This document shows, in pieces, positions 1-64,000 of a stretch of DNA of 64,000 bases (position 1 is the first letter of the stretch; each line of letters starts with the position of its first letter). Source of the stretch: Pyrodictiaceae archaeon (lineage in GTDB: Archaea > Thermoproteota > Thermoprotei_A > Sulfolobales > Pyrodictiaceae); the NCBI GenBank assembly GCA_027036135.1, contig JALVSY010000007.1, positions 190,880-254,879 on the forward strand. The letters run 5' to 3'. The position numbers were made by a program, and so were the translations under genes. Under the pieces are notes generated by a model. That model did no database searches. It saw only the letters and a program-made list of their open reading frames with translations, and was not told where the DNA came from.

Positions 1-302
1 TCCACGACGTCCTCGACACCGAACTCGCCTACCACGAACCTGGGTGCGTCTCTCCTCATTATCGTCTCTACACGTGTATTGTTGAGACGCTCTGCTAAGT
101 CCCCCTTCTCATAGCCCTCGAGTATCTCGCCTAGCATGCGCCTTATCGATAGTATGCCGCTTAGGCAGCCCCGCTTATCTACCACGACAGCGTGTCTTAC
201 ACCTCGCTGGTCGAGGGCAACCATTGTTTCTAGTAGGCTCTGGCCCTCCTCGAGGATAACGGGTGGCGGGTAATGGCCTATTAGTACTAGTCTGCGTGAC
301 AA
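1..302 (-). CDS. CBS-domain protein, C-terminus cut by window edge
   Basis: Not in the ORF track. The reverse strand reads without stops from a TTG at 302 to the window edge. The product starts MSRRLVLIGHYPPP and contains a CBS-type core ('VRHAVVVDKRGCLSGILSI', then 'VETIMRRDAPRFV'), the usual alternation of one CBS repeat and the entry to a second. CBS pairs bind adenine nucleotides and regulate attached or partner proteins; what this one regulates is not visible. The TTG is chosen because it is the only start after the in-frame TAG 24 bases upstream, and GGAGG lies 12 bases before it. A TATA-like TTATTTTAG sits about 45 bases upstream. Fold confidence is good, function unknown. Confidence 0.7.
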   Translation of the reverse strand, partial: MSRRLVLIGHYPPPVILEEGQSLLETMVALDQRGVRHAVVVDKRGCLSGILSIRRMLGEILEGYEKGDLAERLNNTRVETIMRRDAPRFVVGEFGVEDVV

Positions 303-378
303 GGCTACTTTGCGCCTCCACGCCTATTGAGGCAGCAAAGTAGGGGCCTAAAATAACCCACTCCTATCCCACGCGGCT

Positions 379-3300
379 CTATAATGGGAGTAACTGGTGG
401 GCTTCCTCTCTTGTTAGCCCGCTCTCCGGGCTCGTCAGCGCTCTTGCTAGCTCGGCTAGGACGTGGTCTAGTACCTGCTGGTAGTCAACGGTTCCCTCCT
501 CTATCTTGTCCATGGTCTCTTGTAGCTTCCTAGTAACCTCTTCCGATACTAGGCTCGGGAATCTCCGCATCAAGAAGTTGTAGACACCTATACCCCTCTT
601 CGTGGCCACCATTTTACTAGCCCTCCCCGAGGAGACCACGTAGCCGCGCTTCATCAGCGTCTCTATGATCTTTGCATAGGTACTTGGCCTGCCAATACCC
701 CTCTCCTTCATCAACCGTACCACGTCTGCCTGGGAGAGTAGCTGGACCGGGCTCCAGACAATTGCTCGTAGCCCCGCTGGCTCGTACTCTGCCTTTACTA
801 GGGGCTTCTCGGGCCTCAGCACCGGGTATATGTCTAGCCAGGCCTTGTCCACTATCTCGACAACCTTCTCCATTTCCTTGACCAGCTTCTTTGGCTCCTC
901 GCCCGGGACACGGGCCTCGACTAGTACCTCTGCTCTCTGCTTCCTCACCCTAGCTGGCTTCATCTGGCTAGCTATGAAGCGGCGGAATATGAGGTCATAG
1001 AGCCTATAGTGACGATTACTCAGTGGTCTGGCTAGCTGGAGTGCTCCCTCCTCTACTAGGCGTCTCAGTGTCTCAGTATCAATTGGCCTAGTTGGCCTTA
1101 TTGCTTCGTGGGCTCCCCCGGTGCCCCAGTGGCGCGGGTAGAAGAGCTTCTCTAGGGCCTCGTCTCCGTAGCGGTAGCGGAGGTACTCGCGTGCAACAGC
1201 TATGCCAGCGTCACTTATCCTCGTGCTATCGGTTCGGTGATAGGTTATCAGACCCAGCTCGAAGAGATCCTGAGCGAGCCTCATCGCCTCGGGGGCTGGT
1301 ATCCCGAGCCTCGATGCAGCCTCCGCTAGTAGCGCATCCGTGGTAAAGGGAGGCAGTGGTTTGAGCTCCTCCTCATACTCCTCCAGCTTAGTGACAGTGG
1401 CTCTTATCCCGCCCTGCTCCTTGAGAGCCTTAGTGACCTCTATGATCGCTTTCCTCTTGGCTCGGCGCCTCTCATTAAGCTCCTCGAGCCTCTCCAACGC
1501 ATTATAGTCTCTTAGTACCTGGTCTAGGAGCTTCTTTGACTCCTCTAGCTCTCTCCGTAGCCTCTCGCTTATCTCGTCGCCCCGTAGCTCGAGTACTAGC
1601 TCACCCTCGCCCGTCACCGGTCTTAGGCGTACACGGAACAATGGTATCCTTAGATAGATGTTACCGAGGGTGTGCTCAACTATCCACCCGAGCACGGGGG
1701 TTTGGACGCGGCCAGCGCTTAGGTTGTAGTTCGGTCTCCGGCACTCCTCCCTCATGTGAGCTAGTCTCTCGAGCGCGTTCATCATCGCCATGCTGTTCTT
1801 TAGCTTCCTTACGGCGTGGCGGTGCTTAGCCAGTATGCCCCACTCGCAGAACCATGGCCAGAACTTTGTCCAGAGCACGGGGGATAGCGTGAACCCTATC
1901 CAGCGATCCTCTACTCTCCGGACTATCTGTGCCTCGACGAGTCTCTCGTAGAAGGGTCTCGCGTTATGGATTGCCTCTAGTATCGCCTTCCTCGTTATCT
2001 CGTGGAACTCTACCCTCACAATACTCTTGGCTGCTGGCCTGACGAGGCTTGCTAGATCCCAGCCTATCTTCTCTCCCTCGGTGTCAGGGTCCGTGCCTAT
2101 CATTACAACATCTACTTCGCTAGCTATGTCGCGGAGCGCCTCCACGATGTCCCAGCTATTCTTTACAAGCGGTGAGCCGCAGACGGGGCAGCGTAGCTCA
2201 CCCTCGCTTGTCACCGGGTTATACTTGGTTGGGTCAACTACCCATTGGTGGCCACAGGCTAGGCAGCGAGCAAGAGGGGCATAGACGGGTAGATAGCGTC
2301 TCTCCCCTTTCGGGGCAACTAGGACTCCATGGATGTTGCGGGCTGTTCTCCACTCGTAGCCCTTCACGCTATTCTCTAGGACATCTAGGAGCCATGTAGG
2401 CTCTATTCTCTCGGAGGGCGTGGCTGGCTTTACTAGGTCGTAGACGTGGCCCCCACTAGCAGCTATTAGGAGTACGTAGTCTCCGGTGGATACCTCGTAG
2501 ACGCGGAGCGGGCCTATTTGCCGAGAGGATGGTTTCCCGAAGAAGTTCGCTATTGTCCTAGCCTTGTTCGGGCTCTCAACTATGAGCAGTGCTGTCTTGA
2601 CTAGTTCCATGAACTCTGGCTTTATCCTTCCCTCGAGTATGTCTCTTACGCGGCGCCGATCCTCATCTATTTCGCGCAGGATCTTGGCTAGGTCTAGTTC
2701 TTCGAAGCGGTGCCACTCAGCCTCTATTAGCCACCTAGTCCTCTTCATTAACCCGTTTAGGAGGCGCTGGTCATCAGCTATCACGACGCTGAGGCCCTTG
2801 GTTATGCCTCCTGCGAAGAGGCGGCTCGTCCTACCCGAGGCCTGGATATAGGTAGCGACGTCGGGGACGAGTATGTAGGCCTTGCCCTCGGCTCGTACAA
2901 CAGCTATGTCTTCTGCCTGCTCTAGCGCCTCCCATACGTCTTCGCGGCGGAGTGTCTCGCGCATCCACTCGAGGGCTTGCTGGAACTCCTTGGCATAATT
3001 TGTTATTATTTGGCCGCTTCTCAGCTCCTCCGCTATCTTCATCAATGCTGCCTGGCTTATCTTGCGCACAATGTTGCGCAGCCTCGCTAGGAGGAACTGG
3101 GCTCTCTCCTGTACATCCCTCGGGCCATGCTCTACGAGCACGCTTAGGGCCCGCAGAATGCTGACAGGGTGGGGCTCCTCGAATCGTGCACTGAACTTTA
3201 GCCGGGGCACACCAGCGAATACAGCGTAGCGAATCCTTTCCGGAAGGTCTAGGCCGCGGACAGCAACACCGTAGTATATCGCTACGCCTACTAGGATCTC

Positions 3301-4638
3301 TGTCTCACCGCTCCTAAACCGGTCAAGCGCTACCTGGTTACGCGAGGTAAAGGCCTCCGCTGCTACACCGTTGTTCCTAAGGTACTCTGCTAGCTGCTCA
3401 GCGTACTCAGCACCCTTGTCAAGGGGTACATATACTAGGCCTCCGCCACCAAGCCTCTTGACAAGCTCTAGCACCTTGGCTTCCATGCCCTCGGAGCCGG
3501 GGTACGTGTAGGCATCAACAATGTTCCTTATCGTCTCCGTGGAGGCTCCCGCCTGGAACCCCATTAGGGCCTGGAACAGCCTCACCCTACTCCCACGAGG
3601 CCTCCCAGTAGCGCTACTAACTACAAGAACTGCTGCCCTGCGGCGAGTTCTCTCTATCCGCTTCTGGACCTCCTCGAGCCTCTTATAGAGCGGGGCTAGT
3701 GCCTCTTCGAAGACGCGTTGCCTCAGCCTCCTGACCTCTTCCGCTGTTACTCGTTGGCCTCGCTTGCGGAGCTTCTCCCGTAGCCTTGCTAGGCGTTGCT
3801 CGAAGAGCTTCTGTGCCCGCTGTGCCTCGTAGATTACTTGGCGCTGTAGGCGGAGTAGCTCCCAGCCAGCCTCTATGGCCTTGTCATCGAAGCCCGTGAG
3901 GCGGAGGACTGCGTCAACACTCTTACCGCTCTTGAGCACGGCGTCAACATCGTCTACGAAGAGGAATCGGAACCACTTGTTCCAGTTCTCCCTGTAGCTG
4001 AGTATCTTGTCTATGTTGCGGAGCATGAACTGGCTAGTAGTTATCAGTATATCGAAGTCCCCTGCCTCGAGCCTCTCCAGGTACTGGCGGCGAAGCTTAT
4101 GGGACAACCGGCTATGGAAAGCTATTATCCTCGCCGGTACACCCGCTGCATCAGCTATCTTGAGTGCACGCTCCTCAACCATTCTCACGAGCGGCGTTGT
4201 CGGCACAACTATGTAGCTCTTCTCCCCCTTGCTGGCAAAGTACACTGCCATCAATACGCCGAAAGTGGTCTTACCCACACCAGTCGGCGCTATTACAGCA
4301 AAGCTCTTCCCCTTCAGAACCCTCTTAACCCATGCTCTCTGCGCGCTCCAGAGCCGGCTTCCCGTGGCTTTCTCGAAGAAAGCCTCTACCTGGGCTGCCT
4401 CCCTCTCTATACGCGCATAGTAGTCCAGGGGGCTACCCTTGCGGAGCCTCCCCTGCTTACGCAGAACCTCGGCCACGTCAAGGACCGATTCGGCTGCGAC
4501 TTCTTCCTCGAGGCAGCGGGGACAGGGGAGCCCGCGGTGAAGCCTGTCATCGCCCGCGGGCCCGCCGCAGTTAGGGCATGAGTAGAAGTAGACTCCTCGA
4601 GCTAGCTCGCTGCTCGCCGTTTTACTGGCTTGAGCCAA
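379..4638 (-). CDS. rgy: Reverse gyrase
   Basis: Introduces positive supercoils using ATP; the hallmark enzyme of hyperthermophiles. Visible parts: N-terminal zinc finger (C21, C24, C39, C42), SF2 helicase half with Walker A 'APTGVGKT' (117-124), DDVD box (229-232) and motif VI-like 'QASGRTSRL' (~599), then topoisomerase IA half with Toprim E688 in 'LLIVESPNKA', 'DPDTEG' (850-855), a second zinc finger inside Toprim (C792, C795, C817, C820) and the catalytic Tyr1133 in 'GLITYHRTDS'. At 1419 residues it is longer than many reverse gyrases. Extra length lies in charged helical stretches at about 255-335, 935-970 and 1035-1078. Start is TTG at 4638; the ribosome site is weak. Divergent from thi4 across 188 bases. 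Confidence 0.97.
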   Translation of the reverse strand: MAQASKTASSELARGVYFYSCPNCGGPAGDDRLHRGLPCPRCLEEEVAAESVLDVAEVLRKQGRLRKGSPLDYYARIEREAAQVEAFFEKATGSRLWSAQRAWVKRVLKGKSFAVIAPTGVGKTTFGVLMAVYFASKGEKSYIVVPTTPLVRMVEERALKIADAAGVPARIIAFHSRLSHKLRRQYLERLEAGDFDILITTSQFMLRNIDKILSYRENWNKWFRFLFVDDVDAVLKSGKSVDAVLRLTGFDDKAIEAGWELLRLQRQVIYEAQRAQKLFEQRLARLREKLRKRGQRVTAEEVRRLRQRVFEEALAPLYKRLEEVQKRIERTRRRAAVLVVSSATGRPRGSRVRLFQALMGFQAGASTETIRNIVDAYTYPGSEGMEAKVLELVKRLGGGGLVYVPLDKGAEYAEQLAEYLRNNGVAAEAFTSRNQVALDRFRSGETEILVGVAIYYGVAVRGLDLPERIRYAVFAGVPRLKFSARFEEPHPVSILRALSVLVEHGPRDVQERAQFLLARLRNIVRKISQAALMKIAEELRSGQIITNYAKEFQQALEWMRETLRREDVWEALEQAEDIAVVRAEGKAYILVPDVATYIQASGRTSRLFAGGITKGLSVVIADDQRLLNGLMKRTRWLIEAEWHRFEELDLAKILREIDEDRRRVRDILEGRIKPEFMELVKTALLIVESPNKARTIANFFGKPSSRQIGPLRVYEVSTGDYVLLIAASGGHVYDLVKPATPSERIEPTWLLDVLENSVKGYEWRTARNIHGVLVAPKGERRYLPVYAPLARCLACGHQWVVDPTKYNPVTSEGELRCPVCGSPLVKNSWDIVEALRDIASEVDVVMIGTDPDTEGEKIGWDLASLVRPAAKSIVRVEFHEITRKAILEAIHNARPFYERLVEAQIVRRVEDRWIGFTLSPVLWTKFWPWFCEWGILAKHRHAVRKLKNSMAMMNALERLAHMREECRRPNYNLSAGRVQTPVLGWIVEHTLGNIYLRIPLFRVRLRPVTGEGELVLELRGDEISERLRRELEESKKLLDQVLRDYNALERLEELNERRRAKRKAIIEVTKALKEQGGIRATVTKLEEYEEELKPLPPFTTDALLAEAASRLGIPAPEAMRLAQDLFELGLITYHRTDSTRISDAGIAVAREYLRYRYGDEALEKLFYPRHWGTGGAHEAIRPTRPIDTETLRRLVEEGALQLARPLSNRHYRLYDLIFRRFIASQMKPARVRKQRAEVLVEARVPGEEPKKLVKEMEKVVEIVDKAWLDIYPVLRPEKPLVKAEYEPAGLRAIVWSPVQLLSQADVVRLMKERGIGRPSTYAKIIETLMKRGYVVSSGRASKMVATKRGIGVYNFLMRRFPSLVSEEVTRKLQETMDKIEEGTVDYQQVLDHVLAELARALTSPESGLTREEAHQLLPL

Positions 4639-4826
4639 GGCCTATGCCAGTCCCCCGAGTCACGGGTATAGAGAAGCTAGTACAGCGTTCCGGTTAAAGG
4701 ATTAGGGCTGGCCAAGGCACCCCCTAGATAAGCTTTGATGAAACACTATATGATAACCAGATTATAATTCTAAAGATAACCCTTATACAGAGCTGGGGTA
4801 ACATAGACATCTGGAGGACACGCGTA

Positions 4827-5663
4827 ATGCATGCCTCTCAGTGGTACCCGGGCTACATCGAGAAGTACCGAGAAGCAGAGCTAGCAAGGGAGCTGCTGAG
4901 AGCAGCGCTAAGAAAGCTAGAAGAATTGCTTGACAACGACGTAGTCATCGTAGGGGCCGGGCCTGCTGGCCTAACACTCTCATGGCTCCTCGCAAGTAAG
5001 GGGCTCCGAGTAACAGTTGTGGAGCAAACACTCGGCTTAGGAGGAGGAATGCGTGGAGGAGCCGCCCTCCTACCAGCCGGGCTAGTAGAGGAGGGAGAGG
5101 CTGCAAACCTGCTCAGAGAGGCTGGCGTGGAGCTGAGGGAGACAAGGCTTCGTGGAATCTATGCTATTGACCCCGTGGAGGCTGCTACGAAGCTAGCAGC
5201 TAGAGCGATTAGTGCTGGTGCGAGATTCCTCGTGGGTATCTACGTCGAGGACTTGATCATCCGGGGACATGGTGCAAGGAGACAAGTGGATGGCGTAGTC
5301 GTTAATCTCCGCCCCGTGGTTGAGGCTGGATGGCACGTCGATCCCTGGTTCATAGAGGCGCGAGCAACTGTTGACGCGACCGGGCATGATGCTTGGCTCG
5401 TGAAGCTCCTTGAGAAGAGAGTTCCCGGCTCCGTGAAGCCCAAGGGTATGAGTAGCCTTGATGTATGGCGTGGTGAGAGGCTCGTCGTTGAGAAGACAGG
5501 GGAGGTATTTCCCGGGCTCTACCTCGCTGGGATGAGCGTTGCCGAGACCCATAACCTGCCGCGAGTGGGGCCCGTTTTTGGCGGGATGATTGCCTCGGCT
5601 ATCCGTCTCGCAGAGATTCTCGAGAAGAGACTCATGGACAGGGAGGCGGAGATCCATGGCTAA
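4827..5663 (+). CDS. thi4: Thiazole synthase Thi4 (ADP-thiazole synthase, sulfide-using type)
   Basis: Makes the ADP-thiazole moiety of thiamine from NAD, glycine and a sulfur donor. FAD/NAD-binding Rossmann motif 'VIVGAGPAGL' near residue 41, then 'GLGGGMRGG', and C-terminal 'GPVFGGM'; 278 residues, normal for archaeal Thi4. The position that I recall as the sacrificed cysteine of yeast Thi4 is His170 here ('GWHVDP'), the state known for archaeal enzymes that use free sulfide catalytically rather than suicide chemistry. GGAGG lies 10 bases before the ATG at 4827. The stop overlaps thiC by 8 bases, so the two are translationally coupled in one thiamine operon. Confidence 0.9.
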   Translation: MHASQWYPGYIEKYREAELARELLRAALRKLEELLDNDVVIVGAGPAGLTLSWLLASKGLRVTVVEQTLGLGGGMRGGAALLPAGLVEEGEAANLLREAGVELRETRLRGIYAIDPVEAATKLAARAISAGARFLVGIYVEDLIIRGHGARRQVDGVVVNLRPVVEAGWHVDPWFIEARATVDATGHDAWLVKLLEKRVPGSVKPKGMSSLDVWRGERLVVEKTGEVFPGLYLAGMSVAETHNLPRVGPVFGGMIASAIRLAEILEKRLMDREAEIHG

Positions 5664-7008
5664 GACTGTTGTCCTTGCTGCTCGGAGCGGCTCGGTTACC
5701 GACGAGATGAGGGAGGTTGCTCGGGTAGAGAGGGTGAGTCCGGAGAAGCTTAGGGACCGCATAGCATCTGGGAGAGTTGTGCTGCTTAGGAATACTAGGC
5801 GCAGCAGTGTCAGGGTAGCTGCTGTGGGTGAGGGGCTTAGTACCAAGGTCAACGTGAACATAGGCACGAGTGGGACCGTGGTGGATCTTGAGATGGAGCG
5901 GGAGAAGGCCCGTATAGCTGTGAGGTATGGCGCGGATAGCGTCATGGATCTGAGCATTGGAGGGCCACTGGACGAGATAAGACGCGTGCTGATGAAGGAG
6001 GCTGAGCCACTGCCTCTGGGCACGGTGCCTACCTACCAGGCCTGGGTAGAGGGCGTTAGGAAGTACAATGGTGTCTCTATGCCGGGTGACTGGTTCATAA
6101 AGGTTGTTGAGAGGCATCTACGTGACGGAGTAGACTTCATGACAATACATGCTGCTCTTAGCAAGGAGCTCGTGGAAAAGGTTGTGAGGAGCAAACGCGT
6201 GATGCCCATCATTAGTCGTGGAGGGGCTCTCTTAGCGGCGTGGATGCTTGAGAACAGGGAGGAGAACCCGTATAGGCAGCACTGGGACTACTTGCTCGAG
6301 TTATTCGCCGAGCACGACGCCGTTATCAGTATTGGTGACGCGCTTCGCCCAGGCACTATAGCTGATCAGCACGACGAGTTCCAGGTAGCAGAGCTAGTAG
6401 AGGCCGCTAGGCTGGTAAAGAGCGCGCGGGAACACGGCGTCCAGGTAATAGTTGAGGGGCCTGGCCACATGACCCTAGACCAGGTAGTGGCCGATGTGCG
6501 GCTAATGAAGAGTCTGACCAATGGTGCACCATATTATGTCCTTGGGCCACTCGTAACGGATACCGCGATGGGCTATGACCACATAGCAGCAGCGATAGGC
6601 GGTGCGCTAGCAGCAGCTGCTGGAGCAGATTTCCTATGCTACCTGACACCAGCTGAGCACCTAAGCCTACCGAGCCCGGAGCAGGTAAAGGAGGGACTCA
6701 TAGCGGCTAAGATAGCTGCGCACGCAGCTGACCTAGTGAAGCTAGGCCCGCGAGCAGCCAGGAGGGACATAGAGCTAAGCCTACTAAGGGCAAAGCTGCG
6801 ATGGAACGAGATGTTCAGGTACGCACCTGACCCAGAGAAGGCTAAGAAGATATACACCCAGTTCGGTACAGGCACCGAGGCCTGCAATATGTGTGGACAG
6901 TACTGCGCCTGCCTAATACTATCAAAGTATACACGTAGTAGGAGAGAACCCAGCACCGAGGAACTATTGGAGCGCTTCACGCGGAGCCACAATAACGCTT
7001 TTCCGTAG
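5656..7008 (+). CDS. thiC: Phosphomethylpyrimidine synthase ThiC
   Basis: Radical SAM enzyme converting aminoimidazole ribotide to HMP-phosphate, the pyrimidine half of thiamine. Hallmarks: 'VNVNIGTSG', 'DLSIGG', 'IISRGGALLAAWM', 'EGPGHMTLDQV', 'GPLVTDTAMGYDHI' and a C-terminal cysteine cluster 'CNMCGQYCAC'. The ORF track begins at 5590, but the ATG at 5656 (MAKTVVLAARSG) follows GGGAGG by a normal spacing and gives 450 residues, fitting short archaeal ThiC. It overlaps the thi4 stop by 8 bases. The cysteine motif has its third Cys one residue closer than the textbook CX2CX4C, with another Cys two residues on, so which three bind the cluster is uncertain. Confidence 0.93.
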   Translation: MAKTVVLAARSGSVTDEMREVARVERVSPEKLRDRIASGRVVLLRNTRRSSVRVAAVGEGLSTKVNVNIGTSGTVVDLEMEREKARIAVRYGADSVMDLSIGGPLDEIRRVLMKEAEPLPLGTVPTYQAWVEGVRKYNGVSMPGDWFIKVVERHLRDGVDFMTIHAALSKELVEKVVRSKRVMPIISRGGALLAAWMLENREENPYRQHWDYLLELFAEHDAVISIGDALRPGTIADQHDEFQVAELVEAARLVKSAREHGVQVIVEGPGHMTLDQVVADVRLMKSLTNGAPYYVLGPLVTDTAMGYDHIAAAIGGALAAAAGADFLCYLTPAEHLSLPSPEQVKEGLIAAKIAAHAADLVKLGPRAARRDIELSLLRAKLRWNEMFRYAPDPEKAKKIYTQFGTGTEACNMCGQYCACLILSKYTRSRREPSTEELLERFTRSHNNAFP

Positions 7009-7052
7009 TCCCCCTTCCCAGCTCATTGCGTGGCAGCGTATAGGTACAAGTC

Positions 7053-7439
7053 CTATCTACATGAGTAAGGTGGAACCCCATACCTCTTGGCAAGCCGTGC
7101 TAACTCCTTGTCAAACGTCACTAAGGGGGCACCAAGCCTCATGGCCACGTGGAGGATTAGGAGATCCTCATAGCGCCTCGGGTCACGGATAGCGAACCAG
7201 GCATCATCCCTTGTCACCGATTCATATATGAACCTAGGTTCGCCGAGAACGTAGGCAGTTATTGCCTGTGCTCGTGCAGCTCCATGACTCCTCCGGGTAC
7301 TCCACACAAGCTCGTGGACAACTATAGACGGTACAATAACCGCGTCCATGCACTCTACGAGCCGCCGCGCCTCCTCGTGGCCCGGCTCATCCTCGAGTAG
7401 CAAAGCCCTCATGAAACTCGTGTCAACAACTACTGGCAA
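7053..7439 (-). CDS. PIN-domain ribonuclease, VapC-like, without visible antitoxin
   Basis: 128 residues with the PIN acidic set: D6 in 'VVVDTSF', Glu in 'VVHELVW', Asp in 'YEDLLILH' and Asp in 'VTFDKEL'. VapC toxins are Mg-dependent RNases cleaving tRNA or rRNA, normally paired with a small VapB encoded just upstream. On this strand the upstream gene is MscS, 28 bases away, and no small antitoxin ORF fits between. It is therefore an orphan PIN gene, either a solitary RNase or a toxin whose antitoxin was lost. It converges with thiC. Fold assignment is firm, biological role open. Confidence 0.8.
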   Translation of the reverse strand: MPVVVDTSFMRALLLEDEPGHEEARRLVECMDAVIVPSIVVHELVWSTRRSHGAARAQAITAYVLGEPRFIYESVTRDDAWFAIRDPRRYEDLLILHVAMRLGAPLVTFDKELARLAKRYGVPPYSCR

Positions 7440-7467
7440 GAGGTCTAGGCGCCTCCCCCCTCTGGGG

Positions 7468-8292
7468 CTATTTCTTGGAAACCCTTAGGGGTGGGACATC
7501 CTTTACGTGTAGATCCAGCTGCGGGAACGGTATCTCTATCCCAGCCCTATCCAACTCCTCCTTGAGCCGTGTTTGTAGCTCTACCTTTGTCCGGAACCAT
7601 ACTGGTGGAGGTGCCCAGCACCGCATAGTGAAGACTATCGCTGAGTCCCCGTAGTCCTGGACGAAGACCTCGGGCGCGGGGTTTACTAGGCAGAATGGAT
7701 GCTCATCCATGAGTCTGCGAAGCACTTCTAGCGCCTTCCCTATGTCCGTATCGTAGCTTAGCCCTATCCTTATCTCTACGCGGCGTGCGCGCGTACGATA
7801 ATAATTAGTTATGATGCTTGTGAATACCTTGGAGTTAGGTATACGGACTATTGTCCCGTCCCATGTACGGACCTTGGTGGAGAACACGTTTATGTCAGAG
7901 ACTATCCCTTCAACTCCCTCAAGCGAGACAGGGTCACCTATTCTCAGAGGCTGCTCCATGAGGAGAAACATGCCACTTATTAAGTTAGATACTGCCTGTT
8001 GAGACGCGAAACCAATCACTATACCAGCTATACCGCCAGCGACTATTAGTCCTGACAAGTTTATTCCGAGAGGATAAAGAGCGGCAACACCGCCAGCAAA
8101 TACTATGCTGTAGAACACGATGTTCTCTATAGGCTTGTACATATATTCGGGTAGCCTACCCTTCAAGCTTCTACGCATGAGGCGCCGAATGAGGAGGGCG
8201 AAGAGGATACTTGCCACAAGTACAGCTATGGCAAGAGCTATTGATGTAAGCCTTGTCTTAATCCCCTTGATAACCGCCTCGTTTATCCTCAA
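7468..8292 (-). CDS. Small-conductance mechanosensitive channel, MscS family
   Basis: Membrane tension-gated channel that releases solutes on osmotic downshift. 274 residues: TM helices at about 15-36, 50-70 and 74-98, the last being the pore helix with the Gly/Ala pattern 'GGIAGIVIGFASQQAVSN', then the beta domain 'GDPVSLEGVEGIV' and 'VRIPNSKVFTSIITNYYR', and a C-terminal alpha/beta domain ending in a lysine-rich tail. Start TTG at 8292 with GGTGA overlapping the stop of the upstream DUF432-like gene 8 bases away, so both are one transcriptional unit. Family confidence is high. Confidence 0.9.
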   Translation of the reverse strand: MRINEAVIKGIKTRLTSIALAIAVLVASILFALLIRRLMRRSLKGRLPEYMYKPIENIVFYSIVFAGGVAALYPLGINLSGLIVAGGIAGIVIGFASQQAVSNLISGMFLLMEQPLRIGDPVSLEGVEGIVSDINVFSTKVRTWDGTIVRIPNSKVFTSIITNYYRTRARRVEIRIGLSYDTDIGKALEVLRRLMDEHPFCLVNPAPEVFVQDYGDSAIVFTMRCWAPPPVWFRTKVELQTRLKEELDRAGIEIPFPQLDLHVKDVPPLRVSKK

Positions 8293-8300
8293 CGCTTAGC

Positions 8301-9017
8301 TCACCCAGTCGATATAGGGGTTATGAATGCTGGCAGAGCCACAGCCAATCTCAGCTTCCTGAAATGCCCCCAAGCCTCTACGAGCCCCTCACGTGGTGGG
8401 CTATCGCTCAGCCTAGCAGTAATATGATGGGGCTCTCTCTTAGCAATAAGCACGGGATAATAGACCTGGTTTTTCTCGTCGAGATAGAAGCGGGCAAGAG
8501 CCACATTGAATCCTACACCCGGTACTACTCCCTTGACACCGCCAATATCTATACGTATAATGGCTAAGCCTCGCGGCTCTAGCTCGTCTAAACGCATCAC
8601 CGTCCTTGTTGGATGATAACGACATACTGTTCCATCAACTATGCTACCGACAAGCGTGTACTTTACGCGGAAGGGCGACACATAGCCAAGGACTGTTTCA
8701 TCGACATGTATTACTAGCTCGTAGGGAGCTAGGGCCCAAATACTAATAGTCCTTTCACCGATGACTATGGGTTCACTGAACTCGAGATAGATGCAGCCTG
8801 AGAGCATCTGGGGCCTGTGAATAGGTGGTACCGGATCCACATAGACCACGTCATTGTCTACTAAGCGAGACTTGCCACAGCCATAAGGGTCGCAGTACTC
8901 TATGAGCCCGGAGCCACTATACTCTATACTCGCAAGCCCATACCTAAGCGACTCGCCGCGCCTAAGCATAGCGAAGTGTTGCTCCATAACAGCCGAACCC
9001 TGCTCTTCTCTAGACAT
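8301..9017 (-). CDS. DUF432-like archaeal protein, partner of MscS
   Basis: 238 residues, no signal peptide or TM segment, rich in beta-strand-like sequence ('SGCIYLEFSEPIVIGERTISIWALAPYELVI'-type region split by loops) with conserved-looking Cys/Gly turn 'YCDPYGCGKSR'. From memory this resembles archaeal DUF432 proteins, which are often encoded next to MscS channels; I could not verify by search. The gene ends 8 bases before the MscS start and its stop overlaps the MscS ribosome site, implying co-translation and a possible cytoplasmic regulatory role on the channel. The ATG at 9017 lacks a clear Shine-Dalgarno; Met11 is an alternative start. Confidence 0.6.
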   Translation of the reverse strand: MSREEQGSAVMEQHFAMLRRGESLRYGLASIEYSGSGLIEYCDPYGCGKSRLVDNDVVYVDPVPPIHRPQMLSGCIYLEFSEPIVIGERTISIWALAPYELVIHVDETVLGYVSPFRVKYTLVGSIVDGTVCRYHPTRTVMRLDELEPRGLAIIRIDIGGVKGVVPGVGFNVALARFYLDEKNQVYYPVLIAKREPHHITARLSDSPPREGLVEAWGHFRKLRLAVALPAFITPISTG

Positions 9018-9063
9018 GTATAAGCCTATGCGCCGTGCCCTAGCCGCTTCTTTGCACGGACAC

Positions 9064-9085
9064 CACTAAGTAAAAAGACTTAGTG
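9064..9085. repeat. Perfect inverted repeat upstream of the DUF432-MscS unit
   Basis: CACTAAG, 8-base AT-rich spacer TAAAAAGA, then CTTAGTG. It lies 47-68 bases upstream of the DUF432-like start and overlaps the best TATA-like stretch on that strand (CTTTTTAC). This placement fits an operator; a terminator hairpin for the gene at 9191-11335 is unlikely because transcription of that gene reaches this point only after its stop. Confidence 0.45.
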
Positions 9086-9190
9086 ATATACGCCTAAGAG
9101 GAAGCAGTGCAAGAGGACGGAGCACTGGAAACTCAAGGAGATCGGGCGGAGCAAAAAACAATTAAGAGAATGTGCCGTATTGTAGAAAAA

Positions 9191-11335
9191 CTAGCTACTT
9201 AGGGACACTATAGAGGTTATTATCATCTCTATTATCGCTATTACCCTTTCTAGGAACATTCTTATCTTCATAGCTATCCAGTCGCTCGGCACTATGCTGC
9301 TTAGCACCTGCTTTGTTGTGTTAAGGGCGTTCTCGAGATATGTCTTTGCAACTGATATGTTTCCGCTTGCAAGGCTCTTCTCAGCCTCCTTGAGCATCTC
9401 CTCAACGCTTTCTAGCTGCTTTATCATTGTCTGATTCCCTTCTAGTTTTGCCAGCTTGGTTACTGCGCTTACTAGGCGCTCAACAACGATAACGCCTCTA
9501 GCTAGGTGCTTGGCCTCTTTCTTACCGAACTTCTGGACTGGTGCTTGTCCTAGTGAGACGAGTATCTTCTTGACAATGGACTCGGCTCTATCTACTAAGT
9601 GTAGTAGTATGTCTATTTTTCTGAACTCTATACTGTTTCTTATACTTTTCAATAGATTGCTTGATCCAGTGGCTGTGCTCGTATTGTTGCTTGATCTATA
9701 GCCTCCTCTCTCCGCTAGCCCGACCCTGGTATCTCTATGGCGCCTGCCCTTCATTTTCGGTGTTGTTGTCTCAGTGTGCGACGGCGTGCTTGTTGATGTC
9801 TCCGTGTGTACCGGCGTTGTGGTTGCTGTGTGACTCGATGCTCTTGTGCTAGTATGCGTAGTCGTGTTGGTCCTTGTGCTGGTTATTGTGGTGTTGCTCA
9901 TTGTCTGGCTCTGGGTTCTGGTACTGCTCGGGTGCTGTGCTTGCTGGCCTTGGAGCTGCTCTCTGTATTGTTTTAGCGCCTCTTTGAACTCCTCGAGCGC
10001 TGTGAGCGCCACATTAGCTGCTTTGACTACCTCCTCTTGGCTCGCCTCGCCGGCTCTGTACTCCTCTAAGATGCTTACTAGTTTTGTTAGGTTTCCTAAG
10101 GCATGGTTGTACTGTGTTGATAGGTTGCTTGGCACGAGGTTCTTTGCCGCTCTTAGCTCTAGTGCCACCAGTTTTAGTGCTAGTATCTCTCTATCGATGC
10201 TCTTTATCGGCATAATTGGTATCGGTATTATGTGGAACTTCTTGAATATCGGTGCTATTAGTCTAGGCATCATGTGCCTTATCTTTATTATCTCTATGAT
10301 GTCGCCGAGGCCATGTAGTCTTGGTAGCTCGGTCTTAGTCTTGTTAATTACTTGCTCATAGTGCTCAAGTATCTGCTTAAGTATAGCTACTTCTCTCTCT
10401 AGTATCTGTGCAGCTCTTACCCTGCCTTCTTGTCTTAGCTTCTTAGCCTCCTCGGTTAGGTTGTCTATCTTTTTCTCAAACATCTCCATCATTCTATGTA
10501 GTGTCTGCATAGCCTTGCAGGCATGAGGCTCTGCTATAGCTATTCTCGCTTGAGTAATTAGGCTTGAAGCATTCTTTACAAATTCCCTCACTCTCGTCTC
10601 TAGAGCCTTAGTCTCGTTAAGTGCTTGGCTGAGGCTCATGTTGCCTACTAGGATTGCTTGTCTCAACACCAGGGTCTCATTGAGCAGCTGCTTGTCTAGT
10701 GTTATGGTCTTGTTAACCTCTGTTATCATTTCCCCTAGCTTCTTAGTGGCATTGTCGCATGCCACTCCGCTTCTCTCTGCCCAGTGCAGTGAGGCCTCTA
10801 GGTGATGCAGTGTGAATATGAGTGAGGCCATAACGGCTCTCTCTAGGGCAGCGAGCTTATTGATCCTGGCCAATAGCTTAGTTGCTGTGACGTTAATGCG
10901 AGCTACGTGGCTCGCATAGAGCTTAGCAGCCTCTGCTACCAGTAGCCCGAGTTCCTTGAAGAGCTTGGCTGCCTCTTGGCGCGCTTCATCGGGCTTGCCT
11001 TGCTTAACTAGGTTCTCTATCTCCGGTATAGTATTGTTTATCTCCTGGAGCTTTGTCCATAGGCTAGAGTTGCTAGGCACACCCCACATCTTGAAGAGCG
11101 CTGCAACATTTTCTACACTCATATTTAGAGCTATTACTATGCCGTATCCAGCGTTAGTATTTGTAATATTACTAGTAACGGTTACATTTGCTGAGGCACT
11201 AGCTTCTCCCTGTTGTGCTTTAGCTAGCTGGGCTAGTGGACCTATACTGGCTAGTAACATTACACCTACTACTAATAGGGCTGCTAGGGTCCTGGGCCCT
11301 ATTCCTCTCATGGATCGGGTCACCTTTTGGCTCAC
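9191..11335 (-). CDS. Exported helical protein with Thr/Ser-rich linker, unknown function
   Basis: 714 residues. A signal peptide follows the start ('TLAALLVVGVMLLASIGPLAQLAKAQQ'-type hydrophobic run ending AKA). The mature part has N-glycosylation-type sites (NVT, NIT, NMS), then long alpha-helical, probably coiled-coil stretches (about 90-470), a Thr/Ser linker at about 480-530 ('TITSTRTNTTTHTSTRAS'), a basic patch 'MKGRRHRD', and a second helical block ending in an amphipathic or membrane-contacting helix. Such architecture suits a cell-surface or S-layer-associated stalk protein; no enzymatic motif is seen. The track start is GTG at 11335 (GGGGAG 5 bases before), but ATG at 11311 with GGTGA 7 bases before gives a more typical signal peptide. 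Confidence 0.65.
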   Translation of the reverse strand: MSQKVTRSMRGIGPRTLAALLVVGVMLLASIGPLAQLAKAQQGEASASANVTVTSNITNTNAGYGIVIALNMSVENVAALFKMWGVPSNSSLWTKLQEINNTIPEIENLVKQGKPDEARQEAAKLFKELGLLVAEAAKLYASHVARINVTATKLLARINKLAALERAVMASLIFTLHHLEASLHWAERSGVACDNATKKLGEMITEVNKTITLDKQLLNETLVLRQAILVGNMSLSQALNETKALETRVREFVKNASSLITQARIAIAEPHACKAMQTLHRMMEMFEKKIDNLTEEAKKLRQEGRVRAAQILEREVAILKQILEHYEQVINKTKTELPRLHGLGDIIEIIKIRHMMPRLIAPIFKKFHIIPIPIMPIKSIDREILALKLVALELRAAKNLVPSNLSTQYNHALGNLTKLVSILEEYRAGEASQEEVVKAANVALTALEEFKEALKQYREQLQGQQAQHPSSTRTQSQTMSNTTITSTRTNTTTHTSTRASSHTATTTPVHTETSTSTPSHTETTTPKMKGRRHRDTRVGLAERGGYRSSNNTSTATGSSNLLKSIRNSIEFRKIDILLHLVDRAESIVKKILVSLGQAPVQKFGKKEAKHLARGVIVVERLVSAVTKLAKLEGNQTMIKQLESVEEMLKEAEKSLASGNISVAKTYLENALNTTKQVLSSIVPSDWIAMKIRMFLERVIAIIEMIITSIVSLSS

Positions 11336-11401
11336 CTCTGCTCCCCAAGGGGTTGGTTGGTTGTTTCTTTCCTTTTGAGCCCCGCGTATCGCCTAGTCCT
11401 T

Positions 11402-11430
11402 GGAACGGTGTCGGAACGGTCGCGGAACGG
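11402..11430. promoter_or_regulatory. Three GGAACGG repeats phased at 11 bp between divergent genes
   Basis: GGAACGG occurs at 11402, 11413 and 11424, exactly one helical turn apart. The array sits between the start of the exported protein (minus) and thiD-thiN (plus), upstream of the likely TATA boxes of both (TCAAAAGG on minus near 11375; AATTGTAAATT on plus near 11455). The phasing places all copies on one face of the helix, as expected for cooperative regulator binding. Confidence 0.5.
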
Positions 11431-11510
11431 GGGCTCGGGCTATGTTGCAGAGTAATTGTAAATTGAGTCCCCCAGATGCATCATTGTTAGGGATATGGGG
11501 GATTCCCCTT

Positions 11511-12914
11511 ATGGGTGCTATTCGTTCACCAATAGTCGTTGCTGTTGGTGGTCTTGATCCGAGTGGTGGTGCTGGCCTCGCTGCTGATATTCTTGCTGCG
11601 AGTAGTCTTGGCGTACACGTTGCCCCGGTAGCTGCTGTGCTAACTGTGCAAGATACCGGGGGCTCTGTCTATGCGAGGCCGGTGGAGCCCTGGGTTCTGG
11701 GTTCTCAGCTTGAGCGCGTAATGAGCGACTTTGGGGCGAGGGTTATCAAGACGGGGGTTCTTGGCTCTGTTTCTAATCTCCTCGTGGTCGCCGAGGCTGT
11801 GAGGAGTACTGGAGCAGTACTCGTCGTCGATACAGTATGGGAGACGGGCAGTGGTGACCCATTGGTCGAGGACGTGGAGGCCTATGTGGCTGCACTGCGT
11901 AGTAGGCTTATCCCGTTAGCTGAGGTAGTTACTCTCAATGCTACCGAAGCCTCTAAGATAACTGGTATTAATGCTGGGTCACGCGTGGAGGCTGTGAGGG
12001 CGGCGCGCTTCGTTGTTGAGCGGCTTGGCGCGAGAATGGCTATTGTTAAGGGTGGCCACGTTGAGCCTTGGGGCAGTGTTGTCTATGATGCCGTCTATGA
12101 TGCTGATAGGGGCGAGTTCTTCCTAGAGCACCCAAGGCTGTCTCCCTGTGGTGAGCGAGGCCTCCATGGCACCGGATGCACTTTTGCCGCAAGTATTGCT
12201 GCTGGACTAGCCCTTGGCTTATCACGGGTCGAGGCTGCTAGGCTCGCTGAGAGCATTGTCTACGAGGCTATTAGGTTCGCGAAGAATATTGGGCGTGGTA
12301 GGTGCCCTGTCTCCCCACTAGCCTATGTGTATAGGAGTGCTAGTCTCCTCGATGCAATGGCTGGTGTTAGGAGAGCCGCTGAGTACCTTGTAGAGAACTC
12401 TGATGTATTGCTGGGCTATGTGCCGGAGGTTGGGATAAACATTGCCGAGATAATACCCGGTGCCGACAGCGCTGAAGACGCTGCTGGTATTGTGGGGAGA
12501 GTAGTTAGGGCTGGCCGAAGGCTCGTAATGGCCGGATGCCCTTGGCCCGGCGGCTCCAGTCACATGGCGCGCTTAGCTATAGCAGCTCATCGCCTGGATT
12601 CCTCTATTCGTGCTGCTGGAAACCTTGTGTACCGTGAAGAGCTAGTCCGCGCTGCTAGAGTGCTTGGTCTCAGCGTCTTTAGGGCTAGGCGGGAGGAGGA
12701 GCCTAGTAGTAGAGAAGGCTCAACGATGCAGTGGCTGGTTAGGAGAGCCTACGAGGAGCTAGGCATGGTGCCACGCGTCATATACGATACTGGTGCGCCT
12801 GGAAAGGAGGCCATGGTGAGAGTGCTCGGCTCTAGTGCTCTCGAGGTAGCAGGGCTCATGGTTAGGCTTGCTCTCGTAGCGGGCAGGGCTACGAGGAATA
12901 CTTATAAGGATTAG
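11511..12914 (+). CDS. thiDN: ThiD-ThiN fusion: HMP(-P) kinase / thiamine-phosphate synthase
   Basis: Phosphorylates hydroxymethylpyrimidine and its phosphate (ThiD half), then couples it to thiazole phosphate (ThiN half, the archaeal non-ThiE route). ThiD, about residues 5-265, shows 'GGLDPSGGAGLAAD', 'VLTVQDT', 'LNATEA' and 'HGTGCTFAASIAAGLALG'. ThiN, about 275-465, shows 'YVPEVGINIAEIIPGA', 'PWPGGSSHMARLAIAA' and 'IYDTGAPGKEAMVRV'. The ORF track starts at 11400, reading through the 11-bp repeats; the ATG at 11511 after GGGGGA is better and gives 467 residues. Together with thi4-thiC this nearly completes thiamine phosphate synthesis in the window. Confidence 0.9.
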   Translation: MGAIRSPIVVAVGGLDPSGGAGLAADILAASSLGVHVAPVAAVLTVQDTGGSVYARPVEPWVLGSQLERVMSDFGARVIKTGVLGSVSNLLVVAEAVRSTGAVLVVDTVWETGSGDPLVEDVEAYVAALRSRLIPLAEVVTLNATEASKITGINAGSRVEAVRAARFVVERLGARMAIVKGGHVEPWGSVVYDAVYDADRGEFFLEHPRLSPCGERGLHGTGCTFAASIAAGLALGLSRVEAARLAESIVYEAIRFAKNIGRGRCPVSPLAYVYRSASLLDAMAGVRRAAEYLVENSDVLLGYVPEVGINIAEIIPGADSAEDAAGIVGRVVRAGRRLVMAGCPWPGGSSHMARLAIAAHRLDSSIRAAGNLVYREELVRAARVLGLSVFRARREEEPSSREGSTMQWLVRRAYEELGMVPRVIYDTGAPGKEAMVRVLGSSALEVAGLMVRLALVAGRATRNTYKD

Positions 12915-12941
12915 AAGCTGATTAGCTGGCGGTACGTTATC

Positions 12942-12952
12942 GGGCTAAGCCC
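12942..12952. repeat. Short palindrome GGGCT-A-AGCCC after thiDN
   Basis: Perfect 5-bp inverted repeat with one central base, 28 bases after the thiDN stop and about 55 bases upstream of the TATA-like CGTATAATAATAC that probably serves the ABC exporter operon. It could be an operator or chance. Confidence 0.3.
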
Positions 12953-13045
12953 TAAATACTCCTAGCCGCTCATAGCCCTTATCCACGGATATTGCACACA
13001 CCACGTATAATAATACACCATGGTTGCTCGTAGAGGGATTACTTG

Positions 13046-13828
13046 GTGCTCGTCTTGGGCGATGAAGCCGCTGTACTCGTGGTCCGGGACCTGGTTAAGC
13101 GCTACTCGGGCGGTGTTACCGCTCTTCGCGGAATATCGTTTAGTGTTGAGAAGGGAGAGGTCTTCGGGCTTGTTGGCCCCAATGGGGCTGGGAAGAGCAC
13201 CACCTTCAAGATAATAGCTACGCTGCTTAAACCGAGTAGCGGCACAGTGGTTGTTGACGGCGTTGATGTTGTGAGGGAGCCGCTTGAAGCTAGGAAGAGG
13301 ATAACGTTTGTCCCAGAGGAGGTTGGTGGTTATCGCCGCCTCACGGGGCTGGAGTACCTACGCTTCATAATCAGTGCGTATCTCTCGGCGCGCGGTGAGG
13401 AAAGAGGCATAGACAGGGTTGTGGTTGAGGCTGCTAAGCTCACGGGGCTCGATTACGAGACCCTGGCCTCTACCAAGATGAGTGATTACAGCAAGGGCAT
13501 GAAGAGAAGGGTACAGGTAGCGTGGGCCCTCGTGGTTAGGCCCCGGCTAGCTATCCTCGATGAGCCTACCTCGGGTCTCGATGTTGAGGCTAGCTATGAG
13601 CTCCGCAGAATAATTAAGGAGTACGCGAAGACTCACGGCGTCTCTGTTCTCCTGTCAAGCCACAACATGCTCGAGGTTGAGCATCTCTGCGACCGTGTCG
13701 CTCTCATATCGCGTGGCAGGATAATCGAGGAGGGCTCTCCCCGCGAAATAGTTGAGAAGTACGGGGCGGAGAACCTCGAGGAGGCCTACATGAAGGCCAT
13801 GAAGCAGAGGGGTGGAAGCGTTGCATAG
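13046..13828 (+). CDS. ABC-2 type exporter, ATPase subunit
   Basis: Cytoplasmic ATPase driving the membrane subunit encoded next. Walker A 'GPNGAGKSTT', Q-loop region 'FVPEEVGGYRRLTGLEYL', signature 'YSKGMKRRVQVAWAL' (a KGM variant of LSGGQ common in this subfamily), Walker B 'LAILDEPTSGLD' and H-loop 'LLSSHNM'. The start is taken as GTG 13046, 8 bases after GAGGG; TTG 13043 is equally in frame. The TATA-like CGTATAATAATAC near 13009 predicts a very short leader. It overlaps the permease by 17 bases. Substrate unknown; drug, lipid or sodium export are known for relatives. Confidence 0.88.
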   Translation: MLVLGDEAAVLVVRDLVKRYSGGVTALRGISFSVEKGEVFGLVGPNGAGKSTTFKIIATLLKPSSGTVVVDGVDVVREPLEARKRITFVPEEVGGYRRLTGLEYLRFIISAYLSARGEERGIDRVVVEAAKLTGLDYETLASTKMSDYSKGMKRRVQVAWALVVRPRLAILDEPTSGLDVEASYELRRIIKEYAKTHGVSVLLSSHNMLEVEHLCDRVALISRGRIIEEGSPREIVEKYGAENLEEAYMKAMKQRGGSVA

Positions 13829-15050
13829 CCTTGGCATGCTGTTGCGTAAGGAGCTCTACACGCTTCTCCGCGAGCCGATGGTAAGGGTAATGATTATCCT
13901 GCCCTTCATAATCTATGCCTCTATGTCGCCGTTCTACGGCTCCGCTGTGAAGCAGGTTGAGGAGGCAGCTAAGCTGCACGGCGCGAGGCTGGCTATAGTC
14001 GCGTGTAGCAAGGAGGACCTCAACGTCGCTAAGACTATTGCTGCTATGCTCCGCGCTAAGGGGGTTAACGCATCCGCGCTCAGTGGCTGCAACCCCCTGG
14101 ACGCGATGAGGAGGGGTTATAACGTCGTCGTGGTGCTGGGCAAGAACTTTGTCCAAAACCTAGTGGCTGGCAAGGCCCGTGTAGAGATCTACGTTAAGGG
14201 CAGCGTGAGTAGCCTTAGCAAGACACTGGCTCTCCCCGGGGCTGCTCTTAGCTACGTGTCACAAGCACTATCGCCGAGCAACCGGACTAGGGTTGAGGCC
14301 CAGGAGTACCTGGTTGTGAACAATCGTGTCTGGAGCTATGAGCAGCTCAACAACCTCTACGGCACCGCTAATTTCCTCACATTCGCTGTGTTCTTCATAA
14401 TATTCCCTGCTGCGTCGCTGGGCGCGACACTGATAGGCGCGGAGAGGGAGGAAAGGACCCTAGAGGTTCTCTTCAGCCTACCGATACGGCGCAGGGACAT
14501 AGCTGTCGCGAAGAGTGTTGCAGCGCTACTAGCAGGGCTATTGACGGCGGTCTCGGCTATAGCTGGGATAGCTATATTCATGAGCAAGATCGGGGCACCG
14601 CTCCGCGCAAGCGGGTATACCTGGGGCGATATAGGGCTCTACGCGGCGGCAATAGGTGTGGAGGCTCTACTAGCAGCAGTACTGGCGCTCATAGTCGGGT
14701 TGTTCAGCACGACTATGCGGGGGGCGCAGGCAGCTGCCTCGATAGTCGTGTTCCCGGCATTTATACCAGCGTTCCTGCTCGTAACCGGGCTGCCGGTCTC
14801 CTACCTCTTCGCTGCCGTACCATTCACCGCGACGCTCTACGCCGCGCTAAGCCCCCTCATAGGTAGCAGCTACACAGTGGCAGCACTGGTTGCACAGGGG
14901 GCGGAGACCCTGGCGGCACTAGCCGTGCTGGCATGGCTCCTCGAGACCGAGGTAGCAGTGACTGGGCCGGAGACCCTGAAGAGGCTGAGGAAGAGACTAG
15001 GGAGGCGGAGAAGAGGCGGGCTCATGACCTTCTTGGCGAGAAGAGCTTAA
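13812..15050 (+). CDS. ABC-2 type exporter, membrane subunit (NatB-like)
   Basis: 412 residues. One TM near the N-terminus (about 22-42), a soluble extracytoplasmic domain to about 190, then five or six TM helices ('TFAVFFIIFPAASLGATLIGAE', 'LLAGLLTAVSAIAGIAIF', 'AAVLALIVGLF' and others). The sequence 'GAEREERTLEVLFSLPIRRRDI' is the conserved E-R-E-x-x-T-L-E-x-L segment of ABC-2/NatB permeases. The cytoplasmic tail is Arg-rich. Start GTG 13812 overlaps the ATPase gene by 17 bases; TTG 13821 is possible. With the preceding ATPase it forms a two-gene exporter operon of unknown substrate. Confidence 0.85.
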   Translation: MEALHSLGMLLRKELYTLLREPMVRVMIILPFIIYASMSPFYGSAVKQVEEAAKLHGARLAIVACSKEDLNVAKTIAAMLRAKGVNASALSGCNPLDAMRRGYNVVVVLGKNFVQNLVAGKARVEIYVKGSVSSLSKTLALPGAALSYVSQALSPSNRTRVEAQEYLVVNNRVWSYEQLNNLYGTANFLTFAVFFIIFPAASLGATLIGAEREERTLEVLFSLPIRRRDIAVAKSVAALLAGLLTAVSAIAGIAIFMSKIGAPLRASGYTWGDIGLYAAAIGVEALLAAVLALIVGLFSTTMRGAQAAASIVVFPAFIPAFLLVTGLPVSYLFAAVPFTATLYAALSPLIGSSYTVAALVAQGAETLAALAVLAWLLETEVAVTGPETLKRLRKRLGRRRRGGLMTFLARRA

Positions 15051-15107
15051 AGACCCTGCGAAGCAGTTACGGAAACAACTCTAAACAATACATGGTGAAG
15101 AGCTGCC

Positions 15108-15341
15108 TTGGCGCGCAAGGTCAGGCTAGGCGCAGTAGTCTATAAGGAGACTGAAGAGGATGGGACAACCTGGTACATAGCTGTCGAGCCCATGAGCGGG
15201 GCACAGGCGCAAGGAGAGACACTCGAGGAAGCCCTTGAGAGGCTAAAGGAAGAGGTAGCTAAGATGAGTGATGCCTGGTGCGAGTCCGAGATAAGGGAAG
15301 CCGTTGATGCTAGGCTCATAGAGGTAGAGCTACCCGAGTAG
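15108..15341 (+). CDS. HicB/UPF0150-like small protein, no HicA partner
   Basis: 77 residues with the HicB-type partial RNase H-like fold: 'YIAVEPMSGAQAQGETLEEALERLKEEVAKM' matches the usual strand, glycine turn and helix of the family. HicB normally neutralises the HicA mRNA interferase; no HicA ORF flanks it, so it is solitary. Start TTG at 15108 with GGTGA 9-13 bases upstream. It lies 57 bases after the ABC exporter and convergent with the split permease. No DNA-binding tail is present. Confidence 0.7.
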   Translation: MARKVRLGAVVYKETEEDGTTWYIAVEPMSGAQAQGETLEEALERLKEEVAKMSDAWCESEIREAVDARLIEVELPE

Positions 15342-15392
15342 ACAGGAAAGTGATAACAAGACTCTCTGATTACTGTAATACCTCCTTGGCCC

Positions 15393-15878
15393 CTAGTACC
15401 CCATTTTTCTCGCAGCAATTATACTGATCGTTATAGCTGCGAGGCTCAGTGCTTCGAGTATAAGTGCCGCGAGGCTCGCCTCTGCTAGGAATCGGCCGCC
15501 AGCATAGATGTGGTAGACTAGTATTGTTAGGCTCCACGTCCTCGGCACAGAGACCGAGAGTGTTGCACCGAATTCTCCGAGGCTAGCAGCCGCCGCGAGA
15601 CCCGCCGCGACCGCTACTGAGGGGGCTGCTGAGCCTAGGAGGTGGCGCAGGTACTTCGAGCCACGAAGACCTATGGATAGCATGTGCTCAGTTATCTCTC
15701 TGGGGAACCTCGCTAATGCTTCTCCCAGCACCCGTGAAGCCAAGGGAAGCGCGGCCGCTGTATGGGCTAGGAGTATTAGCGGCACAGTCGCCGCGACTGG
15801 CGACATGATCCTGGTCAGTGCGTTGTAGTACGTTATCACCGCTGCCACGCCATACGCGACCGGAGTCACAGCTATCAA
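15393..15878 (-). CDS. ThiP/FbpB-type ABC permease, second half (split gene)
   Basis: 161 residues forming most of the second permease domain of a two-domain importer: TM helices, and the cytoplasmic EAA-type loop 'MLSIGLRGSKYLRHLLGSAAP' where the ATPase would dock. Its TTG start overlaps the TGA of the preceding ORF (TTGA). Sequence is continuous across the junction: the first ORF ends in the first TM of this domain plus 'LLRLSR' and this one resumes at once with 'IAVTPVAYGVA'. Joined, the two give about 525 residues, the normal length of ThiP/FbpB proteins for thiamine or iron. So this is either a genuine split with translational coupling or one gene with a 2-base slip in CTCTCTC. Confidence 0.75.
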   Translation of the reverse strand: MIAVTPVAYGVAAVITYYNALTRIMSPVAATVPLILLAHTAAALPLASRVLGEALARFPREITEHMLSIGLRGSKYLRHLLGSAAPSVAVAAGLAAAASLGEFGATLSVSVPRTWSLTILVYHIYAGGRFLAEASLAALILEALSLAAITISIIAARKMGY

Positions 15879-16969
15879 CGAGAGAGCCGTAATAGAGGAG
15901 ACCCGCCACGGGCAACCACGAGCCCGAGCACGAGGCTAAGCACAACAGTGAACCCTGCATAGGCAAGGCTATTGATCACCGCGCCGCCGAGACCAGGACC
16001 CATGGAGGAGAGCTTCTCGAGCTCAGAGAGACTAGCACCCATTGCCTCCCAGCCTATCCCTAGCAATGGTGCATAGAGGTACACGATGACAAGAACCGTG
16101 TAGATAGCCGCGAGGACGCGGTAGGGGCCACGGAGCCTCAGCATACCATGACCCCTGGCAGCGAGGGGGGAGGGAACACCCCGGGCTAGCAAGTACATAA
16201 TGATTGCCGAGAAAAGCACAGCAAGCCCGAGCTCTACGAGTGCTAGCACAGCCGCGAGGCCTTGTAGGCCAGGGACGCCGGGGAACCCGTAGTAGAGGCT
16301 ATAGAGCCATGCCTCCAGCGTATAGTACCTATAGGCAGCCCCTGCTACGAGCAATGGGGCCGCGCTAGCAAAGGAGTAGAGGAAGGCTATGCCCCAGGCC
16401 TGGAGCGCTCCACGAAAAGTCAGGGGGAGGAGGGCGCGGAGCCAGAGACGGGGGCCACGTAGCCCCATTAGCTCTACCTGCTCCACGACACTCCTCTCCG
16501 TGGCAGCTGCCGCCGCCGCCGTCATCGCTGCTGCGAAGCCTATGTTGAAGTAGCTATGGAGCGTCACTACTCCCGTCCAGCCCTCTGCGAGGAGCCGCGT
16601 GAAGCCCAAGTGGCTTGAGACCAGGCCGCCTTCGCCGTAGAGTATGCGGAGCCCAATAGCAGCCGCTACTACGGGGGACATGAAGGGGGCTAGCGACGCT
16701 ACAACAGCTATCCTTGCCAGCTTCGAGTCATAGAACCCGGCGAGAACTCCTAGAGGCCACCCAGTGAGCGTAGCTAGCGACGCACTTAGCACCGCTTGTC
16801 CAATACTCCAGGCGAGGACCCATGCAAGGCTGAAGGGCGGGCTAGTACTAGGGGGCCAGGAGAGCCACACAGCCACGAACACGGGGGCTATGTAGAGAAC
16901 CACTACTAGCCACGACAAAGCGACTAGTGCTTTACCGAGGCTGCCCAAGGGGTCCCAGTTACTGGGCAT
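15875..16969 (-). CDS. ThiP/FbpB-type ABC permease, first half (split gene)
   Basis: 364 residues: one complete permease domain with EAA loop 'VELMGLRGPRLWLRALLPLTF', then a linker and the first TM of the second domain ('VINSLAYAGFTVVLSLVLGLVVARGG') before a stop. The family imports thiamine, iron(III) or similar small substrates with a binding protein and ATPase; neither is encoded nearby. Three thiamine genes lie within 12 kb, which weakly favours thiamine or precursor uptake but does not prove it. ATG at 16969. See the downstream half for the junction. Confidence 0.75.
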   Translation of the reverse strand: MPSNWDPLGSLGKALVALSWLVVVLYIAPVFVAVWLSWPPSTSPPFSLAWVLAWSIGQAVLSASLATLTGWPLGVLAGFYDSKLARIAVVASLAPFMSPVVAAAIGLRILYGEGGLVSSHLGFTRLLAEGWTGVVTLHSYFNIGFAAAMTAAAAAATERSVVEQVELMGLRGPRLWLRALLPLTFRGALQAWGIAFLYSFASAAPLLVAGAAYRYYTLEAWLYSLYYGFPGVPGLQGLAAVLALVELGLAVLFSAIIMYLLARGVPSPLAARGHGMLRLRGPYRVLAAIYTVLVIVYLYAPLLGIGWEAMGASLSELEKLSSMGPGLGGAVINSLAYAGFTVVLSLVLGLVVARGGSPLLRLSR

Positions 16970-17141
16970 GCCTAATCAATCCCTCGGGGAAAACAATGGA
17001 GCTCCTCAATACTGACTAAGATGATGTATCCCCACCTTTCCCGTGCTCCACGGCTTGCTCGGGCAAAGAGGAACTATCGGTGTTATTAGTGGGCTGCGCC
17101 CCGGTATTCCCTCCTCCCCTTAGCACTACGTGTCTAGCCGC

Positions 17142-17148
17142 TTAAATA
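17142..17148 (+). promoter_or_regulatory. TATA box of cdvA
   Basis: TTAAATA in the context cgcTTAAATAccg, about 26 bases upstream of a predicted start site near 17171. This gives a leader of about 23 bases that contains GGTGGG 8 bases before the cdvA ATG. Confidence 0.5.
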
Positions 17149-17193
17149 CCGGGATTCTGGGCTATGAATGCCTCTTAGCGGTGGGTCGTTACT

Positions 17194-17919
17194 ATGCCTA
17201 AGCCCCCACTTACTGTCGAGAGGCTGCAACCATTCATAGGCGAGGTAGTCTACGACCCCTATGGCAGGGTCCTAGGTAAGCTGGTTAGCCTCGAGAGCGA
17301 CGTGGACGGGACCGTGCAGACAGTAGTGGTTGAGACCGAGTCTCGAACCATAACCTTTGTCCCAGCCGAGGCGGTTGACCTCCGGGACGGCCGCGTAGTA
17401 GTGTGGCCCGAGTGGAAGACACTAGCCTACAAGGTCATCTCAAGCTATCAGCGAGCACTAAAGAGGCTACGCGGCCTCGAGGACATGTATAGCAGGAACG
17501 AGGTACCGAGCACTGTTTACAGGGAGATGAGGAAGAAGCTGGACAAGAGTCTAGAAAAGCTCAAGGACGAGGCCAAGAAGCTCAAAGCACTCCTAAACCA
17601 GAGGAAGAACGACATAGAGGACGAGAACCTCAAACTAGACCGCGCAATAGCCAACCTAAAGATGAGCTACCTAGCAGGCGAGATAAACGAGAAAGCCTAC
17701 AAGATAGCCATAGACCACCTCAGAAACGCTAAGGATAGCAATGCACGCGAGCTCGAGGACATAAAGGAGACAAGGTCAAAGATAGAGAGCCTAGAACACG
17801 GCGCAATAGAGTTCACCAAGAAGCATGAAGAGGAGAAGATACCGGAGCCCGCTAAGCCCGAGGCACCAACAGCACCAACAGCGACGCAGCCAATACCAGT
17901 GAAGTTAATCGAAGGCTAG
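17194..17919 (+). CDS. cdvA: Cell division protein CdvA
   Basis: Crenarchaeal membrane scaffold that recruits the ESCRT-III homologue CdvB to mid-cell. 241 residues: N-terminal PRC-like beta-barrel (about 8-75, 'GEVVYDPYGRVLGKLVSLE' start), long coiled coil (about 80-205, with many KKL/KxL heptads), a Pro/Ala-rich linker 'EPAKPEAPTAPTATQP' and a C-terminal tail 'IPVKLIEG' that corresponds to the ESCRT-III-binding peptide of known CdvA. ATG at 17194 follows GGTGGG. In Sulfolobus cdvA, cdvB and cdvC are adjacent; here cdvB is 2.1 kb and cdvC 11.3 kb downstream, all on this strand. Confidence 0.9.
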   Translation: MPKPPLTVERLQPFIGEVVYDPYGRVLGKLVSLESDVDGTVQTVVVETESRTITFVPAEAVDLRDGRVVVWPEWKTLAYKVISSYQRALKRLRGLEDMYSRNEVPSTVYREMRKKLDKSLEKLKDEAKKLKALLNQRKNDIEDENLKLDRAIANLKMSYLAGEINEKAYKIAIDHLRNAKDSNARELEDIKETRSKIESLEHGAIEFTKKHEEEKIPEPAKPEAPTAPTATQPIPVKLIEG

Positions 17920-17979
17920 CCTCTAACCGTCTTTTCCCTTACGGCAATACATCATCATCTTTTCCTTTGCCCGATTCTC

Positions 17980-18711
17980 TTAGGTTCTGCTCTTCCTTAT
18001 AGCATAGGCCGCCAGCAATAGAAACACCACGCTCATCAGAAACGATGCCAAGAAAGCCGTTAAGGGAGAGACTACATCACACGAGCCGGTGTAGGAGTAG
18101 CGAATCGCCTCTGTCATAAATGTTAGGGGCTGCGTGAGAGCGATCCAAGCCAGGTAACGAGGCATAAGCGATACTGGTATTATCACATCTGATAGAAACA
18201 TCATAGGGAATCTTACTAGGTTCATTACAACCATCACTTGCTCCGGTTCCTTTATGACAAAGGATAAAAGCACACCGAAGCTTGAGGAGGCAAAGCTAGC
18301 CAGGACTATGGCGAGTACTAAGAGAAGGGCATGTGCCGGCACAACGTGTAGAACAAGATACGCGAGCAGTAATATCGGGATCGCTGACGCCAGGCCTAGG
18401 AAGAAGCTGCTCAGTGTCTTGCCAAGAGCTATACCGGTATAACTGATTGGGAATAGGAGGAGGCGCTCAAAGGAGCCTATTCTCCTCTCAAAGACTATGG
18501 ACATACCGGACATTGATGTTGCCCCGAAGAAGAGCGCGAGCGATATCATGCCCGGTGCTAGCCACGTGGTTAACCCGCCATGCCTAAACATGAATGCCAG
18601 GGCGAAGACAAAGGGGAATAGTATTCCCCAGCTTATTGAGCCAGGCTTCATATAGTACTCTCTTAGATCCTTTACGGCGATATACATTGCCTTCTCTAGC
18701 TCATCGATCAT
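17980..18711 (-). CDS. ABC-2 type exporter, membrane subunit
   Basis: 243 residues with six TM helices ('GILFPFVFALAFMF', 'MISLALFFGATSMSGM', 'TLSSFFLGLASAIPILLLAYLVL', 'LVLAIVLASFASSSFGVLLSF' and two more). The segment 'VFERRIGSFERLLLFPISYTGI' is the cytoplasmic E-R-x-x-G-x-x-E-x-L-L coupling helix of ABC-2 permeases. It overlaps the ATPase gene upstream by 4 bases, so the two form an operon. It stands between cdvA and cdvB on the opposite strand and interrupts what is a contiguous cdv cluster in other Crenarchaeota. Substrate unknown. Confidence 0.85.
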   Translation of the reverse strand: MIDELEKAMYIAVKDLREYYMKPGSISWGILFPFVFALAFMFRHGGLTTWLAPGMISLALFFGATSMSGMSIVFERRIGSFERLLLFPISYTGIALGKTLSSFFLGLASAIPILLLAYLVLHVVPAHALLLVLAIVLASFASSSFGVLLSFVIKEPEQVMVVMNLVRFPMMFLSDVIIPVSLMPRYLAWIALTQPLTFMTEAIRYSYTGSCDVVSPLTAFLASFLMSVVFLLLAAYAIRKSRT

Positions 18712-19589
18712 TTCCTCTCACCTATTATTCTCAAGAAGACCTCCTCTGCATCTGCCTCTCTCAGTCGGAGAAGGGATATTCTAAGCCCCTTACGCTTAGC
18801 ATAGAGGGCAAGGCTCTCCAACGCCTCAACCTCATTATCTATAACTAGTTCTAAGCGACCACTATTCCTTCTAGCGTCGAGAACCCCTCTCAGCGAACCT
18901 AGTAGCTCTCGTGGCTCCGGGTTACGTGGATAGAAGCTTACCTCGAGAACTTCTCTAGCACTGAACTTTCTACCCAGCTCTTCGGGTGTACCCATGGCTA
19001 CTATCTCGCCCTTATTTATAATTGCTACTCTGTGTGAGAGGTTGAAGGCCTCGTAGATATTATGGGTTGTAAGGAAAATCGTTATTCCTTTACGGTTTAA
19101 CTCTACGAGCTTATTCCATAGCAGTCTTCTGCTAACAACATCTAGGCCCGAGGTAGGCTCGTCGAGAAACACTATCTCTGGGTTGTGCACGAGTGCGGCT
19201 GCTATTGTTAGTCTCCTCTTAAGCCCCTTGGAGAGAGCCTTAAACTTAGTATCTCGGTACTTCTCTAAGCCGAAGAAGGCCAGAACCTCTTCCACGTTTC
19301 TACGAGCAATACTACCCTTAACTCCATACATCTTGGCAGAGAAGAGGAGGTTCTGGTAGCAAGTCAGCTCAGAGTAAAGATTAGATATGTCCGGTACAAC
19401 GCCGATAAGTCTCTTGACGCGCTTACTGTGCCTCGTTATATCATAGCCGCAGATCTTGGCCCTGCCACTAGTAATCGTCGTGAGCCCGACAAGCATTCTT
19501 ACAGTAGTTGTTTTACCAGCACCATTTGGGCCTAGGAAACCGAATATCTCGCCTTTCTTCACGCAAAACGAGATACCCTTCACAGCCAC
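18708..19589 (-). CDS. ABC-2 type exporter, ATPase subunit (N-terminus disrupted or unusual start)
   Basis: Walker A 'GPNGAGKTTT', signature 'LSKGLKRRLTIAAAL', Walker B 'EIVFLDEPTSGLD', H-loop 'FLTTHNI', then a C-terminal extension to 293 residues. The track start (GTG 19589) omits the first strand and A-loop. The same frame upstream encodes 'AIRVEKLRKVYPNG', clearly native, but contains no ATG/GTG/TTG before an in-frame stop. An ATG at 19645 with GGTGA upstream and a TTAAATA box is out of frame by two bases; removing one TG from AAGTGTGC restores 'MISAIRVEKLRKVY'. Either a 2-base slip truncated it, a rare start (CTG in 'EKLRK') is used, or the sequence has an error. Confidence 0.75.
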   Translation of the reverse strand: MAVKGISFCVKKGEIFGFLGPNGAGKTTTVRMLVGLTTITSGRAKICGYDITRHSKRVKRLIGVVPDISNLYSELTCYQNLLFSAKMYGVKGSIARRNVEEVLAFFGLEKYRDTKFKALSKGLKRRLTIAAALVHNPEIVFLDEPTSGLDVVSRRLLWNKLVELNRKGITIFLTTHNIYEAFNLSHRVAIINKGEIVAMGTPEELGRKFSAREVLEVSFYPRNPEPRELLGSLRGVLDARRNSGRLELVIDNEVEALESLALYAKRKGLRISLLRLREADAEEVFLRIIGERK

Positions 19590-20009
19590 GGTGCCGTTTG
19601 GGTAAACCTTTCTCAGCTTCTCAACTCTTATAGCACACTTATCATGGTTCCTTGCATCTCACCGAATTCATCGCAGTATTTAACGCGTGTTATTTAATGT
19701 TTTGTGGTTCTAGTCGCATTCTCCTGCAGCGTCGCCGAAGGAAAATACATTGGAAAAGCATGCGTACATCTGGTCCGATGTCCCTTAAGCATTATAAATT
19801 CTATAGGGAGTAAGAGTCTTGTGCGAGGAAGGTAACAAGGGGCTCTATTCCGTGGTAGTACTACTTGTTCTCGGATTTTCTACTAGGCGTTGGTGCTCCG
19901 GGTATTCTAGAGGTATTAGCGGCGCGGAGGACGCTAAGCAGTGGCTCTGTAACAATATCTGGGTTGGGAGACACGCTACCGAAACTACTCTAGAGAGGTG
20001 CTCGTGGCC
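19590..20009. other. Intergenic region before cdvB
   Basis: About 420 bases. It holds the likely promoter and original start of the minus-strand ABC ATPase (TTAAATA near 19680, ATG 19645) and a strong plus-strand TATA box CATTATAAATTC near 19790, which is 200 bases before cdvB. A weaker AACAATATC near 19955 is better placed for cdvB. The track ORF at 19819-20022 has no recognisable features. A long cdvB leader or small RNA from the 19790 promoter is possible but not supported further. Confidence 0.4.
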
Positions 20010-20861
20010 ATGTCGGCCATAATTTCACGCTTATTCCAAGCATTCGGGTTCACACCCCGCCCACAAGAGAGCCCACGAGAAAGCATAGACAGGATAATAG
20101 TGAAGCTAGAGGTCTTGCAGGACAAGGCAGCCGAGATAAGGTACAGGTTCGAGACTAGGAGCCGCGAGCTCTGGGAGAAGACCGTAGAGCTACTAAGGAA
20201 GGGTGAGAAAACCAGGGCAACCATATATGCTGGCGAGATAGCACAGGTAAGGAACATTATAAAGCTGATACACGGCATGGAGAACATGATAATAATGACC
20301 AAGGAGAGGCTCAAGACAGTAAGAGACGTGGGCGAGATAGGCCAAGTACTAATGGTGTTCGGGACAGCGCTCGAGGAGATAAAGGACCATGCTAGAGCGA
20401 TATACCCGAACCTCAATCTGTTCTTCGACGAGGTCTCTAGGAACGTTAAGTCACTGATAGTAGAGACCACGATGAACAGCGACGCCGTTGAGAGAATAGA
20501 CCCCGTGGTGATAAGCAAGGAGGCAGAGGAGATGCTCCAGCAAGCTATGAAGAAGGCAGAGGAGGAGGTCAAAGAGGAGTTCCCAGAGCCACCAATAGAT
20601 ACTATAGTTAAGCTGGAGGCGCGGAAACAACCAGTAGCAGTAGCGATAGGCGGGCCGAGCACACAGCCAACGAAGCCAAAGACTACTCCGAGGAGAAGGA
20701 GAAGCATAGAGGAACTAGAGCAACTAGTACTAAATTACATAAGGAACCACAACGGCATACTAGACATAAAAGAGTTCACAACAATCTACGGCGTCACAAA
20801 GAACGAGGTACTACAAGCAATACACAGGCTCGCAGAGAAAGGCCTAATAGCACTATCCTAG
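20010..20861 (+). CDS. cdvB: Cell division protein CdvB (ESCRT-III homologue)
   Basis: Forms the constricting division polymer. The core ESCRT-III helices cover about residues 15-185 ('IIVKLEVLQDKAAEIRYRFETR' onwards, basic first helix, acidic later helices). A proline motif 'FPEPPIDTIVKL' in the linker resembles the MIM2 element that binds the CdvC MIT domain, and a basic linker 'TPRRRRSIEELEQ' leads to a C-terminal winged-helix (about 230-283, 'NHNGILDIKEFTTIYGVTK') that in Sulfolobus binds CdvA. The track starts at GTG 19998, but ATG 20010 lies 9 bases after GAGGTG and is preferred. The presence of both interaction elements implies a working CdvA-B-C system despite gene separation. Confidence 0.9.
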   Translation: MSAIISRLFQAFGFTPRPQESPRESIDRIIVKLEVLQDKAAEIRYRFETRSRELWEKTVELLRKGEKTRATIYAGEIAQVRNIIKLIHGMENMIIMTKERLKTVRDVGEIGQVLMVFGTALEEIKDHARAIYPNLNLFFDEVSRNVKSLIVETTMNSDAVERIDPVVISKEAEEMLQQAMKKAEEEVKEEFPEPPIDTIVKLEARKQPVAVAIGGPSTQPTKPKTTPRRRRSIEELEQLVLNYIRNHNGILDIKEFTTIYGVTKNEVLQAIHRLAEKGLIALS

Positions 20862-20927
20862 CCCAACAATATTCTTTTCTAAACTAACCTGCCCACACTG
20901 ATACTACGATTCATTGGGGGCTCATTC

Positions 20928-21175
20928 TCATGGATCCTTTTGATAAGCCTCGATGAATTCCTTCCTAGTTATCCTTGCAAGCTCTAGCACGCCAAGAAGC
21001 ATGCCCGGCTTAAGTTCCTCGTGGAGGGGCACTACTGTAACCACTTTCTCTTTCCCAGTACCCTTTGCCAGAACTACATGACTTCCTCGCTGCCGCTTAG
21101 TAATAAATACTAATAAATACTAAATTTCTTAACTAGTATTCTTACTACCTCACGCTCCGATAACTTTGGGAGCCT
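20928..21175 (-). pseudogene. hicA: Decayed hicA (mRNA interferase toxin)
   Basis: Not in the ORF track. After hicB the reverse strand reads 'LPKLSEREVVRILVKKF', then in a different frame 'KRQRGSHVVLAKGTGKEKVVTVVPLHEELKPG' split by nothing else, ending 'EAYQKDP'. These are the front and back of a HicA, including the catalytic-histidine motif GSHVV. The two parts are separated by two tandem copies of AGTATTTATT (10 bp each), which break the frame and bring in stops. The expected start codon position is AGG instead of ATG. Toxin activity must be lost, leaving hicB as a solitary antitoxin. Confidence 0.8.
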
Positions 21176-21431
21176 TTGTGCTAACTTCTACCACCCCTAC
21201 AATGCTATTCTCGAGTTCGCTGAGCTTTTCAAGCGCCTCTGGAACTTCCTCCAAGTAAAGCTCCAAAGCCTCTCTTAGATTCTCTAAAGCCTCCTCTATT
21301 GTTTTACCTTGACTAGTAACACCAGTAACTATTTCCCGTGCTACATACATGTCCTCCTCGCGCCAAATAAGTGCCCGAACCCTAAGTTGCATAGAACCAA
21401 CACCCACTTCTAAGAACCGAGGATTGGGCAT
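21150..21431 (-). CDS. hicB: HicB-family antitoxin
   Basis: 93 residues; 'YVAREIVTGVTSQGKTIEEALENLREALELYLEE' is the typical HicB partial RNase H-like segment. HicB blocks HicA in type II toxin-antitoxin pairs. The 3' end overlaps the decayed hicA by 26 bases, the normal arrangement of an intact pair, so it is a relic of a complete module. ATG 21431 has AAGGAGG 11 bases upstream; ATG 21392 (MQLRVRAL) would give the more compact family start. The gene itself looks intact. Confidence 0.78.
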   Translation of the reverse strand: MPNPRFLEVGVGSMQLRVRALIWREEDMYVAREIVTGVTSQGKTIEEALENLREALELYLEEVPEALEKLSELENSIVGVVEVSTKAPKVIGA

Positions 21432-21532
21432 ACTCTAAAATTCCTCCTTGTCCAGTATAGTGCAAGAAGGTAGTTACTCTATCCATAGCTTAGCTAATAA
21501 ATTCGTTTCATCGATATTAGTGCTGTATTGTT

Positions 21533-22264
21533 GTGGCTATGCAGCGTTTTGCTATAAGCTTATTTCTCTCCCAGTGTATGCGGGGAGCTGCAAGAAAGGG
21601 GTGTGGCAGTGAGCGAGGAGGCGAGGCGCTGGGGACTGTGGAGGCTGGGCTTGTTCATTGGGCCAAGCTCTATGCTTCTTATTACATAACGTTATTGTTC
21701 ATTATGAACCCGTTTGGTGCTGCTCCGATATTTGCTGATATAGCTGAGAAGCTTAGTCCTAGGGAGAGGAACCAGCTCATAAACTATGTCTCATTGGTTG
21801 TTCTTGGCCTCTTATACGTGATGGCTCTTACTGGTGAGTTCCTCTTAGAGGTTTATCATGTCACTGTTATGCAGTTCCGGTTGGCAGGAGGCATTATACT
21901 CATAGCGATTGCTCTTTATCGTCTAACTGGTAGGCCTATAACACAGACACCAGATCCTAGGGACGCCGCTATTGTCCCACTCTCGATGCCTATTCTCGTG
22001 GGTCCTGCGACGATAACATATCTTATATTGTTTAGTACTCAGGGGCATATACTCGTCCTACTAGCCGTGATACCTGCTGTTACCTTTACTGTGTGGGCTG
22101 TGCTCATGGGCGCTGACATTATACTGAGGAGGCTTGGGCGTAACGTGATGGTGATACTTACTCGTATCTCAGCTCTCTTCGTAGGCGCGGTGGGAGCGGC
22201 GATGATAGACGCTGTGGTAAGGGATTGGATAAAGTATTCGTGTACATGCCATGCTCGTCAGTAG
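21533..22264 (+). CDS. MarC/SNatA-family membrane protein
   Basis: Six TM helices in the MarC pattern: 'YYITLLFIMNPFGAAPIFADI' (the conserved N-P-x-G-x-x-P motif), 'SLVVLGLLYVMALTG', 'FRLAGGIILIAIALYRL', 'AAIVPLSMPILVGPATITYLI', and two more. Relatives are putative amino-acid or small-molecule transporters of the inner membrane; drug-resistance roles have been doubted. The track start gives 243 residues with a basic, Cys-containing 35-residue leader unlike the family; GTG at 21638 (VEAGLVHWAKLY) gives 208 residues, the usual length, and is the likely true start though its ribosome site is weak. Confidence 0.8.
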   Translation: MAMQRFAISLFLSQCMRGAARKGCGSERGGEALGTVEAGLVHWAKLYASYYITLLFIMNPFGAAPIFADIAEKLSPRERNQLINYVSLVVLGLLYVMALTGEFLLEVYHVTVMQFRLAGGIILIAIALYRLTGRPITQTPDPRDAAIVPLSMPILVGPATITYLILFSTQGHILVLLAVIPAVTFTVWAVLMGADIILRRLGRNVMVILTRISALFVGAVGAAMIDAVVRDWIKYSCTCHARQ

Positions 22265-22299
22265 AAGAACCCAAAAGAGCTCGGTGATGTAAGAGAGTG

Positions 22300-23085
22300 T
22301 TAGAAAACAGAACGTAGTAGGCCTCCATCTATCGGTATCGAGGCTCCGTTTATGTAGCTCGCGTAGGGGCTTATGAGGAATGCTACTAGGTAGCCGACTT
22401 CCCGTGGCGAGCCTATCCTCCTTAAGGGGACGTTAGCAGCCATTTCCTCAATTACCTTCTCCACGGGCTTACCTGTCTCAGCTGCACGTTTCTCCGCTAC
22501 TTGTCTGACACGGTTAGTCATTATGTAGCCTGGTAGTATCGCGTTTACCCTTATCCCTCTCGGGCCAAGCTCCCTTGCAAGTGTTTTCACAAGGCCGTGA
22601 ATACTTATCCTCATCACGTTCGACAACGCTATGTCCTCGAGAGGCTCCCTCACAGCTATGCTTGTCGAGAACACCATGGAGGGGTTACTGCTCTTCTCCA
22701 GCCATGGCAGGGCGTAGTAAGCCGCCCATACAGGGCTTAGGGCTAGTAGGCGTGCTGCATACTCCCAGTCCTCGAGCCCCAGGTCACGGAACTTCCCGGG
22801 CCTAGGAGGCCCCGGGATATAGACTAGTGCATCGAGCCCGCCGAGCAGCTCGGCTGCCTTGTTAACGAGGTGCTCGACCTCCTCCCTCCTAGTCAGGTCT
22901 GCCTGAACCGCGTAGACCTCTCCCAGCTGCTTGAGCTCCGCTAGGGTCTTCTCCAGCCGGGCCTGATCCCGCCCATTTATTACTACGCGTGCGCCTTCCT
23001 CGAGGAGCACCTCTGCTACTCCACGGCCTATGCCGCGGCTCGAGGCTGTTACGAGGACTCTTAGACCCTTGATACCGAAGGCCAT
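22300..23085 (-). CDS. Short-chain dehydrogenase/reductase family protein with altered active site
   Basis: Rossmann motif 'LVTASSRGIGRGVAEVL' (TGxxxGIG type), 'NGRDQARLE', 'LVYIPGPPRPG' in place of NNAG, and C-terminal 'PRGIRVNAILPGYI'. The YxxxK pair is replaced: the aligned segment reads 'LSNVMRISIHGLVKTLA', with Ser for the catalytic Tyr and Arg for the Lys; the catalytic Ser is retained in 'VFSTSIAV'. Some beta-ketoacyl-reductase-like SDR subgroups are known to lack the standard tetrad, so it may use another mechanism or only bind nucleotide. ATG 23085 with GGGGTG 9 bases upstream is preferred over GTG 23097. It stands alone. Confidence 0.8.
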   Translation of the reverse strand: MAFGIKGLRVLVTASSRGIGRGVAEVLLEEGARVVINGRDQARLEKTLAELKQLGEVYAVQADLTRREEVEHLVNKAAELLGGLDALVYIPGPPRPGKFRDLGLEDWEYAARLLALSPVWAAYYALPWLEKSSNPSMVFSTSIAVREPLEDIALSNVMRISIHGLVKTLARELGPRGIRVNAILPGYIMTNRVRQVAEKRAAETGKPVEKVIEEMAANVPLRRIGSPREVGYLVAFLISPYASYINGASIPIDGGLLRSVF

Positions 23086-23193
23086 ACGGGTATACACCCC
23101 TCGCTGAGCAGAGAATTAGGGTACATAACAAGTGGCTAGGGAAAACCGATCCCAGGGCCTAGGGATAGAAAGTGGGATAGGGTTTGAAAAATG

Positions 23194-23661
23194 TTAGCCT
23201 AGTGGCTTCAGGCTGAACACTATTATTGCTGCTATGTAGAGCGCCATGCCTACTAGGTCGCTTGTGGATAGCTTTTCTCCTAGGATTAGCCAGGCTAGGC
23301 TTGCTACTAGGAGCGCGTTTGAGAGAGCTATAGCTGTTGCTGGCCCGGCTTTGCCGAGGGCTACTGCTACTTTGAGGAAGTACATGCCTATGGCTAGGAA
23401 GACTCCTGCTAGGGCCATTACTAGGTAGAAGTGCGGGTTAACCCCGCTTATGCGCGGGTTAAACGCGCTATCGTATCTCCCCTGAGTCATCATTGCGAGG
23501 AGCACTATGATGCCGACGAGCCCTGCTCCTAGGAGTAGTATCGCTGTGCCCTCCATCGAGGGCATCCCCTTGACTGAGGCGTATTTGAGGAGGAAGTTCG
23601 TCAACCCGAACATAATGAACGTACCAAACGCGTAGAGTACCCATGCACTGCTCTGCGCCAC
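23194..23661 (-). CDS. EamA-like (half-size DMT) transporter
   Basis: Four to five TM helices ending in 'AGPATAIALSNALLVASLAWLILGEKLSTSDLVGMALYIAAIIVF', which is split here by the typical 'LGEKLS' turn of the EamA/DMT family. At 155 residues it is a single EamA repeat, so it probably works as a dimer like SMR-type ancestors. The ORF track starts at 23739, but GTG 23661 (VAQSSAWVLYAFG) follows GAGGGTGG and removes a non-conserved basic leader. The substrate is unknown; relatives move metabolites or drugs. The divergent small membrane protein gene begins 86 bases away. Confidence 0.72.
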   Translation of the reverse strand: MAQSSAWVLYAFGTFIMFGLTNFLLKYASVKGMPSMEGTAILLLGAGLVGIIVLLAMMTQGRYDSAFNPRISGVNPHFYLVMALAGVFLAIGMYFLKVAVALGKAGPATAIALSNALLVASLAWLILGEKLSTSDLVGMALYIAAIIVFSLKPLG

Positions 23662-23746
23662 TACCCAGCCACCCTCTATTCTTCCCTGGTAGGAGCGATG
23701 CTCTAGGGAGAAGACTATAATAGCTAAGCGTCGGTGCAAACAAGTC

Positions 23747-24121
23747 GTGGCTAAACAAGAGACTCATGAAGGACGGCGGGGCTGCTCCTGGTTGCCGAGG
23801 AACGAAATCAGCTTACTGAACATATACACAATAATGGCCCTAGGCTTCTTCGGACTCACAGTGATGGCTTACATAGAGCACAATGCTGACCTTGCCGCAT
23901 TCTATCTCCTAATGGGCGGCGCGCTTCTCCTAGGCAAGGTGACTGTACTCTTCCCGAGAAACAAGCTGGCAAGGATACTAGCCGACATAGGAATAATCCT
24001 GCTCGCGTACAACGTTATAGCGAGGTACCCCCTGGGGAAGCTCAACGCCTACACGCTTATCTCGTGGACAATCCTCGCCGCAGCCCTCATAGAGGCCATC
24101 TATGTCCTCAAGAAGTACTAG
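23747..24121 (+). CDS. Small four-TM membrane protein, unknown
   Basis: 124 residues: a basic cytoplasmic N-terminus, then TM segments at about 26-44, 48-66 ('LAAFYLLMGGALLLGKVTVLF'), 76-92 and 100-118, ending 'VLKKY'. No conserved catalytic residues are seen and I do not recognise the family. Start GTG 23747. It lies divergent to the EamA-like transporter and could share its regulation, but no operator is obvious in the 85 bases between. Confidence 0.6.
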   Translation: MAKQETHEGRRGCSWLPRNEISLLNIYTIMALGFFGLTVMAYIEHNADLAAFYLLMGGALLLGKVTVLFPRNKLARILADIGIILLAYNVIARYPLGKLNAYTLISWTILAAALIEAIYVLKKY

Positions 24122-24157
24122 GCCTCGTGCCCATACTCAGTAATAATCTCCTAGGAG

Positions 24158-25291
24158 TCATGCATTGCCTATGAAGACCTCTTTTACTCCTGCTTCCCTA
24201 GCAGCGCGGTAGGCTTCTAGTGCGTGCCGCCTACTCGTTGGGGGGAGGTCCCTCATCCGGAAATCTGGGTGGAAAGCGAGCAGAACCATGGGTATGTTGA
24301 CCCGGTACTTATCCATGAGGCTTGCAACGTAGGACGCGATGCCTCTTACCTCCTTCGCGTCAACATAACCCGGCACGAGCAGCGTGCTAATCGCTAGCAG
24401 GGGCGGCTCTGGGCGCTCCCTTGCCATGCGGGCTAGTTGCTCTGTGTTCTCCTTCAGCCTCTTGAGCGCTTTTTCTCCGTCTGCTCCGGTTAGCGCCTCG
24501 TATATGGAGGGTGTCCATGCCTTCCAGTCTATCTTCACTATGCCGCCGCTCACTAGGCTTAGCCGGGCCGCCTCCCGTATCAAGGGTGGCGACGCTAGGC
24601 CGTCCGTCTCCCAGCATATTCTCTTGGGCCACTGCTTCCTCTTCTCCGCCTCGGCTAGTATCTTCCTGGAAGCCTGGATTAGGAGAGGCATGTGTGGCGT
24701 AGGGTCTCCGCCGAAATAGCATATGCACGTAACTCGTGGATCAAGAGCCTCCTCTACCAGCTCCTCTATGGTCTTTATGTAGCGGCTCCAGGTCCCCGTG
24801 GCTAGTGCTAGCTTGTGCTCGGGGTTTTGGCAGAAGTGGCAATCAAGGGGGCATCCGAGGAGGAAGACTGCTAGGTTATAGTATCCCTTCTCAACACCCT
24901 CTGTGAAGGTGTATCTTGGATAGCCTCTCGAGGTATTCGCTGGGCAAACGTAGCCTGCAGTGCAGTTAGTTGGGTGCGGGTCTAGATAGGTATAGGCTAG
25001 GAGCCTTCCATGACCCTGTAGGGGCTCTAGCTTGCCGCCGCGGTTAACCCATACACCACAGTACCCCTTGCCGCCGGGCGGGATACGGCACTCGTTGACG
25101 CATATCTTGCAGGGAGCGCCACTAGGTTCCCGGGGCGGGCTTGGCGGTAACCCGAGCTTCTCTCGGTAGATGCGGCGTTTTCTCCGAGCCACTGCTAGTG
25201 CCTCAGCAGGTCTCCTCCGCAAGCAATCGGCACAGACACCTATGGCTTCAGCTACTAGGCCTTCTCGGCCGCATAGAGCACATCGAGCCAT
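24158..25291 (-). CDS. Radical SAM protein, PflA/AmrS-like
   Basis: 377 residues. N-terminal zinc ribbon ('CALCGREG...CADCLRR'), second Cys group 'CKICVNECRIPPGGKGYCG' as in AmrS/PflA-like activases, then the radical SAM CX3CX2C site 'GCPLDCHFCQNPEH', 'CYFGGDPTPH' (GGDP motif) and 'KIDWKAW'. Proteins of this type reduce SAM to a 5'-deoxyadenosyl radical to activate a partner or modify a substrate; AmrS works with MEMO1-type partners in many archaea. No partner is adjacent, so the target is unknown. ATG at 25291 with GGGTG upstream. Confidence 0.8.
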   Translation of the reverse strand: MARCALCGREGLVAEAIGVCADCLRRRPAEALAVARRKRRIYREKLGLPPSPPREPSGAPCKICVNECRIPPGGKGYCGVWVNRGGKLEPLQGHGRLLAYTYLDPHPTNCTAGYVCPANTSRGYPRYTFTEGVEKGYYNLAVFLLGCPLDCHFCQNPEHKLALATGTWSRYIKTIEELVEEALDPRVTCICYFGGDPTPHMPLLIQASRKILAEAEKRKQWPKRICWETDGLASPPLIREAARLSLVSGGIVKIDWKAWTPSIYEALTGADGEKALKRLKENTEQLARMARERPEPPLLAISTLLVPGYVDAKEVRGIASYVASLMDKYRVNIPMVLLAFHPDFRMRDLPPTSRRHALEAYRAAREAGVKEVFIGNA

Positions 25292-25366
25292 AACACGAGC
25301 ACCCTAGTCCATGGCGTAGGATTTTAGGGAAAAACGCCTATATCCTAGCACACGGGCCTCTACAGG

Positions 25367-25774
25367 ATGAGTTACGAGTATGCACAAACCCTTCTTAGGA
25401 GAGCCGAGGCATTCCTCGAAGCCTCTCAGAATAGCTATGAGAAAGGATACTGGGACGTAGCATGCGTAGAAGCAGAGATCGCTGCCCAGCTCGCCCTTAA
25501 AGCGCTAATAGCTAGGATGGGGCTAACGCCACCACAGGTCACTGGTATTAGGAGGCTTGTGGGGCTCGTAGCGAGGCTCCACCCAGATATCGGCGAGAAA
25601 TTAGCCAGCCATGCTAAGTCTATACGTGAGAGAGTAATAGTGCTTGAAAGGTGCTGGGAAATGGGTCAACATAGCCCAGAGCCGGCTGATGAAGAGGAGG
25701 CCTACATAGCGCTTGAGGCGGCTAAGGACCTAGTAGAATTTACGAAGAACCTCGTAGAGTCTCTGAACCACTAG
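25367..25774 (+). CDS. HEPN-domain protein, orphan
   Basis: 135 residues, all helical. 'LLRRAEAFLEASQNSYEKGYWDVACVEAEIAAQLALKALI' is the classic first half of a HEPN domain. HEPN proteins pair with MNT nucleotidyltransferases as toxin-antitoxin modules or act as RNases through an R-X4-6-H motif; no such motif is clear here and no MNT gene is adjacent. The upstream neighbour is the divergent radical SAM gene and the downstream one converges. It is probably a non-catalytic HEPN or a relic of a HEPN-MNT pair. Confidence 0.75.
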   Translation: MSYEYAQTLLRRAEAFLEASQNSYEKGYWDVACVEAEIAAQLALKALIARMGLTPPQVTGIRRLVGLVARLHPDIGEKLASHAKSIRERVIVLERCWEMGQHSPEPADEEEAYIALEAAKDLVEFTKNLVESLNH

Positions 25775-25812
25775 CGACAAGGAATACGAGGGACTACTAG
25801 CTCGTCAGTAGC

Positions 25813-26976
25813 CTAGACTGCCTGGGACCGTGTTGGCCGGACTTGTCTATTCTTCCATAGTACTTGGCCGCGTAGCGCTCTTATGAGACCTATTGGGTAG
25901 ACTAGTTGGCCGTAGAGTAGGCCTGGTAGCGCGTATAGCGGCGAATACCCCTCTATCATGGCTCCTGCCGCATAGGCTATGGTCTGTGTGACTAGTGGTG
26001 CTAGGAGTAATGGTTGTAGCGGGCTCGGAGCCAGGGGAGCCAGCAGGGCTAGTGCTAGGGGCCCGTAGCTCGTCAGCATCGTTGCTATGCTTATTACCAT
26101 CTTGCCCGCCTTGGATCTATGCCCTAGCGGGTCTACGAAGAGCCTAGCTATGAGCCATGCGTACTCGGTTGCGGTGTCGTAGATCCAGACGCCTATGATG
26201 TCCCTGGCGTCGGGCAGGAGTAGTCGTAGTCCTTTCTTCTTGGCTTGTTTCGCGAAGTCGCGGTCCTCTACGTAGCTAGAGGCTACTAGCCTGTGGCCGC
26301 CGAGGCGCTGGTAGGTTCCTCGCCTAATGGCCCAGCAGCACCCATACATCCATGCAAGGTCATCGCCTCTGCTCATCACTCTGTGGAGGCCGTAGAACCC
26401 GTAGGCTGTCGCGGTGACGGCGGCCTCTACCGAGGCGCATCGACGTGTTCTGCAAAGGAACCGTGGCACGAACCCGATTACCTCGTCGTCTTTCATGCTT
26501 GCTGCTAGGCAGCGCAGTTTCTCGGGCTCCAAGGGCTCCGTGTCAGCATCTAGGAAGAGGAGTACATCACTGCTAGCCCGCGAGGAGCCCACGAGGAGCG
26601 CGTAGGGCTTCGGAGCCCAACCATTAGGTATATTCTCAACCCTAACCACGATGAGGCTCTCATGCCTCCTTGACAGCTCTGCTAGTACCCTGGGCGTCTC
26701 ATCGCTACTAGCGTCATCAACCACTATTACTTCACTGAAACCAGCTACGAGGAGGCGTGGTAGGAGCTTCTCCAAGTTATGGGCCTCGTTCCGGGCAGCA
26801 ATAATTACCGAGACACTTGCGCTACAGCCCCGTTTCTCTATTGCTCGGCGTGCCCTGCTCACTGCACGCATACTCTTATGAATACTCACTATAGCGTAGA
26901 GCCATAGAGCTAAGAGCCCCATAGCCAGGATAACTGCTACAAGCCAGGCCACGATAACAAGCAGCGACAACACCAT
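25813..26976 (-). CDS. Membrane-anchored family 2 glycosyltransferase
   Basis: 387 residues. N-terminal TM (about 5-30), GT-A fold with 'SVSVIIAARNEAHNLEKLLP' nucleotide-sugar entry, 'VIVVDDASSDETP', the metal-binding 'LLFLDADTEP', and the 'YVEDRDFAKQAKKKGLRL' acceptor motif (ED..F), followed by two to three C-terminal TM segments. Inverting GT2 enzymes of this layout transfer sugars to lipid carriers or make membrane glycolipids at the cytoplasmic face. It stands alone, so the product is not defined. Family confidence is high, substrate unknown. Confidence 0.85.
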   Translation of the reverse strand: MVLSLLVIVAWLVAVILAMGLLALWLYAIVSIHKSMRAVSRARRAIEKRGCSASVSVIIAARNEAHNLEKLLPRLLVAGFSEVIVVDDASSDETPRVLAELSRRHESLIVVRVENIPNGWAPKPYALLVGSSRASSDVLLFLDADTEPLEPEKLRCLAASMKDDEVIGFVPRFLCRTRRCASVEAAVTATAYGFYGLHRVMSRGDDLAWMYGCCWAIRRGTYQRLGGHRLVASSYVEDRDFAKQAKKKGLRLLLPDARDIIGVWIYDTATEYAWLIARLFVDPLGHRSKAGKMVISIATMLTSYGPLALALLAPLAPSPLQPLLLAPLVTQTIAYAAGAMIEGYSPLYALPGLLYGQLVYPIGLIRALRGQVLWKNRQVRPTRSQAV

Positions 26977-27119
26977 CTACACCTCTCTTATCAGCAAAGT
27001 ACCTTGACGCAAGCATATGGAGGCTTTGCTGTCTCGTGACTTTCTATCCTCTCCAGGTCTTAACCTGATAGTTTTTAACCCCCGTTATAGATTCTTGTTC
27101 GGATACTAGGGGGCATGAC

Positions 27120-27533
27120 GTGAGCCTACTAGCTGCTCCACGTAGACGAGAAGATGCAAAAGCCATAGAGAAACTGGTTGAGCTAGCCATTAAGAGGTAT
27201 AACCGGTACCGCGGAGCCGAGAGCCAGGCAAAGCTACTAAAGATAATGGGGGACACAGTTGTCGTAGCATTCGAGGGCAGTTTTTGCGAGACTTGTGGAA
27301 TAAATGACTGGGTTGACGACTTCCGATACGTGATAGAGGACCTGGGCGGTGAGGCCGAGCTAGTCACAGTTATTGAGCCCGAGAAGCCTGAAGAGTTCTT
27401 CGACTACCGGATAGGGGTCTTTCGCGTAAAGAAGGTGCCTAGTATCGAGGAGCTAGAGCGCATCGAGAGGGAGGAGGCTGAGCTAGAGGAGTGGCTCAGC
27501 ACGGGGGAGGAGGAGGCAGCGGCGGAGGCCTAG
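27120..27533 (+). CDS. Conserved-looking crenarchaeal protein with a Cys pair, unknown
   Basis: 137 residues, cytoplasmic. N-terminal helix, then a compact alpha/beta region 'VVVAFEGSFCETCGINDWVDDF' with a CxxC that could bind metal or act in redox, and an acidic Glu-rich C-terminal tail 'EREEAELEEWLSTGEEEAAAEA'. Start GTG 27120 with AGGGGG upstream and TATA-like GTTTTTAACC near 27073. The stop codon shares CTAG with the stop of the convergent aldo/keto reductase (4-base overlap). I recognise the general pattern from crenarchaeal genomes but no function. Confidence 0.65.
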   Translation: MSLLAAPRRREDAKAIEKLVELAIKRYNRYRGAESQAKLLKIMGDTVVVAFEGSFCETCGINDWVDDFRYVIEDLGGEAELVTVIEPEKPEEFFDYRIGVFRVKKVPSIEELERIEREEAELEEWLSTGEEEAAAEA

Positions 27534-28354
27534 ATGCTCTCCAGCTTCTCGATATCCTCTGGCGCGAGTCTCCAGCCAAGCGCTCCCAGGATTTCTCTTA
27601 GGTGCTGCTTCTGCTCAGTTTTCGGTATCGCTACTACTCTTGGCCTCGATATTAGGAAGTTGAGCGCTACCTGTATCGGTGTCTTCCCATACTTCTCGGC
27701 TATCTCTCTCACGACCTTGTTGCGTGCAACCGCGCCTCTCTCAAGGGGTGTATAGGCCTGAATAGTTACCCCCAGGTTCTCCCGGAGTATTAGTTCAAGT
27801 ATCTCCTCCGCCTCTGAGCGGGTAAGTACGCTGTAGTGGACCTGGTCTACAACGATCTCTGTCATCGATGTGGCGTGTACTGCTTCCTCTAGCTCCCTCG
27901 CGTTGAAATTGCTTACGCCAATGTACCTAGCATAGCCTTTGCCATAGACTATTTTCTCGAAGCGCCTAACCTGCTCGGCTATCGGTATCCCTGGGGCAGG
28001 CCAGTGTATGAGGAACAAGTCAACCTCGCGTACACCTAGTCGCTCCAGGCTCGCCTGGGCAGCCGCTTCTATCCGTTCCTCGCTCCAAAGCCTACTAGGA
28101 AGCATCTTAGTGGTTACAAAGACGCGGTCCCTGCCAACACGCCTAATAACTTCGCTCACTATTCTCTCCGATGCCCCGTCACCATACATCTCGGCAGTAT
28201 CTATCAGATTAATCATCCCGGTCTCAATAGCCTCGACCAATGTCTCCACTGCTCTCCGGGGGCTACGAATAGCCCAGGTACCAAGACCTATTGCGGAGAC
28301 CCTATCACTCCCAATAGTCTTCCAATCACTCGTATCGATAGGAAACCTAGGCAT
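27530..28354 (-). CDS. Aldo/keto reductase
   Basis: 274 residues, TIM-barrel NAD(P)H oxidoreductase reducing aldehydes or ketones. The catalytic tetrad is visible: Asp and Tyr in 'LIDTAEMYGDGASE', Lys in 'FVTTKMLP', His in 'LFLIHWPAPG'. Cofactor-binding C-terminus 'VVAIPKTEQKQHLREILGAL' is typical. ATG at 28354. Monocistronic in appearance, convergent with the CxxC protein. Natural substrate cannot be read from sequence. Confidence 0.92.
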   Translation of the reverse strand: MPRFPIDTSDWKTIGSDRVSAIGLGTWAIRSPRRAVETLVEAIETGMINLIDTAEMYGDGASERIVSEVIRRVGRDRVFVTTKMLPSRLWSEERIEAAAQASLERLGVREVDLFLIHWPAPGIPIAEQVRRFEKIVYGKGYARYIGVSNFNARELEEAVHATSMTEIVVDQVHYSVLTRSEAEEILELILRENLGVTIQAYTPLERGAVARNKVVREIAEKYGKTPIQVALNFLISRPRVVAIPKTEQKQHLREILGALGWRLAPEDIEKLESI

Positions 28355-28498
28355 AGCCTCTCCACCACACCTAGCAAGGCTACCCTATACACTGGTGTTA
28401 AAGGAAAGAGCCACGGGGCTAGAAAAGCCTAGCCCAGGAAGAGAACGAGTCCCTTCACGAACCATTAAGCAAGGAAACTGAAATGAATGACCGTGTCT

Positions 28499-28974
28499 CT
28501 ATGCCTCTTTCTCATGTGTTCTCTTTATCTCCTTCTCTAGCTGCTCAGCCGTATACTCAACAAGCTTCTTCACAAATAGCAGGCTTATCTCCACGTCCTC
28601 CTCGCTGAGCCCGTGCTCGTGAAACCCATGGACATGTAGGTCGAATCCTTGGCTCCAAGCATCTATTATAAGCTGGCTCCTTAGTATGATGGAAAGCCGC
28701 CTAGCCGCCTTCGCTGAAAGCCGTGTCCACCACCCGCCTCTTCTCGCGCCCTTTTACACTCCTCAATATCGTGAAGACATGCTAGTACCTTGATGCACTC
28801 CTCTACTGCCTTATAGAGCTTCTCAGAGGCCTGGACGGCGTCGCCCCTTTCCAGCTCCTCTTTGGCCCTTTGTACCATGTGCTTAGCTATCTCGAGCCTG
28901 GTCTCAAGTTCTTCCTCGGGATCCAGGTTAAGCGAGCGCTGGACAGCTTCAATTATAATTGCCTCAACATCCAT
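28499..28974 (-). pseudogene. PaREP1-family (HEPN-like) gene with internal frameshift
   Basis: The track shows only 28681-28974 (97 residues ending in an unnatural 'GFQRRRLGGFPSY'). The sequence of the family continues in another frame: 'WWTRLSAKAARRLSIILRSQLIIDAWSQGF', 'DLHVHGFHEHGLSEEDVEISLLFVKKL' and on to a TAG at 28499. The shift of one base is at GCGGGTGGTGG near 28735. The whole, with 'ASEKLYKAVEECIKVLA', is a PaREP1 protein of about 157 residues. PaREP1 genes are multicopy crenarchaeal families of HEPN-like fold and unknown function. It is a recent pseudogene or a sequencing error. Confidence 0.75.
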
Positions 28975-29192
28975 TCTGCCTCTCTGGGCTATCTTTCCAC
29001 TAGTCCCTTAGGGAGAATTATTGTAGCCAAGCAACTTCTCCAGTAATATAAAGTTAACCTAGAGGAGCTTTTCTACAGCCTTTCCCCCTTAATGGATTCT
29101 AGCAATACAGCCTCTTGTGGTAAGCATGGCGCCCTTTGTCTTAAAAACCTAGGTGAAGAGGCTTAGAGATAATCTATCCTTTAGGGGGCTTA

Positions 29193-30305
29193 TTGTCAGC
29201 TATTCATCGCCTAGAGGCTATGGCTCGGAACTACGCGCTCGCAGCTGTTAAGGCTGACCGGGAGGGTCGTATAGAGGAGGCTGTTAGGAACTACAAGAAG
29301 GCTATCGAGATTCTCTCCAAGATTCTCCAGCTACGACCCGATAACCCTCTCGCGCATGTTTATCGCAGCATTATTGAGCAGTATCGTAAGCGTGTCGAGC
29401 AATTAGAGAAAATAGGTGTGCCTGCGACACCTAGTGAGGCTGAGCAACTAGAGGACTGGATAGTAGCCGAAAAGCCCAACGTAAGGTTCACTGATATAGC
29501 TGACCTCGAGCACGCTAAGCAGGCTATAAAGGAGGCAATAATCTACCCCGTTAGGAGGCCCGACCTCTTTCCCCTGGGATGGCCCCGTGGAATACTCTTG
29601 TTCGGGCCCCCGGGCTGTGGCAAGACAATGCTAGCAGCAGCTGTCGCCAACGAGGTTGACGGCGTGTTCTTCAACATAGACGCAGCAACGATTATGAGCA
29701 AGTGGCTCGGCGAGGCAGAGAAGAAGGTGAAACTCCTCTTCGAGAAAGCAAGGGCAGCGGCGCGCAACGGTAAGCCGGCAATAATATTCATTGACGAGAT
29801 AGATGCGCTACTAGGCGTATACGAGAACGAGGTTGGCGGAGAAGTACGTGTCCGCAACCAGTTCCTCAAGGAGATGGACGGGCTACAGGATAAGAGCAGT
29901 AAGCTCCACGTCTACGTAATAGGCGCTACCAATAAGCCTTGGAAGCTAGATGAGCCCTTCATAAGGAGGTTCCAGAAGCGAATCTACATACCACCACCTA
30001 ACAGGGAAGCAAGGCTAGAGATACTCCGACTCTACACTAAGGGTCTTAAACTAGCCCCGGACGTTGACCTAGAGAAGCTTGCGGAGATAACCGAGGACTA
30101 TAGCGCCAGCGATATCAAGGACATAGTAATGGAGGCCCATCTGAGAACAGTCAGGGAACTCTTCGAGAAAAACGGCGGGGAAGGAGAGCCGAGGCCCATA
30201 ACGATGCAGGACTTCATGGAGGCCATAAGGTCTAGAAGGCCTAGCATAACCAAGGAGATGGTGCGCAGATACGAGGAGTGGTTCCAGAGATTCGGCAGCG
30301 TCTAG
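29193..30305 (+). CDS. cdvC: Cell division ATPase CdvC (Vps4 homologue)
   Basis: AAA ATPase that remodels CdvB polymers in division and vesicle release. 370 residues: N-terminal MIT domain (about 3-75, three helices 'YALAAVKADREGRIEEAVRNYKKAIE'), linker, AAA module with Walker A 'GPPGCGKT' (138-145), Walker B 'IIFIDEID' (197-204), sensor 'VIGATNKP' and arginine-finger region 'FIRRFQKRIYIP', then the Vps4-type C-terminal helix. Start TTG 29193, 4 bases after GGGGG; TATA-like TCTTAAAAACC near 29140. It is 8.3 kb from cdvB, with unrelated genes between, and has its own promoter, so Cdv expression is not one operon here. Confidence 0.93.
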   Translation: MSAIHRLEAMARNYALAAVKADREGRIEEAVRNYKKAIEILSKILQLRPDNPLAHVYRSIIEQYRKRVEQLEKIGVPATPSEAEQLEDWIVAEKPNVRFTDIADLEHAKQAIKEAIIYPVRRPDLFPLGWPRGILLFGPPGCGKTMLAAAVANEVDGVFFNIDAATIMSKWLGEAEKKVKLLFEKARAAARNGKPAIIFIDEIDALLGVYENEVGGEVRVRNQFLKEMDGLQDKSSKLHVYVIGATNKPWKLDEPFIRRFQKRIYIPPPNREARLEILRLYTKGLKLAPDVDLEKLAEITEDYSASDIKDIVMEAHLRTVRELFEKNGGEGEPRPITMQDFMEAIRSRRPSITKEMVRRYEEWFQRFGSV

Positions 30306-30317
30306 GCACTACTAACG

Positions 30318-30752
30318 CTAACCTTGTTCTATCAATCTCTGCTCCTTAACCCGTCTATACAAGATCATCATTATTGCCACAAGCAATCCCAGCACTATGC
30401 CTAGAGCATATCCGCGTAGCTCCTGGAAAGGTGGGTCGCCGAGAGGCCACTCACCGAGCTCATAGGAGGTAAAGAATGCCGCCAATTGCAGCGCTGCCCT
30501 TCTCTGCGATTCGTGAAGCAGCCCGTATCCGGTTGCGAGACCTAGTACTATGTGTGTTAAGCCGTAGCCCTGCCTGGACACTTCTCTTACTAAGGCTACT
30601 ACTAGTATTAGGCTTCGAACAACGAGTCCCGCAATGAATCCCAGTAGCGAGGCACAAGCTAGGCTCCGTAGTAGCCCGCTCTGTCCAACTCGTGACCATG
30701 CAGTTCTGTATCTAGCTAGTAGTGATTGTTTCCGCCCCGTTGCGTTCCCCAT
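30318..30752 (-). CDS. Membrane protein, unknown
   Basis: 144 residues: basic N-terminus, TM helices at about 33-54 ('ASLLGFIAGLVVRSLILVVALV'), 66-80 and 116-134 ('GYALGIVLGLLVAIMMIL'), basic C-terminus. No family recognised. It converges with cdvC (12 bases between stops) and is divergent from the signal-peptide protein at 30882. ATG 30752 has no strong ribosome site. Confidence 0.55.
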   Translation of the reverse strand: MGNATGRKQSLLARYRTAWSRVGQSGLLRSLACASLLGFIAGLVVRSLILVVALVREVSRQGYGLTHIVLGLATGYGLLHESQRRAALQLAAFFTSYELGEWPLGDPPFQELRGYALGIVLGLLVAIMMILYRRVKEQRLIEQG

Positions 30753-30881
30753 ATGTTATTGTTGCTCTTTTCAGTGTCTTATATGTAGTACTTTGTAAGG
30801 CCTCATTATTTACCTGGTTCATCCTTTCTTAGCCAATTAGTATATTATGCCCCGGGATAGGGGAATAGGATGGTGTAGTGC

Positions 30882-31316
30882 TTGGAGAAGCCACGTACCC
30901 TGCTACTTGTCGGCGCACTTCTAGCCCTGGGGCTATTAGCTACGAGCGCTGCTGCGCAGAGTAACGCGACCGCTACCAATGCAACTGTTACAAACATACT
31001 AAGCAAGGCGATGAGCAACCCAAAGGTAGCTATCTCGATGCTTATACAGTTCCTCTTAGGCCTTGCACTTGGTTACTATAGCGCAAAGATAGCTAAGTAC
31101 TTGCTAGCATGGATAGGCGTGATAATAATCGGTGCGTTGCTCTCCGTCTGGAGCCTTGGGGGCAGCGTAGAGGACATCTTGACAAAGCTAGGTCTTGAGG
31201 CGAAGAAGCTTATGCCGATAATAAGGGACTTCTTAACAGCCCTAGGAGTGCTAACAGTTGGTCCAGTCGCCGTCGGGTTCGTACTCGGCCTCGTAATCGG
31301 TATTACCCGTAAATAG
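30882..31316 (+). CDS. Small exported three-TM protein, unknown
   Basis: 144 residues. A signal peptide 'TLLLVGALLALGLLATSAAAQ' is followed by a short Asn/Thr stretch with possible N-glycosylation sites (NAT, NAT), then TM segments 'SMLIQFLLGLALGYYSAKIA', 'LLAWIGVIIIGALLSVW' and 'GVLTVGPVAVGFVLGLVIGI'. The glycine-rich helices resemble FUN14-like membrane proteins, only as a suggestion. Start TTG 30882 after GGTG. Its stop lies 3 bases from that of the convergent radical-SAM-like gene. Confidence 0.6.
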   Translation: MEKPRTLLLVGALLALGLLATSAAAQSNATATNATVTNILSKAMSNPKVAISMLIQFLLGLALGYYSAKIAKYLLAWIGVIIIGALLSVWSLGGSVEDILTKLGLEAKKLMPIIRDFLTALGVLTVGPVAVGFVLGLVIGITRK

Positions 31317-31319
31317 GCG

Positions 31320-32282
31320 CTACCATACAACTATCTCTCTGTGTATAGATCGCCGAGCCGGAGGCTTTTTGCACAGCTTTATGCGGGGGTGTGGCTCGCC
31401 GCACTCCTTGCACCTTGCTGAGCCATCATCACCTCTCTCGGCCAGTACCCTCACACCCCATGGTTTTCGCGAGATTATTGGCTTCCGGCACCTCTTGCAC
31501 AGAGTGTCTGTAAGCGTGTAGCTCTCCTCGCCATAGAGGTAGACGTAGAGCCTGCCCTTCTCACGGAGCTTCTCAACGAGATCATAGCCTCGGTCCATTA
31601 CCTCTTCGCCACCTATGGGTATTAGGTGTATTGCTGCCTCGGGGTAGAGGCTTGCGAGCTCGGATACCATTATCTCTGCCTTCTTCGAGCCATCGTAGGC
31701 GAGGTGTATCTCTAATACATCGAACAAGCTATATGCCGCGCGCAGAACCTCATAGACATGGTCTAGGCGGGGAACCCTCTCAACCAGGGCCACGTGCTCG
31801 AAGACCAGGACTGTGTATCCAGCGTCACGTGCTCTGCGCAGACGCTCAATACTGACGAGCCCGGAGCTACGTGCAGCAAAATACTCCGGGGCATAGTCTC
31901 CAAGGAGACCCCTCAGCTTCCTTGGCAACTCGTGTACCCAGTCCAGGGCAAGCGGCTCCCCACCATCAACTAGTAAGACGTCTACACCGAGCATTCTGAG
32001 CCTCTTTAGCTCTGACTCGCTAAGCCTCCTGGTAATGAGGGAGCCCGGGTCGCCTAAGTGGCTCCAGCTACAATACCTACACCTCCACGGAGCCATCGGG
32101 GTTACTAGTCTCGCCACAATACCGCCTGGGCATACATGGTAGAGAGGCACCTGCTCAGCCCTTAGCACGCTCATGTATACAGCGTGCCACGGTAGCGCAT
32201 CCCTCTCCCCCGTCTCTTCCAGCACCACAGCTTTGCAAACTGGCTCGCTACATGCTAGTACGCAGCGACTACACCGAGCCAA
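31320..32282 (-). CDS. Radical-SAM-like protein with degenerate cluster motif and zinc ribbons
   Basis: 320 residues. N-terminal cysteines 'CSRCVLACSEPVC', a barrel-like centre with 'VDGGEPLALDW' (the GGE SAM-binding motif), and a C-terminal zinc ribbon ('CKRCRKP' and 'CKECGEP'). The place of the CX3CX2C site reads 'MAPWRCRYCSWSH': the last two cysteines are there but the first is Ala. Unless another Cys (for example in 'YHVCPGG' just before) substitutes, the 4Fe-4S cluster could not form normally. It is related to AmrS/PflA-like proteins. TTG at 32282. Function unknown; perhaps a non-SAM derivative. Confidence 0.65.
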   Translation of the reverse strand: MARCSRCVLACSEPVCKAVVLEETGERDALPWHAVYMSVLRAEQVPLYHVCPGGIVARLVTPMAPWRCRYCSWSHLGDPGSLITRRLSESELKRLRMLGVDVLLVDGGEPLALDWVHELPRKLRGLLGDYAPEYFAARSSGLVSIERLRRARDAGYTVLVFEHVALVERVPRLDHVYEVLRAAYSLFDVLEIHLAYDGSKKAEIMVSELASLYPEAAIHLIPIGGEEVMDRGYDLVEKLREKGRLYVYLYGEESYTLTDTLCKRCRKPIISRKPWGVRVLAERGDDGSARCKECGEPHPRIKLCKKPPARRSIHREIVVW

Positions 32283-32723
32283 TGCACTAGCCCCGTTTAA
32301 TTAGCTAGAACGTGTAGAAAAGAAACATAAGCCTATGAGCCAGGCCTGCCGATAAAGAGTGCTCGGGGATGATGGAGATTGGCCTTTGCGGAACTCCCCG
32401 GGCCGAGGGGCAGGGATGAGCGAAGAACCCCTTACTGACCCTACTAGATCCTACACATAATACGCCAAAGAGAATGCCGCAATGCGCCATAGCGTTAGCA
32501 CTAGTAATTAATTTTCCACGGATAGTTATAGTAGAAATGTGATGGAGCCTAGGATCCGGGGTTGGACTCGGAGGGCAAAAGTTATAATACCGGCTTATGC
32601 CGGGCAAGAAGTCGTTGCACTAGCGTCTTTATCTTTGAAAACATTTATTGCTCTGCTTCCCCGCCTTCTAGCTAGATGAGCTAGGCGAGAACATATCTTC
32701 ATGATAGATTCATGTAATGGGGT
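32283..32723. other. 440-base gap between radical-SAM-like gene and M42 peptidase
   Basis: No convincing protein gene. Left end carries the minus-strand promoter (TTAATTAAA and GCTTATGTTTC). The middle has GC-rich, fold-prone sequence with the possible C/D-box RNA listed separately. The right end is AT-rich with AATTAATTTTCC, AAAGTTATAATACCGG and AACATTTATTG as possible plus-strand TATA elements for the peptidase. Confidence 0.4.
32364..32443 (+). ncRNA. Possible C/D-box guide RNA
   Basis: Elements in order: stem GGGG, C-like ATGATGG (32369), D'-like CCGA (32403), C'-like GGATGAG (32414), D box CTGA (32435), closing CCC. Terminal GGG:CCC pairing brings C and D together as in archaeal C/D sRNAs, and the D'-C' spacing of 7 is normal. 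Against it: three of four boxes deviate from consensus and the first guide interval is long. A target for the D guide would contain TAAGGGGTTC. Confidence 0.3.
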
Positions 32724-33761
32724 GTGCTACTCGTGGAGTTCAATCTCGACATGGATTTGTTGCGCAGGCTTGTTTTTGAGCCCGGTGTCTCGGGGTACGA
32801 GGAGCCCATAAGAAGGCTCATTATAAGCGAGATAGAGGACTACGGCAAGGTCAACATAGACGACGTAGGTAATGTTTTCCTCGACCTCGGGGGCGAGGGC
32901 GATACAGTACTGCTAGCCGCACACATGGATGAGCTAGGACTAGTAGTAACGAACATATTTGATGACGGGCTCCTTGCTTTCCGGAAACTAGGCGGAATAG
33001 ATGACCGCACACTACCTAGTCAGCACGTCCTAGTCCTCGGCTCCAAGGGACCTGTTGAGGGCGTTATAGGGCTTGAGCCGCCCCACCTACAGTTCGAGAA
33101 AGAGCCAAAAACTGTACCGTGGCACCAGCTGAGGATAGATGTCGGTGCTTCTTCTAGGCAGGAAGTAGAGGAGATGGGTATAAGGGTCCTAGACCCCGTT
33201 GTGCCGAAGAAGCACTGGAGCATGCTTAACCATGGCAAGTTCCTAGCGAGCAGGGGCTTCGATGACCGGGCAGGGGTCTATGTACTAATCGAGCTTGCCA
33301 AGCTAGTAGCAAGGGGAGAGATTAAGCCGAGGCACCACGTGGTGCTCGCGTGGACTGTGCAGGAGGAGCTAGGGCTGAGAGGAGCATTCGCCATAGCCGC
33401 CCGCTTGAAGCCTAGGTACTTCGTAGCGGTAGACACTATGGCTTGCTGCCGTCCCGAGATAACTGGTCCCCTAAAGCTGGGACAGGGCCCAGCGATAAGA
33501 GTCCTTGATAACGCCTATGTCGCTAACTGGGGCTTGGTGAAGCGCCTAAGAGAGGTAGCGGAGGAGGAGAAGATACCCTCCCAGCTAGCTAGCGGTGGAG
33601 GGGGGACAGACGCTGCAGCATTCCAGAGAGCAGGGGTAGCATCAATAGCGGTAGTCATGCCAGTGAAGTACGCGCATACAACAACCGAGCTAATAGCCCG
33701 GAGCGACATCGAGAACACGGTAAGGCTACTAGCAGCTGCTCTCACGAAGGGACTCGCCTAG
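32724..33761 (+). CDS. M42 family metallo-aminopeptidase (TET-like)
   Basis: Cobalt/zinc aminopeptidase forming large dodecamers that digest oligopeptides. 345 residues. Metal and catalytic residues appear in 'LAAHMDELG' (His, Asp), 'GFDDRAGVY' (Asp), 'TVQEELGLRG' (Glu-Glu), 'VAVDTMACC' (Asp) and 'MPVKYAHTTTE' (His), in family order with the PDZ-like insert between. Start GTG 32724; GTG 32733 is 8 bases after GGGGTG and would fit better. It fits a peptide-fermenting or peptide-respiring lifestyle. Monocistronic. Confidence 0.9.
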   Translation: MLLVEFNLDMDLLRRLVFEPGVSGYEEPIRRLIISEIEDYGKVNIDDVGNVFLDLGGEGDTVLLAAHMDELGLVVTNIFDDGLLAFRKLGGIDDRTLPSQHVLVLGSKGPVEGVIGLEPPHLQFEKEPKTVPWHQLRIDVGASSRQEVEEMGIRVLDPVVPKKHWSMLNHGKFLASRGFDDRAGVYVLIELAKLVARGEIKPRHHVVLAWTVQEELGLRGAFAIAARLKPRYFVAVDTMACCRPEITGPLKLGQGPAIRVLDNAYVANWGLVKRLREVAEEEKIPSQLASGGGGTDAAAFQRAGVASIAVVMPVKYAHTTTELIARSDIENTVRLLAAALTKGLA

Positions 33762-33779
33762 ACTACTCTTAGCAGGCAC

Positions 33780-34044
33780 TGGCTAGCTACCAGCGCCGAC
33801 GAGCCGAGAAACTTGCCATAAACAATGCTCCCCTCATCCACCTAGGCCAGCCCTTCTCAGCCCACTCACCGCTAGCGGCGTAGCGATGACCAGCGATGAT
33901 GTATTTTGAGACATCGAGTACTAGTCCTATAGCATGCTCAGCGACAGCCTCCGCTATAGCCTCTGGCTCATTAGCTACGCAGACGCCGCGGCGCTCAGCA
34001 GCCCCAGAGTCTATGTAGTTGAGCCCACTAGTCTCATAGCCCAT
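33780..34044 (-). pseudogene. D-2-hydroxyacid dehydrogenase remnant, inverted middle segment
   Basis: Reading down from 34044: 'GYETSGLNYIDSGAAERRGVCVAN', then 'AIAEAVAEHAIGLVLDVSKYI' and, after two frame changes, 'LFYGKFLG' and 'LVGAGS'. This is the hinge region and the start of the NAD-binding domain of a D-isomer 2-hydroxyacid dehydrogenase. The next part of the same protein (from '..VYWSRRRKAELE') lies immediately beside it on the opposite strand from 34045. So a segment of about 264 bases has been inverted inside a dead gene. The N-terminal 70 or so residues are missing. Confidence 0.75.
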
Positions 34045-34573
34045 TAGATGAAGTGCATAGGAGTAAAGAACGTCTACTGGTCTAGGAGGCGTAAAGCTGA
34101 GCTAGAACTAGTCCTGGGGGCCAAGCGGCTAGGCCTAGACGGACTCTTCTCATCCTCCAATATAGTAGTGGTGACTCTTCCATGTATCCTGGAGACGAGG
34201 AACCTGATACGCTACGAACACCTAGCTAGGTTACCACATGGAGCAATATTCGTGAACATCGGCAGGGATGCGTAGTCGATGAAGCAACATTGGTAGGATT
34301 GCTAGAGACAAGGGAGGACATCAGAGTAGCCCCGGACATCTTCTGGCAAGAACCATTACCGCCCGAGAACCCCTGGTAGAGAGGTATGGCAGCGACCAAC
34401 GAGTAGTACTAACGCCTCACATAGCCGGGTACAGCGAGGAATCAATGATAGCCACAGCGATACTAGCAGTCATGCAGGCCAAGCTATTCCTAGAGAAAAG
34501 GGCTACATATGGAACCCTGCAACAAAGCCATGCAAACAATGCACCGAGAGCCCACCAAGCCTCGATGAAGTAA
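34045..34573 (+). pseudogene. D-2-hydroxyacid dehydrogenase remnant, C-terminal part
   Basis: Continues the family sequence: 'KNVYWSRRRKAELELVLGAKRL', 'SSNIVVVTLPCILETRNLI', 'PHGAIFVNIGRDA', then after a one-base shift 'VVDEATLVGLL', 'IFWQEPLPPENPW', a TAG, and in the next frame 'VVLTPHIAGYSEESM' to a TAA at 34573. The catalytic Glu (QEP) and His (TPHIAG) regions are recognisable. Two or more frameshifts and the inverted neighbour mean no functional enzyme. The Gly-x-Gly-xx-Gly loop and about 12 residues after it are lost at the junction. Confidence 0.8.
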
Positions 34574-34699
34574 TTAACCTTGCACGCAGCAATACATAAA
34601 AACATGCCTGGTTCCATCTCTTGGCAACCACTATTCAGAGTATTAGCTTAACTTGTATTACCCTCTTCGCGACACCATAGAATCAAGTGGTGCCTAGTA

Positions 34700-34885
34700 G
34701 TGACAGAAGTAGAGGGAATAGTCAAGGGCGGCGTTATTATCCCGCTCAAGCCCTTAAGGGAGCTAGAAGGAAAAAAGGTTAAAATAAAGATAATAAGCGT
34801 TGAAAGCATCGACGCCGAGAAGCTATATTCTTATTTGAGGCTTCTAAGGGAGGGCGAGAATGCAGAGGAGCTTTTTGAAATATAA
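34700..34885 (+). CDS. DUF104 (AF2212-like) antitoxin
   Basis: 61 residues: 'MTEVEGIVKGGVIIPLKPLRELEGKKVKIKI'-type N-terminus, here M(GTG)-TEVEGIVKGGVIIPL, is the DUF104 beta-barrel fold, followed by a helical tail 'LYSYLRLLREGENAEELF' that would wrap the toxin. DUF104 proteins are antitoxins, more often of PIN toxins; the gene directly downstream here is PemK/MazF-like. Start GTG 34700 after GGTG. Overlaps the toxin reading frame by 26 bases, typical of a coupled pair. Confidence 0.75.
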   Translation: MTEVEGIVKGGVIIPLKPLRELEGKKVKIKIISVESIDAEKLYSYLRLLREGENAEELFEI

Positions 34886-35205
34886 ACAAGGTGACATCGT
34901 TGTCCTAGAGCTGCCTTTTTACGGATCTTCTCGGATCAAAGCTAAGATCTGTACTTGTGCTAAATGCTGTAGATCTAGGTGACGATTTAACAGTAGCAAA
35001 GATAACGGGGTCGCCCGGTATTCATAGGGTGCCGATAACTAATTCTGACCTAGTCAGTGGCCATTTGAAGAAGGAGCCAAGCTACGTAGACTGTTCAAGC
35101 ATCTTTACTGTAGAGAAAAGGTTGGTAGTAAAGACTGTTGGAAGACTCACCGATGAAGCAATAAGTAGGGTTAAGCAAAAGCTAAGATGCATTTTAGGCG
35201 TATAA
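34860..35205 (+). pseudogene. PemK/MazF-like toxin, frameshifted
   Basis: ATG 34860 (GGGAGG just before) opens 'MQRSFLKYKQGDIVVLELPF', the start of a PemK/MazF. In a frame reached by dropping one base from the run of five T (34916-34920) the sequence goes on 'TDLLGSKLRSVLVLNAVDLG', then 'VAKITGSPGIHRVPITNSDLV' and 'FTVEKRLVVKTVGRLTDEAI', a complete MazF fold of about 114 residues. The track shows only the second part from 34957. MazF cleaves mRNA; as written this one is inactive, which may tolerate loss of control. A homopolymer error is the alternative. Confidence 0.75.
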
Positions 35206-35261
35206 AAACAAAATAAATATATTATATTACAATATAACTGCAGGTCAATACAGTTTCATAT

Positions 35262-35302
35262 GTGGAGGCTTCTCCACTCATCGGTGCCTCGTGGGGCTCC
35301 AC
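35262..35302. promoter_or_regulatory. Two related inverted repeats upstream of a winged-helix regulator
   Basis: GTGGAG-GCTT-CTCCAC (35262-35277, perfect 6-bp arms) and GTGGGG-CTCCAC (35291-35302, near-perfect without spacer) start 29 bases apart. They lie between an AT-rich stretch (35207-35240, TATA-like) and the regulator start at 35356, so they fit autoregulatory operators or leader hairpins. Confidence 0.4.
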
Positions 35303-35355
35303 AAAGGAGCTATAGATGTTGAGCCGTTACTAGTAATCAGTGGGCGCATAGGGGT

Positions 35356-35706
35356 ATGACTGTTAGCGAAGAGGCTAGCGAGCTAGACGTTATTTTACAA
35401 GCGCTGGCTCACCCGGTTAGGCGTAGAGTGATAGAATTATTGGCGGAGAACAAGGGCCTAAGCTACTCGGAGCTCATGAGGCTAGTCGGGGTAGAGGACT
35501 CTGGTACCTTTGGTTTCCATCTCCGCCGGCTCCGAGGCCTTGTAAGGAAGAACGAGAGAGGAGACTACGAGCTTACAGGGCTAGGACTAAGAGCGTATAA
35601 ACTATTAAGGCTGCTAAGGAACCGCGCAGAGCCAGTCCCCGATAAAACCCCTCATCGAGGAAACCGGCCACGATGTTATCAGCCTTGGAGGGGTCAGGGA
35701 GCTTGA
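35356..35706 (+). CDS. ArsR-like winged-helix regulator, C-terminus probably frameshifted
   Basis: 116 residues as written. 'LDVILQALAHPVRRRVIELLAENKGLSYSELMRLV' then 'GTFGFHLRRLRGLV' is a winged helix-turn-helix of ArsR type with the typical 'AHPxRRxxIELL' start. After about residue 95 the sequence becomes atypical ('PHRGNRPRCYQPWRGQGA', Arg/Pro/Trp-rich). In the frame of the next gene the same DNA reads 'IKPLIEETGHDVISLGGVRELEV', much more protein-like and running directly into the downstream ORF. Removing one C from CCCC near 35640 fuses the two into about 456 residues. So this is likely the DNA-binding half of one regulator. Confidence 0.75.
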   Translation: MTVSEEASELDVILQALAHPVRRRVIELLAENKGLSYSELMRLVGVEDSGTFGFHLRRLRGLVRKNERGDYELTGLGLRAYKLLRLLRNRAEPVPDKTPHRGNRPRCYQPWRGQGA

Positions 35707-35707
35707 A

Positions 35708-36727
35708 GTGACTCAACCACTTCTTGAGCGCTTCGTGCAGGAGAACAAGTCGCTGGAGATAAGTGATGTGGAGAGGCTTGTAGTGCGCCCTGTTGAGCCA
35801 GAGCTTTTCACTAGAGCTGTAGAGAAAATAAGTAATGTAGGCGTGATCTATGCTCCTAATAATCTTCGAGACCTTCTTGAACCCAGGATAACCTATGCTA
35901 AGGAACTCATCTATTATAATAATGAAGACGAGCTACAAGAGCTACTAGGTAAGCCCCGGGAAAGCAAGGGAATCCTTAGCAAGGTATTAGGCCTTGTAAG
36001 AGCCTCGAAGAAGAACAATGAAATACCTCCGAAGACCATAATGAGGGGGAGGGTAAAGCTTAATGGTAAGCGAGTAGTTCTCGTCGCTGATACCTGTACC
36101 CTGAGCCTTGGTACCAGCTCGTCGAGAAGCGAGCTAGAATACCATTACTCTGTTCGTGCGAGAGATCCCGGGCTCAAAGTAGAGAAGGAGAACAACGGTA
36201 CCAAGATAACATGTATGCCTAGGAAGCCTCGCTGGGCCGAGCTAAGTATCGGCGCTCCTATCACACCATTAGAGGAAGCCAACATAGTGCTTGATACAAG
36301 TGAGGCAGAGTTCAGCGAGCTAGTTACTAATAGGGCGAGATTGTTCGCTGATACCTCTGAGGCACGGTTCAGCCTCAGACTTGTCGGCGATAACCCTGTA
36401 GCGGAAATAGAGGCTGATACATCGGAGCTAGAGGGGCTAGTAAGCGGGGAATGGAGAGGAAACGCCCTTGTTAGGGCAAAAGCCGACACATCCTCCATAG
36501 AGCTACGGCTGCGCATCCCGAGCGATGCAGCAGTCGCTGTGGCTCCCGAGATGCTCGATACCTCGGAGATAAGCATCACTCTCAATGGTAGCACTGTACC
36601 CCTCTTCTACGCTGACCAAGGCTACGACAAGGCAGCCAGGAGGATCCGGCTACTGATAAGCGCTGATACAAGTGAAGTCAGCATAAATATAAGGAGAGCC
36701 AAAGAGAGCCAGGGTACCACTACGTGA
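35708..36727 (+). CDS. DTSE-repeat beta protein (DUF4097-like), probable effector half of the upstream regulator
   Basis: 339 residues from GTG 35708, one base after the winged-helix stop. About 1-110 is alpha/beta, from 120 on it is beta-rich with a repeated D-T-S motif: DTC128, DTS196, DTS215, DTS237, DTS260, DTS284, DTS320, mostly 'ADTSE' followed by alternating hydrophobics ('ARFSLRL', 'IELRL', 'ISITL', 'VSINI'), spaced 19-36 residues. This looks like a beta-solenoid or stacked-sheet domain such as DUF4097 putative adhesins. No signal peptide or TM segment, so it is cytoplasmic and consistent with fusion to the DNA-binding part. Function unknown. Confidence 0.6.
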   Translation: MTQPLLERFVQENKSLEISDVERLVVRPVEPELFTRAVEKISNVGVIYAPNNLRDLLEPRITYAKELIYYNNEDELQELLGKPRESKGILSKVLGLVRASKKNNEIPPKTIMRGRVKLNGKRVVLVADTCTLSLGTSSSRSELEYHYSVRARDPGLKVEKENNGTKITCMPRKPRWAELSIGAPITPLEEANIVLDTSEAEFSELVTNRARLFADTSEARFSLRLVGDNPVAEIEADTSELEGLVSGEWRGNALVRAKADTSSIELRLRIPSDAAVAVAPEMLDTSEISITLNGSTVPLFYADQGYDKAARRIRLLISADTSEVSINIRRAKESQGTTT

Positions 36728-36797
36728 CCCGCGAGCCTTGATCAGTATTGCTGAGCATCGCCTGGCACATCTAACCAGGCTCTATTATTTCTCGCGA

Positions 36798-37079
36798 CTA
36801 GTGCCTAGGCGGCAGTAGTAATGAGGGACACTCTGTGCATCCTTTTTCGAGGTGGCCTATGTGTATGCAGCACGTTGCTAATGGGAGCAGTCTTGTATCC
36901 CTCATCTCTATGAGTATATAGTCTCCCGCTCTCTTAGCCGTTATCGGGCCTGGTCTCCTCACAAGCCTTTCTAGCTTAACTCTATACTCCTTCCCCCTGT
37001 ATCTTAGTCTAAGTGTTGCCTCGTAGAGGTCGCCGATCAGCCTTACTTCTTCTACTCTTGCCTCTACCTCTGTGCTCAT
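36798..37079 (-). CDS. Small protein with Cys/His-rich tail, unknown
   Basis: 93 residues from ATG 37079 (GGTGA 6 bases upstream; the track's GTG 37088 is less likely). N-terminal half is beta-like ('EARVEEVRLIGDLYEATLRLRYRGKEYRVKLE'-type strands), the C-terminal tail 'CCIHIGHLEKGCTEC' has four Cys and two His and could bind zinc or an iron-sulfur centre. No family recognised. It is divergent from the PadR operon, 118 bases from its start, and so could share that operator region. Confidence 0.5.
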   Translation of the reverse strand: MSTEVEARVEEVRLIGDLYEATLRLRYRGKEYRVKLERLVRRPGPITAKRAGDYILIEMRDTRLLPLATCCIHIGHLEKGCTECPSLLLPPRH

Positions 37080-37157
37080 CGTTCTCACCCGGTATAGTAT
37101 TTTGTTTTTCTTGCACTATTTGTGTTAGTTTTCCCGTATCTGTAAAGGGGAATACTT

Positions 37158-37190
37158 ATATCGGCCCGAGCTATCGCCCCGATATATCGG
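37158..37190 (+). promoter_or_regulatory. PadR operator overlapping promoter
   Basis: ATATCGG (37158-37164), 14-base spacer, CCGATAT (37179-37185), the right arm being part of a perfect 12-bp palindrome CCGATATATCGG (37179-37190). It overlaps the TATA-like CTTATATC and the predicted start site, 8-40 bases before the PadR ATG. Autorepression of the padR-ABC exporter operon is the obvious reading. Confidence 0.6.
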
Positions 37191-37197
37191 TGCCCGT

Positions 37198-37653
37198 ATG
37201 AGTGGCGAAAGGGGACTGCGTCTCATACTACTCCACTTATTGTCCCAGGGTCCCCGCTACGGTTACCAATTATTACAGGAGCTCGAGGATGTGCTAGGTC
37301 GGCGTCCTAGCCCTGGGACGCTCTATCCCCTCCTCCGGGGCCTACTTAGAGAGGGGCTCGTTGAGGCGAGGCTCAGTAGTAGGGGCGGGAGAATCGTCAA
37401 GATTTACTCGCTTACCGAGAAGGGACGCGGTGTCCTCGAGAGGTCGAGGCGCGAGGTTGAGGATGTTCTTTACTCGCTCCGCGCCCTCCACATGGCTCGG
37501 GATGCTGGTTTCGACGATGTGTTGCGTGAGCTCTGGGGACTTGTGAGGCTACTCCCAGGGCTCGGGCCCAGGGAGAGAGTAGAGGTTGCTAGGTTTCTCA
37601 GCGACCTCGCCAAGAGTATTAGGGGGTTCCGTGCTAGGCTAGGAGAGGCCTAG
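37198..37653 (+). CDS. PadR-family transcriptional regulator
   Basis: 151 residues. 'LRLILLHLLSQGPRYGYQLLQELEDVLGRRPSPGTLYPLLRGLLREGLVEA' is the PadR winged helix ('G.YGY.L...', 'S.GTLYP.L..L...GL'), followed by the C-terminal dimerisation helices. PadR proteins sense small toxic compounds and often repress an adjacent ABC exporter, which is exactly what follows. ATG 37198 gives a very short leader because the operator-promoter ends 8 bases before it. It stops 20 bases before the likely start of the ATPase gene. Confidence 0.9.
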   Translation: MSGERGLRLILLHLLSQGPRYGYQLLQELEDVLGRRPSPGTLYPLLRGLLREGLVEARLSSRGGRIVKIYSLTEKGRGVLERSRREVEDVLYSLRALHMARDAGFDDVLRELWGLVRLLPGLGPRERVEVARFLSDLAKSIRGFRARLGEA

Positions 37654-37672
37654 CTGGAAGGAGGGATCTGGG

Positions 37673-38686
37673 CTGAGATCCGGCGAGGAGTATGCGATAG
37701 TTGCTGAGGGTCTTGTGAAGAGGTATGGTGACATAGTCGCTGTTAATGGTGTTAGTTTCCGCGTTAAATATGGAGAGATTTTCGGGTTCCTCGGCCCCAA
37801 TGGGGCTGGCAAGACCACTACTATTCATATCCTCTCTACGCTGCTTAAGCCAACCGCTGGCAGGGCTCTTGTTGCCGGCTACGACGTGGTCAGGGAGGCC
37901 GCGAGTGTTAGGCGTTCTATAGGCATAGTGTTCCAGGACCCTAGTCTAGACGAGGGACTAACCGCTTACGAGAACCTCTACATACACGGCAGGGTCTATG
38001 GGCTGCGTGGAAGTGCTCTACGCGAGCGAATAGAGGAAATGCTAGGATTCGTTGAGCTAGAGGAGTACCGTGACAGGCTCGTAAGGACGTTCTCTGGGGG
38101 CATGAGGAGGAGGCTTGAGCTGGCCCGCGCACTTCTCCACGAGCCCCGCGTACTCTTCCTCGATGAGCCCACGCTGGGCCTCGACCCGCATGCTAGGACT
38201 AGGCTCTGGGAATACATCACTAGGCTTAGGGCCGAGAAGGGGGTTACTATTTTCCTTACCACTCACTACATGGAGGAGGCGGAGCAACTCTGTGATAGGA
38301 TAGCGATAATAGACAAGGGGCGAATCGTAGCCACGGGGTCGCCGGATGAGCTAAAATCTATGCTGGGGGACGAGGTCGTATACATGCGCGTAAGCGACCC
38401 TGGGAAGGCCTGTAAGGCTCTGGAGAGGCTCGAGTCGGTGAAGGAGTGCAAGGTGCTCCAGGGAGGCCGGGTCTCTATCCACGTGCCTAGCGCTGCTCAG
38501 ACTATACCGGAGCTACTAGAAGCTGCTAAGAATAGCGGTGTTAGGGTAGTAGAGGTGAGTTATCGGAGACCAACCCTCAACGATGTCTTCATACACCTTA
38601 CTGGCAGGGGTATAGAGGAGGAGTCCGTGGACGAGACTGAGCGTATCCGGATCTATGCTCGTAGCTATTTTAGGAGAAAAGGGTGA
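37673..38686 (+). CDS. Daunorubicin-resistance-type ABC exporter, ATPase subunit; probable CTG start
   Basis: Walker A 'GPNGAGKTTT', Q-loop 'GIVFQDPSLDEGLTAYENL', signature 'FSGGMRRRLELARAL', Walker B 'RVLFLDEPTLGLD', H-loop 'FLTTHYM' and the DrrA-type C-terminal domain. The track start GTG 37715 (MKRYGD) drops the first beta strand. The same frame upstream reads 'RSGEEYAIVAEGLVKRYGD', clearly native, with no ATG/GTG/TTG after the last stop; CTG 37673 lies 7-8 bases after GGAGGG and is the best initiation codon, giving 337 residues. It overlaps the permease by 4 bases by the track start. Controlled with padR. Confidence 0.85.
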   Translation: MRSGEEYAIVAEGLVKRYGDIVAVNGVSFRVKYGEIFGFLGPNGAGKTTTIHILSTLLKPTAGRALVAGYDVVREAASVRRSIGIVFQDPSLDEGLTAYENLYIHGRVYGLRGSALRERIEEMLGFVELEEYRDRLVRTFSGGMRRRLELARALLHEPRVLFLDEPTLGLDPHARTRLWEYITRLRAEKGVTIFLTTHYMEEAEQLCDRIAIIDKGRIVATGSPDELKSMLGDEVVYMRVSDPGKACKALERLESVKECKVLQGGRVSIHVPSAAQTIPELLEAAKNSGVRVVEVSYRRPTLNDVFIHLTGRGIEEESVDETERIRIYARSYFRRKG

Positions 38687-38691
38687 CGCCA

Positions 38692-39465
38692 ATGGGTTGG
38701 CTTGACGCGGTCTACGTGATGGCTTATAGGCAGCTCAAGCACTTCGTAAGGTCTCCTTCAAGGATAATAGCTAGTATAGTTAACCCGTTGATCTGGATAC
38801 TCTTCTTCGGCATGGGCTGGGCCAGTACCTTTCGCTTCCCTGGAGCCAAGGCCTTGTTTGGCGGTGTTGATTATCTCTCCTTTCTCATTCCAGGCATAAT
38901 AGCTATGTCGGTCTTCACGGGGAGCTTTCTGAGCGGAATATCGATTCTCTTCGATAAGCAGTTCGGCTTCCTCAAAGAGATACTTGTTGCCCCTGTTCCA
39001 CGAGTAGCTGCAATGACTGGACGGATACTCGGCGACTCACTTACCGCGACAATTGAGGCCGGGATAATAGCTGTGATAGGCCTACCCCTAATAACACGTG
39101 TGAGCTTCCTAGGTATTCTCTACGCGTTGCTCTACAGCTATTTGGCTGCGATAGGTTTCTCGGCCCTAGGCATAGCTATTGCCTCACGGATGAGGAGCTA
39201 CGAGGGCTTTCAGCTAATAATGAGCTTCCTCATAATGCCCCTCATATTCCTTAGTGGCGCTTTTTACCCTATACGCTATATGCCGTGGTGGCTTAAGCTC
39301 CTAGCCTATATGGATCCCTTGACTTATAGCGTCGACGCTACTAGGTATTGGCTTGTCGGTGTCGCGCAGATAAATCCGTGGATAGACCTGGGGGCGCTGC
39401 TGCTCCTCGATGCTGGCTTGGTGATTGTCGCTGGCTACTTGTTTGGCAAGATGAGCCTTGAGTAA
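38692..39465 (+). CDS. Daunorubicin-resistance-type ABC exporter, membrane subunit
   Basis: 257 residues with six TM helices. 'RSPSRIIASIVNPLIWILFFGMGW' N-terminus, 'FLIPGIIAMSVFTGSFLSGISILFDKQFGFLKEILVAPVPR' coupling region split here by the conserved F-G-F-L-K-E-x-L-V-A-P motif of DrrB-like permeases, and 'LIMPLIFLSGAFYPI' near the C-terminus. ATG 38692 follows GGTGA by 5 bases and is preferred to GTG 38683. With PadR and the ATPase it forms a three-gene operon probably exporting a hydrophobic toxic compound. Confidence 0.88.
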   Translation: MGWLDAVYVMAYRQLKHFVRSPSRIIASIVNPLIWILFFGMGWASTFRFPGAKALFGGVDYLSFLIPGIIAMSVFTGSFLSGISILFDKQFGFLKEILVAPVPRVAAMTGRILGDSLTATIEAGIIAVIGLPLITRVSFLGILYALLYSYLAAIGFSALGIAIASRMRSYEGFQLIMSFLIMPLIFLSGAFYPIRYMPWWLKLLAYMDPLTYSVDATRYWLVGVAQINPWIDLGALLLLDAGLVIVAGYLFGKMSLE

Positions 39466-39517
39466 CATACATACTTATCGGTACTAGTTACGTTTAAGAA
39501 CCTACTCCAAAGTCTCC

Positions 39518-39874
39518 TTGTTAACGGGGGTGAACAAGGAGAATATGCAAGCACTTGACTATGGATTACTCGGCGTATTAGCTATACTGATAGCTGGGCA
39601 CATAGGGATACTGTTCAACGCCGACCTAAACCGGTTCCTAGTAGTAGAGAACATAGTACTAGCAACGCTCTACATAATAGGCGCAATAGGCGTGGCAAAA
39701 GGGCTTCGCTTGAGCTACGCACTTGTAGCTATAGTAGCTCTCTTCAGCGCTGGCAGGGTCTCCCGCAGCATAGTCGGCTCAGAGGGTGAGATAGGCGAGC
39801 TAGCAGTACAACACATACCGCTCCTAGCGCTAGACCTGGCCGCCGGGCTACTAGCACTCGCAGCCATCTACTAG
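39518..39874 (+). CDS. Small four-TM membrane protein, unknown
   Basis: 118 residues: TM segments at about 17-34, 44-62, 66-82 and 98-117 ('IPLLALDLAAGLLALAAIY'). The single loop between helices 3 and 4 is acidic ('GSEGEIGELA'). Start uncertain: TTG 39518, GTG 39530 (inside GGGGGTG) or ATG 39545 (MQALDYG). No family recognised. 52 bases after the exporter operon and probably with its own promoter. Confidence 0.55.
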   Translation: MLTGVNKENMQALDYGLLGVLAILIAGHIGILFNADLNRFLVVENIVLATLYIIGAIGVAKGLRLSYALVAIVALFSAGRVSRSIVGSEGEIGELAVQHIPLLALDLAAGLLALAAIY

Positions 39875-39902
39875 GCCTACTCGGAGCCTGGACTGATGGG
39901 CT

Positions 39903-40466
39903 ATGCGCTGCGACCCACTACTCAAGTTACTCTACCAGTTTTTGCCCCCGAAGGCATACTCCGGGCTAGTCAACAGGCTCCGAGATAAGCGCCTCGTAAT
40001 AGACGTTGGAGGCGGGGCAGGCAGCCTCGGCAAGGCAATTGTTGCGCAAGGAGTCCTCGTAGAGTACGTAGTCGTGGACCCAGACGAGTGCCTCCTAGAC
40101 CTAGCGCCCCGGGCCGCATGGAGTCATCTAGTGCAGGGGGTAGCAGAGCACCTACCCATCCGGGACGATGCACCAGGCATAGCCGTGATGCACGACGCGC
40201 TGCACCACACAACTGAGCCAGAGAAGGCTCTCCGAGAAGCAGCTCGCTCTACGCACTGCGTACTCGTCAGCGACATAGATCCGGGGAGCAAAACGGGCAG
40301 AATCGTAGCGTTCCTCGAGAAGCTGCTCCGCTACCCCGCCAAGTTCCTAGGCCCAGACAAGGTCTCCGCGATACTGGGCTCAGAGGGGCTGAGAACCACT
40401 ATAGAGAAGGGGCGGCACGGAGGCTACGTCGTGACGGGTTGTAGTGATACTGTGCCTCAGCCTTGA
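39903..40466 (+). CDS. SAM-dependent methyltransferase, class I
   Basis: 187 residues. Motif I 'RLVIDVGGGAGSLGKAI', acidic post-I 'VVDPDECLLD', motif II-like 'QGVAEHLPIRDDAPGIAVMHDALHHT' (split by loops), as in Methyltransf_11 UbiE-like enzymes. The short C-terminal region 'KFLGPDKVSAILGSEGL' would form the substrate lid. Substrate unknown. ATG 39903 lies 28 bases after the preceding membrane-protein gene, suggesting co-transcription with it. Family confidence is good. Confidence 0.8.
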   Translation: MRCDPLLKLLYQFLPPKAYSGLVNRLRDKRLVIDVGGGAGSLGKAIVAQGVLVEYVVVDPDECLLDLAPRAAWSHLVQGVAEHLPIRDDAPGIAVMHDALHHTTEPEKALREAARSTHCVLVSDIDPGSKTGRIVAFLEKLLRYPAKFLGPDKVSAILGSEGLRTTIEKGRHGGYVVTGCSDTVPQP

Positions 40467-40539
40467 AACACTTCCTCACAGCCCCACTTATCGGGGCTCT
40501 TCAAGGGGTTCACGGCCCTCTTCATCGGTCCTCTTCTGC

Positions 40540-41226
40540 TCACCACGTATTGTCTCGTTTTCCCCAGAATACTTGTATGGTCATGGTGGCTGCGAAGTAG
40601 AGCAATAGTGCCGCGAGCCCCACGAGCAACCAGGCATAGATGGTCGCTATTTTGCTGAGCAGGCCGCCGAGGCCAGCAAGGATTGCTAGCCACACATAGT
40701 CTATCCATACATGGGCCGTGTACATGGCTGCGAACCCAGCTGCACCGTTACGAGCTGCTCCCCGTATGAGGGGGAGCCCTATGGTTATCCACCATGCTAG
40801 GAAGTATGGGTTACCCCCGGTGAACACTATCCCGGCCACAATTGCCCCGAGGAAGGAGGAGCCCAGTGGCAACGAGTCATTGACGGGGACGCTTCCCCGC
40901 TGAAATATGGTTATCGCCGACGCTATGAGCCCGGCTGCGAAGTAGATGGCCATCCCGAGTGTTATGAGGGCCAGGGGTTTCTCGTAGCGATGTAGCTTTG
41001 CCTCCAGTTTCTCCGCCCAATAAACGAGTGCAGCCACATATGGTAGCTCAAAGACCATGTGCCCGAGAGCTACTAATAAGCCACCCACGGCACCTAGGTA
41101 GAGCCCCGCGACTACTGCGGCTGCTGAGAGCATCCCTGGGCTAAGAGCGCCACTAGGCGTTATGACGAGAGTGTCGATGATGACTCGGCGCAGCGCTGCC
41201 TCCTCGGCAACAGCTCTGCTCAACAC
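40540..41226 (-). CDS. LysE-family transporter
   Basis: 228 residues, six TM helices. 'VITPSGALSPGMLSAAAVVAGLYLGAVGG' carries the LysE-type P-G-P/S-P-G-M motif near the N-terminus, and 'FTGGNPYFLAWWITIGLPL' matches the N-P-x-x-x-x-W segment of the fourth helix. LysE proteins export amino acids or other small solutes. An N-terminal 18-residue segment precedes the first helix. Start GTG 41226. It is 111 bases from the end of the ArsB/NhaD-type gene on the same strand. Confidence 0.82.
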   Translation of the reverse strand: MLSRAVAEEAALRRVIIDTLVITPSGALSPGMLSAAAVVAGLYLGAVGGLLVALGHMVFELPYVAALVYWAEKLEAKLHRYEKPLALITLGMAIYFAAGLIASAITIFQRGSVPVNDSLPLGSSFLGAIVAGIVFTGGNPYFLAWWITIGLPLIRGAARNGAAGFAAMYTAHVWIDYVWLAILAGLGGLLSKIATIYAWLLVGLAALLLYFAATMTIQVFWGKRDNTW

Positions 41227-41337
41227 GCCTACACCCAGGGATAGTACTATTACTAGAGCGTGAGTAGTCGGAGCTGTTTAGCTGATTTACCCTAGCCGGG
41301 GGATATTATGCTTAACCATGCCGAGTAGTGCTCTCTG

Positions 41338-42471
41338 CTAGTACTCAGCGAGTAGCGCGACTAGTGCCAGGAGGGCGGCGAAGTATGGAAGGAGGTATCG
41401 GTGTAGCTTGTTCACGCTTATCCCGCTGAGCCGGATCGCTATGAGGTTCGCGAGGGAGCCAGTGACGAGCCCTACTCCTCCCAGGTTTACCCCGTAGGCT
41501 AAGGGGCGCCACGCCTTGACGTGGCTTAGGAGGAGTATTGTTGCCGGCACGTTGCTCACGAGCTGGCTCAGCCCAGCCGCCAAGAGGACAGTCGGCACTG
41601 TACCTAAGCTCGTGAACCTGGAGAAAACCGGGGCTAGGAGCTCCCCGAGGACACGGAAGTCTATGAACATGAGGGCGAAGCTGGCTAGTAGGAGATAGTC
41701 TAGGCTGAGCAGTATTCTCGGCCTAGTTAGTAGCGCAGCTGCCACTGCCACGACTAAGCCGAGGTAGGGGTGCCCGGTCTCAGCGAGCAAGATTATCGCC
41801 ACGAGACTTATGAGCGCGGGAACGAGGAGCCTGGGTTCTAGCTTGACCGAGGGTGGAGCCGGGTATCCTCTCGCGGCCCTGGTGCCTGCCAGGACTATGT
41901 AGGCTGAGAGCAACAATAGACCTGCAGCAACAAAGGGGGCCATGCCTGCGACGAAGGAGGTGAATCCTATGTGGTAGTGCCTCCATATTATTATGTTCTG
42001 TGGGTTCCCTATAGGTGTGAGACTTGAGCCTATATTAGCCGATATGGCTATAATTGCTACTAGTAGTGCTGTCTCAGCCCCCGTCATGCGTGACGCCACT
42101 ACCGCGACAGGGATGTACATGAACATCGCTGTATCGTTCATGACAACCGAGGCGCTGAGAGCGGATAGCAACGAGAGATACAATAATAGCCTCGCGGGCG
42201 AGCCCCTTGACGCCCCTACCGCTCTCGCCGCTAGGTAGGAGAACGCACCCGACTCCTCCAAAACGGCCGAGACAAGCATAACCGAGTAGATGAGCGAGAG
42301 AGCCTCCGCATCAACTAGGCTTCTGAGACGTAGCGCTTCTCCACGAGTTACGGCGATTAGTATGATGTATAGTGCGAGGAGTGCGGAGAACAGTGCATCG
42401 CCACGCAGAATGTTGATTATCTTGCGTAGCCGTTTACTCAATATACCGTCTAACCTCCTCCGTGAGCCCAT
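41338..42471 (-). CDS. ArsB/NhaD (ion transporter) superfamily permease
   Basis: 377 residues, about ten TM helices. 'GSSLTPIGNPQNIIIWRHY' is the conserved T-P-x-G-N-P-Q-N re-entrant motif of the ArsB/NhaD/CitMHS group, and 'SQLVSNVPATILLLSHV' its symmetry mate in the second half. Relatives move arsenite, sodium ions or dicarboxylates; substrate is not decidable. The track ATG 42471 overlaps the upstream gene by 38 bases; a TTG at 42441 (8-base overlap, GGAGGT upstream) is an alternative start. Confidence 0.85.
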   Translation of the reverse strand: MGSRRRLDGILSKRLRKIINILRGDALFSALLALYIILIAVTRGEALRLRSLVDAEALSLIYSVMLVSAVLEESGAFSYLAARAVGASRGSPARLLLYLSLLSALSASVVMNDTAMFMYIPVAVVASRMTGAETALLVAIIAISANIGSSLTPIGNPQNIIIWRHYHIGFTSFVAGMAPFVAAGLLLLSAYIVLAGTRAARGYPAPPSVKLEPRLLVPALISLVAIILLAETGHPYLGLVVAVAAALLTRPRILLSLDYLLLASFALMFIDFRVLGELLAPVFSRFTSLGTVPTVLLAAGLSQLVSNVPATILLLSHVKAWRPLAYGVNLGGVGLVTGSLANLIAIRLSGISVNKLHRYLLPYFAALLALVALLAEY

Positions 42472-42928
42472 AGTCAGGAATCAGTTCCGCGCCATCACTA
42501 CTCACCTTGACGTGTGCTACGATGTAGTGTCTCCACGCAAGGGGTACTACCCAGGCTCTCTCAGGAGCACGGTACTCGGCTGCCTCTACGACCCATAGCT
42601 CTTCCAGGATCTGCCTAGCTAGCTCCCTTGCCCGGTTCTCCGCTGCTTCTCTGTCGCTGTAGCGATGAGAGCAGACAGGCCTGCCCTTGGGGGAGGGCAT
42701 GTCAGTCTCCAGGTCGTAGTGTATCCTATCAAGTGCGAACCCGTGGTAGAGCAGCACGATGTCTACGCATAAGTCGCCTGCTGGGCCTACGCGGGACAGA
42801 ATGGTTGTTGTTATGTAGCCTAGGGCCGCCTTGACCGTGTTCACAGCTTTCTCGGCATCCTCTAGCCTTATCGGGGGCTGAGCATGCGGAGCACCTCGCA
42901 CTGGTGGCGGCGGTAGTGGATGAGGCAA
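42434..42928 (-). CDS. Hypothetical protein co-transcribed with ArsB/NhaD-type permease
   Basis: 164 residues, cytoplasmic. A proline-rich N-terminus ('PHPLPPPPV') is probably not part of the fold; from about residue 20 it has a helix, a strand region 'DLCVDIVLLYHGFALDRIHYDLE', an amphipathic helix 'DREAAENRARELARQILEELW' and further strands. No motif recognised. Overlaps the downstream permease start, so they are likely coupled, but a functional link is only inferred from position. Confidence 0.5.
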   Translation of the reverse strand: MPHPLPPPPVRGAPHAQPPIRLEDAEKAVNTVKAALGYITTTILSRVGPAGDLCVDIVLLYHGFALDRIHYDLETDMPSPKGRPVCSHRYSDREAAENRARELARQILEELWVVEAAEYRAPERAWVVPLAWRHYIVAHVKVSSDGAELIPDYGLTEEVRRYIE

Positions 42929-42973
42929 GGCTGCTACCGGGAAGAAAAGGGCTTGACGTATAGGGAAAAACGC

Positions 42974-43495
42974 TTAGCGCTGGGTCATTAGCTTGTATCT
43001 CGCTGTGCAGTAGCCCTCTTTCTTCTCTATTACCTGTACTCGGCCCTTCTCACGCCTCACTACGAGCCCTAGCTCTATGCCCTCGAGGCGTGCTAGCTCC
43101 TCGAAGAGCTTGGGGAAGGGACATGCTGTCCCCGGTATCTCTGCTAGCCCTACTCCCTTGGGGCAGTAGCGGCACTTATCGCTCCGTATCCTCATTACTA
43201 CCTCGTCACCGCTTAGCTCTACGGAGGCCTCTGTGCTTATCTCTAAGGCCTTGTTGAGCGAGCTGAGTATCGCTCTTAGCTTCTCCTCCACGCTACCCTC
43301 GGGCTTCTCGTAGAGATCCATCACAGCCAAGTAGTCTCGTAGCCTGGGCGCAACGTACTTGGCGAAGAAGCTTATGCTTCCCTGGTTCAGCACGCCTGCT
43401 TCAGCAGCTGCTGCGAGAAAAAATGCAAAGAACGCTTGCGGGGGCTTTACTCCTCGTTCCTGGACTACTTCTCGTAGCTTATCCAGGGTGCTCAT
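42974..43495 (-). CDS. Conserved-looking protein with a four-Cys C-terminal module, unknown
   Basis: 173 residues from ATG 43495 (MSTLDKLREVV), which has GGAGAG 6 bases upstream; the track start at 43591 would run into the amidohydrolase gene. The N-terminal two thirds is helical. The C-terminal part has 'DKCRYCPKGVG' and 'GTACPFPKLFEEL' plus a late 'EGYCTARY', a pattern like V4R/4-vinyl-reductase-type small-molecule or metal-binding domains. It lies 86 bases downstream of the amidohydrolase and probably in its operon. Function unknown. Confidence 0.6.
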   Translation of the reverse strand: MSTLDKLREVVQERGVKPPQAFFAFFLAAAAEAGVLNQGSISFFAKYVAPRLRDYLAVMDLYEKPEGSVEEKLRAILSSLNKALEISTEASVELSGDEVVMRIRSDKCRYCPKGVGLAEIPGTACPFPKLFEELARLEGIELGLVVRREKGRVQVIEKKEGYCTARYKLMTQR

Positions 43496-43581
43496 TACCT
43501 GCTCTCCGTCCCGGGAATAGAGAGCTACCAGGTTGTCTTTCTTGGCTCGCACCTGGCCGGCAGAGGAGAGAAAAGCAGAGC

Positions 43582-44574
43582 CTATTTGCAACTCATTCCT
43601 AGTACTTCCTCCGCGTTACCGTGGAAGAATCTGCGCAGGTCACGCTGACTATACCCAGCGAAGAGTAGAGCTCTGTAAACATCTTGTATGAAGCTAGCTG
43701 GATCGCGGTCAACAACGGGATAATCACTACCGTAGAGCAGCTTGTCGCGTGGAGCATCCCGGGCAATCATTTCAACTAGGACGGAATTCAGGGCCGAGAC
43801 ATCCGCGTAGACGTTTGGATATTTTCTCAGAAGCGCTAGGGCCTCGGCTGTGAAGACTCCGGGCGCTATAGCACTATAACCGCCCGTGTGCGCTATGATT
43901 ACTCGTGCCTCGCGGTGCCTGGCCAGCAAAGGCTCTAAGCGAGAGGGGTCACCGAAGCGACAGTAGCGCGGAAGCTCCCATATCCCGGGGTCGCAGCCTG
44001 CGTGAACCACTACGGGTGTATCGAGCTGCTCCGCTGCCTCAAGGACTGCATCAACCGCTGGGTCGCCGAGACTCTTCATGAACAGCGTTGATATTATCTT
44101 TATGCCGCGTGCCCCGCGCCTATAAGCCTCCTCGATCTCCTCAATTACCTCCTCGGGCTTCTTGTTTAGGTTTGGGGCGTGGAACACGCTGATACCTAGC
44201 CCTGCCTCAACTATACCAAGAATAGACTGGACAAGGGCCTCATCCTCCAAGAACCCGCATAAGGGACCATACTTCTCCACAAGCTCCAAGGTTATGTAGT
44301 AGAGGGACTCGGGGCGCAGAACATCCCATAGCTCGCTGGGAACATGGCGCCTAATGACTCCCTGCGTCCTCTTATACTCCTTCTCAACCTCGCCCAGGTC
44401 TATCCCAGCAACAATGCTCCTCACATCGGGTAGGCCCAATAGGACTACATGTGATACCCCTATCCCGGCCAAGCGCTCCAAGTAACGATGCGGGAGAGGA
44501 CCTAGCGGCAAATGAGCATGAGCATCTATGACGCACTCAACACTAGCTACTAGCTTCCCTAGCCCCTCTGACAC
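43582..44574 (-). CDS. Amidohydrolase (Amidohydro_2-type metal-dependent hydrolase)
   Basis: 330 residues, TIM barrel. 'VIDAHAHLPLG' (HxH metal site), 'KIISTLF' strand, 'PVVVHAGCDPG' (His), 'VIIAHTGGY' (His) and 'LLYGSDYPVVD' (Asp) in family order identify the metal-dependent hydrolase superfamily, class related to decarboxylases such as ACMSD. The substrate is not predictable. GTG 44574 with GGTG 8 bases upstream. Followed by the four-Cys protein on the same strand. Confidence 0.85.
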   Translation of the reverse strand: MSEGLGKLVASVECVIDAHAHLPLGPLPHRYLERLAGIGVSHVVLLGLPDVRSIVAGIDLGEVEKEYKRTQGVIRRHVPSELWDVLRPESLYYITLELVEKYGPLCGFLEDEALVQSILGIVEAGLGISVFHAPNLNKKPEEVIEEIEEAYRRGARGIKIISTLFMKSLGDPAVDAVLEAAEQLDTPVVVHAGCDPGIWELPRYCRFGDPSRLEPLLARHREARVIIAHTGGYSAIAPGVFTAEALALLRKYPNVYADVSALNSVLVEMIARDAPRDKLLYGSDYPVVDRDPASFIQDVYRALLFAGYSQRDLRRFFHGNAEEVLGMSCK

Positions 44575-44769
44575 TATATAGCACCACCTCTACGCTAAAC
44601 ATAGGAACACAGCAACTAATCCAGATGGTATTCTAGGACCCGTGAGAGCTACTCTAGAAAAGATAGTAAAGAGCGCGTTAGGCCCTTTATCGTTTTCCCT
44701 CGCCACAGACACCTAAACAAAATCAATATAAGAAGGTTGTGCGAAGCAGAGAACATCCTGGCTCATGGT

Positions 44770-45339
44770 TTATTCAAGGATCTTAGCAAGTGGCTTAACC
44801 ACTATGCCTTTTTCTCGGAGAGCCCTAGCCCCTGCCTCTATTGCCTCCTCAACGCTGAAGAGGAAGTCATACATGTCTTCCTCTATCATGCTGATGAACT
44901 TGCCGCGGAACTTCTGGGCAAGCCTCTTCATAGGCACGTTGGTCTCGTGGGTATAGGCGTGTATTTTCGTGAATCCCTTTTTCTGTGCCTCGGCGAACAA
45001 CATGTACATTATGAGTGTGCCTAGCCCTCTCCTCCTGTAATTATCGTGGACGACTATCGCTAGTTCCCCTTCGTCGCCCTTGATACGGTAGACCTCGCCA
45101 GACCCTATGACAAGGCTCTCCTTGCTAGCTATGACGGATACTGGTGTATGGTTCTTATCAAGTATCCTCTCAACCTCGGGCTCAAAGAACCTTAATGGGC
45201 GGAGGAAGCGGAGCATCACCGTCTCCTCCGATAAGCTGTTGAAGAACCTTAGTAGCCTCTCCTTATCCTCCTCCAGGGGCTCCTCGAGCTCAACTAGGCC
45301 TAGGCGCGGTACCTCTGCGAGAGCTATTGGTTTTCCCAG
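44770..45339 (-). CDS. GNAT acetyltransferase beside acs; probable CTG start
   Basis: GNAT fold with acetyl-CoA loop 'HDNYRRRGLGTLIMYMLF' and 'KIHAYTHETNVPMKRLAQKF'. The track begins at ATG 45219, which cuts off the first strand and helix. The same frame upstream reads 'GKPIALAEVPRLGLVELEEP' and 'LLRFFNSLSEETVMLRFLRP', typical of GNATs that acetylate acyl-CoA synthetases, with no ATG/GTG/TTG before a stop. CTG 45339 is 7 bases after GGGG, and a TATA-like TGAAAAG near 45377 predicts a 12-base leader, so CTG is the best start (189 residues). Divergent from acs: likely a Pat-like lysine acetyltransferase controlling Acs. Confidence 0.78.
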   Translation of the reverse strand: MGKPIALAEVPRLGLVELEEPLEEDKERLLRFFNSLSEETVMLRFLRPLRFFEPEVERILDKNHTPVSVIASKESLVIGSGEVYRIKGDEGELAIVVHDNYRRRGLGTLIMYMLFAEAQKKGFTKIHAYTHETNVPMKRLAQKFRGKFISMIEEDMYDFLFSVEEAIEAGARALREKGIVVKPLAKILE

Positions 45340-45373
45340 TACTGGTCCCCGATTGAAGACTTAGGGTTACTCA

Positions 45374-45380
45374 CTTTTCA
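45374..45380 (-). promoter_or_regulatory. TATA box of the GNAT gene
   Basis: TGAAAAG on the minus strand, about 26 bases before a predicted start near 45351. It supports a short leader carrying GGGGA in front of the CTG at 45339. Confidence 0.4.
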
Positions 45381-45597
45381 ATTCATTCCCTGAGAGACTC
45401 TCCGAAGCATTCCTGAAGATGAAGACCATTGCTCCTCGGCGACTTGTTATACCGGGCCGCAGGGAGACTCTCCTCTATTTAGTGGAGGCCCGAATAAATA
45501 CTCATATGGTTATCATTGGTTAGCGTAACGCTTAATTTCGTCACTGGCCTAGCCTTCTAGCCCCGAGTATCGACTCTCGTCTAGAGGTGTATACTAT

Positions 45598-47580
45598 ATG
45601 GCAGAGGAGTTCACAGCGCTGCCCTTTAACGAGAAGTATTGGCCGGATCACGGCAAGTACATGGAGTTCTACAAGAAGAGTATCGAGGACATAGAGGCGT
45701 TCTGGGACGAGAGAGCAAGGGAGCTGATATGGATTAAGCACTGGGACCAGGTACTAGATGCCTCTAATCCACCGTTCTTCCGCTGGTTCAAGGGAGGAGT
45801 CACCAACATTAACCTAAACGCTCTCGATAAGTGGATAGGGACTAGTGTCGAGCACAAGGTGGCCTATTACTGGGAGGGCGAGCCCGGGGACCGGAAAGCT
45901 ATAACCTACAAGGAGCTATACCGCGAGGTCAACAAGTTCGCATGGGTTCTCCGAGAGATAATAGGCCTCAAGCCAGACGATACAGTGACCATCTATCTAC
46001 CCATGATACCAGAGCTACCGGTCTCGATGCTAGCAGTGACAAGGATAGGTGGTATACACAGCGTAGTCTTCTCCGGGTTCAGCGCCCAGGCCCTCGCCGA
46101 GAGAATAGTTGACGCGAAAGCCAAGGTGCTGATAACCGCTGACGGGTTCTATCGGAGAGGAAAAGTCATAGAGCTCAAGAAGGCAGCCGACGAAGCGATA
46201 AAGATTGCTGAGGAGCGCGGAGTCAAGGTAGAGAAAGTAATAGTTGTAAAGCGAGCCGGTAACGAGGTCCACATGGTTAGTGGCCGTGACTACTGGTACC
46301 ACGAGCTAATCAAGGAGGCGCCGGAGAAGGCTTATGTGAAGCCAGTGCCCAGGAAGGCAGATGACGTCCTCTTCATACTATATACGAGCGGCACCACTGG
46401 GAAGCCTAAGGGCATCATGCACAGCACCGGCGGCTACATGACATATGTCTATAACGTGTTTCGCTGGAACTGGGACCCACAGCCCCACGACATATACTGG
46501 TGCGCCGCCGACATCGGCTGGATAACCGGCCATACCTACATCGTCTATGGACCATTGATGCATGGAGTAACCCAGGTAATGTACGAGGGCGCCCCAGACT
46601 ACCCAGCACCAGACCGCATATGGGAGATGATCGAAAGATACGGCGTCACGATACTCTATACCAGTCCAACACTGCTACGACTCCTACGCCGCTACGGCGA
46701 CAAATGGATAGAGAAGCATGATCTCTCAACACTGAGGCTCCTAGGCAGCGTAGGCGAGCCAATAAACCCTGATGTATGGAAATGGTACTTCGAGAAAATA
46801 GGTGGCAAGAAGGCACCAATCGTTGACACATGGTGGCAGACCGAGACCGGCGCCGCAATGATATCCCCAGCTCCAGGCCTAGCCCTGGTGCCGCTCAAGC
46901 CAGGCAGCGCTACCGTGCCGCTACCAGGTATTGATGCCGACGTGTTCACCCCAGAGGGTAAGCCAGCTGAGCCCGGGAAGAAGGGCCTCCTCGTAATAAA
47001 GAAGCCGTGGCCAGGCATGCTCATGGGCATATGGGGTGATCCGCAGAGGTACATCAACACCTACTGGGCCAGGTTCAGCAAGCCAGAGGAGAACATCTGG
47101 ATCTACTACCCAGCAGACTACGCGATAAAGGACCACGAGGGCTACTTCTGGCTACTAGGCCGCGCAGACGAGGTACTAAACGTCGCTGGTCACCGCCTAG
47201 GAACAATCGAGATAGAGGACGCAGTAGTAGCCCACCCAGCTGTAAGCGAGGCAGCAGTAGTAGGAGCACCCGATCCAGTCAAGGGAGAGGTACCAGTAGC
47301 ATTCGTCGTTCTCAAGGCAGGCTATGAGCCAAGCGAGCAACTAGAGAAAGAAATCAAGGACACTGTGAGGAAGATAGTAGGCCCGATAGCAGTCCCGGCA
47401 AAGATACTATTCGTATCAAAGCTCCCGAAAACCAGGAGCGGCAAGATAATGAGAAGAATACTCATAAGCCTCATCAAGGGAAGACCAATAGGCGACATCT
47501 CAACACTAGAAGACCCATCAGCCGTAGAAGAGGTAAAGAAGGCGGTAGAAGAGTTCAAGAAGCTCATGCAACAAGCCTAG
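45598..47580 (+). CDS. acs: Acetyl-CoA synthetase (AMP-forming)
   Basis: Activates acetate to acetyl-CoA with ATP. 660 residues, the normal length. N-terminal ACAS segment 'FNEKYWPDHGKYMEFYKKS', AMP-binding motif 'YTSGTTGKPKGIMHSTGGY', 'DTWWQTETGA' with the Trp that limits the pocket to acetate, hinge 'GRADEVLNVAGHRLGT' and the C-terminal catalytic lysine in 'PKTRSGKIMRR', the known site of regulatory acetylation. ATG 45598 has GAGGTG 8 bases upstream. The divergent GNAT and the downstream SatP-like permease make a coherent acetate module. Confidence 0.95.
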   Translation: MAEEFTALPFNEKYWPDHGKYMEFYKKSIEDIEAFWDERARELIWIKHWDQVLDASNPPFFRWFKGGVTNINLNALDKWIGTSVEHKVAYYWEGEPGDRKAITYKELYREVNKFAWVLREIIGLKPDDTVTIYLPMIPELPVSMLAVTRIGGIHSVVFSGFSAQALAERIVDAKAKVLITADGFYRRGKVIELKKAADEAIKIAEERGVKVEKVIVVKRAGNEVHMVSGRDYWYHELIKEAPEKAYVKPVPRKADDVLFILYTSGTTGKPKGIMHSTGGYMTYVYNVFRWNWDPQPHDIYWCAADIGWITGHTYIVYGPLMHGVTQVMYEGAPDYPAPDRIWEMIERYGVTILYTSPTLLRLLRRYGDKWIEKHDLSTLRLLGSVGEPINPDVWKWYFEKIGGKKAPIVDTWWQTETGAAMISPAPGLALVPLKPGSATVPLPGIDADVFTPEGKPAEPGKKGLLVIKKPWPGMLMGIWGDPQRYINTYWARFSKPEENIWIYYPADYAIKDHEGYFWLLGRADEVLNVAGHRLGTIEIEDAVVAHPAVSEAAVVGAPDPVKGEVPVAFVVLKAGYEPSEQLEKEIKDTVRKIVGPIAVPAKILFVSKLPKTRSGKIMRRILISLIKGRPIGDISTLEDPSAVEEVKKAVEEFKKLMQQA

Positions 47581-47681
47581 CCCCATACCCCGGTTTTTAG
47601 CAACCCACGCCCCGACCCTACCCAGCCCTTATCCATGCACAGGTACGAGCTCCCAGGCTAGCTAGGAGTATGCATCCCTGA

Positions 47682-48245
47682 GTGAGTGCCTTGGCCGAGG
47701 AGAAACAAGTCTGGGCAAACCCGGCCGCACTGGGACTAGCCGGGTTCGGACTAACAACCACAGTGCTCAACCTAGCCAACATGGGTATTATAAGCGGTAC
47801 AGGGCTCACGGTGGCGTACGGCTACGCTTACGGTGGACTAGCCCAGGTCATAGCTGGTATTATAGAGTTTAGGCGCAACAACCTCTTTGGCGGAACAGCT
47901 TTTACATCGTACGGGCTCTTCTGGATCGGCTTCGCGCTACTCAACTCGCTGAAAACCCTGCCACCGACAAGCCACGGGGAACTAGCAGCATGGATGTTCA
48001 TGTGGGGCATCTTCACTCTTTACCTAGCGATTGCCGCTAAGCTTCTGAAGGAGAGAGCGGTTACCGTTGTATTGGCGCTACTAGTGATACTATTCTTCCT
48101 ACTATCAGCCGCATTTGCCGCGAATAGCAGCACCCTACTCAAAATAGCCGGAGCCGAGGGAATAGCTACTGGATTATCAGCAGTCTATACATCCGCAGCT
48201 ATAGTAATAAACGACGCGGCAGGTAGACAAGTACTGCCAGTCTAA
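47682..48245 (+). CDS. Acetate permease, GPR1/FUN34/YaaH (SatP) family
   Basis: 187 residues, six TM helices. 'ANPAALGLAGFGLTTTVLNL' is the family signature (NPAPLGLxGFGxTT), 'YGYAYGGLAQVIAGIIEFRRNN' with 'GGTAFTSYGLFWIGF' is the second conserved block. SatP-type proteins move acetate or succinate with protons. GTG 47682. Directly downstream of acs (101 bases), so uptake and activation of acetate are coupled. Converges with ferritin. Confidence 0.9.
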   Translation: MSALAEEKQVWANPAALGLAGFGLTTTVLNLANMGIISGTGLTVAYGYAYGGLAQVIAGIIEFRRNNLFGGTAFTSYGLFWIGFALLNSLKTLPPTSHGELAAWMFMWGIFTLYLAIAAKLLKERAVTVVLALLVILFFLLSAAFAANSSTLLKIAGAEGIATGLSAVYTSAAIVINDAAGRQVLPV

Positions 48246-48288
48246 GACCCTGGAAAGAGTTGAGGAGAGGCCCCTCTAGCCCTACATG

Positions 48289-48313
48289 CATTTTTGTCTC
48301 TTTGTCATCCTTT
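48289..48313 (+). terminator. T-rich terminator between convergent genes
   Basis: CATTTTTGTC followed by CATCCTTTTT after the satP-like stop. Archaeal termination uses such T-runs; no hairpin is needed. Placed just before the ferritin stop. Confidence 0.35.
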
Positions 48314-48817
48314 TTACTCTTCGCGCTTCGCTAGCTCCCGGTCAAGGGCCAGGAGAGCCACAGGGTTATCTCCTACGAGCTTCACCTTCGCTAAGAGACC
48401 CTGTGCTAGCTTCTCCTCCTCAACCTGCTCCTCGACGAACCAGTTGAGGAAGACCTCCGTAGCCTTATCGCCCTCCTCGCGAGCCACGTCAACAAGCCGC
48501 CATATCCTCCTGGTATTCTCCTCCTCGGAGCGAACGAAATCGCTTACAGCGCTGAGTATACTGTCCCAGCTTTGCTTCGGTGCAGGTACGTCGCTTAGCA
48601 CTACCCTGCCGCCTCTGTCGAGGATGTAGTCGTAGATCTTCATAGCGTGGCCCAGCTCCTCCCTAGCCTGTACCCGGAAGAAGTGAGAGAACCCACTGAG
48701 GCCCTTCTCGGCGAAGAAACTCGCCATTGCTAGGTAGAGGTAGGCGTTGCGAAGCTCCGCGTTAAGCTGCTCATTAAGAGCGCGGAACACTTTCTCCGAA
48801 GACACAGCAATTAACAC
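48314..48817 (-). CDS. ftn: Ferritin
   Basis: Iron-storage cage protein with ferroxidase activity. 167 residues, four-helix bundle: 'LNEQLNAELRNAYLYLAMASFF' (Glu, Tyr), 'AREELGHAMKIYDYI' (E-E-x-x-H ferroxidase site), 'FLNWFVEEQVEEE' (Glu and Gln ligands). The C-terminal short helix 'NPVALLALDRELAKREE' matches bacterial-type FtnA. The track start is GTG 48817; the second GTG at 48805 (VSSEKVFRALNEQL) has GGTG at a better distance. A clear TATA box ATATTTATACC lies near 48850 on the minus strand. Confidence 0.93.
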   Translation of the reverse strand: MLIAVSSEKVFRALNEQLNAELRNAYLYLAMASFFAEKGLSGFSHFFRVQAREELGHAMKIYDYILDRGGRVVLSDVPAPKQSWDSILSAVSDFVRSEEENTRRIWRLVDVAREEGDKATEVFLNWFVEEQVEEEKLAQGLLAKVKLVGDNPVALLALDRELAKREE

Positions 48818-48901
48818 CAGTTAAACAAGGCGATTAAGGTGGTATAAATATGCAGTGTTCACGTACAGAATAAAATTCTATAACCCGGTGCACAGGGTCT
48901 A

Positions 48902-49774
48902 CTAAAATCTGACAACTAGCCTAGAGACAGGGCTCAGACTAGTAACGGGATAAACTTGTTCAGGCTTTGCAGGAGGTTCTAGTAAAGCAGCAACCGCTCT
49001 TAACGACCCCTCATGTTCGTCGATAAACGCTATTACTGGTCTAACCTCCCGGTTCAAGACCTCGGCAAGAGCTTGGGCTGAGAATACAATCTTATACTTA
49101 AACACGGAATACCTCCTAATGATAACACGATCACGGCTCCTAACCGTCCTAGTGAGAGCCTTAGCTTCGAGAGCATACACATTTAATCGGCCGAGCACAG
49201 CATCTACCTCAACTTGTCCGCTATAGGTATACGCATTAGAGCGAGCTGACGGCTGGAACTTGAACTCTGTATGTCCGAAACGGAGTGAAGGAATAGTATA
49301 AACGGGGCCGCTACCGCCCTCTAGGATTCTAATAAGCTCCAGAGCGGCAATAGACGCTAAAGCCTCCACGCCCATTTGCCTCGCTAAGGAAGAAATCCAA
49401 GAGGGCAAGTTACGTATTTCCCCGAGAGACTGTGCTCTCATAAGGTCATTGCTTCTCAATGCCTCGTGAATATACTCTGGGCTAGCTCTACAAACAATAA
49501 ACATAGCTCTACCTGTATGATACTGGCCAAGCCTCACTACGTATACATTCTGTTTTCGAAGCTCGGCTGGCAGATTCTCTACTACATCGATCGACACTAC
49601 CTCTGGAGCCTTGAGACGCCTACAGAAATCCTCCTCGCTTATCCGTTTACAGACATCGTATAGGCTAAGAGGGTCACTACACCAACCCTCATTAAGCCTC
49701 TCAATAATATGCTTCATCTCGGGGCTCGCTAGGAATAGTCTCCAAAAACGTGCAGACACTGCAAGCCCTGCCAA
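48902..49774 (-). CDS. Predicted PD-(D/E)XK-type nuclease, unknown family
   Basis: 290 residues. The centre reads 'GQVEVDAVLGRLNVYALEAKA', which is the D-(X9-10)-E-X-K pattern of PD-(D/E)XK nucleases, with a preceding Glu in 'FGHTEFKF' as the possible extra metal ligand, and a following Arg/Lys-rich part 'RSRDRVIIRRYSVFKYKIVF'. The N-terminal 160 residues are alpha/beta with no known motif and could recognise DNA. Such layout fits restriction-like or Holliday-type endonucleases. No methyltransferase or partner gene is nearby. TTG 49774. It sits in an accessory patch beside PaREP1-like and VapBC genes. Confidence 0.5.
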   Translation of the reverse strand: MAGLAVSARFWRLFLASPEMKHIIERLNEGWCSDPLSLYDVCKRISEEDFCRRLKAPEVVSIDVVENLPAELRKQNVYVVRLGQYHTGRAMFIVCRASPEYIHEALRSNDLMRAQSLGEIRNLPSWISSLARQMGVEALASIAALELIRILEGGSGPVYTIPSLRFGHTEFKFQPSARSNAYTYSGQVEVDAVLGRLNVYALEAKALTRTVRSRDRVIIRRYSVFKYKIVFSAQALAEVLNREVRPVIAFIDEHEGSLRAVAALLEPPAKPEQVYPVTSLSPVSRLVVRF

Positions 49775-49817
49775 GCAGTAAATGAGAGCCTCAATAAAAC
49801 ATTATATTTTAGATGTC

Positions 49818-50399
49818 TTAGTAAGTAGATGCTAGCCTTTCTCTGAGTCTTTGAAGCGCCTCCTCGTGGTCCTTAGTCCATTTCTTTGACCACTCTAGCT
49901 TTGGCTTGGCTCGTTTTTCTATGATATTAACTAACTTCTCTAGAAGATAGAGCGTGTCTCTTGCCGCTTCTTCTCGGCTCCTGTACCTGCTTAGTGCTAG
50001 GTCTGGGTCGGGGCCGTGGTACTGGTAGTCGTGTAAATCAAGGGCAATGGAGGTATAGCCGTGGTAGCCAGTATAACCTGCTTTCTCTACTAGTAGCGCT
50101 AGTGATTTAAGCCTACTACTTGGTATCCTTGGAATACCTTTCCCGATTAACCACTCCTTATCCTTGTTCCCTAGCTCTTTGCCCAGCTTGTCTATCTCTA
50201 AGGCTAGGAGGGCACCAGTTAGGGCTCTCCATGCCTGGAAGGTCTTGCCAGCAGCATTACGGGTGTAACCCTTATCAAGGAATTCGAGGGCAATTAGTCC
50301 CTCTAACAAAGCCTCTAGGATGCGGGCAGAGGCATAGCCTAGTAGATCCCGTTGAGGCTTCGGAAGAGGCTTCTCTAACTGCTCTGCCGCTGACACCAC
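49818..50399 (-). CDS. PaREP1/HEPN-like family protein, copy 1
   Basis: 193 residues, helical. 'YASARILEALLEGLIALEFLDKGYTRNAAGK' with 'FQAWRALTGALLAL' and 'DLHDYQYHGPDPDLALSRY' are the family landmarks I recall from multicopy crenarchaeal PaREP1/PaREP8 proteins of HEPN-like fold. It is a close paralogue of the gene at 52279-52848 in opposite orientation. A divergent partner gene is not evident. Function unknown; HEPN folds are often RNases or toxin modules. The charged C-terminal tail 'KKWTKDHEEALQRLRERL' is helical. Confidence 0.7.
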   Translation of the reverse strand: MVSAAEQLEKPLPKPQRDLLGYASARILEALLEGLIALEFLDKGYTRNAAGKTFQAWRALTGALLALEIDKLGKELGNKDKEWLIGKGIPRIPSSRLKSLALLVEKAGYTGYHGYTSIALDLHDYQYHGPDPDLALSRYRSREEAARDTLYLLEKLVNIIEKRAKPKLEWSKKWTKDHEEALQRLRERLASTY

Positions 50400-50537
50400 C
50401 TATAACCCTAGGACAACTTGTTCAAAAAGACTCCTAAAAGTTCATAGTTAGGCTAAGAATTAAGGCTAGCCCAAGGGATAGATAATTATACCTAGGACTC
50501 TTGTTGAGCATACCATATAGCTGAAGGGGACTATACT

Positions 50538-50696
50538 ATGCTTGAACCAAGAGAAAGTGAGCTACGAATACGTGGCGCGCCACCTCCGGAGGAGGTTCTT
50601 TAATGGATTCGCGAGAGAAGGGCCCGATTAAGAGCCAATAGGGCTAGACTCGGCGAGTTAGCAGATATTAATCTCGAGGAGGAATTCGAGAATTAA
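50538..50696 (+). pseudogene. VapB-type antitoxin remnant with internal stop
   Basis: ATG 50538 opens a 53-codon frame interrupted by one TAA: 'MLEPRESELRIRGAPPPEEVL', stop, 'WIRERRARLRANRARLGELADINLEEEF'. The Arg-rich helix after the stop is the usual toxin-binding end of a VapB. Immediately upstream of the broken VapC. GGGG lies 9-10 bases before the ATG. Not functional as written. Confidence 0.6.
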
Positions 50697-51099
50697 GAGT
50701 ATTTGTTGACGTTAATGTACTCATATACCTCAATACCCCATTACCAGAAAAGGGAGACGAGACTAATCGAGAAGTTTTGGCTTAACCTAGTCAAGTACCA
50801 CGAGCTATACACAAATGTCCTAGTACTCAACGAGACTATATATCTCGCTGAAGAAATACAATATATCTCCCACGGAAACCATAGAGCTGATAGATAAGGC
50901 CGTGCTACCATATATGGACGTCCTATCCCTAGGATTAGAGGAGTACTTGCTGGCCAAGAAGTTCATGACGCTGTATAACCTGGAGCCATCAGACGCCCTA
51001 CATGCTGCTACTATTATAGCTAATAGGCTTGACGCGATAGCGGGCGAAAATAGAGACTTCGACCGAGCAGGCATTAAGAGAATGTGGATACGAGAGTAA
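50697..51099 (+). pseudogene. VapC-type PIN toxin with two frameshifts
   Basis: Three consecutive frames give one PIN protein: 'RVFVDVNVLIYLNTPLPE', then 'LIEKFWLNLVKYHELYTNVLVLNETIYLAEE', then 'TIELIDKAVLPYMDVLSLGLEEYLLAKKF' and 'LEPSDALHAATIIANRLDAIAGENRDFD'. The four acidic positions (D in VDV, E in LNET, D in SDAL, D in NRDFD) are all present. The track shows parts at 50703 and 50902. With the VapB remnant it is a dead VapBC module. Confidence 0.75.
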
Positions 51100-51212
51100 T
51101 TTAAACAACGGCTTCTTTATTCATTAAGCGATAACGCGAATACACGTAGCTAGCACATGGCAAGCTAAGCCACTATCGCCCGCGCCATGGGCCATCAGAG
51201 AGGGTTATTGTA

Positions 51213-51722
51213 TTATTTTAGCTCCATTCTGGATGCTAATTCTCGTAACACGCTCTCCAAGCTTTTCCCGGATAATAGCTTCTCCACCGCAATAGTGTCC
51301 AATGCAATATATCTCTGCGTCCTAAACCTGTACTTAATGATAGCTTTGTCCTCGGTCCATATAGGTATACCAAGCTTTAGTGCCAAAGCTATGAATGGCG
51401 TATCCTTGGGATCAAAATTCCTTGCAATGATATAGGCCTCTCTGATCTTATCGCTATAAAGCTCTCTTGGGACGATATGGATGAGCATAAATGCCAGCAT
51501 CGCTTTAACTTCGAAGTCGCTAAGAGAGTACCTCTTAAGTTTCTCAACGTGTTTATGGAACTCGATAAGCGCTTCCTCTGGCATAAAAAGATCAAGCTCA
51601 TATTTCTCGATAACACGATAAGCCCTGGAACGCTTGCCAGCTATAATAATCGTGAATAGTACATTACTATCGATTATTAGAGCAAAGCCTTCTTCCTGTA
51701 CTCTTTCTCTAGGCTCCTCCAT
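51213..51722 (-). CDS. PIN-domain toxin of an intact VapBC-like module
   Basis: 169 residues. 'ALIIDSNVLFTIIIAG' (first Asp), 'EEALIEFHKHV' (Glu), 'DPKDTPFIALALKLGIPIWTEDKAII' split as D-x-x-D and the late Asp of 'TEDK' give the PIN active site of the COG-type 'putative RNase' subgroup. ATG 51722 overlaps the antitoxin gene by 46 bases, the usual coupling. Expected to cleave a specific RNA when free of antitoxin. The nearby VapBC at 50538-51099 is dead, so this one may be the functional module of the patch. Confidence 0.8.
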   Translation of the reverse strand: MEEPRERVQEEGFALIIDSNVLFTIIIAGKRSRAYRVIEKYELDLFMPEEALIEFHKHVEKLKRYSLSDFEVKAMLAFMLIHIVPRELYSDKIREAYIIARNFDPKDTPFIALALKLGIPIWTEDKAIIKYRFRTQRYIALDTIAVEKLLSGKSLESVLRELASRMELK

Positions 51723-51904
51723 ACCTCGTTCCTCGTCTCCTCGAACTCTTTAAGGGCTTTCTCCAAATCAATATCAACGCCTTCCTCGAGATAGCTAAGA
51801 ACAAGCTTTTTAGCTAGTCTACGCGAAAGCCCCTCAGCAACCCAGCGAATAACATCCCTCTCCGAGACATCCTCTGGAACTTTAATAACAATAACCTTAG
51901 CCAT
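51677..51904 (-). CDS. Antitoxin of the PIN module
   Basis: 75 residues from ATG 51904 (MAKVIVIKVPEDV); the track's upstream start adds only 'MYWGKC'. N-terminal 'VIVIKVPEDVSERDVIRWVAEGL' looks like a ribbon-helix DNA-binding strand followed by a long helix and a charged tail 'FEETRNEVWRSLEKEYRKKALL' that would bind the toxin. It overlaps the PIN gene by 46 bases. Typical sizes and order for a VapB-like antitoxin, family not exactly identified. Confidence 0.7.
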   Translation of the reverse strand: MAKVIVIKVPEDVSERDVIRWVAEGLSRRLAKKLVLSYLEEGVDIDLEKALKEFEETRNEVWRSLEKEYRKKALL

Positions 51905-51922
51905 GCACTTACCCCAATACAC

Positions 51923-52278
51923 TACTGCGCTATGAGCCCAATAAATTTAGCGAAGAACACCAAGCAGAACACAGCATGACAAGATTAATCCTAATAGCTA
52001 ACTAATGAGGAGAAGCTTCCGCCTATACCCAGGATGGATTTGTATTAAGCCATAGACTCCGGAGACCACGGCAATACCGGGGAAACCTCATTAAAGTATG
52101 CGAAACTGGTCTGATAACAAACATGTCTATATAACTAATGTGTTAATGCTCGATGACTAATTCTATGAGCACAAAAATACAGCATAGAGCCTTTAAGTAA
52201 TACCCATTACTGACCTGGTACAGATTAGTATTAGCAAATCGCTTTTGCCTATTAACTAGAGCAGCAGGGGCGAGTGTA
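51923..52278. other. 356-base AT-rich intergenic stretch in the accessory patch
   Basis: No credible gene on either strand. It holds the minus-strand promoter of the PIN module (AATAAATTTAG near 51945) and, on the plus strand, several TATA-like stretches (CTATATAAC near 52131, CCTTTAAGTAATACC near 52195) before the PaREP1-like gene at 52279. The lower GC than neighbours suits acquired or decayed DNA. Confidence 0.4.
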
Positions 52279-52848
52279 TTGATGCTGAGCAAGGCCCTGG
52301 AGAAGCCGCTGTCTAGGCATGAGAAGAGCCTAAGGGGCTATGCATCTGCCCGCGTACTGGAAGCCCTGCTAGAGAGCATGCTGGCCCTTGAGTTCCTCGC
52401 AAGGGGCTATACCAGGAATGCCGCTGGTAAGGCCTTCCAGGCATGGAGAGCCCTTACAGCAGCTCTACTAGCCCTAGAGAGGGACAAGATAGCTGCGAGG
52501 CTAGATAGTGAGCAGAGAAAATGGCTGCTCCGGGTAGCTATACCTCGTGTGCCCAGTACTAGGCTAAAGCCGCTAAGCAACCTAGTAGAGGAGGCCGGGT
52601 ACCCGAACTACGGCCCCTATACTGACCGCGTACTAAACCTCCATGATTATCAGTGCCATGGCCCAGACCTGGCACTAAGCAAGTACAGGAGCCGAGGAGA
52701 AGCAGCCCAGGACATACTCTACGTTATTAAGCGACTAGTAGAGATCATTGAGAGACGTATTAAGCCTCGGTTAGAAAAGGAGAAATTACGGAACAAGGAA
52801 CACCAAGAAGCTTTAGAAAAGCTTCGACGATTAATTAAACAACAGTAA
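52279..52848 (+). CDS. PaREP1/HEPN-like family protein, copy 2
   Basis: 189 residues, paralogue of the minus-strand gene at 49818-50399: both share 'GYASAR.LEALLE...ALEFL..GYTRNAAGK.FQAWRAL' and 'LHDYQ.HGPD' landmarks and similar length. The two genes form an inverted pair about 1.9 kb apart, flanking the VapBC modules. ATG 52279 with GGGGCGAG about 9 bases upstream. Function unknown, HEPN-like helical fold inferred. Confidence 0.7.
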   Translation: MMLSKALEKPLSRHEKSLRGYASARVLEALLESMLALEFLARGYTRNAAGKAFQAWRALTAALLALERDKIAARLDSEQRKWLLRVAIPRVPSTRLKPLSNLVEEAGYPNYGPYTDRVLNLHDYQCHGPDLALSKYRSRGEAAQDILYVIKRLVEIIERRIKPRLEKEKLRNKEHQEALEKLRRLIKQQ

Positions 52849-52961
52849 ATCTCTACAAGGCAACACAGGGAAGTAACCAGAGAAATTCACGGCTGCCGTA
52901 GTTAACTCCCCGAGGCCTGACAGGCAGAAGAAGGAGAAGAATGGGGATTCTAAAGAAGAGC

Positions 52962-53040
52962 TGGTGCGGCGGCCGGGATTTGAACCCGGGATCACCGGCT
53001 TGGGAGGCCGGCGTCCTAGTCCAGGCTAGACGACCGCCGC
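52962..53040 (-). tRNA. tRNA-Gly (anticodon CCC), CCA encoded
   Basis: Reverse strand: acceptor GCGGCGG pairs with CCGCCGC, D arm GTC..GAC, anticodon stem CCGGC/GCCGG with loop CTCCCAA (anticodon CCC), variable TGATC, T stem CCGGG/CCCGG with loop TTTGAAT, discriminator A then encoded CCA. No intron. Its 3' end points toward the accessory patch at 49-53 kb, the side on which tRNA-targeting elements insert. Confidence 0.95.
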
Positions 53041-53170
53041 TTCCGTGTCGTGTGGTAGCTTTCTATGTGTGGAGGTTTATTTGGGTAGCTCCATACGTTT
53101 TGGTTTCTGTGCGTGTTTCTTTTTAGGGCCTGGTGTTTGCTTGTCTTTCCGTGGCTTGGGGTGTTTTCTT

Positions 53171-53737
53171 GTGTCTGAGACTGTTAGGGCGTTTATCGCT
53201 ATTGATATAGAGGATCCCCGTGTTATTGCCCGGCTTGTTGCTATTCGTGACGCGTTTGTTGCTACTGGTGCTCCTATGAAGCCTGTTGAGGACCAGAATC
53301 TCCATATTACTATTAGGTTTCTCGGTAATATCCCGCTTAGCCTTGCCGACGATATCCGAGGGGTTATTGAGGCTGCTAGGCCTCGTCGCGTGGTTATTCG
53401 TCTCCGCGGCGTGGGGGCGTTTCCTAGTACGCGTAACCCGAGGGTTATCTGGGTAGGTGTCGCTGATGGCGCGGAGGAGCTTACGAGGATTTACCGCGTG
53501 ATTGAGGCTGGTCTTCGCCGCCTAGGGTTCCGGCCCGAGAGGGAGGAGTTTGTGCCTCATGTTACTCTCGCGCGTATCAAGGGGAGGAGGGACATTGAGC
53601 GTGTTGTGAAGCTTCTCCACGAGCTCGCCGAGGAGGATATCGGCGAGATAGTGTTGGAGGCTGTTAGGCTCAAGCAGAGTATCCTTACCCGGAGCGGGCC
53701 TATCTATAAGACGCTAAGGGAAGTAAAAGCGGTTTAG
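53171..53737 (+). CDS. thpR: RNA 2',3'-cyclic phosphodiesterase (ThpR/LigT)
   Basis: Opens 2',3'-cyclic phosphates on RNA, a housekeeping 2H phosphoesterase. Both HxTx motifs are visible: 'NLHITIRFLG' and 'FVPHVTLARIK'. The track begins at 53045, overlapping upstream non-coding sequence with a Cys/Phe-rich leader; GTG 53171 (VSETVRAFIAIDIED) is 7 bases after GGGGTG and matches the family start, giving 188 residues. It converges with narJ. Confidence 0.9.
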   Translation: MSETVRAFIAIDIEDPRVIARLVAIRDAFVATGAPMKPVEDQNLHITIRFLGNIPLSLADDIRGVIEAARPRRVVIRLRGVGAFPSTRNPRVIWVGVADGAEELTRIYRVIEAGLRRLGFRPEREEFVPHVTLARIKGRRDIERVVKLLHELAEEDIGEIVLEAVRLKQSILTRSGPIYKTLREVKAV

Positions 53738-53749
53738 GAGCATTACTTT

Positions 53750-54322
53750 CTAGTCCTTGTTGCTCTCGCTCTCGTTTGCGTTATTCTTCTTACTAGCAAT
53801 ACTGCCGAGCTTCTGAATAGTTTTCTTTAAGGCTCTTACTAGTAACGCGTAGTTTGGAGCCTTGTCCTCTAGGCATTTATAAAGATCGTCTATCCAAGGA
53901 TCTATGTATCTTTTCGCGAACTCGTAAGCAACCTCTGGGCTCTTCTCGCTTATCGCGGACATGTATTCTAACATAACCGGCAGGAAGTCTGGTAGCTCCT
54001 TCTTTATGGGAACATCATATCCCGTTGCTTTAAAGAACATCTTTATCTCTAAAAGGTACTGGCCCACTTGTTCCTGTTTATTTTTCAAGGTATAGTGATG
54101 CGCGTAGAGAGGGCACTGAACCGGCATCTCGAATATAGATACATAAAATTCGTCAGCGTCCTCGGGATTAATGCTGTTAAGGAACTCATAGATCAAGCGA
54201 GCAGATTCCTCGTCCTCGGTTGCAAGTATCTTGTAGACATCTTCTTTAACCTCTACTAATTCTCTAAACTCATCACGAGGATAATCAAATAATATTGACA
54301 GAGTCTTTAACAAGTATTTCAC
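53750..54322 (-). CDS. narJ: NarJ/TorD-family chaperone for nitrate reductase
   Basis: 190 residues, helical. 'LFDYPRDEFREL' N-terminus and 'ELPDFLPVMLEYMSAISE' match the NarJ/DmsD/TorD family, which binds the Tat signal of the molybdenum subunit and holds export until cofactor insertion. As last gene of the nar operon it overlaps the membrane-protein gene by 4 bases (ATGA). Its client is NarG with 'TRRDFLK'. C-terminal tail is Asn/Ser/Lys-rich. Confidence 0.85.
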   Translation of the reverse strand: MKYLLKTLSILFDYPRDEFRELVEVKEDVYKILATEDEESARLIYEFLNSINPEDADEFYVSIFEMPVQCPLYAHHYTLKNKQEQVGQYLLEIKMFFKATGYDVPIKKELPDFLPVMLEYMSAISEKSPEVAYEFAKRYIDPWIDDLYKCLEDKAPNYALLVRALKKTIQKLGSIASKKNNANESESNKD

Positions 54323-55089
54323 GGCTCAGCCACCCTACGAGCCTTATTCATTTCAACTAGATAGAGGGCTGCAAGGGTTATTATTTGGTTAGAGAGCTGT
54401 AAACGAGGCCCTGTGAGAAATAGGCCGTATAATCCAGGCCTCCCGGCTAAAGAGTAAGCTATTAACCCGGCAACAAGGAACCACGGATTCAGTATCCCCA
54501 TGCCGAATGTAAGTATTTGAGACACTGCATAGGTATTAAGAAGGATTAACCCGGCAACAAGAGCTGAAATCGGTATACTCCAACGAAGCCCCTTGACCCC
54601 TTTACGAGTCACCAGCGGTATAGGTGCCAATAACCAAAGTATTTGTGATAGATAAGCCACTAGTAGGCTACTAGTAAAGGAAGTAAGCGCTAACACAGCT
54701 AGAGCTACGGCCTCAGCTACTCTCCTCTTATCACGGACAAGTATTAGCCCTGCAACAAGGAAGAGAACCCATGAGAGACGGATAACACCTAGATAATCAG
54801 CAATAGACAATACCAGCGTTGCTATGGCTATGACTGCTGCAACAATATCCCTGCGAATAGCAGCAATAAGACCAAGGATAACAAGTCCTAAAACAACCGA
54901 TAAGTTGAGAGCAAACAGGCCAGTCTTTGACACTATCTCGGCTAGGAGCCTCGTTACACTTGATGATGGAATGAATATCCATATACGGATAAGTATGCGG
55001 TTAAACAGTAGCTCTACTACGTAAGTAGCTAATAAAGCAGTGGAAAGGGCTTTAGCGCCTCTATAAATGTCCTCATCATTTACTTCCAT
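54319..55089 (-). CDS. Polytopic membrane protein of the nar operon, no histidines
   Basis: 256 residues with about eight TM helices ('ALLATYVVELLFNRILIRIWIFI', 'FALNLSVVLGLVILGLIAAI', 'VLFLVAGLILV', 'LLWLLAPIPLV'-like and others). It occupies the place of the cytochrome b membrane subunit (NarI or NarC-b) yet contains no His at all, so it cannot ligate haem by bis-His. I see no quinone motif. It could be a membrane anchor or a NrfD-like module reduced in cofactors, passing electrons from quinol to the haem b subunit by an unknown route. Translationally coupled to narJ. Confidence 0.6.
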   Translation of the reverse strand: MEVNDEDIYRGAKALSTALLATYVVELLFNRILIRIWIFIPSSSVTRLLAEIVSKTGLFALNLSVVLGLVILGLIAAIRRDIVAAVIAIATLVLSIADYLGVIRLSWVLFLVAGLILVRDKRRVAEAVALAVLALTSFTSSLLVAYLSQILWLLAPIPLVTRKGVKGLRWSIPISALVAGLILLNTYAVSQILTFGMGILNPWFLVAGLIAYSLAGRPGLYGLFLTGPRLQLSNQIITLAALYLVEMNKARRVAEP

Positions 55090-55241
55090 GTGGTCTGCAC
55101 CGCCCTAGGCATCGCTAACACTACTATCGTGAACTAGCTATGTCTGCCCCCTTAAGGGCTTGACTAGTTATTGCCCAGCTAAGAGCTGTGGCATAGAAAT
55201 GAAGAAACAGGGAAAAGAGTAATGCTGGTAAGGAAAAAATA

Positions 55242-56219
55242 TTATGTTGTATGTCTCCTTATGAGTGCTAGCCCTAGTGCTACTGCGAGCACTATTATTA
55301 CTACTGAGAGCCCTATGATAACGCCCTTGTTCACCTTAACTACTGTAGTGGTTTTTGTCACTGTCGCCGTAGTAGTCTTTGTCACAGTCTTTGTAGCAGT
55401 AACGGTGGTTGTCTTTGCTGGTGTAGGCGTTACTGTACCCGTTGCTGTTAGCGGTGCGAATTTCAGTGTGAACCATCCGCTTATCTCGTGCATACCTGCA
55501 CGCTGGTCGAGGGAGCCCTCCCAGTTAGCAAACGCAACACTCGTTGTTTCGCCTGGCTTGAAGCTCGGTACCAGGGGGAACACAGAGCCCATGGGCCTCA
55601 TTAGTACTACCTTCCACATGCCATTCTCGTACTTGGCGCTGGCTACCCAGATTTGTGCTTGTGGCGGTAGCTCCTCAACAGGGCTGGTTGTCGCCTCCTC
55701 CATGCCTATAGCGTACTTCTCGCCAGGCTGCATGCCATACCCGCTACCAGCAACCATGTTTTCAACTCCTCTACCTGCTTTCCAGAATACTATGTTAACT
55801 GGGTGCGCTGTATCGCCCATACATATGTAGGGCATGCCACTGCTGTTCACGGGGAACTCTGCAGCCACCGCGTCCGCGAATGCCGATATATTACCTGGTA
55901 TGCCCTCGACATCTTTTGTTGAGTCCTTCCATTCTATGAATAGTGCGAAGTGCGTGCCGTTGTAGGCCGCTGCAACCTTAAGTGTCCTTGATATCGACTT
56001 ATAAGTTTGAGGATATACTAGCATCTGTGGAGACAAGGGAATGCTTACCTTGCTAACACTGCTCCAGAAACTTGCATCGGGGTTGAGAGGGATAGCGCCT
56101 TGCTTATAATGAACAAGTATTACTGGGGTCTGCGAGGTCGCTAATACCGCTCCAAGCCCGGTTGCTATAGCCGCGACCACGATACCAAGTATTATTCCCA
56201 ACAAGGTACCTTTTCGCAT
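55242..56219 (-). CDS. Haem b-binding gamma subunit (DdhC/EbdC-like) of nitrate reductase
   Basis: 325 residues: N-terminal signal/anchor 'LLGIILGIVVAAIATGLGAVLA', EB_dh-type beta domain with 'CMGDTAHPVNIVFWKAG' (matching the Met-containing haem motif of EbdC/DdhC) and 'FANWEGSLDQRAGMHEISGWFTLKF', then a Thr-rich linker ('TKTVTKTTTATVTKTTT') and a C-terminal TM 'GVIIGLSVVIIVLAVALGLALI'. The linker tethers the haem domain outside the membrane. It should pass electrons to NarH. A strong AAATAAATA box at 56241-56250 gives it a possible own promoter; GGGGAGGG precedes the ATG. Confidence 0.82.
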   Translation of the reverse strand: MRKGTLLGIILGIVVAAIATGLGAVLATSQTPVILVHYKQGAIPLNPDASFWSSVSKVSIPLSPQMLVYPQTYKSISRTLKVAAAYNGTHFALFIEWKDSTKDVEGIPGNISAFADAVAAEFPVNSSGMPYICMGDTAHPVNIVFWKAGRGVENMVAGSGYGMQPGEKYAIGMEEATTSPVEELPPQAQIWVASAKYENGMWKVVLMRPMGSVFPLVPSFKPGETTSVAFANWEGSLDQRAGMHEISGWFTLKFAPLTATGTVTPTPAKTTTVTATKTVTKTTTATVTKTTTVVKVNKGVIIGLSVVIIVLAVALGLALIRRHTT

Positions 56220-56240
56220 GTTTTACCCTCCCCTCTTCAG

Positions 56241-56250
56241 TATTTATTTT
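56241..56250 (-). promoter_or_regulatory. TATA box inside the nar operon
   Basis: AAAATAAATA centred 26 bases before the ATG of the haem b subunit gene. That predicts a start at or near the ATG (leaderless), while a strong GGGGAGGG there serves read-through mRNA from narGH. Confidence 0.4.
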
Positions 56251-56297
56251 CTAACCCTGAAGTCATGACGGCAAGGAAGGAAAACAATGGTTTTGTG

Positions 56298-57710
56298 CTA
56301 GGAGCTTTGAATAGAGGGGATCCGCTGGCTTGCAAGTCTTGGAGGCCTATTGCGTGTAGGTATCACCCATCTATCCTTGCCCAATGCTAGCCACTTGTAG
56401 ATGAGGTCAGCATCCTCTATGCTTAATCCTACTTCTTGCAGTACCGAGGCAGCCGCCATTTTACTCATACCCTCAACGTTTATTCTTCTAAAGAATTCCC
56501 TTATCGCCACTAATCTCTTCAATGCCTTCTTTACTTCATCCACATTCCCGGCAGCAAACATGTTAGCTAAATACTGTAAAGGTATCCTCATTTCATCTAT
56601 AGATGGGATTATGGACTCGTACTTAGCATCATATGTACCGTTGGGCCCCATGCTTGCTATAACCGGGCTTAGTGGCGGTATATAGAACACCATAGGTAAT
56701 GTTCTATATTCCGGATGTAGTGGCAGCGCTATTTCCCACTTCTTGAACATATAGTATGCAGGGCTCTCCTGCGCAGCTTTAATAAAGTTGTCAGGGACTC
56801 CATCAGCCTTTGCTTGCTTTATAACCTTTGGATCGAAGGGATCCAGTATTATGCTACGATGAGCAGCTACTAGCTTATCTTCTGGAGCAGAAGCTGCCTC
56901 TAGTACTTTATCCTCGTCGTATAAGACGACTCCGACGTATCTTATTCTTCCAACGCACGTCTCAACACAGATCGGTGGTAGTCCTACCTCGAGCCTGGGG
57001 TAGCAGAATATGCATTTCTCGCTTTTACCAGTCTTCCAGTTAAAGAATATCTTTTTGTATGGGCAGGCTATCTCGCAGTATCTATAGCCCTTGCACCTGG
57101 TCTGGTCTATAAGTACTATACCGTCTTCCTTCCTCTTATATATAGCTTTTGTTGGGCAAGCCGCAACGCATGCTGGGTTCAAGCAATGGTTGCAGAGTCT
57201 TGGTAGATAGAACATAAATATGTTTCTCAGCGTCATATATATAGATGCTTGTATGTTCTTCCAATTAGGATCAGCTTTTCCATATATGTTTGCACCGCCT
57301 AGATCGTCGTCCCAGTTAGGACTCCACTTGATCTCCATTGGTTTCTTGGTGTACATGTTTATTGGGTTAGCAACTGGCTGCTCCTCTCCTACCTCTGGGG
57401 CAAATAGTGCCTTATAATCATAGGTATATGGTGTATAGTAATCTCTCATCTCCAACGGCTTAAACTTCTTCTCTACTTCAAGTCTTAGCCGAAGCTTACC
57501 GTTTACTAGTACCCAGCCTCCACCATATCTTTCTTGATCCTCCCATAGTTTGGGATAACCAACTCCAGGCCTTGTCTCTACATTAGCCCACCAAGCGTAC
57601 TCTTGGCCCTCTCTATTTGTCCATACCTTTTTCCCATTTATGGCACACGCATGGCATCCTAGACATTTATCGAGATTTATTACCATAGCGAACTGTGCTC
57701 TTATCAACAC
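56298..57710 (-). CDS. narH: Nitrate reductase beta subunit NarH, four-cluster protein with altered first motif
   Basis: 470 residues. Electron wire from the haem b subunit to NarG. Cys groups: 'CLGCHACAING' (16-26), 'CNHCLNPACVAACP', 'CKGYRYCEIACP' and 'KCIFCYPRLEVGLPPICVETC'. The aromatic Tyr in CKGYRYC corresponds to the Trp that makes one cluster [3Fe-4S] in E. coli. The fourth Cys of the first motif (C26 in E. coli numbering as I recall, CIGCHTCSVTC) is Gly here. GTG 57710 with GGGGTG; 39 bases after narG, so one operon. Confidence 0.92.
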   Translation of the reverse strand: MLIRAQFAMVINLDKCLGCHACAINGKKVWTNREGQEYAWWANVETRPGVGYPKLWEDQERYGGGWVLVNGKLRLRLEVEKKFKPLEMRDYYTPYTYDYKALFAPEVGEEQPVANPINMYTKKPMEIKWSPNWDDDLGGANIYGKADPNWKNIQASIYMTLRNIFMFYLPRLCNHCLNPACVAACPTKAIYKRKEDGIVLIDQTRCKGYRYCEIACPYKKIFFNWKTGKSEKCIFCYPRLEVGLPPICVETCVGRIRYVGVVLYDEDKVLEAASAPEDKLVAAHRSIILDPFDPKVIKQAKADGVPDNFIKAAQESPAYYMFKKWEIALPLHPEYRTLPMVFYIPPLSPVIASMGPNGTYDAKYESIIPSIDEMRIPLQYLANMFAAGNVDEVKKALKRLVAIREFFRRINVEGMSKMAAASVLQEVGLSIEDADLIYKWLALGKDRWVIPTRNRPPRLASQRIPSIQSS

Positions 57711-57749
57711 TTTTCACCCCTGCCCTATTCCTTACTTTTTATTATTGAG

Positions 57750-60700
57750 CTAGGTGCTTGAAGAAAAATCGGAGCCGAGCTTCTTATGGAGATACACAAT
57801 GGCTATATGGTCTCTGTTTATACCTGGCGGGCCATAGTAGTTGATGAAGAAGCTTAGCTGGGCATAGCCACCGACCATATCTGTTGGCTTAAGATATACT
57901 CTGGTAGGACTGTTGTGTGTACCGCCCTGCTTGCCTGTTAGCTTGCTCTTCTTGATATAGATGTGTCTCTCCTGGGCATGATACATGAATGCTACGCCCT
58001 CTGGTATCCTCGGGCTCGTTATAACCCTTGCTACAACTACGCCGTTATCATTCACTACCTCAACCCAGTCATTATCACTAAGCCCTGCCCATTCGGCATC
58101 CTTATCGTTAAGCCATATTACTTGTCCACCCCTGCCCAGTGTCATCATGAACCACGTGTCCCAGAAGGTTGTATGAATGTTCCACTTGCCATGAGGTGTT
58201 AGATATCTTAGCACTAGCATTTTCTTCCCATTAACCTCTATTCTATGCTGGCCCGGTATTATCGATCCAAGGCCAAGTCTCTTGCCAACATTAGTTATTT
58301 CGCCGAGCTTTAAGCCGTTAAGCGATGGCTTATAGGTTGGCAACATCTCACCTAATCCAAGGAACCAGTCATGGTCTATATAGAAGTGCTGCCTGCCGCT
58401 AAGCGTTCTCCATGGTATTAGTTTCTCCACGTTCTGCGTATAGGGAGCATATGTTCTGCCAGGATGCGGTATGCCGCTCCATATAGGCGATGTATGTACT
58501 CTCCTAGGCTGCCTTATGATATCTCTGAACTTTATTCTTTCGAGACTATCCACGAGTTCGACAAGGTTATTTAGGCCGGTCTTCTTCTCGAGATCCTTGA
58601 ACGCCCTAACACTTAGCTTTCCATTAGTCTCCGGGCTCAGAGCTAGTATGGCTTCTGCCACGTTCTTGTCCTTCTTAAGGCTTGGGCAACCATCTGGGCA
58701 CTTCTCCCAGTAGAGCACTCCGAACTCCTGCTTTAGCTCCTCGTAGACATCGCTTGCATCCATGCCTACTCCTTTGGCGCCTACCTTCTTTGCTCCCGGG
58801 CCTAGCGATATATACATCTTATAAACATTCTTGTAGTCTCTTTTCACTACATGCAGGTCCCACATAGTCTTACCAGGTATTGGCTCTCCTTCGCCCTTCC
58901 ACCACTCCTTGACAACGCCATAGGGCTGTGCTATCTCTAGCGGGGTGTCATGCCAGAGAGCTCGCGCGACTATATCTTCTACCGGCTCGGGGAAGTACTT
59001 TGCAGCCATTTCGCTAAACTTCTTTGCTAGCTCGGCGAATGCTTGCCAATCGGTCTTCGATTCCCATAGCGGTTCAACAGCCGGTGTGAATGGGTGAACG
59101 AAGGTATGCATATCGGTCATATTTAAGTCGTATTTCTCATACCAAGTAGCTGCTGGGAGCACTATATCAGCATAGAGCGATGTGGTACATACTCGGAAGT
59201 CGAGATCCACTAAGAGATCAAGTTTTCCTATAGGTGCTGGCTCTCTCCAGACAGCCTCTTTTACCTTGCCCTTAGCGTTCTCGTTAGCCATTACTTGTTC
59301 TAGTGGTGTGCCGAGGAGGTGCTTGAAGAAGTACTCAACGCCTTTACCGCTTGCGCCGAGTAGGTTAGACCGCCATACGAAGAGTACTCTGAGCCAGTTC
59401 TCCGGCGCGTCTGGATCCTCTATTGCAAACTTTAGCTTACCTTCCTTCAAAAGCTCAGCAACGTACTTTATCGGGTCCTTGCCCTGCTGTCTTGCCTCTT
59501 TTGCTAACTCTATTGGATTCCTATTCCACTGCGGATAGAATGGGAGCCATCCGAGCTTAGCGGCGATTATGTTACAATCCATTGAATGGTTACACTTTAC
59601 TTTCTTCTGTACCTCTTTTACCGAGGGAGCAAGATCCTTGACTTCCAAGGGATCATAACGCCACTGATCCGTGTGCACATAGAAGAAGCTTGGACTGTTC
59701 TGGTGCCTCGGGGGCTTCACCCAGTCCAGGGCAAATGCTACCTTGGCCCATCCGGTAAGGGTTCTTATCATTTCCTGGCCAACATAGTGGGCCCAACCGC
59801 CTCCGTTTCTACCCTCAGCCGCTGTTAACTTTATTAGCAACAATATGCTGCGATAAGTTAGGTCCGTATGGAACCACTGGTTGATACCAGAGCCCATTAG
59901 TATCATTACGCGGCCCTTACTCTTCAGCGCCGTCTCAGCAAACTCTCTCGCTATCTTTATTGCGAGGTTCCTCGAGATACCAGTTATCTTTTCTTGCCAT
60001 GCAGGGGTGAAGGGCTTTGGATCATCGTAGCTCGTTGGGTAATCACCAGGGAGCCCACGGTTCACGCCAAGATATGCTGTCAGTAAATCAAACACTGTTG
60101 TCACATAAACCGTACCATTCTTTGTCTTCACCTTCTTTACAGGGACACCGCGCTTTACTGTATATGATTGACCAAACTCTGGACCAAAGACTGGGAAGGT
60201 TACTTGTATTACTTCGTCCTGCATTCCGAGGAACGTGAGAACGGGGTCTATCTTTGTCCCCGTCACTGGGTCCTCGAGCTTCAGGTTCCATTTACCGCTA
60301 TTATTATCATCCCATCGATAACCTATTGATCCATTAACCAATCTTATCCTCTTTGTATTTGCATCGTAGACTAGGAGCTTCCATTCAGGGTTCTTCTCAT
60401 TACCATACCTAGGATCAGCGTACTCGCTTGGATCTAGATCAGATAGTCTTAGGAACTTGCCCGGCTTGTACTCACCATCCTCGTAATCCAGCTTGACGAG
60501 GAACGGCAGGTCCGTGTACTTCTTTACATAGTCCAGGAAGAAGTCATAATTCTTCTTTACATAGAACTCGGTGAGCAGGACATGCGCCATACCTAGTGCT
60601 AGAGCACCGTCTGTGCTGGGTTTTACTGGTATCCAGACATCAGCGAATTTTGTATTCTCGGTGTAGTCGGGGCTTACTACTACTATCTTGGTGCCCTTGT

Positions 60701-61622
60701 ATCTAACCTCTGCGAGGTAATGGCCATCAGGAGTTCTCGTCAATGGTATATTGGTGCCCCAGTCTATTATGTATGCTGCATTGTACCAGTCAGCGCTTTC
60801 TGGTACATCTGTTTGTTCGCCCCATATCTGAGGGCTCGCTGGTGGTAGGTCGGCGTACCAGTCATAGAAGCTGCCCATAGCGCCACCTATAAGCTCTATG
60901 AATCGTGAGCCGCTAGCGAAACTTACAGGACTCATAGCCGGTATCGGCGTGAATCCGAATATCCTATCGGGGCCATACTTCTTTATAGTGTATATTAGAG
61001 CTGCAGATATTATTTCAAGCGCTTCATCCCAAGTTGTTCGTACTAGTCCTCCTCGTCCGCGAGCGCTTGTATACATTTTCTTCTTGTTGGGGTCGGATAC
61101 TATGCTTTCCCAAGCCTTTACGGGATCACCATACATGGCCTTAGCTTGTCTCCAAAGCTGGAGGAGAGGCTTCCTTATGTAAGGGTACTTTATTCGTGTG
61201 GGCGAGTATATGTACCAGCTAAAGACGGCGCCTCTAGGACAACCCCTTGGTTCGTAATTTGGTATGGTTGGGCTTATTTCTGGATAATCCCTAGCTTGTA
61301 GCTCCCATGCTATTATACCGTCTTTTACATATACGAACCAAGAGCAAGAACCGGTACAGTTTACTCCATGAGTTGATCTCGCCACCTTATCGTATTTCCA
61401 CATATTCCTATATAGTTGCTCCCACTTCCTTAGTTGCTCCGGATAGCCAAGTCGCGGATTACCTATCTTTACTAAATACTTGTCTTTGTCAAGCACCTTG
61501 GCTATCTTGTCGGCTGATGCAATAAGCTTTATAGATGAAGCAGCAGCGCCCGCAGCAGCAAGTATCTTTAGAAAGTCCCTTCGTGTTAGTTTGCTGGTCT
61601 TCTCCTCTCCCAACACGTTCAC
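57750..61622 (-). CDS. narG: Nitrate reductase alpha subunit NarG, Tat-exported
   Basis: Molybdo-bis-MGD enzyme reducing nitrate to nitrite. 1290 residues. Tat signal 'LTRRDFLKILAAAGAAASS' places it outside the membrane, as in other archaeal Nar enzymes. FS0 ligands H85, C89, C93 ('HGVNCTGSCSW') and C128 ('PRGCPRG') have the same spacing as E. coli NarG. Asp257 in 'FYDWYADLPPASPQIWGEQTD'-type sequence is the Mo ligand. The C-terminal MopB domain is complete. Track start GTG 61622; TTG 61613 has GGTGA at a better distance. First gene of narG-narH-haem b-membrane protein-narJ; nitrite fate is not shown in this window. Confidence 0.95.
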   Translation of the reverse strand: MNVLGEEKTSKLTRRDFLKILAAAGAAASSIKLIASADKIAKVLDKDKYLVKIGNPRLGYPEQLRKWEQLYRNMWKYDKVARSTHGVNCTGSCSWFVYVKDGIIAWELQARDYPEISPTIPNYEPRGCPRGAVFSWYIYSPTRIKYPYIRKPLLQLWRQAKAMYGDPVKAWESIVSDPNKKKMYTSARGRGGLVRTTWDEALEIISAALIYTIKKYGPDRIFGFTPIPAMSPVSFASGSRFIELIGGAMGSFYDWYADLPPASPQIWGEQTDVPESADWYNAAYIIDWGTNIPLTRTPDGHYLAEVRYKGTKIVVVSPDYTENTKFADVWIPVKPSTDGALALGMAHVLLTEFYVKKNYDFFLDYVKKYTDLPFLVKLDYEDGEYKPGKFLRLSDLDPSEYADPRYGNEKNPEWKLLVYDANTKRIRLVNGSIGYRWDDNNSGKWNLKLEDPVTGTKIDPVLTFLGMQDEVIQVTFPVFGPEFGQSYTVKRGVPVKKVKTKNGTVYVTTVFDLLTAYLGVNRGLPGDYPTSYDDPKPFTPAWQEKITGISRNLAIKIAREFAETALKSKGRVMILMGSGINQWFHTDLTYRSILLLIKLTAAEGRNGGGWAHYVGQEMIRTLTGWAKVAFALDWVKPPRHQNSPSFFYVHTDQWRYDPLEVKDLAPSVKEVQKKVKCNHSMDCNIIAAKLGWLPFYPQWNRNPIELAKEARQQGKDPIKYVAELLKEGKLKFAIEDPDAPENWLRVLFVWRSNLLGASGKGVEYFFKHLLGTPLEQVMANENAKGKVKEAVWREPAPIGKLDLLVDLDFRVCTTSLYADIVLPAATWYEKYDLNMTDMHTFVHPFTPAVEPLWESKTDWQAFAELAKKFSEMAAKYFPEPVEDIVARALWHDTPLEIAQPYGVVKEWWKGEGEPIPGKTMWDLHVVKRDYKNVYKMYISLGPGAKKVGAKGVGMDASDVYEELKQEFGVLYWEKCPDGCPSLKKDKNVAEAILALSPETNGKLSVRAFKDLEKKTGLNNLVELVDSLERIKFRDIIRQPRRVHTSPIWSGIPHPGRTYAPYTQNVEKLIPWRTLSGRQHFYIDHDWFLGLGEMLPTYKPSLNGLKLGEITNVGKRLGLGSIIPGQHRIEVNGKKMLVLRYLTPHGKWNIHTTFWDTWFMMTLGRGGQVIWLNDKDAEWAGLSDNDWVEVVNDNGVVVARVITSPRIPEGVAFMYHAQERHIYIKKSKLTGKQGGTHNSPTRVYLKPTDMVGGYAQLSFFINYYGPPGINRDHIAIVYLHKKLGSDFSSST

Positions 61623-61628
61623 CTTAAA

Positions 61629-61645
61629 TGCGCGATAATATGCGC
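61629..61645. promoter_or_regulatory. narG upstream element TGCGC-N7-TGCGC
   Basis: TGCGCGATAATATGCGC holds a direct repeat TGCGC at 12-bp period, also readable as an inverted GCGC pair around the AT-rich centre. It lies 7-23 bases before the narG start, downstream of a TATA-like CATAAAG near 61661, a position where a bound protein would block initiation. Confidence 0.35.
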
Positions 61646-61800
61646 TCCAATTACAGTCTTTATGTTACCTCATGACTCATTTTAATAGAGAACCCCGGAA
61701 TATTCTGGTGGGACTAAAACCTTATTCGTGTTCGTGGAGGCACTTGGCCGAGACACCCATTTTAGCTTTAAGCAAGAATCTATTCGAAGAGGGCTAAGCT

Positions 61801-63186
61801 ATGGCGCTCCGTGTGGTTGTTGTTGGTGCTGGAGCTGCTGGTATGAGTGCTGCTAGTCGTGTTAAGCGCCTCCTGCGTGACAAGGCAGAGGTTGTTGTGT
61901 TTGAGAAGGGTGGCTGGGTTAGCTTTGCTCTATGCGGTACTCCTTACTATGTTGGTTGCCGTGTTAAGAGTCTGGAGGAGCTAACGTATTACCCGTTGGA
62001 GGAGTTTACCAAGAAGCGTGGAATAAGGATAAACCTCTACACTGAAGTAGTTGATGTTGAGGCTGATGCGCGGCGTATCCGTTACCGTAGCCGGGGCGGT
62101 GAGGAGGGAGTCTACGAGTATGATTACTTGGTGCTAGCTACTGGTGCGCGGCCCCGTGTGCCCCGGGACTGGCTTGGCTACGAGAACGTGTTTACTCTCC
62201 ATAGCCTCGACGAGGCTGATCGTATTAGGAGCTTCCTTGTAGCTAACTCGGTGAAGCGCGTAGTTGTCATAGGTGGTGGGTATACAGGGGTTGAGGTTGC
62301 GGAGAACCTTCGGGGCCTCGGCAAAGAGGTTGTACTAGTTCATAGCCGTGGCCATGTCCTCAATAAGGTCCTTGACGAGGAAATAGCAAGTATTGTTGAG
62401 GAGAAGGCCCGGGGGCACGGAGTAGAGCTTGTCCTCGGGAAACGAGTAGAGGCGTTGGAGGGCCAGGGCGGGAGAGCCAGGAGGGCGGTGCTTACAGGCG
62501 GCGACGCAGTGGAGGCTGATGCGTTCATAGTCGCGCCCGGTATTGAGCCAAACACTGTTCTCGCCGAGAAGGCTGGCTTAAGGATAGGGGAGACGGGGGC
62601 TATCTGGACCGATGAACATATGAGGACTAGTAATGAGTACATCTATGCCGTGGGGGACGCTGTTGAGACACGTGACGCTTTGACTGGTGGTAGGGTTTGG
62701 TGGCCGTTCGCGCCTGCTGGTAATAAGCAGGGCTACGTAGCTGGCACGAACATTGCTGGCGGGGAGGCCGTGTTCCCTGGCGTGGTTCGTTCAAGTGCCT
62801 TGGGGGCCTTCGGGCTCTACATAGCCTCTACTGGTCTACGCGAGGAGGACGCGCCAAGGTATGGGTTCAGGCCTGTCTCTGCCTACTTGAAGGCGCGTAC
62901 ACGGTCCCATTACTTTGGTGGGGGGCCAGAGATACACCTAAAGGTGATAGCTGACGAGGAGACGGGGCGCCTCATAGGCGCCCAGGCTGTGTCGGAGGAC
63001 TCTAGCGCGTTCTGGAGAGTGAATATTGTCTCGGCACTGATATGGGGCAAGGCTACAGTATGGGACTTGTTTAGCTACGACCAGTCCTACTGGCCAGGCG
63101 CGAACCCGGTATGGGACCCGTTAACGATTGCTGCTAGGTTGCTCCTCCGAAGCTTCCGTGGCCGGGATTGGAGGACACTGAGCTAA
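61801..63186 (+). CDS. CoA-disulfide reductase / NADH oxidase-like flavoprotein
   Basis: 461 residues, two-dinucleotide-binding flavoprotein of the Nox/CoADR group. FAD motif 'VVVVGAGAAGMSAASRV', redox-active single Cys in 'SFALCGTPYYVG', NAD(P)H motif 'VVVIGGGYTGVEVAENL', 'YAVGDAVET', and the dimerisation domain with 'LKVIADEETGRLIGAQAV'. Archaeal members reduce CoA disulfide or sulfur species, and some use O2. ATG 61801 after GAGGG. Divergent from narG; whether it is linked to the respiratory system is open. Confidence 0.88.
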   Translation: MALRVVVVGAGAAGMSAASRVKRLLRDKAEVVVFEKGGWVSFALCGTPYYVGCRVKSLEELTYYPLEEFTKKRGIRINLYTEVVDVEADARRIRYRSRGGEEGVYEYDYLVLATGARPRVPRDWLGYENVFTLHSLDEADRIRSFLVANSVKRVVVIGGGYTGVEVAENLRGLGKEVVLVHSRGHVLNKVLDEEIASIVEEKARGHGVELVLGKRVEALEGQGGRARRAVLTGGDAVEADAFIVAPGIEPNTVLAEKAGLRIGETGAIWTDEHMRTSNEYIYAVGDAVETRDALTGGRVWWPFAPAGNKQGYVAGTNIAGGEAVFPGVVRSSALGAFGLYIASTGLREEDAPRYGFRPVSAYLKARTRSHYFGGGPEIHLKVIADEETGRLIGAQAVSEDSSAFWRVNIVSALIWGKATVWDLFSYDQSYWPGANPVWDPLTIAARLLLRSFRGRDWRTLS

Positions 63187-63216
63187 AGACCCACTTTTCT
63201 TCTTCCTTGGGCTTGT

Positions 63217-63993
63217 TTATTTCTTCCTAAGCAGTAGTGCGAGTGGGCGCGAAGTCGCTGCTAGGAATGCGAAGACCGCGAATCCGATAATTGATAATGA
63301 GCTATTACGAGTAGCTATGGCTGCTACAAGGCCTATACCGGACCATAGGAACGCTATGAGGAGTTCGAGCCCGCCGAGCCTTTCCACTAGGCTCTGCTTG
63401 CCACGAGGAGTCGCTAGCGCTACTAAGCCTGCGGCGAGGCCGAGAACGAGGCCTACTACGTGTTGCGCTGAGTCGTAGCCAGGGTTCTTCACGAGAGCGA
63501 GAAGAGCTAGTGGAACCGCGGCTATTATCATTATTGCTGATGCTCGGAGGGTGCTGTAGCGCTTGCGCAGCACTAGGTATACTGCAGCGAGTACCGCGCC
63601 TATAGTGGCTCCTCCCACTACGTCGCGGAGATAGTGTACGTGTAGAACTAGCCGTGAGCAAGACACAGCAGTTACCGCCATTGCTCCACCGAGCAGCGCT
63701 AGAGGGCTAAGGGTCTCGGCGACGACGATCCCCCAGAACAGCGACGCCATTAATGCATGCCCGCTCGGGAACCCTGGGCCAGAGGCGTGTACAAGCCACT
63801 CGCTCTGCGGGGGACGAGGCAAGTTGATATAGACTTTCAAGAAGACACCGAGAGCCGAGCCAAGTGCTAGGCCTGATACCAGCCTTATCCCGAGAACTCC
63901 ACTGAGCACAATGTATACCAGGAGCCCTATCACCATGTAGGCTGCCTCCCCGCCTATAGCGGAGACCAACTTACAGCCACTAACCCCGCCCAA
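63217..63993 (-). CDS. PAP2-family phosphatase, start at window edge
   Basis: 258 residues, about eight TM helices. The PAP2 triad motifs are complete: K-X6-R-P in 'KVYINLPRPPQ', 'PSGH' in 'GFPSGHALMASLF', and S-R-X5-H-X3-D in 'SRLVLHVHYLRDV'. Removes phosphate from phosphatidate-like or polyprenyl diphosphates at the outer membrane face, possibly recycling the lipid carrier. TTG 63991-63993 is the apparent start, but the frame is open to the window edge, so it may begin further upstream. Confidence 0.85.
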   Translation of the reverse strand: MGGVSGCKLVSAIGGEAAYMVIGLLVYIVLSGVLGIRLVSGLALGSALGVFLKVYINLPRPPQSEWLVHASGPGFPSGHALMASLFWGIVVAETLSPLALLGGAMAVTAVSCSRLVLHVHYLRDVVGGATIGAVLAAVYLVLRKRYSTLRASAIMIIAAVPLALLALVKNPGYDSAQHVVGLVLGLAAGLVALATPRGKQSLVERLGGLELLIAFLWSGIGLVAAIATRNSSLSIIGFAVFAFLAATSRPLALLLRKK

Positions 63994-64000
63994 GGGGCAG

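Follow-up and report, generated by a model that had tools for sequence, protein, structure and literature searches.

Exported nitrate reductases of the Thermoproteota are encoded together with a polytopic membrane protein, here called X, that takes the genomic slot held by the cytochrome b subunit NarI in other archaeal nar loci. X was recognized in a 64,000-nucleotide stretch of DNA from a Pyrodictiaceae archaeon (the window). It is probably a physical member of the nitrate reductase complex, and we tentatively propose that it is a membrane subunit that docks the haem b protein NarM and offers it quinol. The way in which electrons enter the outward-facing archaeal enzymes is described as open in the literature (PMC8301774, PMC4683180), and a conserved, unnamed protein found in place of NarI wherever NarG is exported is a concrete suspect for this step. 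The occurrence of X in cultivable organisms (Aeropyrum, Pyrobaculum) makes it a directly testable candidate.

The nar operon and protein X

The nar genes lie on the minus strand of the window in the order narG-narH-narM-X-narJ (Table 1), with gaps of 39, 78 and 152 bp along narG-narH-narM-X and an overlap of 4 bp between X and narJ. NarG, NarH and NarJ score well above the cut-offs of their own NCBIfam equivalog models, and the twin-arginine leader of NarG reads KLTRRDFLK. The product of the narM-like gene consists of an N-terminal hydrophobic segment, the haem domain, a Thr-rich linker and a C-terminal transmembrane (TM) helix; together with its EB_dh and TIGR03477 matches, this layout bears out the first-pass annotation, which had described a DdhC/EbdC-like haem subunit tethered by such a linker. 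The nearest solved structure is the ethylbenzene dehydrogenase gamma subunit (2ivf_C), and the protein also matches the CbsA model TIGR03154 (3.1e-13). In the NarM alignment Met134 is invariant, while His244 sits at the column of K201 of 2ivf_C, which is likely an axial haem ligand and is Lys in nearly all other NarM proteins. From the alignment, Met/His rather than Met/Lys haem ligation is possible in the window's lineage.

Table 1. Features of the nar operon in the window (positions within the window)
Feature	Position	Strand	Description
narG	57750..61622	-	molybdopterin catalytic subunit, twin-arginine leader (exported); TIGR01580 1617 bits; TAT_signal
narH	56298..57710	-	iron-sulphur subunit; TIGR01660 4e-183
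narM-like gene	55242..56219	-	EbdC/DdhC-type haem-b subunit; Pfam EB_dh 3.4e-35; TIGR03477 1.6e-59
EB_dh haem domain of narM-like protein	55494..56075	-	aa 49-242
Thr-rich linker, then C-terminal TM helix, of narM-like protein	55257..55460	-	aa 254-321
X	54319..55089	-	256-aa polytopic membrane protein, haem-free, no named family; proposed exported-nitrate-reductase membrane subunit
X residues 26-41	54967..55014	-	invariant E26..N30-R31..R35..F39.P41, outer half of TM1
X residues 226-235	54385..54414	-	T-G-P..Q.S.Q motif between half-helix and last helix
narJ	53750..54322	-	assembly chaperone; TIGR00684 6.2e-36; start overlaps X stop by 4 bp

The open reading frame of X begins with ATG and encodes no His, confirming the His-free polytopic protein that had been noted between the haem b subunit and narJ. 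At the His frequency of the family (1.06%) a 256-residue member would lack His with P ~0.065, and the absence of His from X, taken alone, is poor evidence. The family speaks more clearly: across 22 homologues no alignment column contains His in more than 7, and His recurs only at position 235, in members of the Pyrobaculum group alone. A family without conserved His has no bis-His haem site, so this part of the earlier description holds as well.

X is coding beyond doubt, because homologues with ~32-45% identity hold the same operon position in many genomes. A search of 147 genomes of the same order gave strong homologues in 8 other genomes (E 1e-26 to 1e-41), and the X profile reaches genomes of the Pyrobaculum group (E 1e-18 to 1e-27), whose proteins are less similar. 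Neither Pfam nor NCBIfam has a family for X: all 16 members tested, the window's protein and its homologues, gave nothing above noise, and readings of X as NarI, NrfD or another known family were ruled out. The NarI model PF02665 matched neither X nor 15 homologues, X had no Pfam match to the NrfD/PsrC model PF03916, and a PDB sequence search with X returned no match. Outside the Thermoproteota, a search of 295 Archaeoglobus-phylum genomes did not turn up X; one match there (E 0.008) was discarded as it contained five stops. Away from nar, the genomes searched gave no full-length match better than E 0.001, and weak matches in eight genomes (G011, G047, G059, G066, G076, G130, G332, G626), short or interrupted, were taken as chance.

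Within the genus of the window's genome, X was present in 0 of the 4 other genomes searched, and a Nap-like enzyme has instead been reported in Pyrodictium delaneyi (PMC5556600). In this genus the nar operon seems to be patchily distributed or gained by horizontal transfer.

X and NarI in archaeal narG loci

A survey of narG neighbourhoods, which the first-pass annotation had called for in the Pyrodictiaceae, covered 21 distinct readable loci from two lineages, and in all 21 X is the next gene after narM. All 8 strong homologues from the same order belong to narG-narH-narM-X-narJ loci. In the Pyrobaculum group X again stands right after narG-narH-narM, and narJ is divergent upstream where seen; archaeal narG contigs (Acidilobaceae, Aeropyrum, Thermoproteaceae, Pyrobaculum) added five more loci with the same order.

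Among the 397 Thermoproteota sampled, a strong narG match was found in 13 genomes with X and 9 without. In all nine of the latter a NarI-like gene and a major facilitator (MFS) transporter adjoin narG, and PF02665 was matched at E<1e-59 in each of the seven tested. Four Archaeoglobales-type loci have the same NarI layout, confirmed by Pfam in two. None of the archaeal narG loci compared combined X with NarI, which supports the view, already taken in the first-pass annotation, that X stands in for the NarI cytochrome b.

The choice between the two follows the export of NarG. In X loci NarG carries a twin-arginine leader, of the form RRxFL in the Desulfurococcales type and TRRR or SRRR plus a hydrophobic stretch in Pyrobaculum, whereas NarG of all 13 NarI loci starts without one; in this comparison an over-long ORF start hides the leader at one locus (L017), and contig ends truncate some of the narG genes of X loci. 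Since X coincides with exported NarG and NarI with leaderless NarG, X marks the outward-facing enzyme and NarI the inward-facing one, and X plus NarM versus NarI is a clean either/or. A cytochrome b in the position of X, which had been expected, is a property of the inward-facing bacterial Nar and not of the exported archaeal Nar.

Several Thermoproteota (loci L172-L180) have inward-type narGHJI with an MFS gene and no TAT leader; both orientations of Nar thus occur within one phylum.

X also decays together with nar. In one of two Pyrobaculum-group genomes (L069/G267 and L070/G203) narG has been lost, narH and narJ are reduced to fragments, and narM and a damaged X are left; in the other, a 44-aa piece of X is the only remnant.

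Predicted structure of X and possible electron entry into NarM

An AlphaFold2 model of X, built with 16 homologues, has a pLDDT of 92.3 and a pTM of 0.88 and contains 8-9 membrane helices, several of them short or broken, in agreement with the eight or so counted earlier. Lys and Arg show a strong preference for alternate loops, with ~11 per protein in the even-side loops plus the termini versus ~1.4 on the other side, and by the positive-inside rule both termini should be inside. The most conserved positions that are polar or charged and lie in membrane helices are E26, N30, R31, R35, D98, W152, Y187, Q191, Q231 and Q235; the last of these, which ends the T-G-P..Q.S.Q motif, is His in Pyrobaculum. 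In the N-in topology, the outer half of the membrane holds E26, N30, R31, R35, D98, Y187, Q191 and Q235, and W152 lies in the middle. Mean information is 2.08 bits in the outer half versus 1.43 in the inner half, a difference reached by 21 of 1024 helix-flip controls. The outer half, where conservation peaks, is the side on which the exported NarGH-NarM must sit. In the model, the invariant charged residues within helices and the broken helices point to a pocket with a function more than to a plain anchor. Foldseek, which is weak on helical membrane proteins, found no PDB match to this model or to that of CbsB at E<=0.001, and the best PDB fold matches for the X and CbsB models were unrelated ABC transporters with TM-scores near 0.2; the missing match is no strong evidence of a new fold.

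These features can be accommodated in a model for the exported enzyme of the Thermoproteota. X would be the integral subunit of NarG-NarH-NarM, at the membrane position of NarI, and would hold NarM, and thereby NarH and NarG, on the membrane's outer surface. It would form a haem-free pocket in the outer half of the bilayer, where menaquinol would give electrons to the haem b of NarM; these would then travel via the clusters of NarH to the Mo/W site, and nitrate would be reduced outside the cell. Both the decay of X along with nar and its strict alternation with NarI are consistent with this model. Membership in the complex is its firmer element, and the quinol pocket is a tentative proposal whether X belongs to the complex or not: X has no visible site for a redox cofactor and no homology to any quinone-binding protein. 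More speculatively, X may found a new class of haem-free quinol-oxidising subunits for outward-facing molybdoenzymes, unrelated to NarI, NrfD or cytochrome b, that hand electrons directly to a haem b at the outer face.

The electron-transfer genes of the window's genome, which is 99.6% complete, bear on both this model and its main alternative. An unlinked narI or narC, which had been named as a possible source of the missing function, does not appear: the genome contains no NarI and no PF02665 match (positive controls matched), no bc-type cytochrome b and no Rieske protein. Three NrfD matches were found, none linked to nar and two in modules of their own. The first (L190) adjoins a twin-arginine molybdoenzyme and a 4Fe-4S subunit; the second (L189, at about 6200-10060 on the minus strand of G000:C7:768001-783000) adjoins an iron-sulphur protein and CxxC-rich proteins that are probably multihaem c-type cytochromes; the third (L191) is weak. 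The L189 module resembles Mcc of Pyrodictium delaneyi, which has been proposed to feed terminal reductases (PMC8105010), and it is a possible quinol:cytochrome c route in the window's organism. In a member of the Pyrodictiaceae the quinone has been reported to be methylmenaquinone (PMC8105010).

It is possible, though we hold it with some doubt, that X is a redox-inert anchor and docking platform for NarM. In this reading a distinct quinol oxidase would reduce a c-type cytochrome, which in turn would feed NarM; the oxidase would be a bc complex in Aeropyrum and Pyrobaculum, and an NrfD-type multihaem complex like Mcc in the Pyrodictiaceae, for which L189 and its cytochromes are candidates in the window's genome. 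The first-pass annotation had argued that electrons from quinol must enter by a new route; this does not follow, because a c-type cytochrome could reduce NarM, and two readings are live, of which the new route is one. Indeed, cytochrome c assembly proteins occur in 13 of 13 X genomes versus 1 of 9 NarI genomes, a count that ignores phylogeny, as would be expected of a NarM fed by cytochrome c. The pattern recurs within a single Pyrobaculum-type genus (g72), in which 5 of 5 genomes with an intact X locus have these proteins and 0 of 4 sampled without one do, the exception being a fifth member without intact X, whose nar locus is decaying and which does have them. The relatives of NarM, namely DdhC, SerC and EbdC, exchange electrons with soluble carriers. 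In the closest analogue of NarM-X, the CbsA-CbsB pair, quinol oxidation is ascribed to SoxN/SoxL and not credited to CbsB, which has been assigned no role (PMC3189178, PMC5461723). On the other hand, the occurrence of cytochrome c maturation may reflect not Nar but denitrification (NirS) or respiration with Fe(III). The X genomes have no other quinol oxidase common to them all (two lack cytochrome b and one lacks NrfD), and the invariant buried charged residues of X would be unneeded in a pure anchor.

A role for X in assembly, in inserting haem b or folding NarM and in exporting NarGH, with X outside the finished enzyme, is unlikely. It would fit the place of X between narM and the chaperone gene narJ, with the 4-bp overlap of the latter, and the descriptions of the purified Pyrobaculum enzyme in two citing papers, which list NarG, NarH and NarM and leave X unmentioned (PMC4683180, PMC5244752); these descriptions also count against X as a subunit. 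However, X is not needed by the haloarchaeal Orf7 or by the NarM relatives of other type II DMSO reductases, it was not found in the Archaeoglobus-phylum genomes searched, and where narJ leaves the operon, in Pyrobaculum, X stays with narM.

X could also be a distant homologue of CbsB, in which case NarM-X and CbsA-CbsB would be one ancient two-gene module. NarM does match the CbsA model, and both pairs consist of a haem-b ectodomain protein followed by a polytopic protein. A lone weak profile alignment pairs X 181-215 with CbsB 205-244, each with a broken helix, a GI.NP loop and a next helix. The CbsB model, which reaches a pLDDT of only 77, suggests an order of helices similar to that of X in the C-terminal half. 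The profile-profile comparison of X with CbsB (TIGR03155), using 16 and 22 X sequences against 9 and 14 CbsB sequences, was not significant (hhalign probability 0.5%, E 0.11-0.12), the HMM of neither family matches the other, and the conserved residues do not correspond; we regard common descent as improbable. Least probable is a nitrate/nitrite or ion transporter placed in the operon by chance: X has broken helices with polar residues, and NarI-type loci have an MFS transporter beside nar that X loci need not share, but X always follows narM, which is not a transporter position, matches no transporter family, and would be superfluous for nitrate uptake because the active site is outside.

Should X oxidise quinol without haem, as our preferred model proposes, it would be a third independent solution beside NarI/cytochrome b and NrfD. 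If it does not, cytochrome c feeds the exported Nar, and X is the anchor dedicated to it.

Relation to known nitrate reductases and membrane modules

The bacterial NarGHI enzyme, found also in Vulcanisaeta-, Sulfolobales- and Archaeoglobales-type loci, shares homologous NarG, NarH and NarJ with the window's operon, and both encode a polytopic membrane protein of ~230-260 aa. NarI is a bis-His dihaem cytochrome b, whereas X has no conserved His and no sequence match to it. The quinol subunits NrfD and PsrC are, like X, haem-free and polytopic and lie beside the 4Fe-4S subunit of a molybdoenzyme; the comparison is functional only, as there is no match in sequence or fold.

In CbsA-CbsB, the cytochrome ba complex of the Sulfolobales, a haem-b ectodomain with a Ser/Thr-rich linker and a TM helix is likewise followed by a polytopic protein. 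That pair is part of a bc1-like complex with SoxN and SoxL, while NarM-X goes with a molybdoenzyme. In the absence of detectable homology between X and CbsB, the likeness is one of analogy only.

The haloarchaeal Nar (NarB, NarC, NarG, NarH, Orf7, NarJ) is also outward-facing and has an EbdC-like haem protein, Orf7; its membrane module consists of a Rieske protein and a cytochrome b (NarB/NarC) where the window has X, and its electron donor has been called unclear (PMC2483277, PMC8301774).

The closest known enzyme is that of Pyrobaculum. Outward-facing archaeal Nar is already known, and the enzyme purified from Pyrobaculum aerophilum comprised NarGH with NarM as its haem-b anchor, according to PMC4683180 and PMC5244752, which cite de Vries 2010 and Martinez-Espinosa 2007. 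The first-pass annotation had put the arrangement forward as undescribed. This stands for X itself, of which no mention was found in a literature search short of the primary Pyrobaculum papers (Afshar 2001; de Vries 2010), and fails for the outward NarGH-NarM enzyme. By its genes, the window's enzyme fits the exported archaeal NarG-NarH-NarM type: its catalytic subunit is of the NarG family with a twin-arginine leader, and a gene for a single haem-b, EbdC-like anchor with a C-terminal TM helix follows narH. Pyrobaculum has the same TAT-exported NarG, the same NarH and a single haem-b NarM with a C-terminal TM helix; the window's NarM differs from the Pyrobaculum protein in having His where the usual Lys haem ligand stands. 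Pyrobaculum genomes carry the same operon, X included, and as the outward-facing archaeal enzyme and its NarM are known, X is a candidate for a new subunit of an established enzyme rather than a sign of a new enzyme type.
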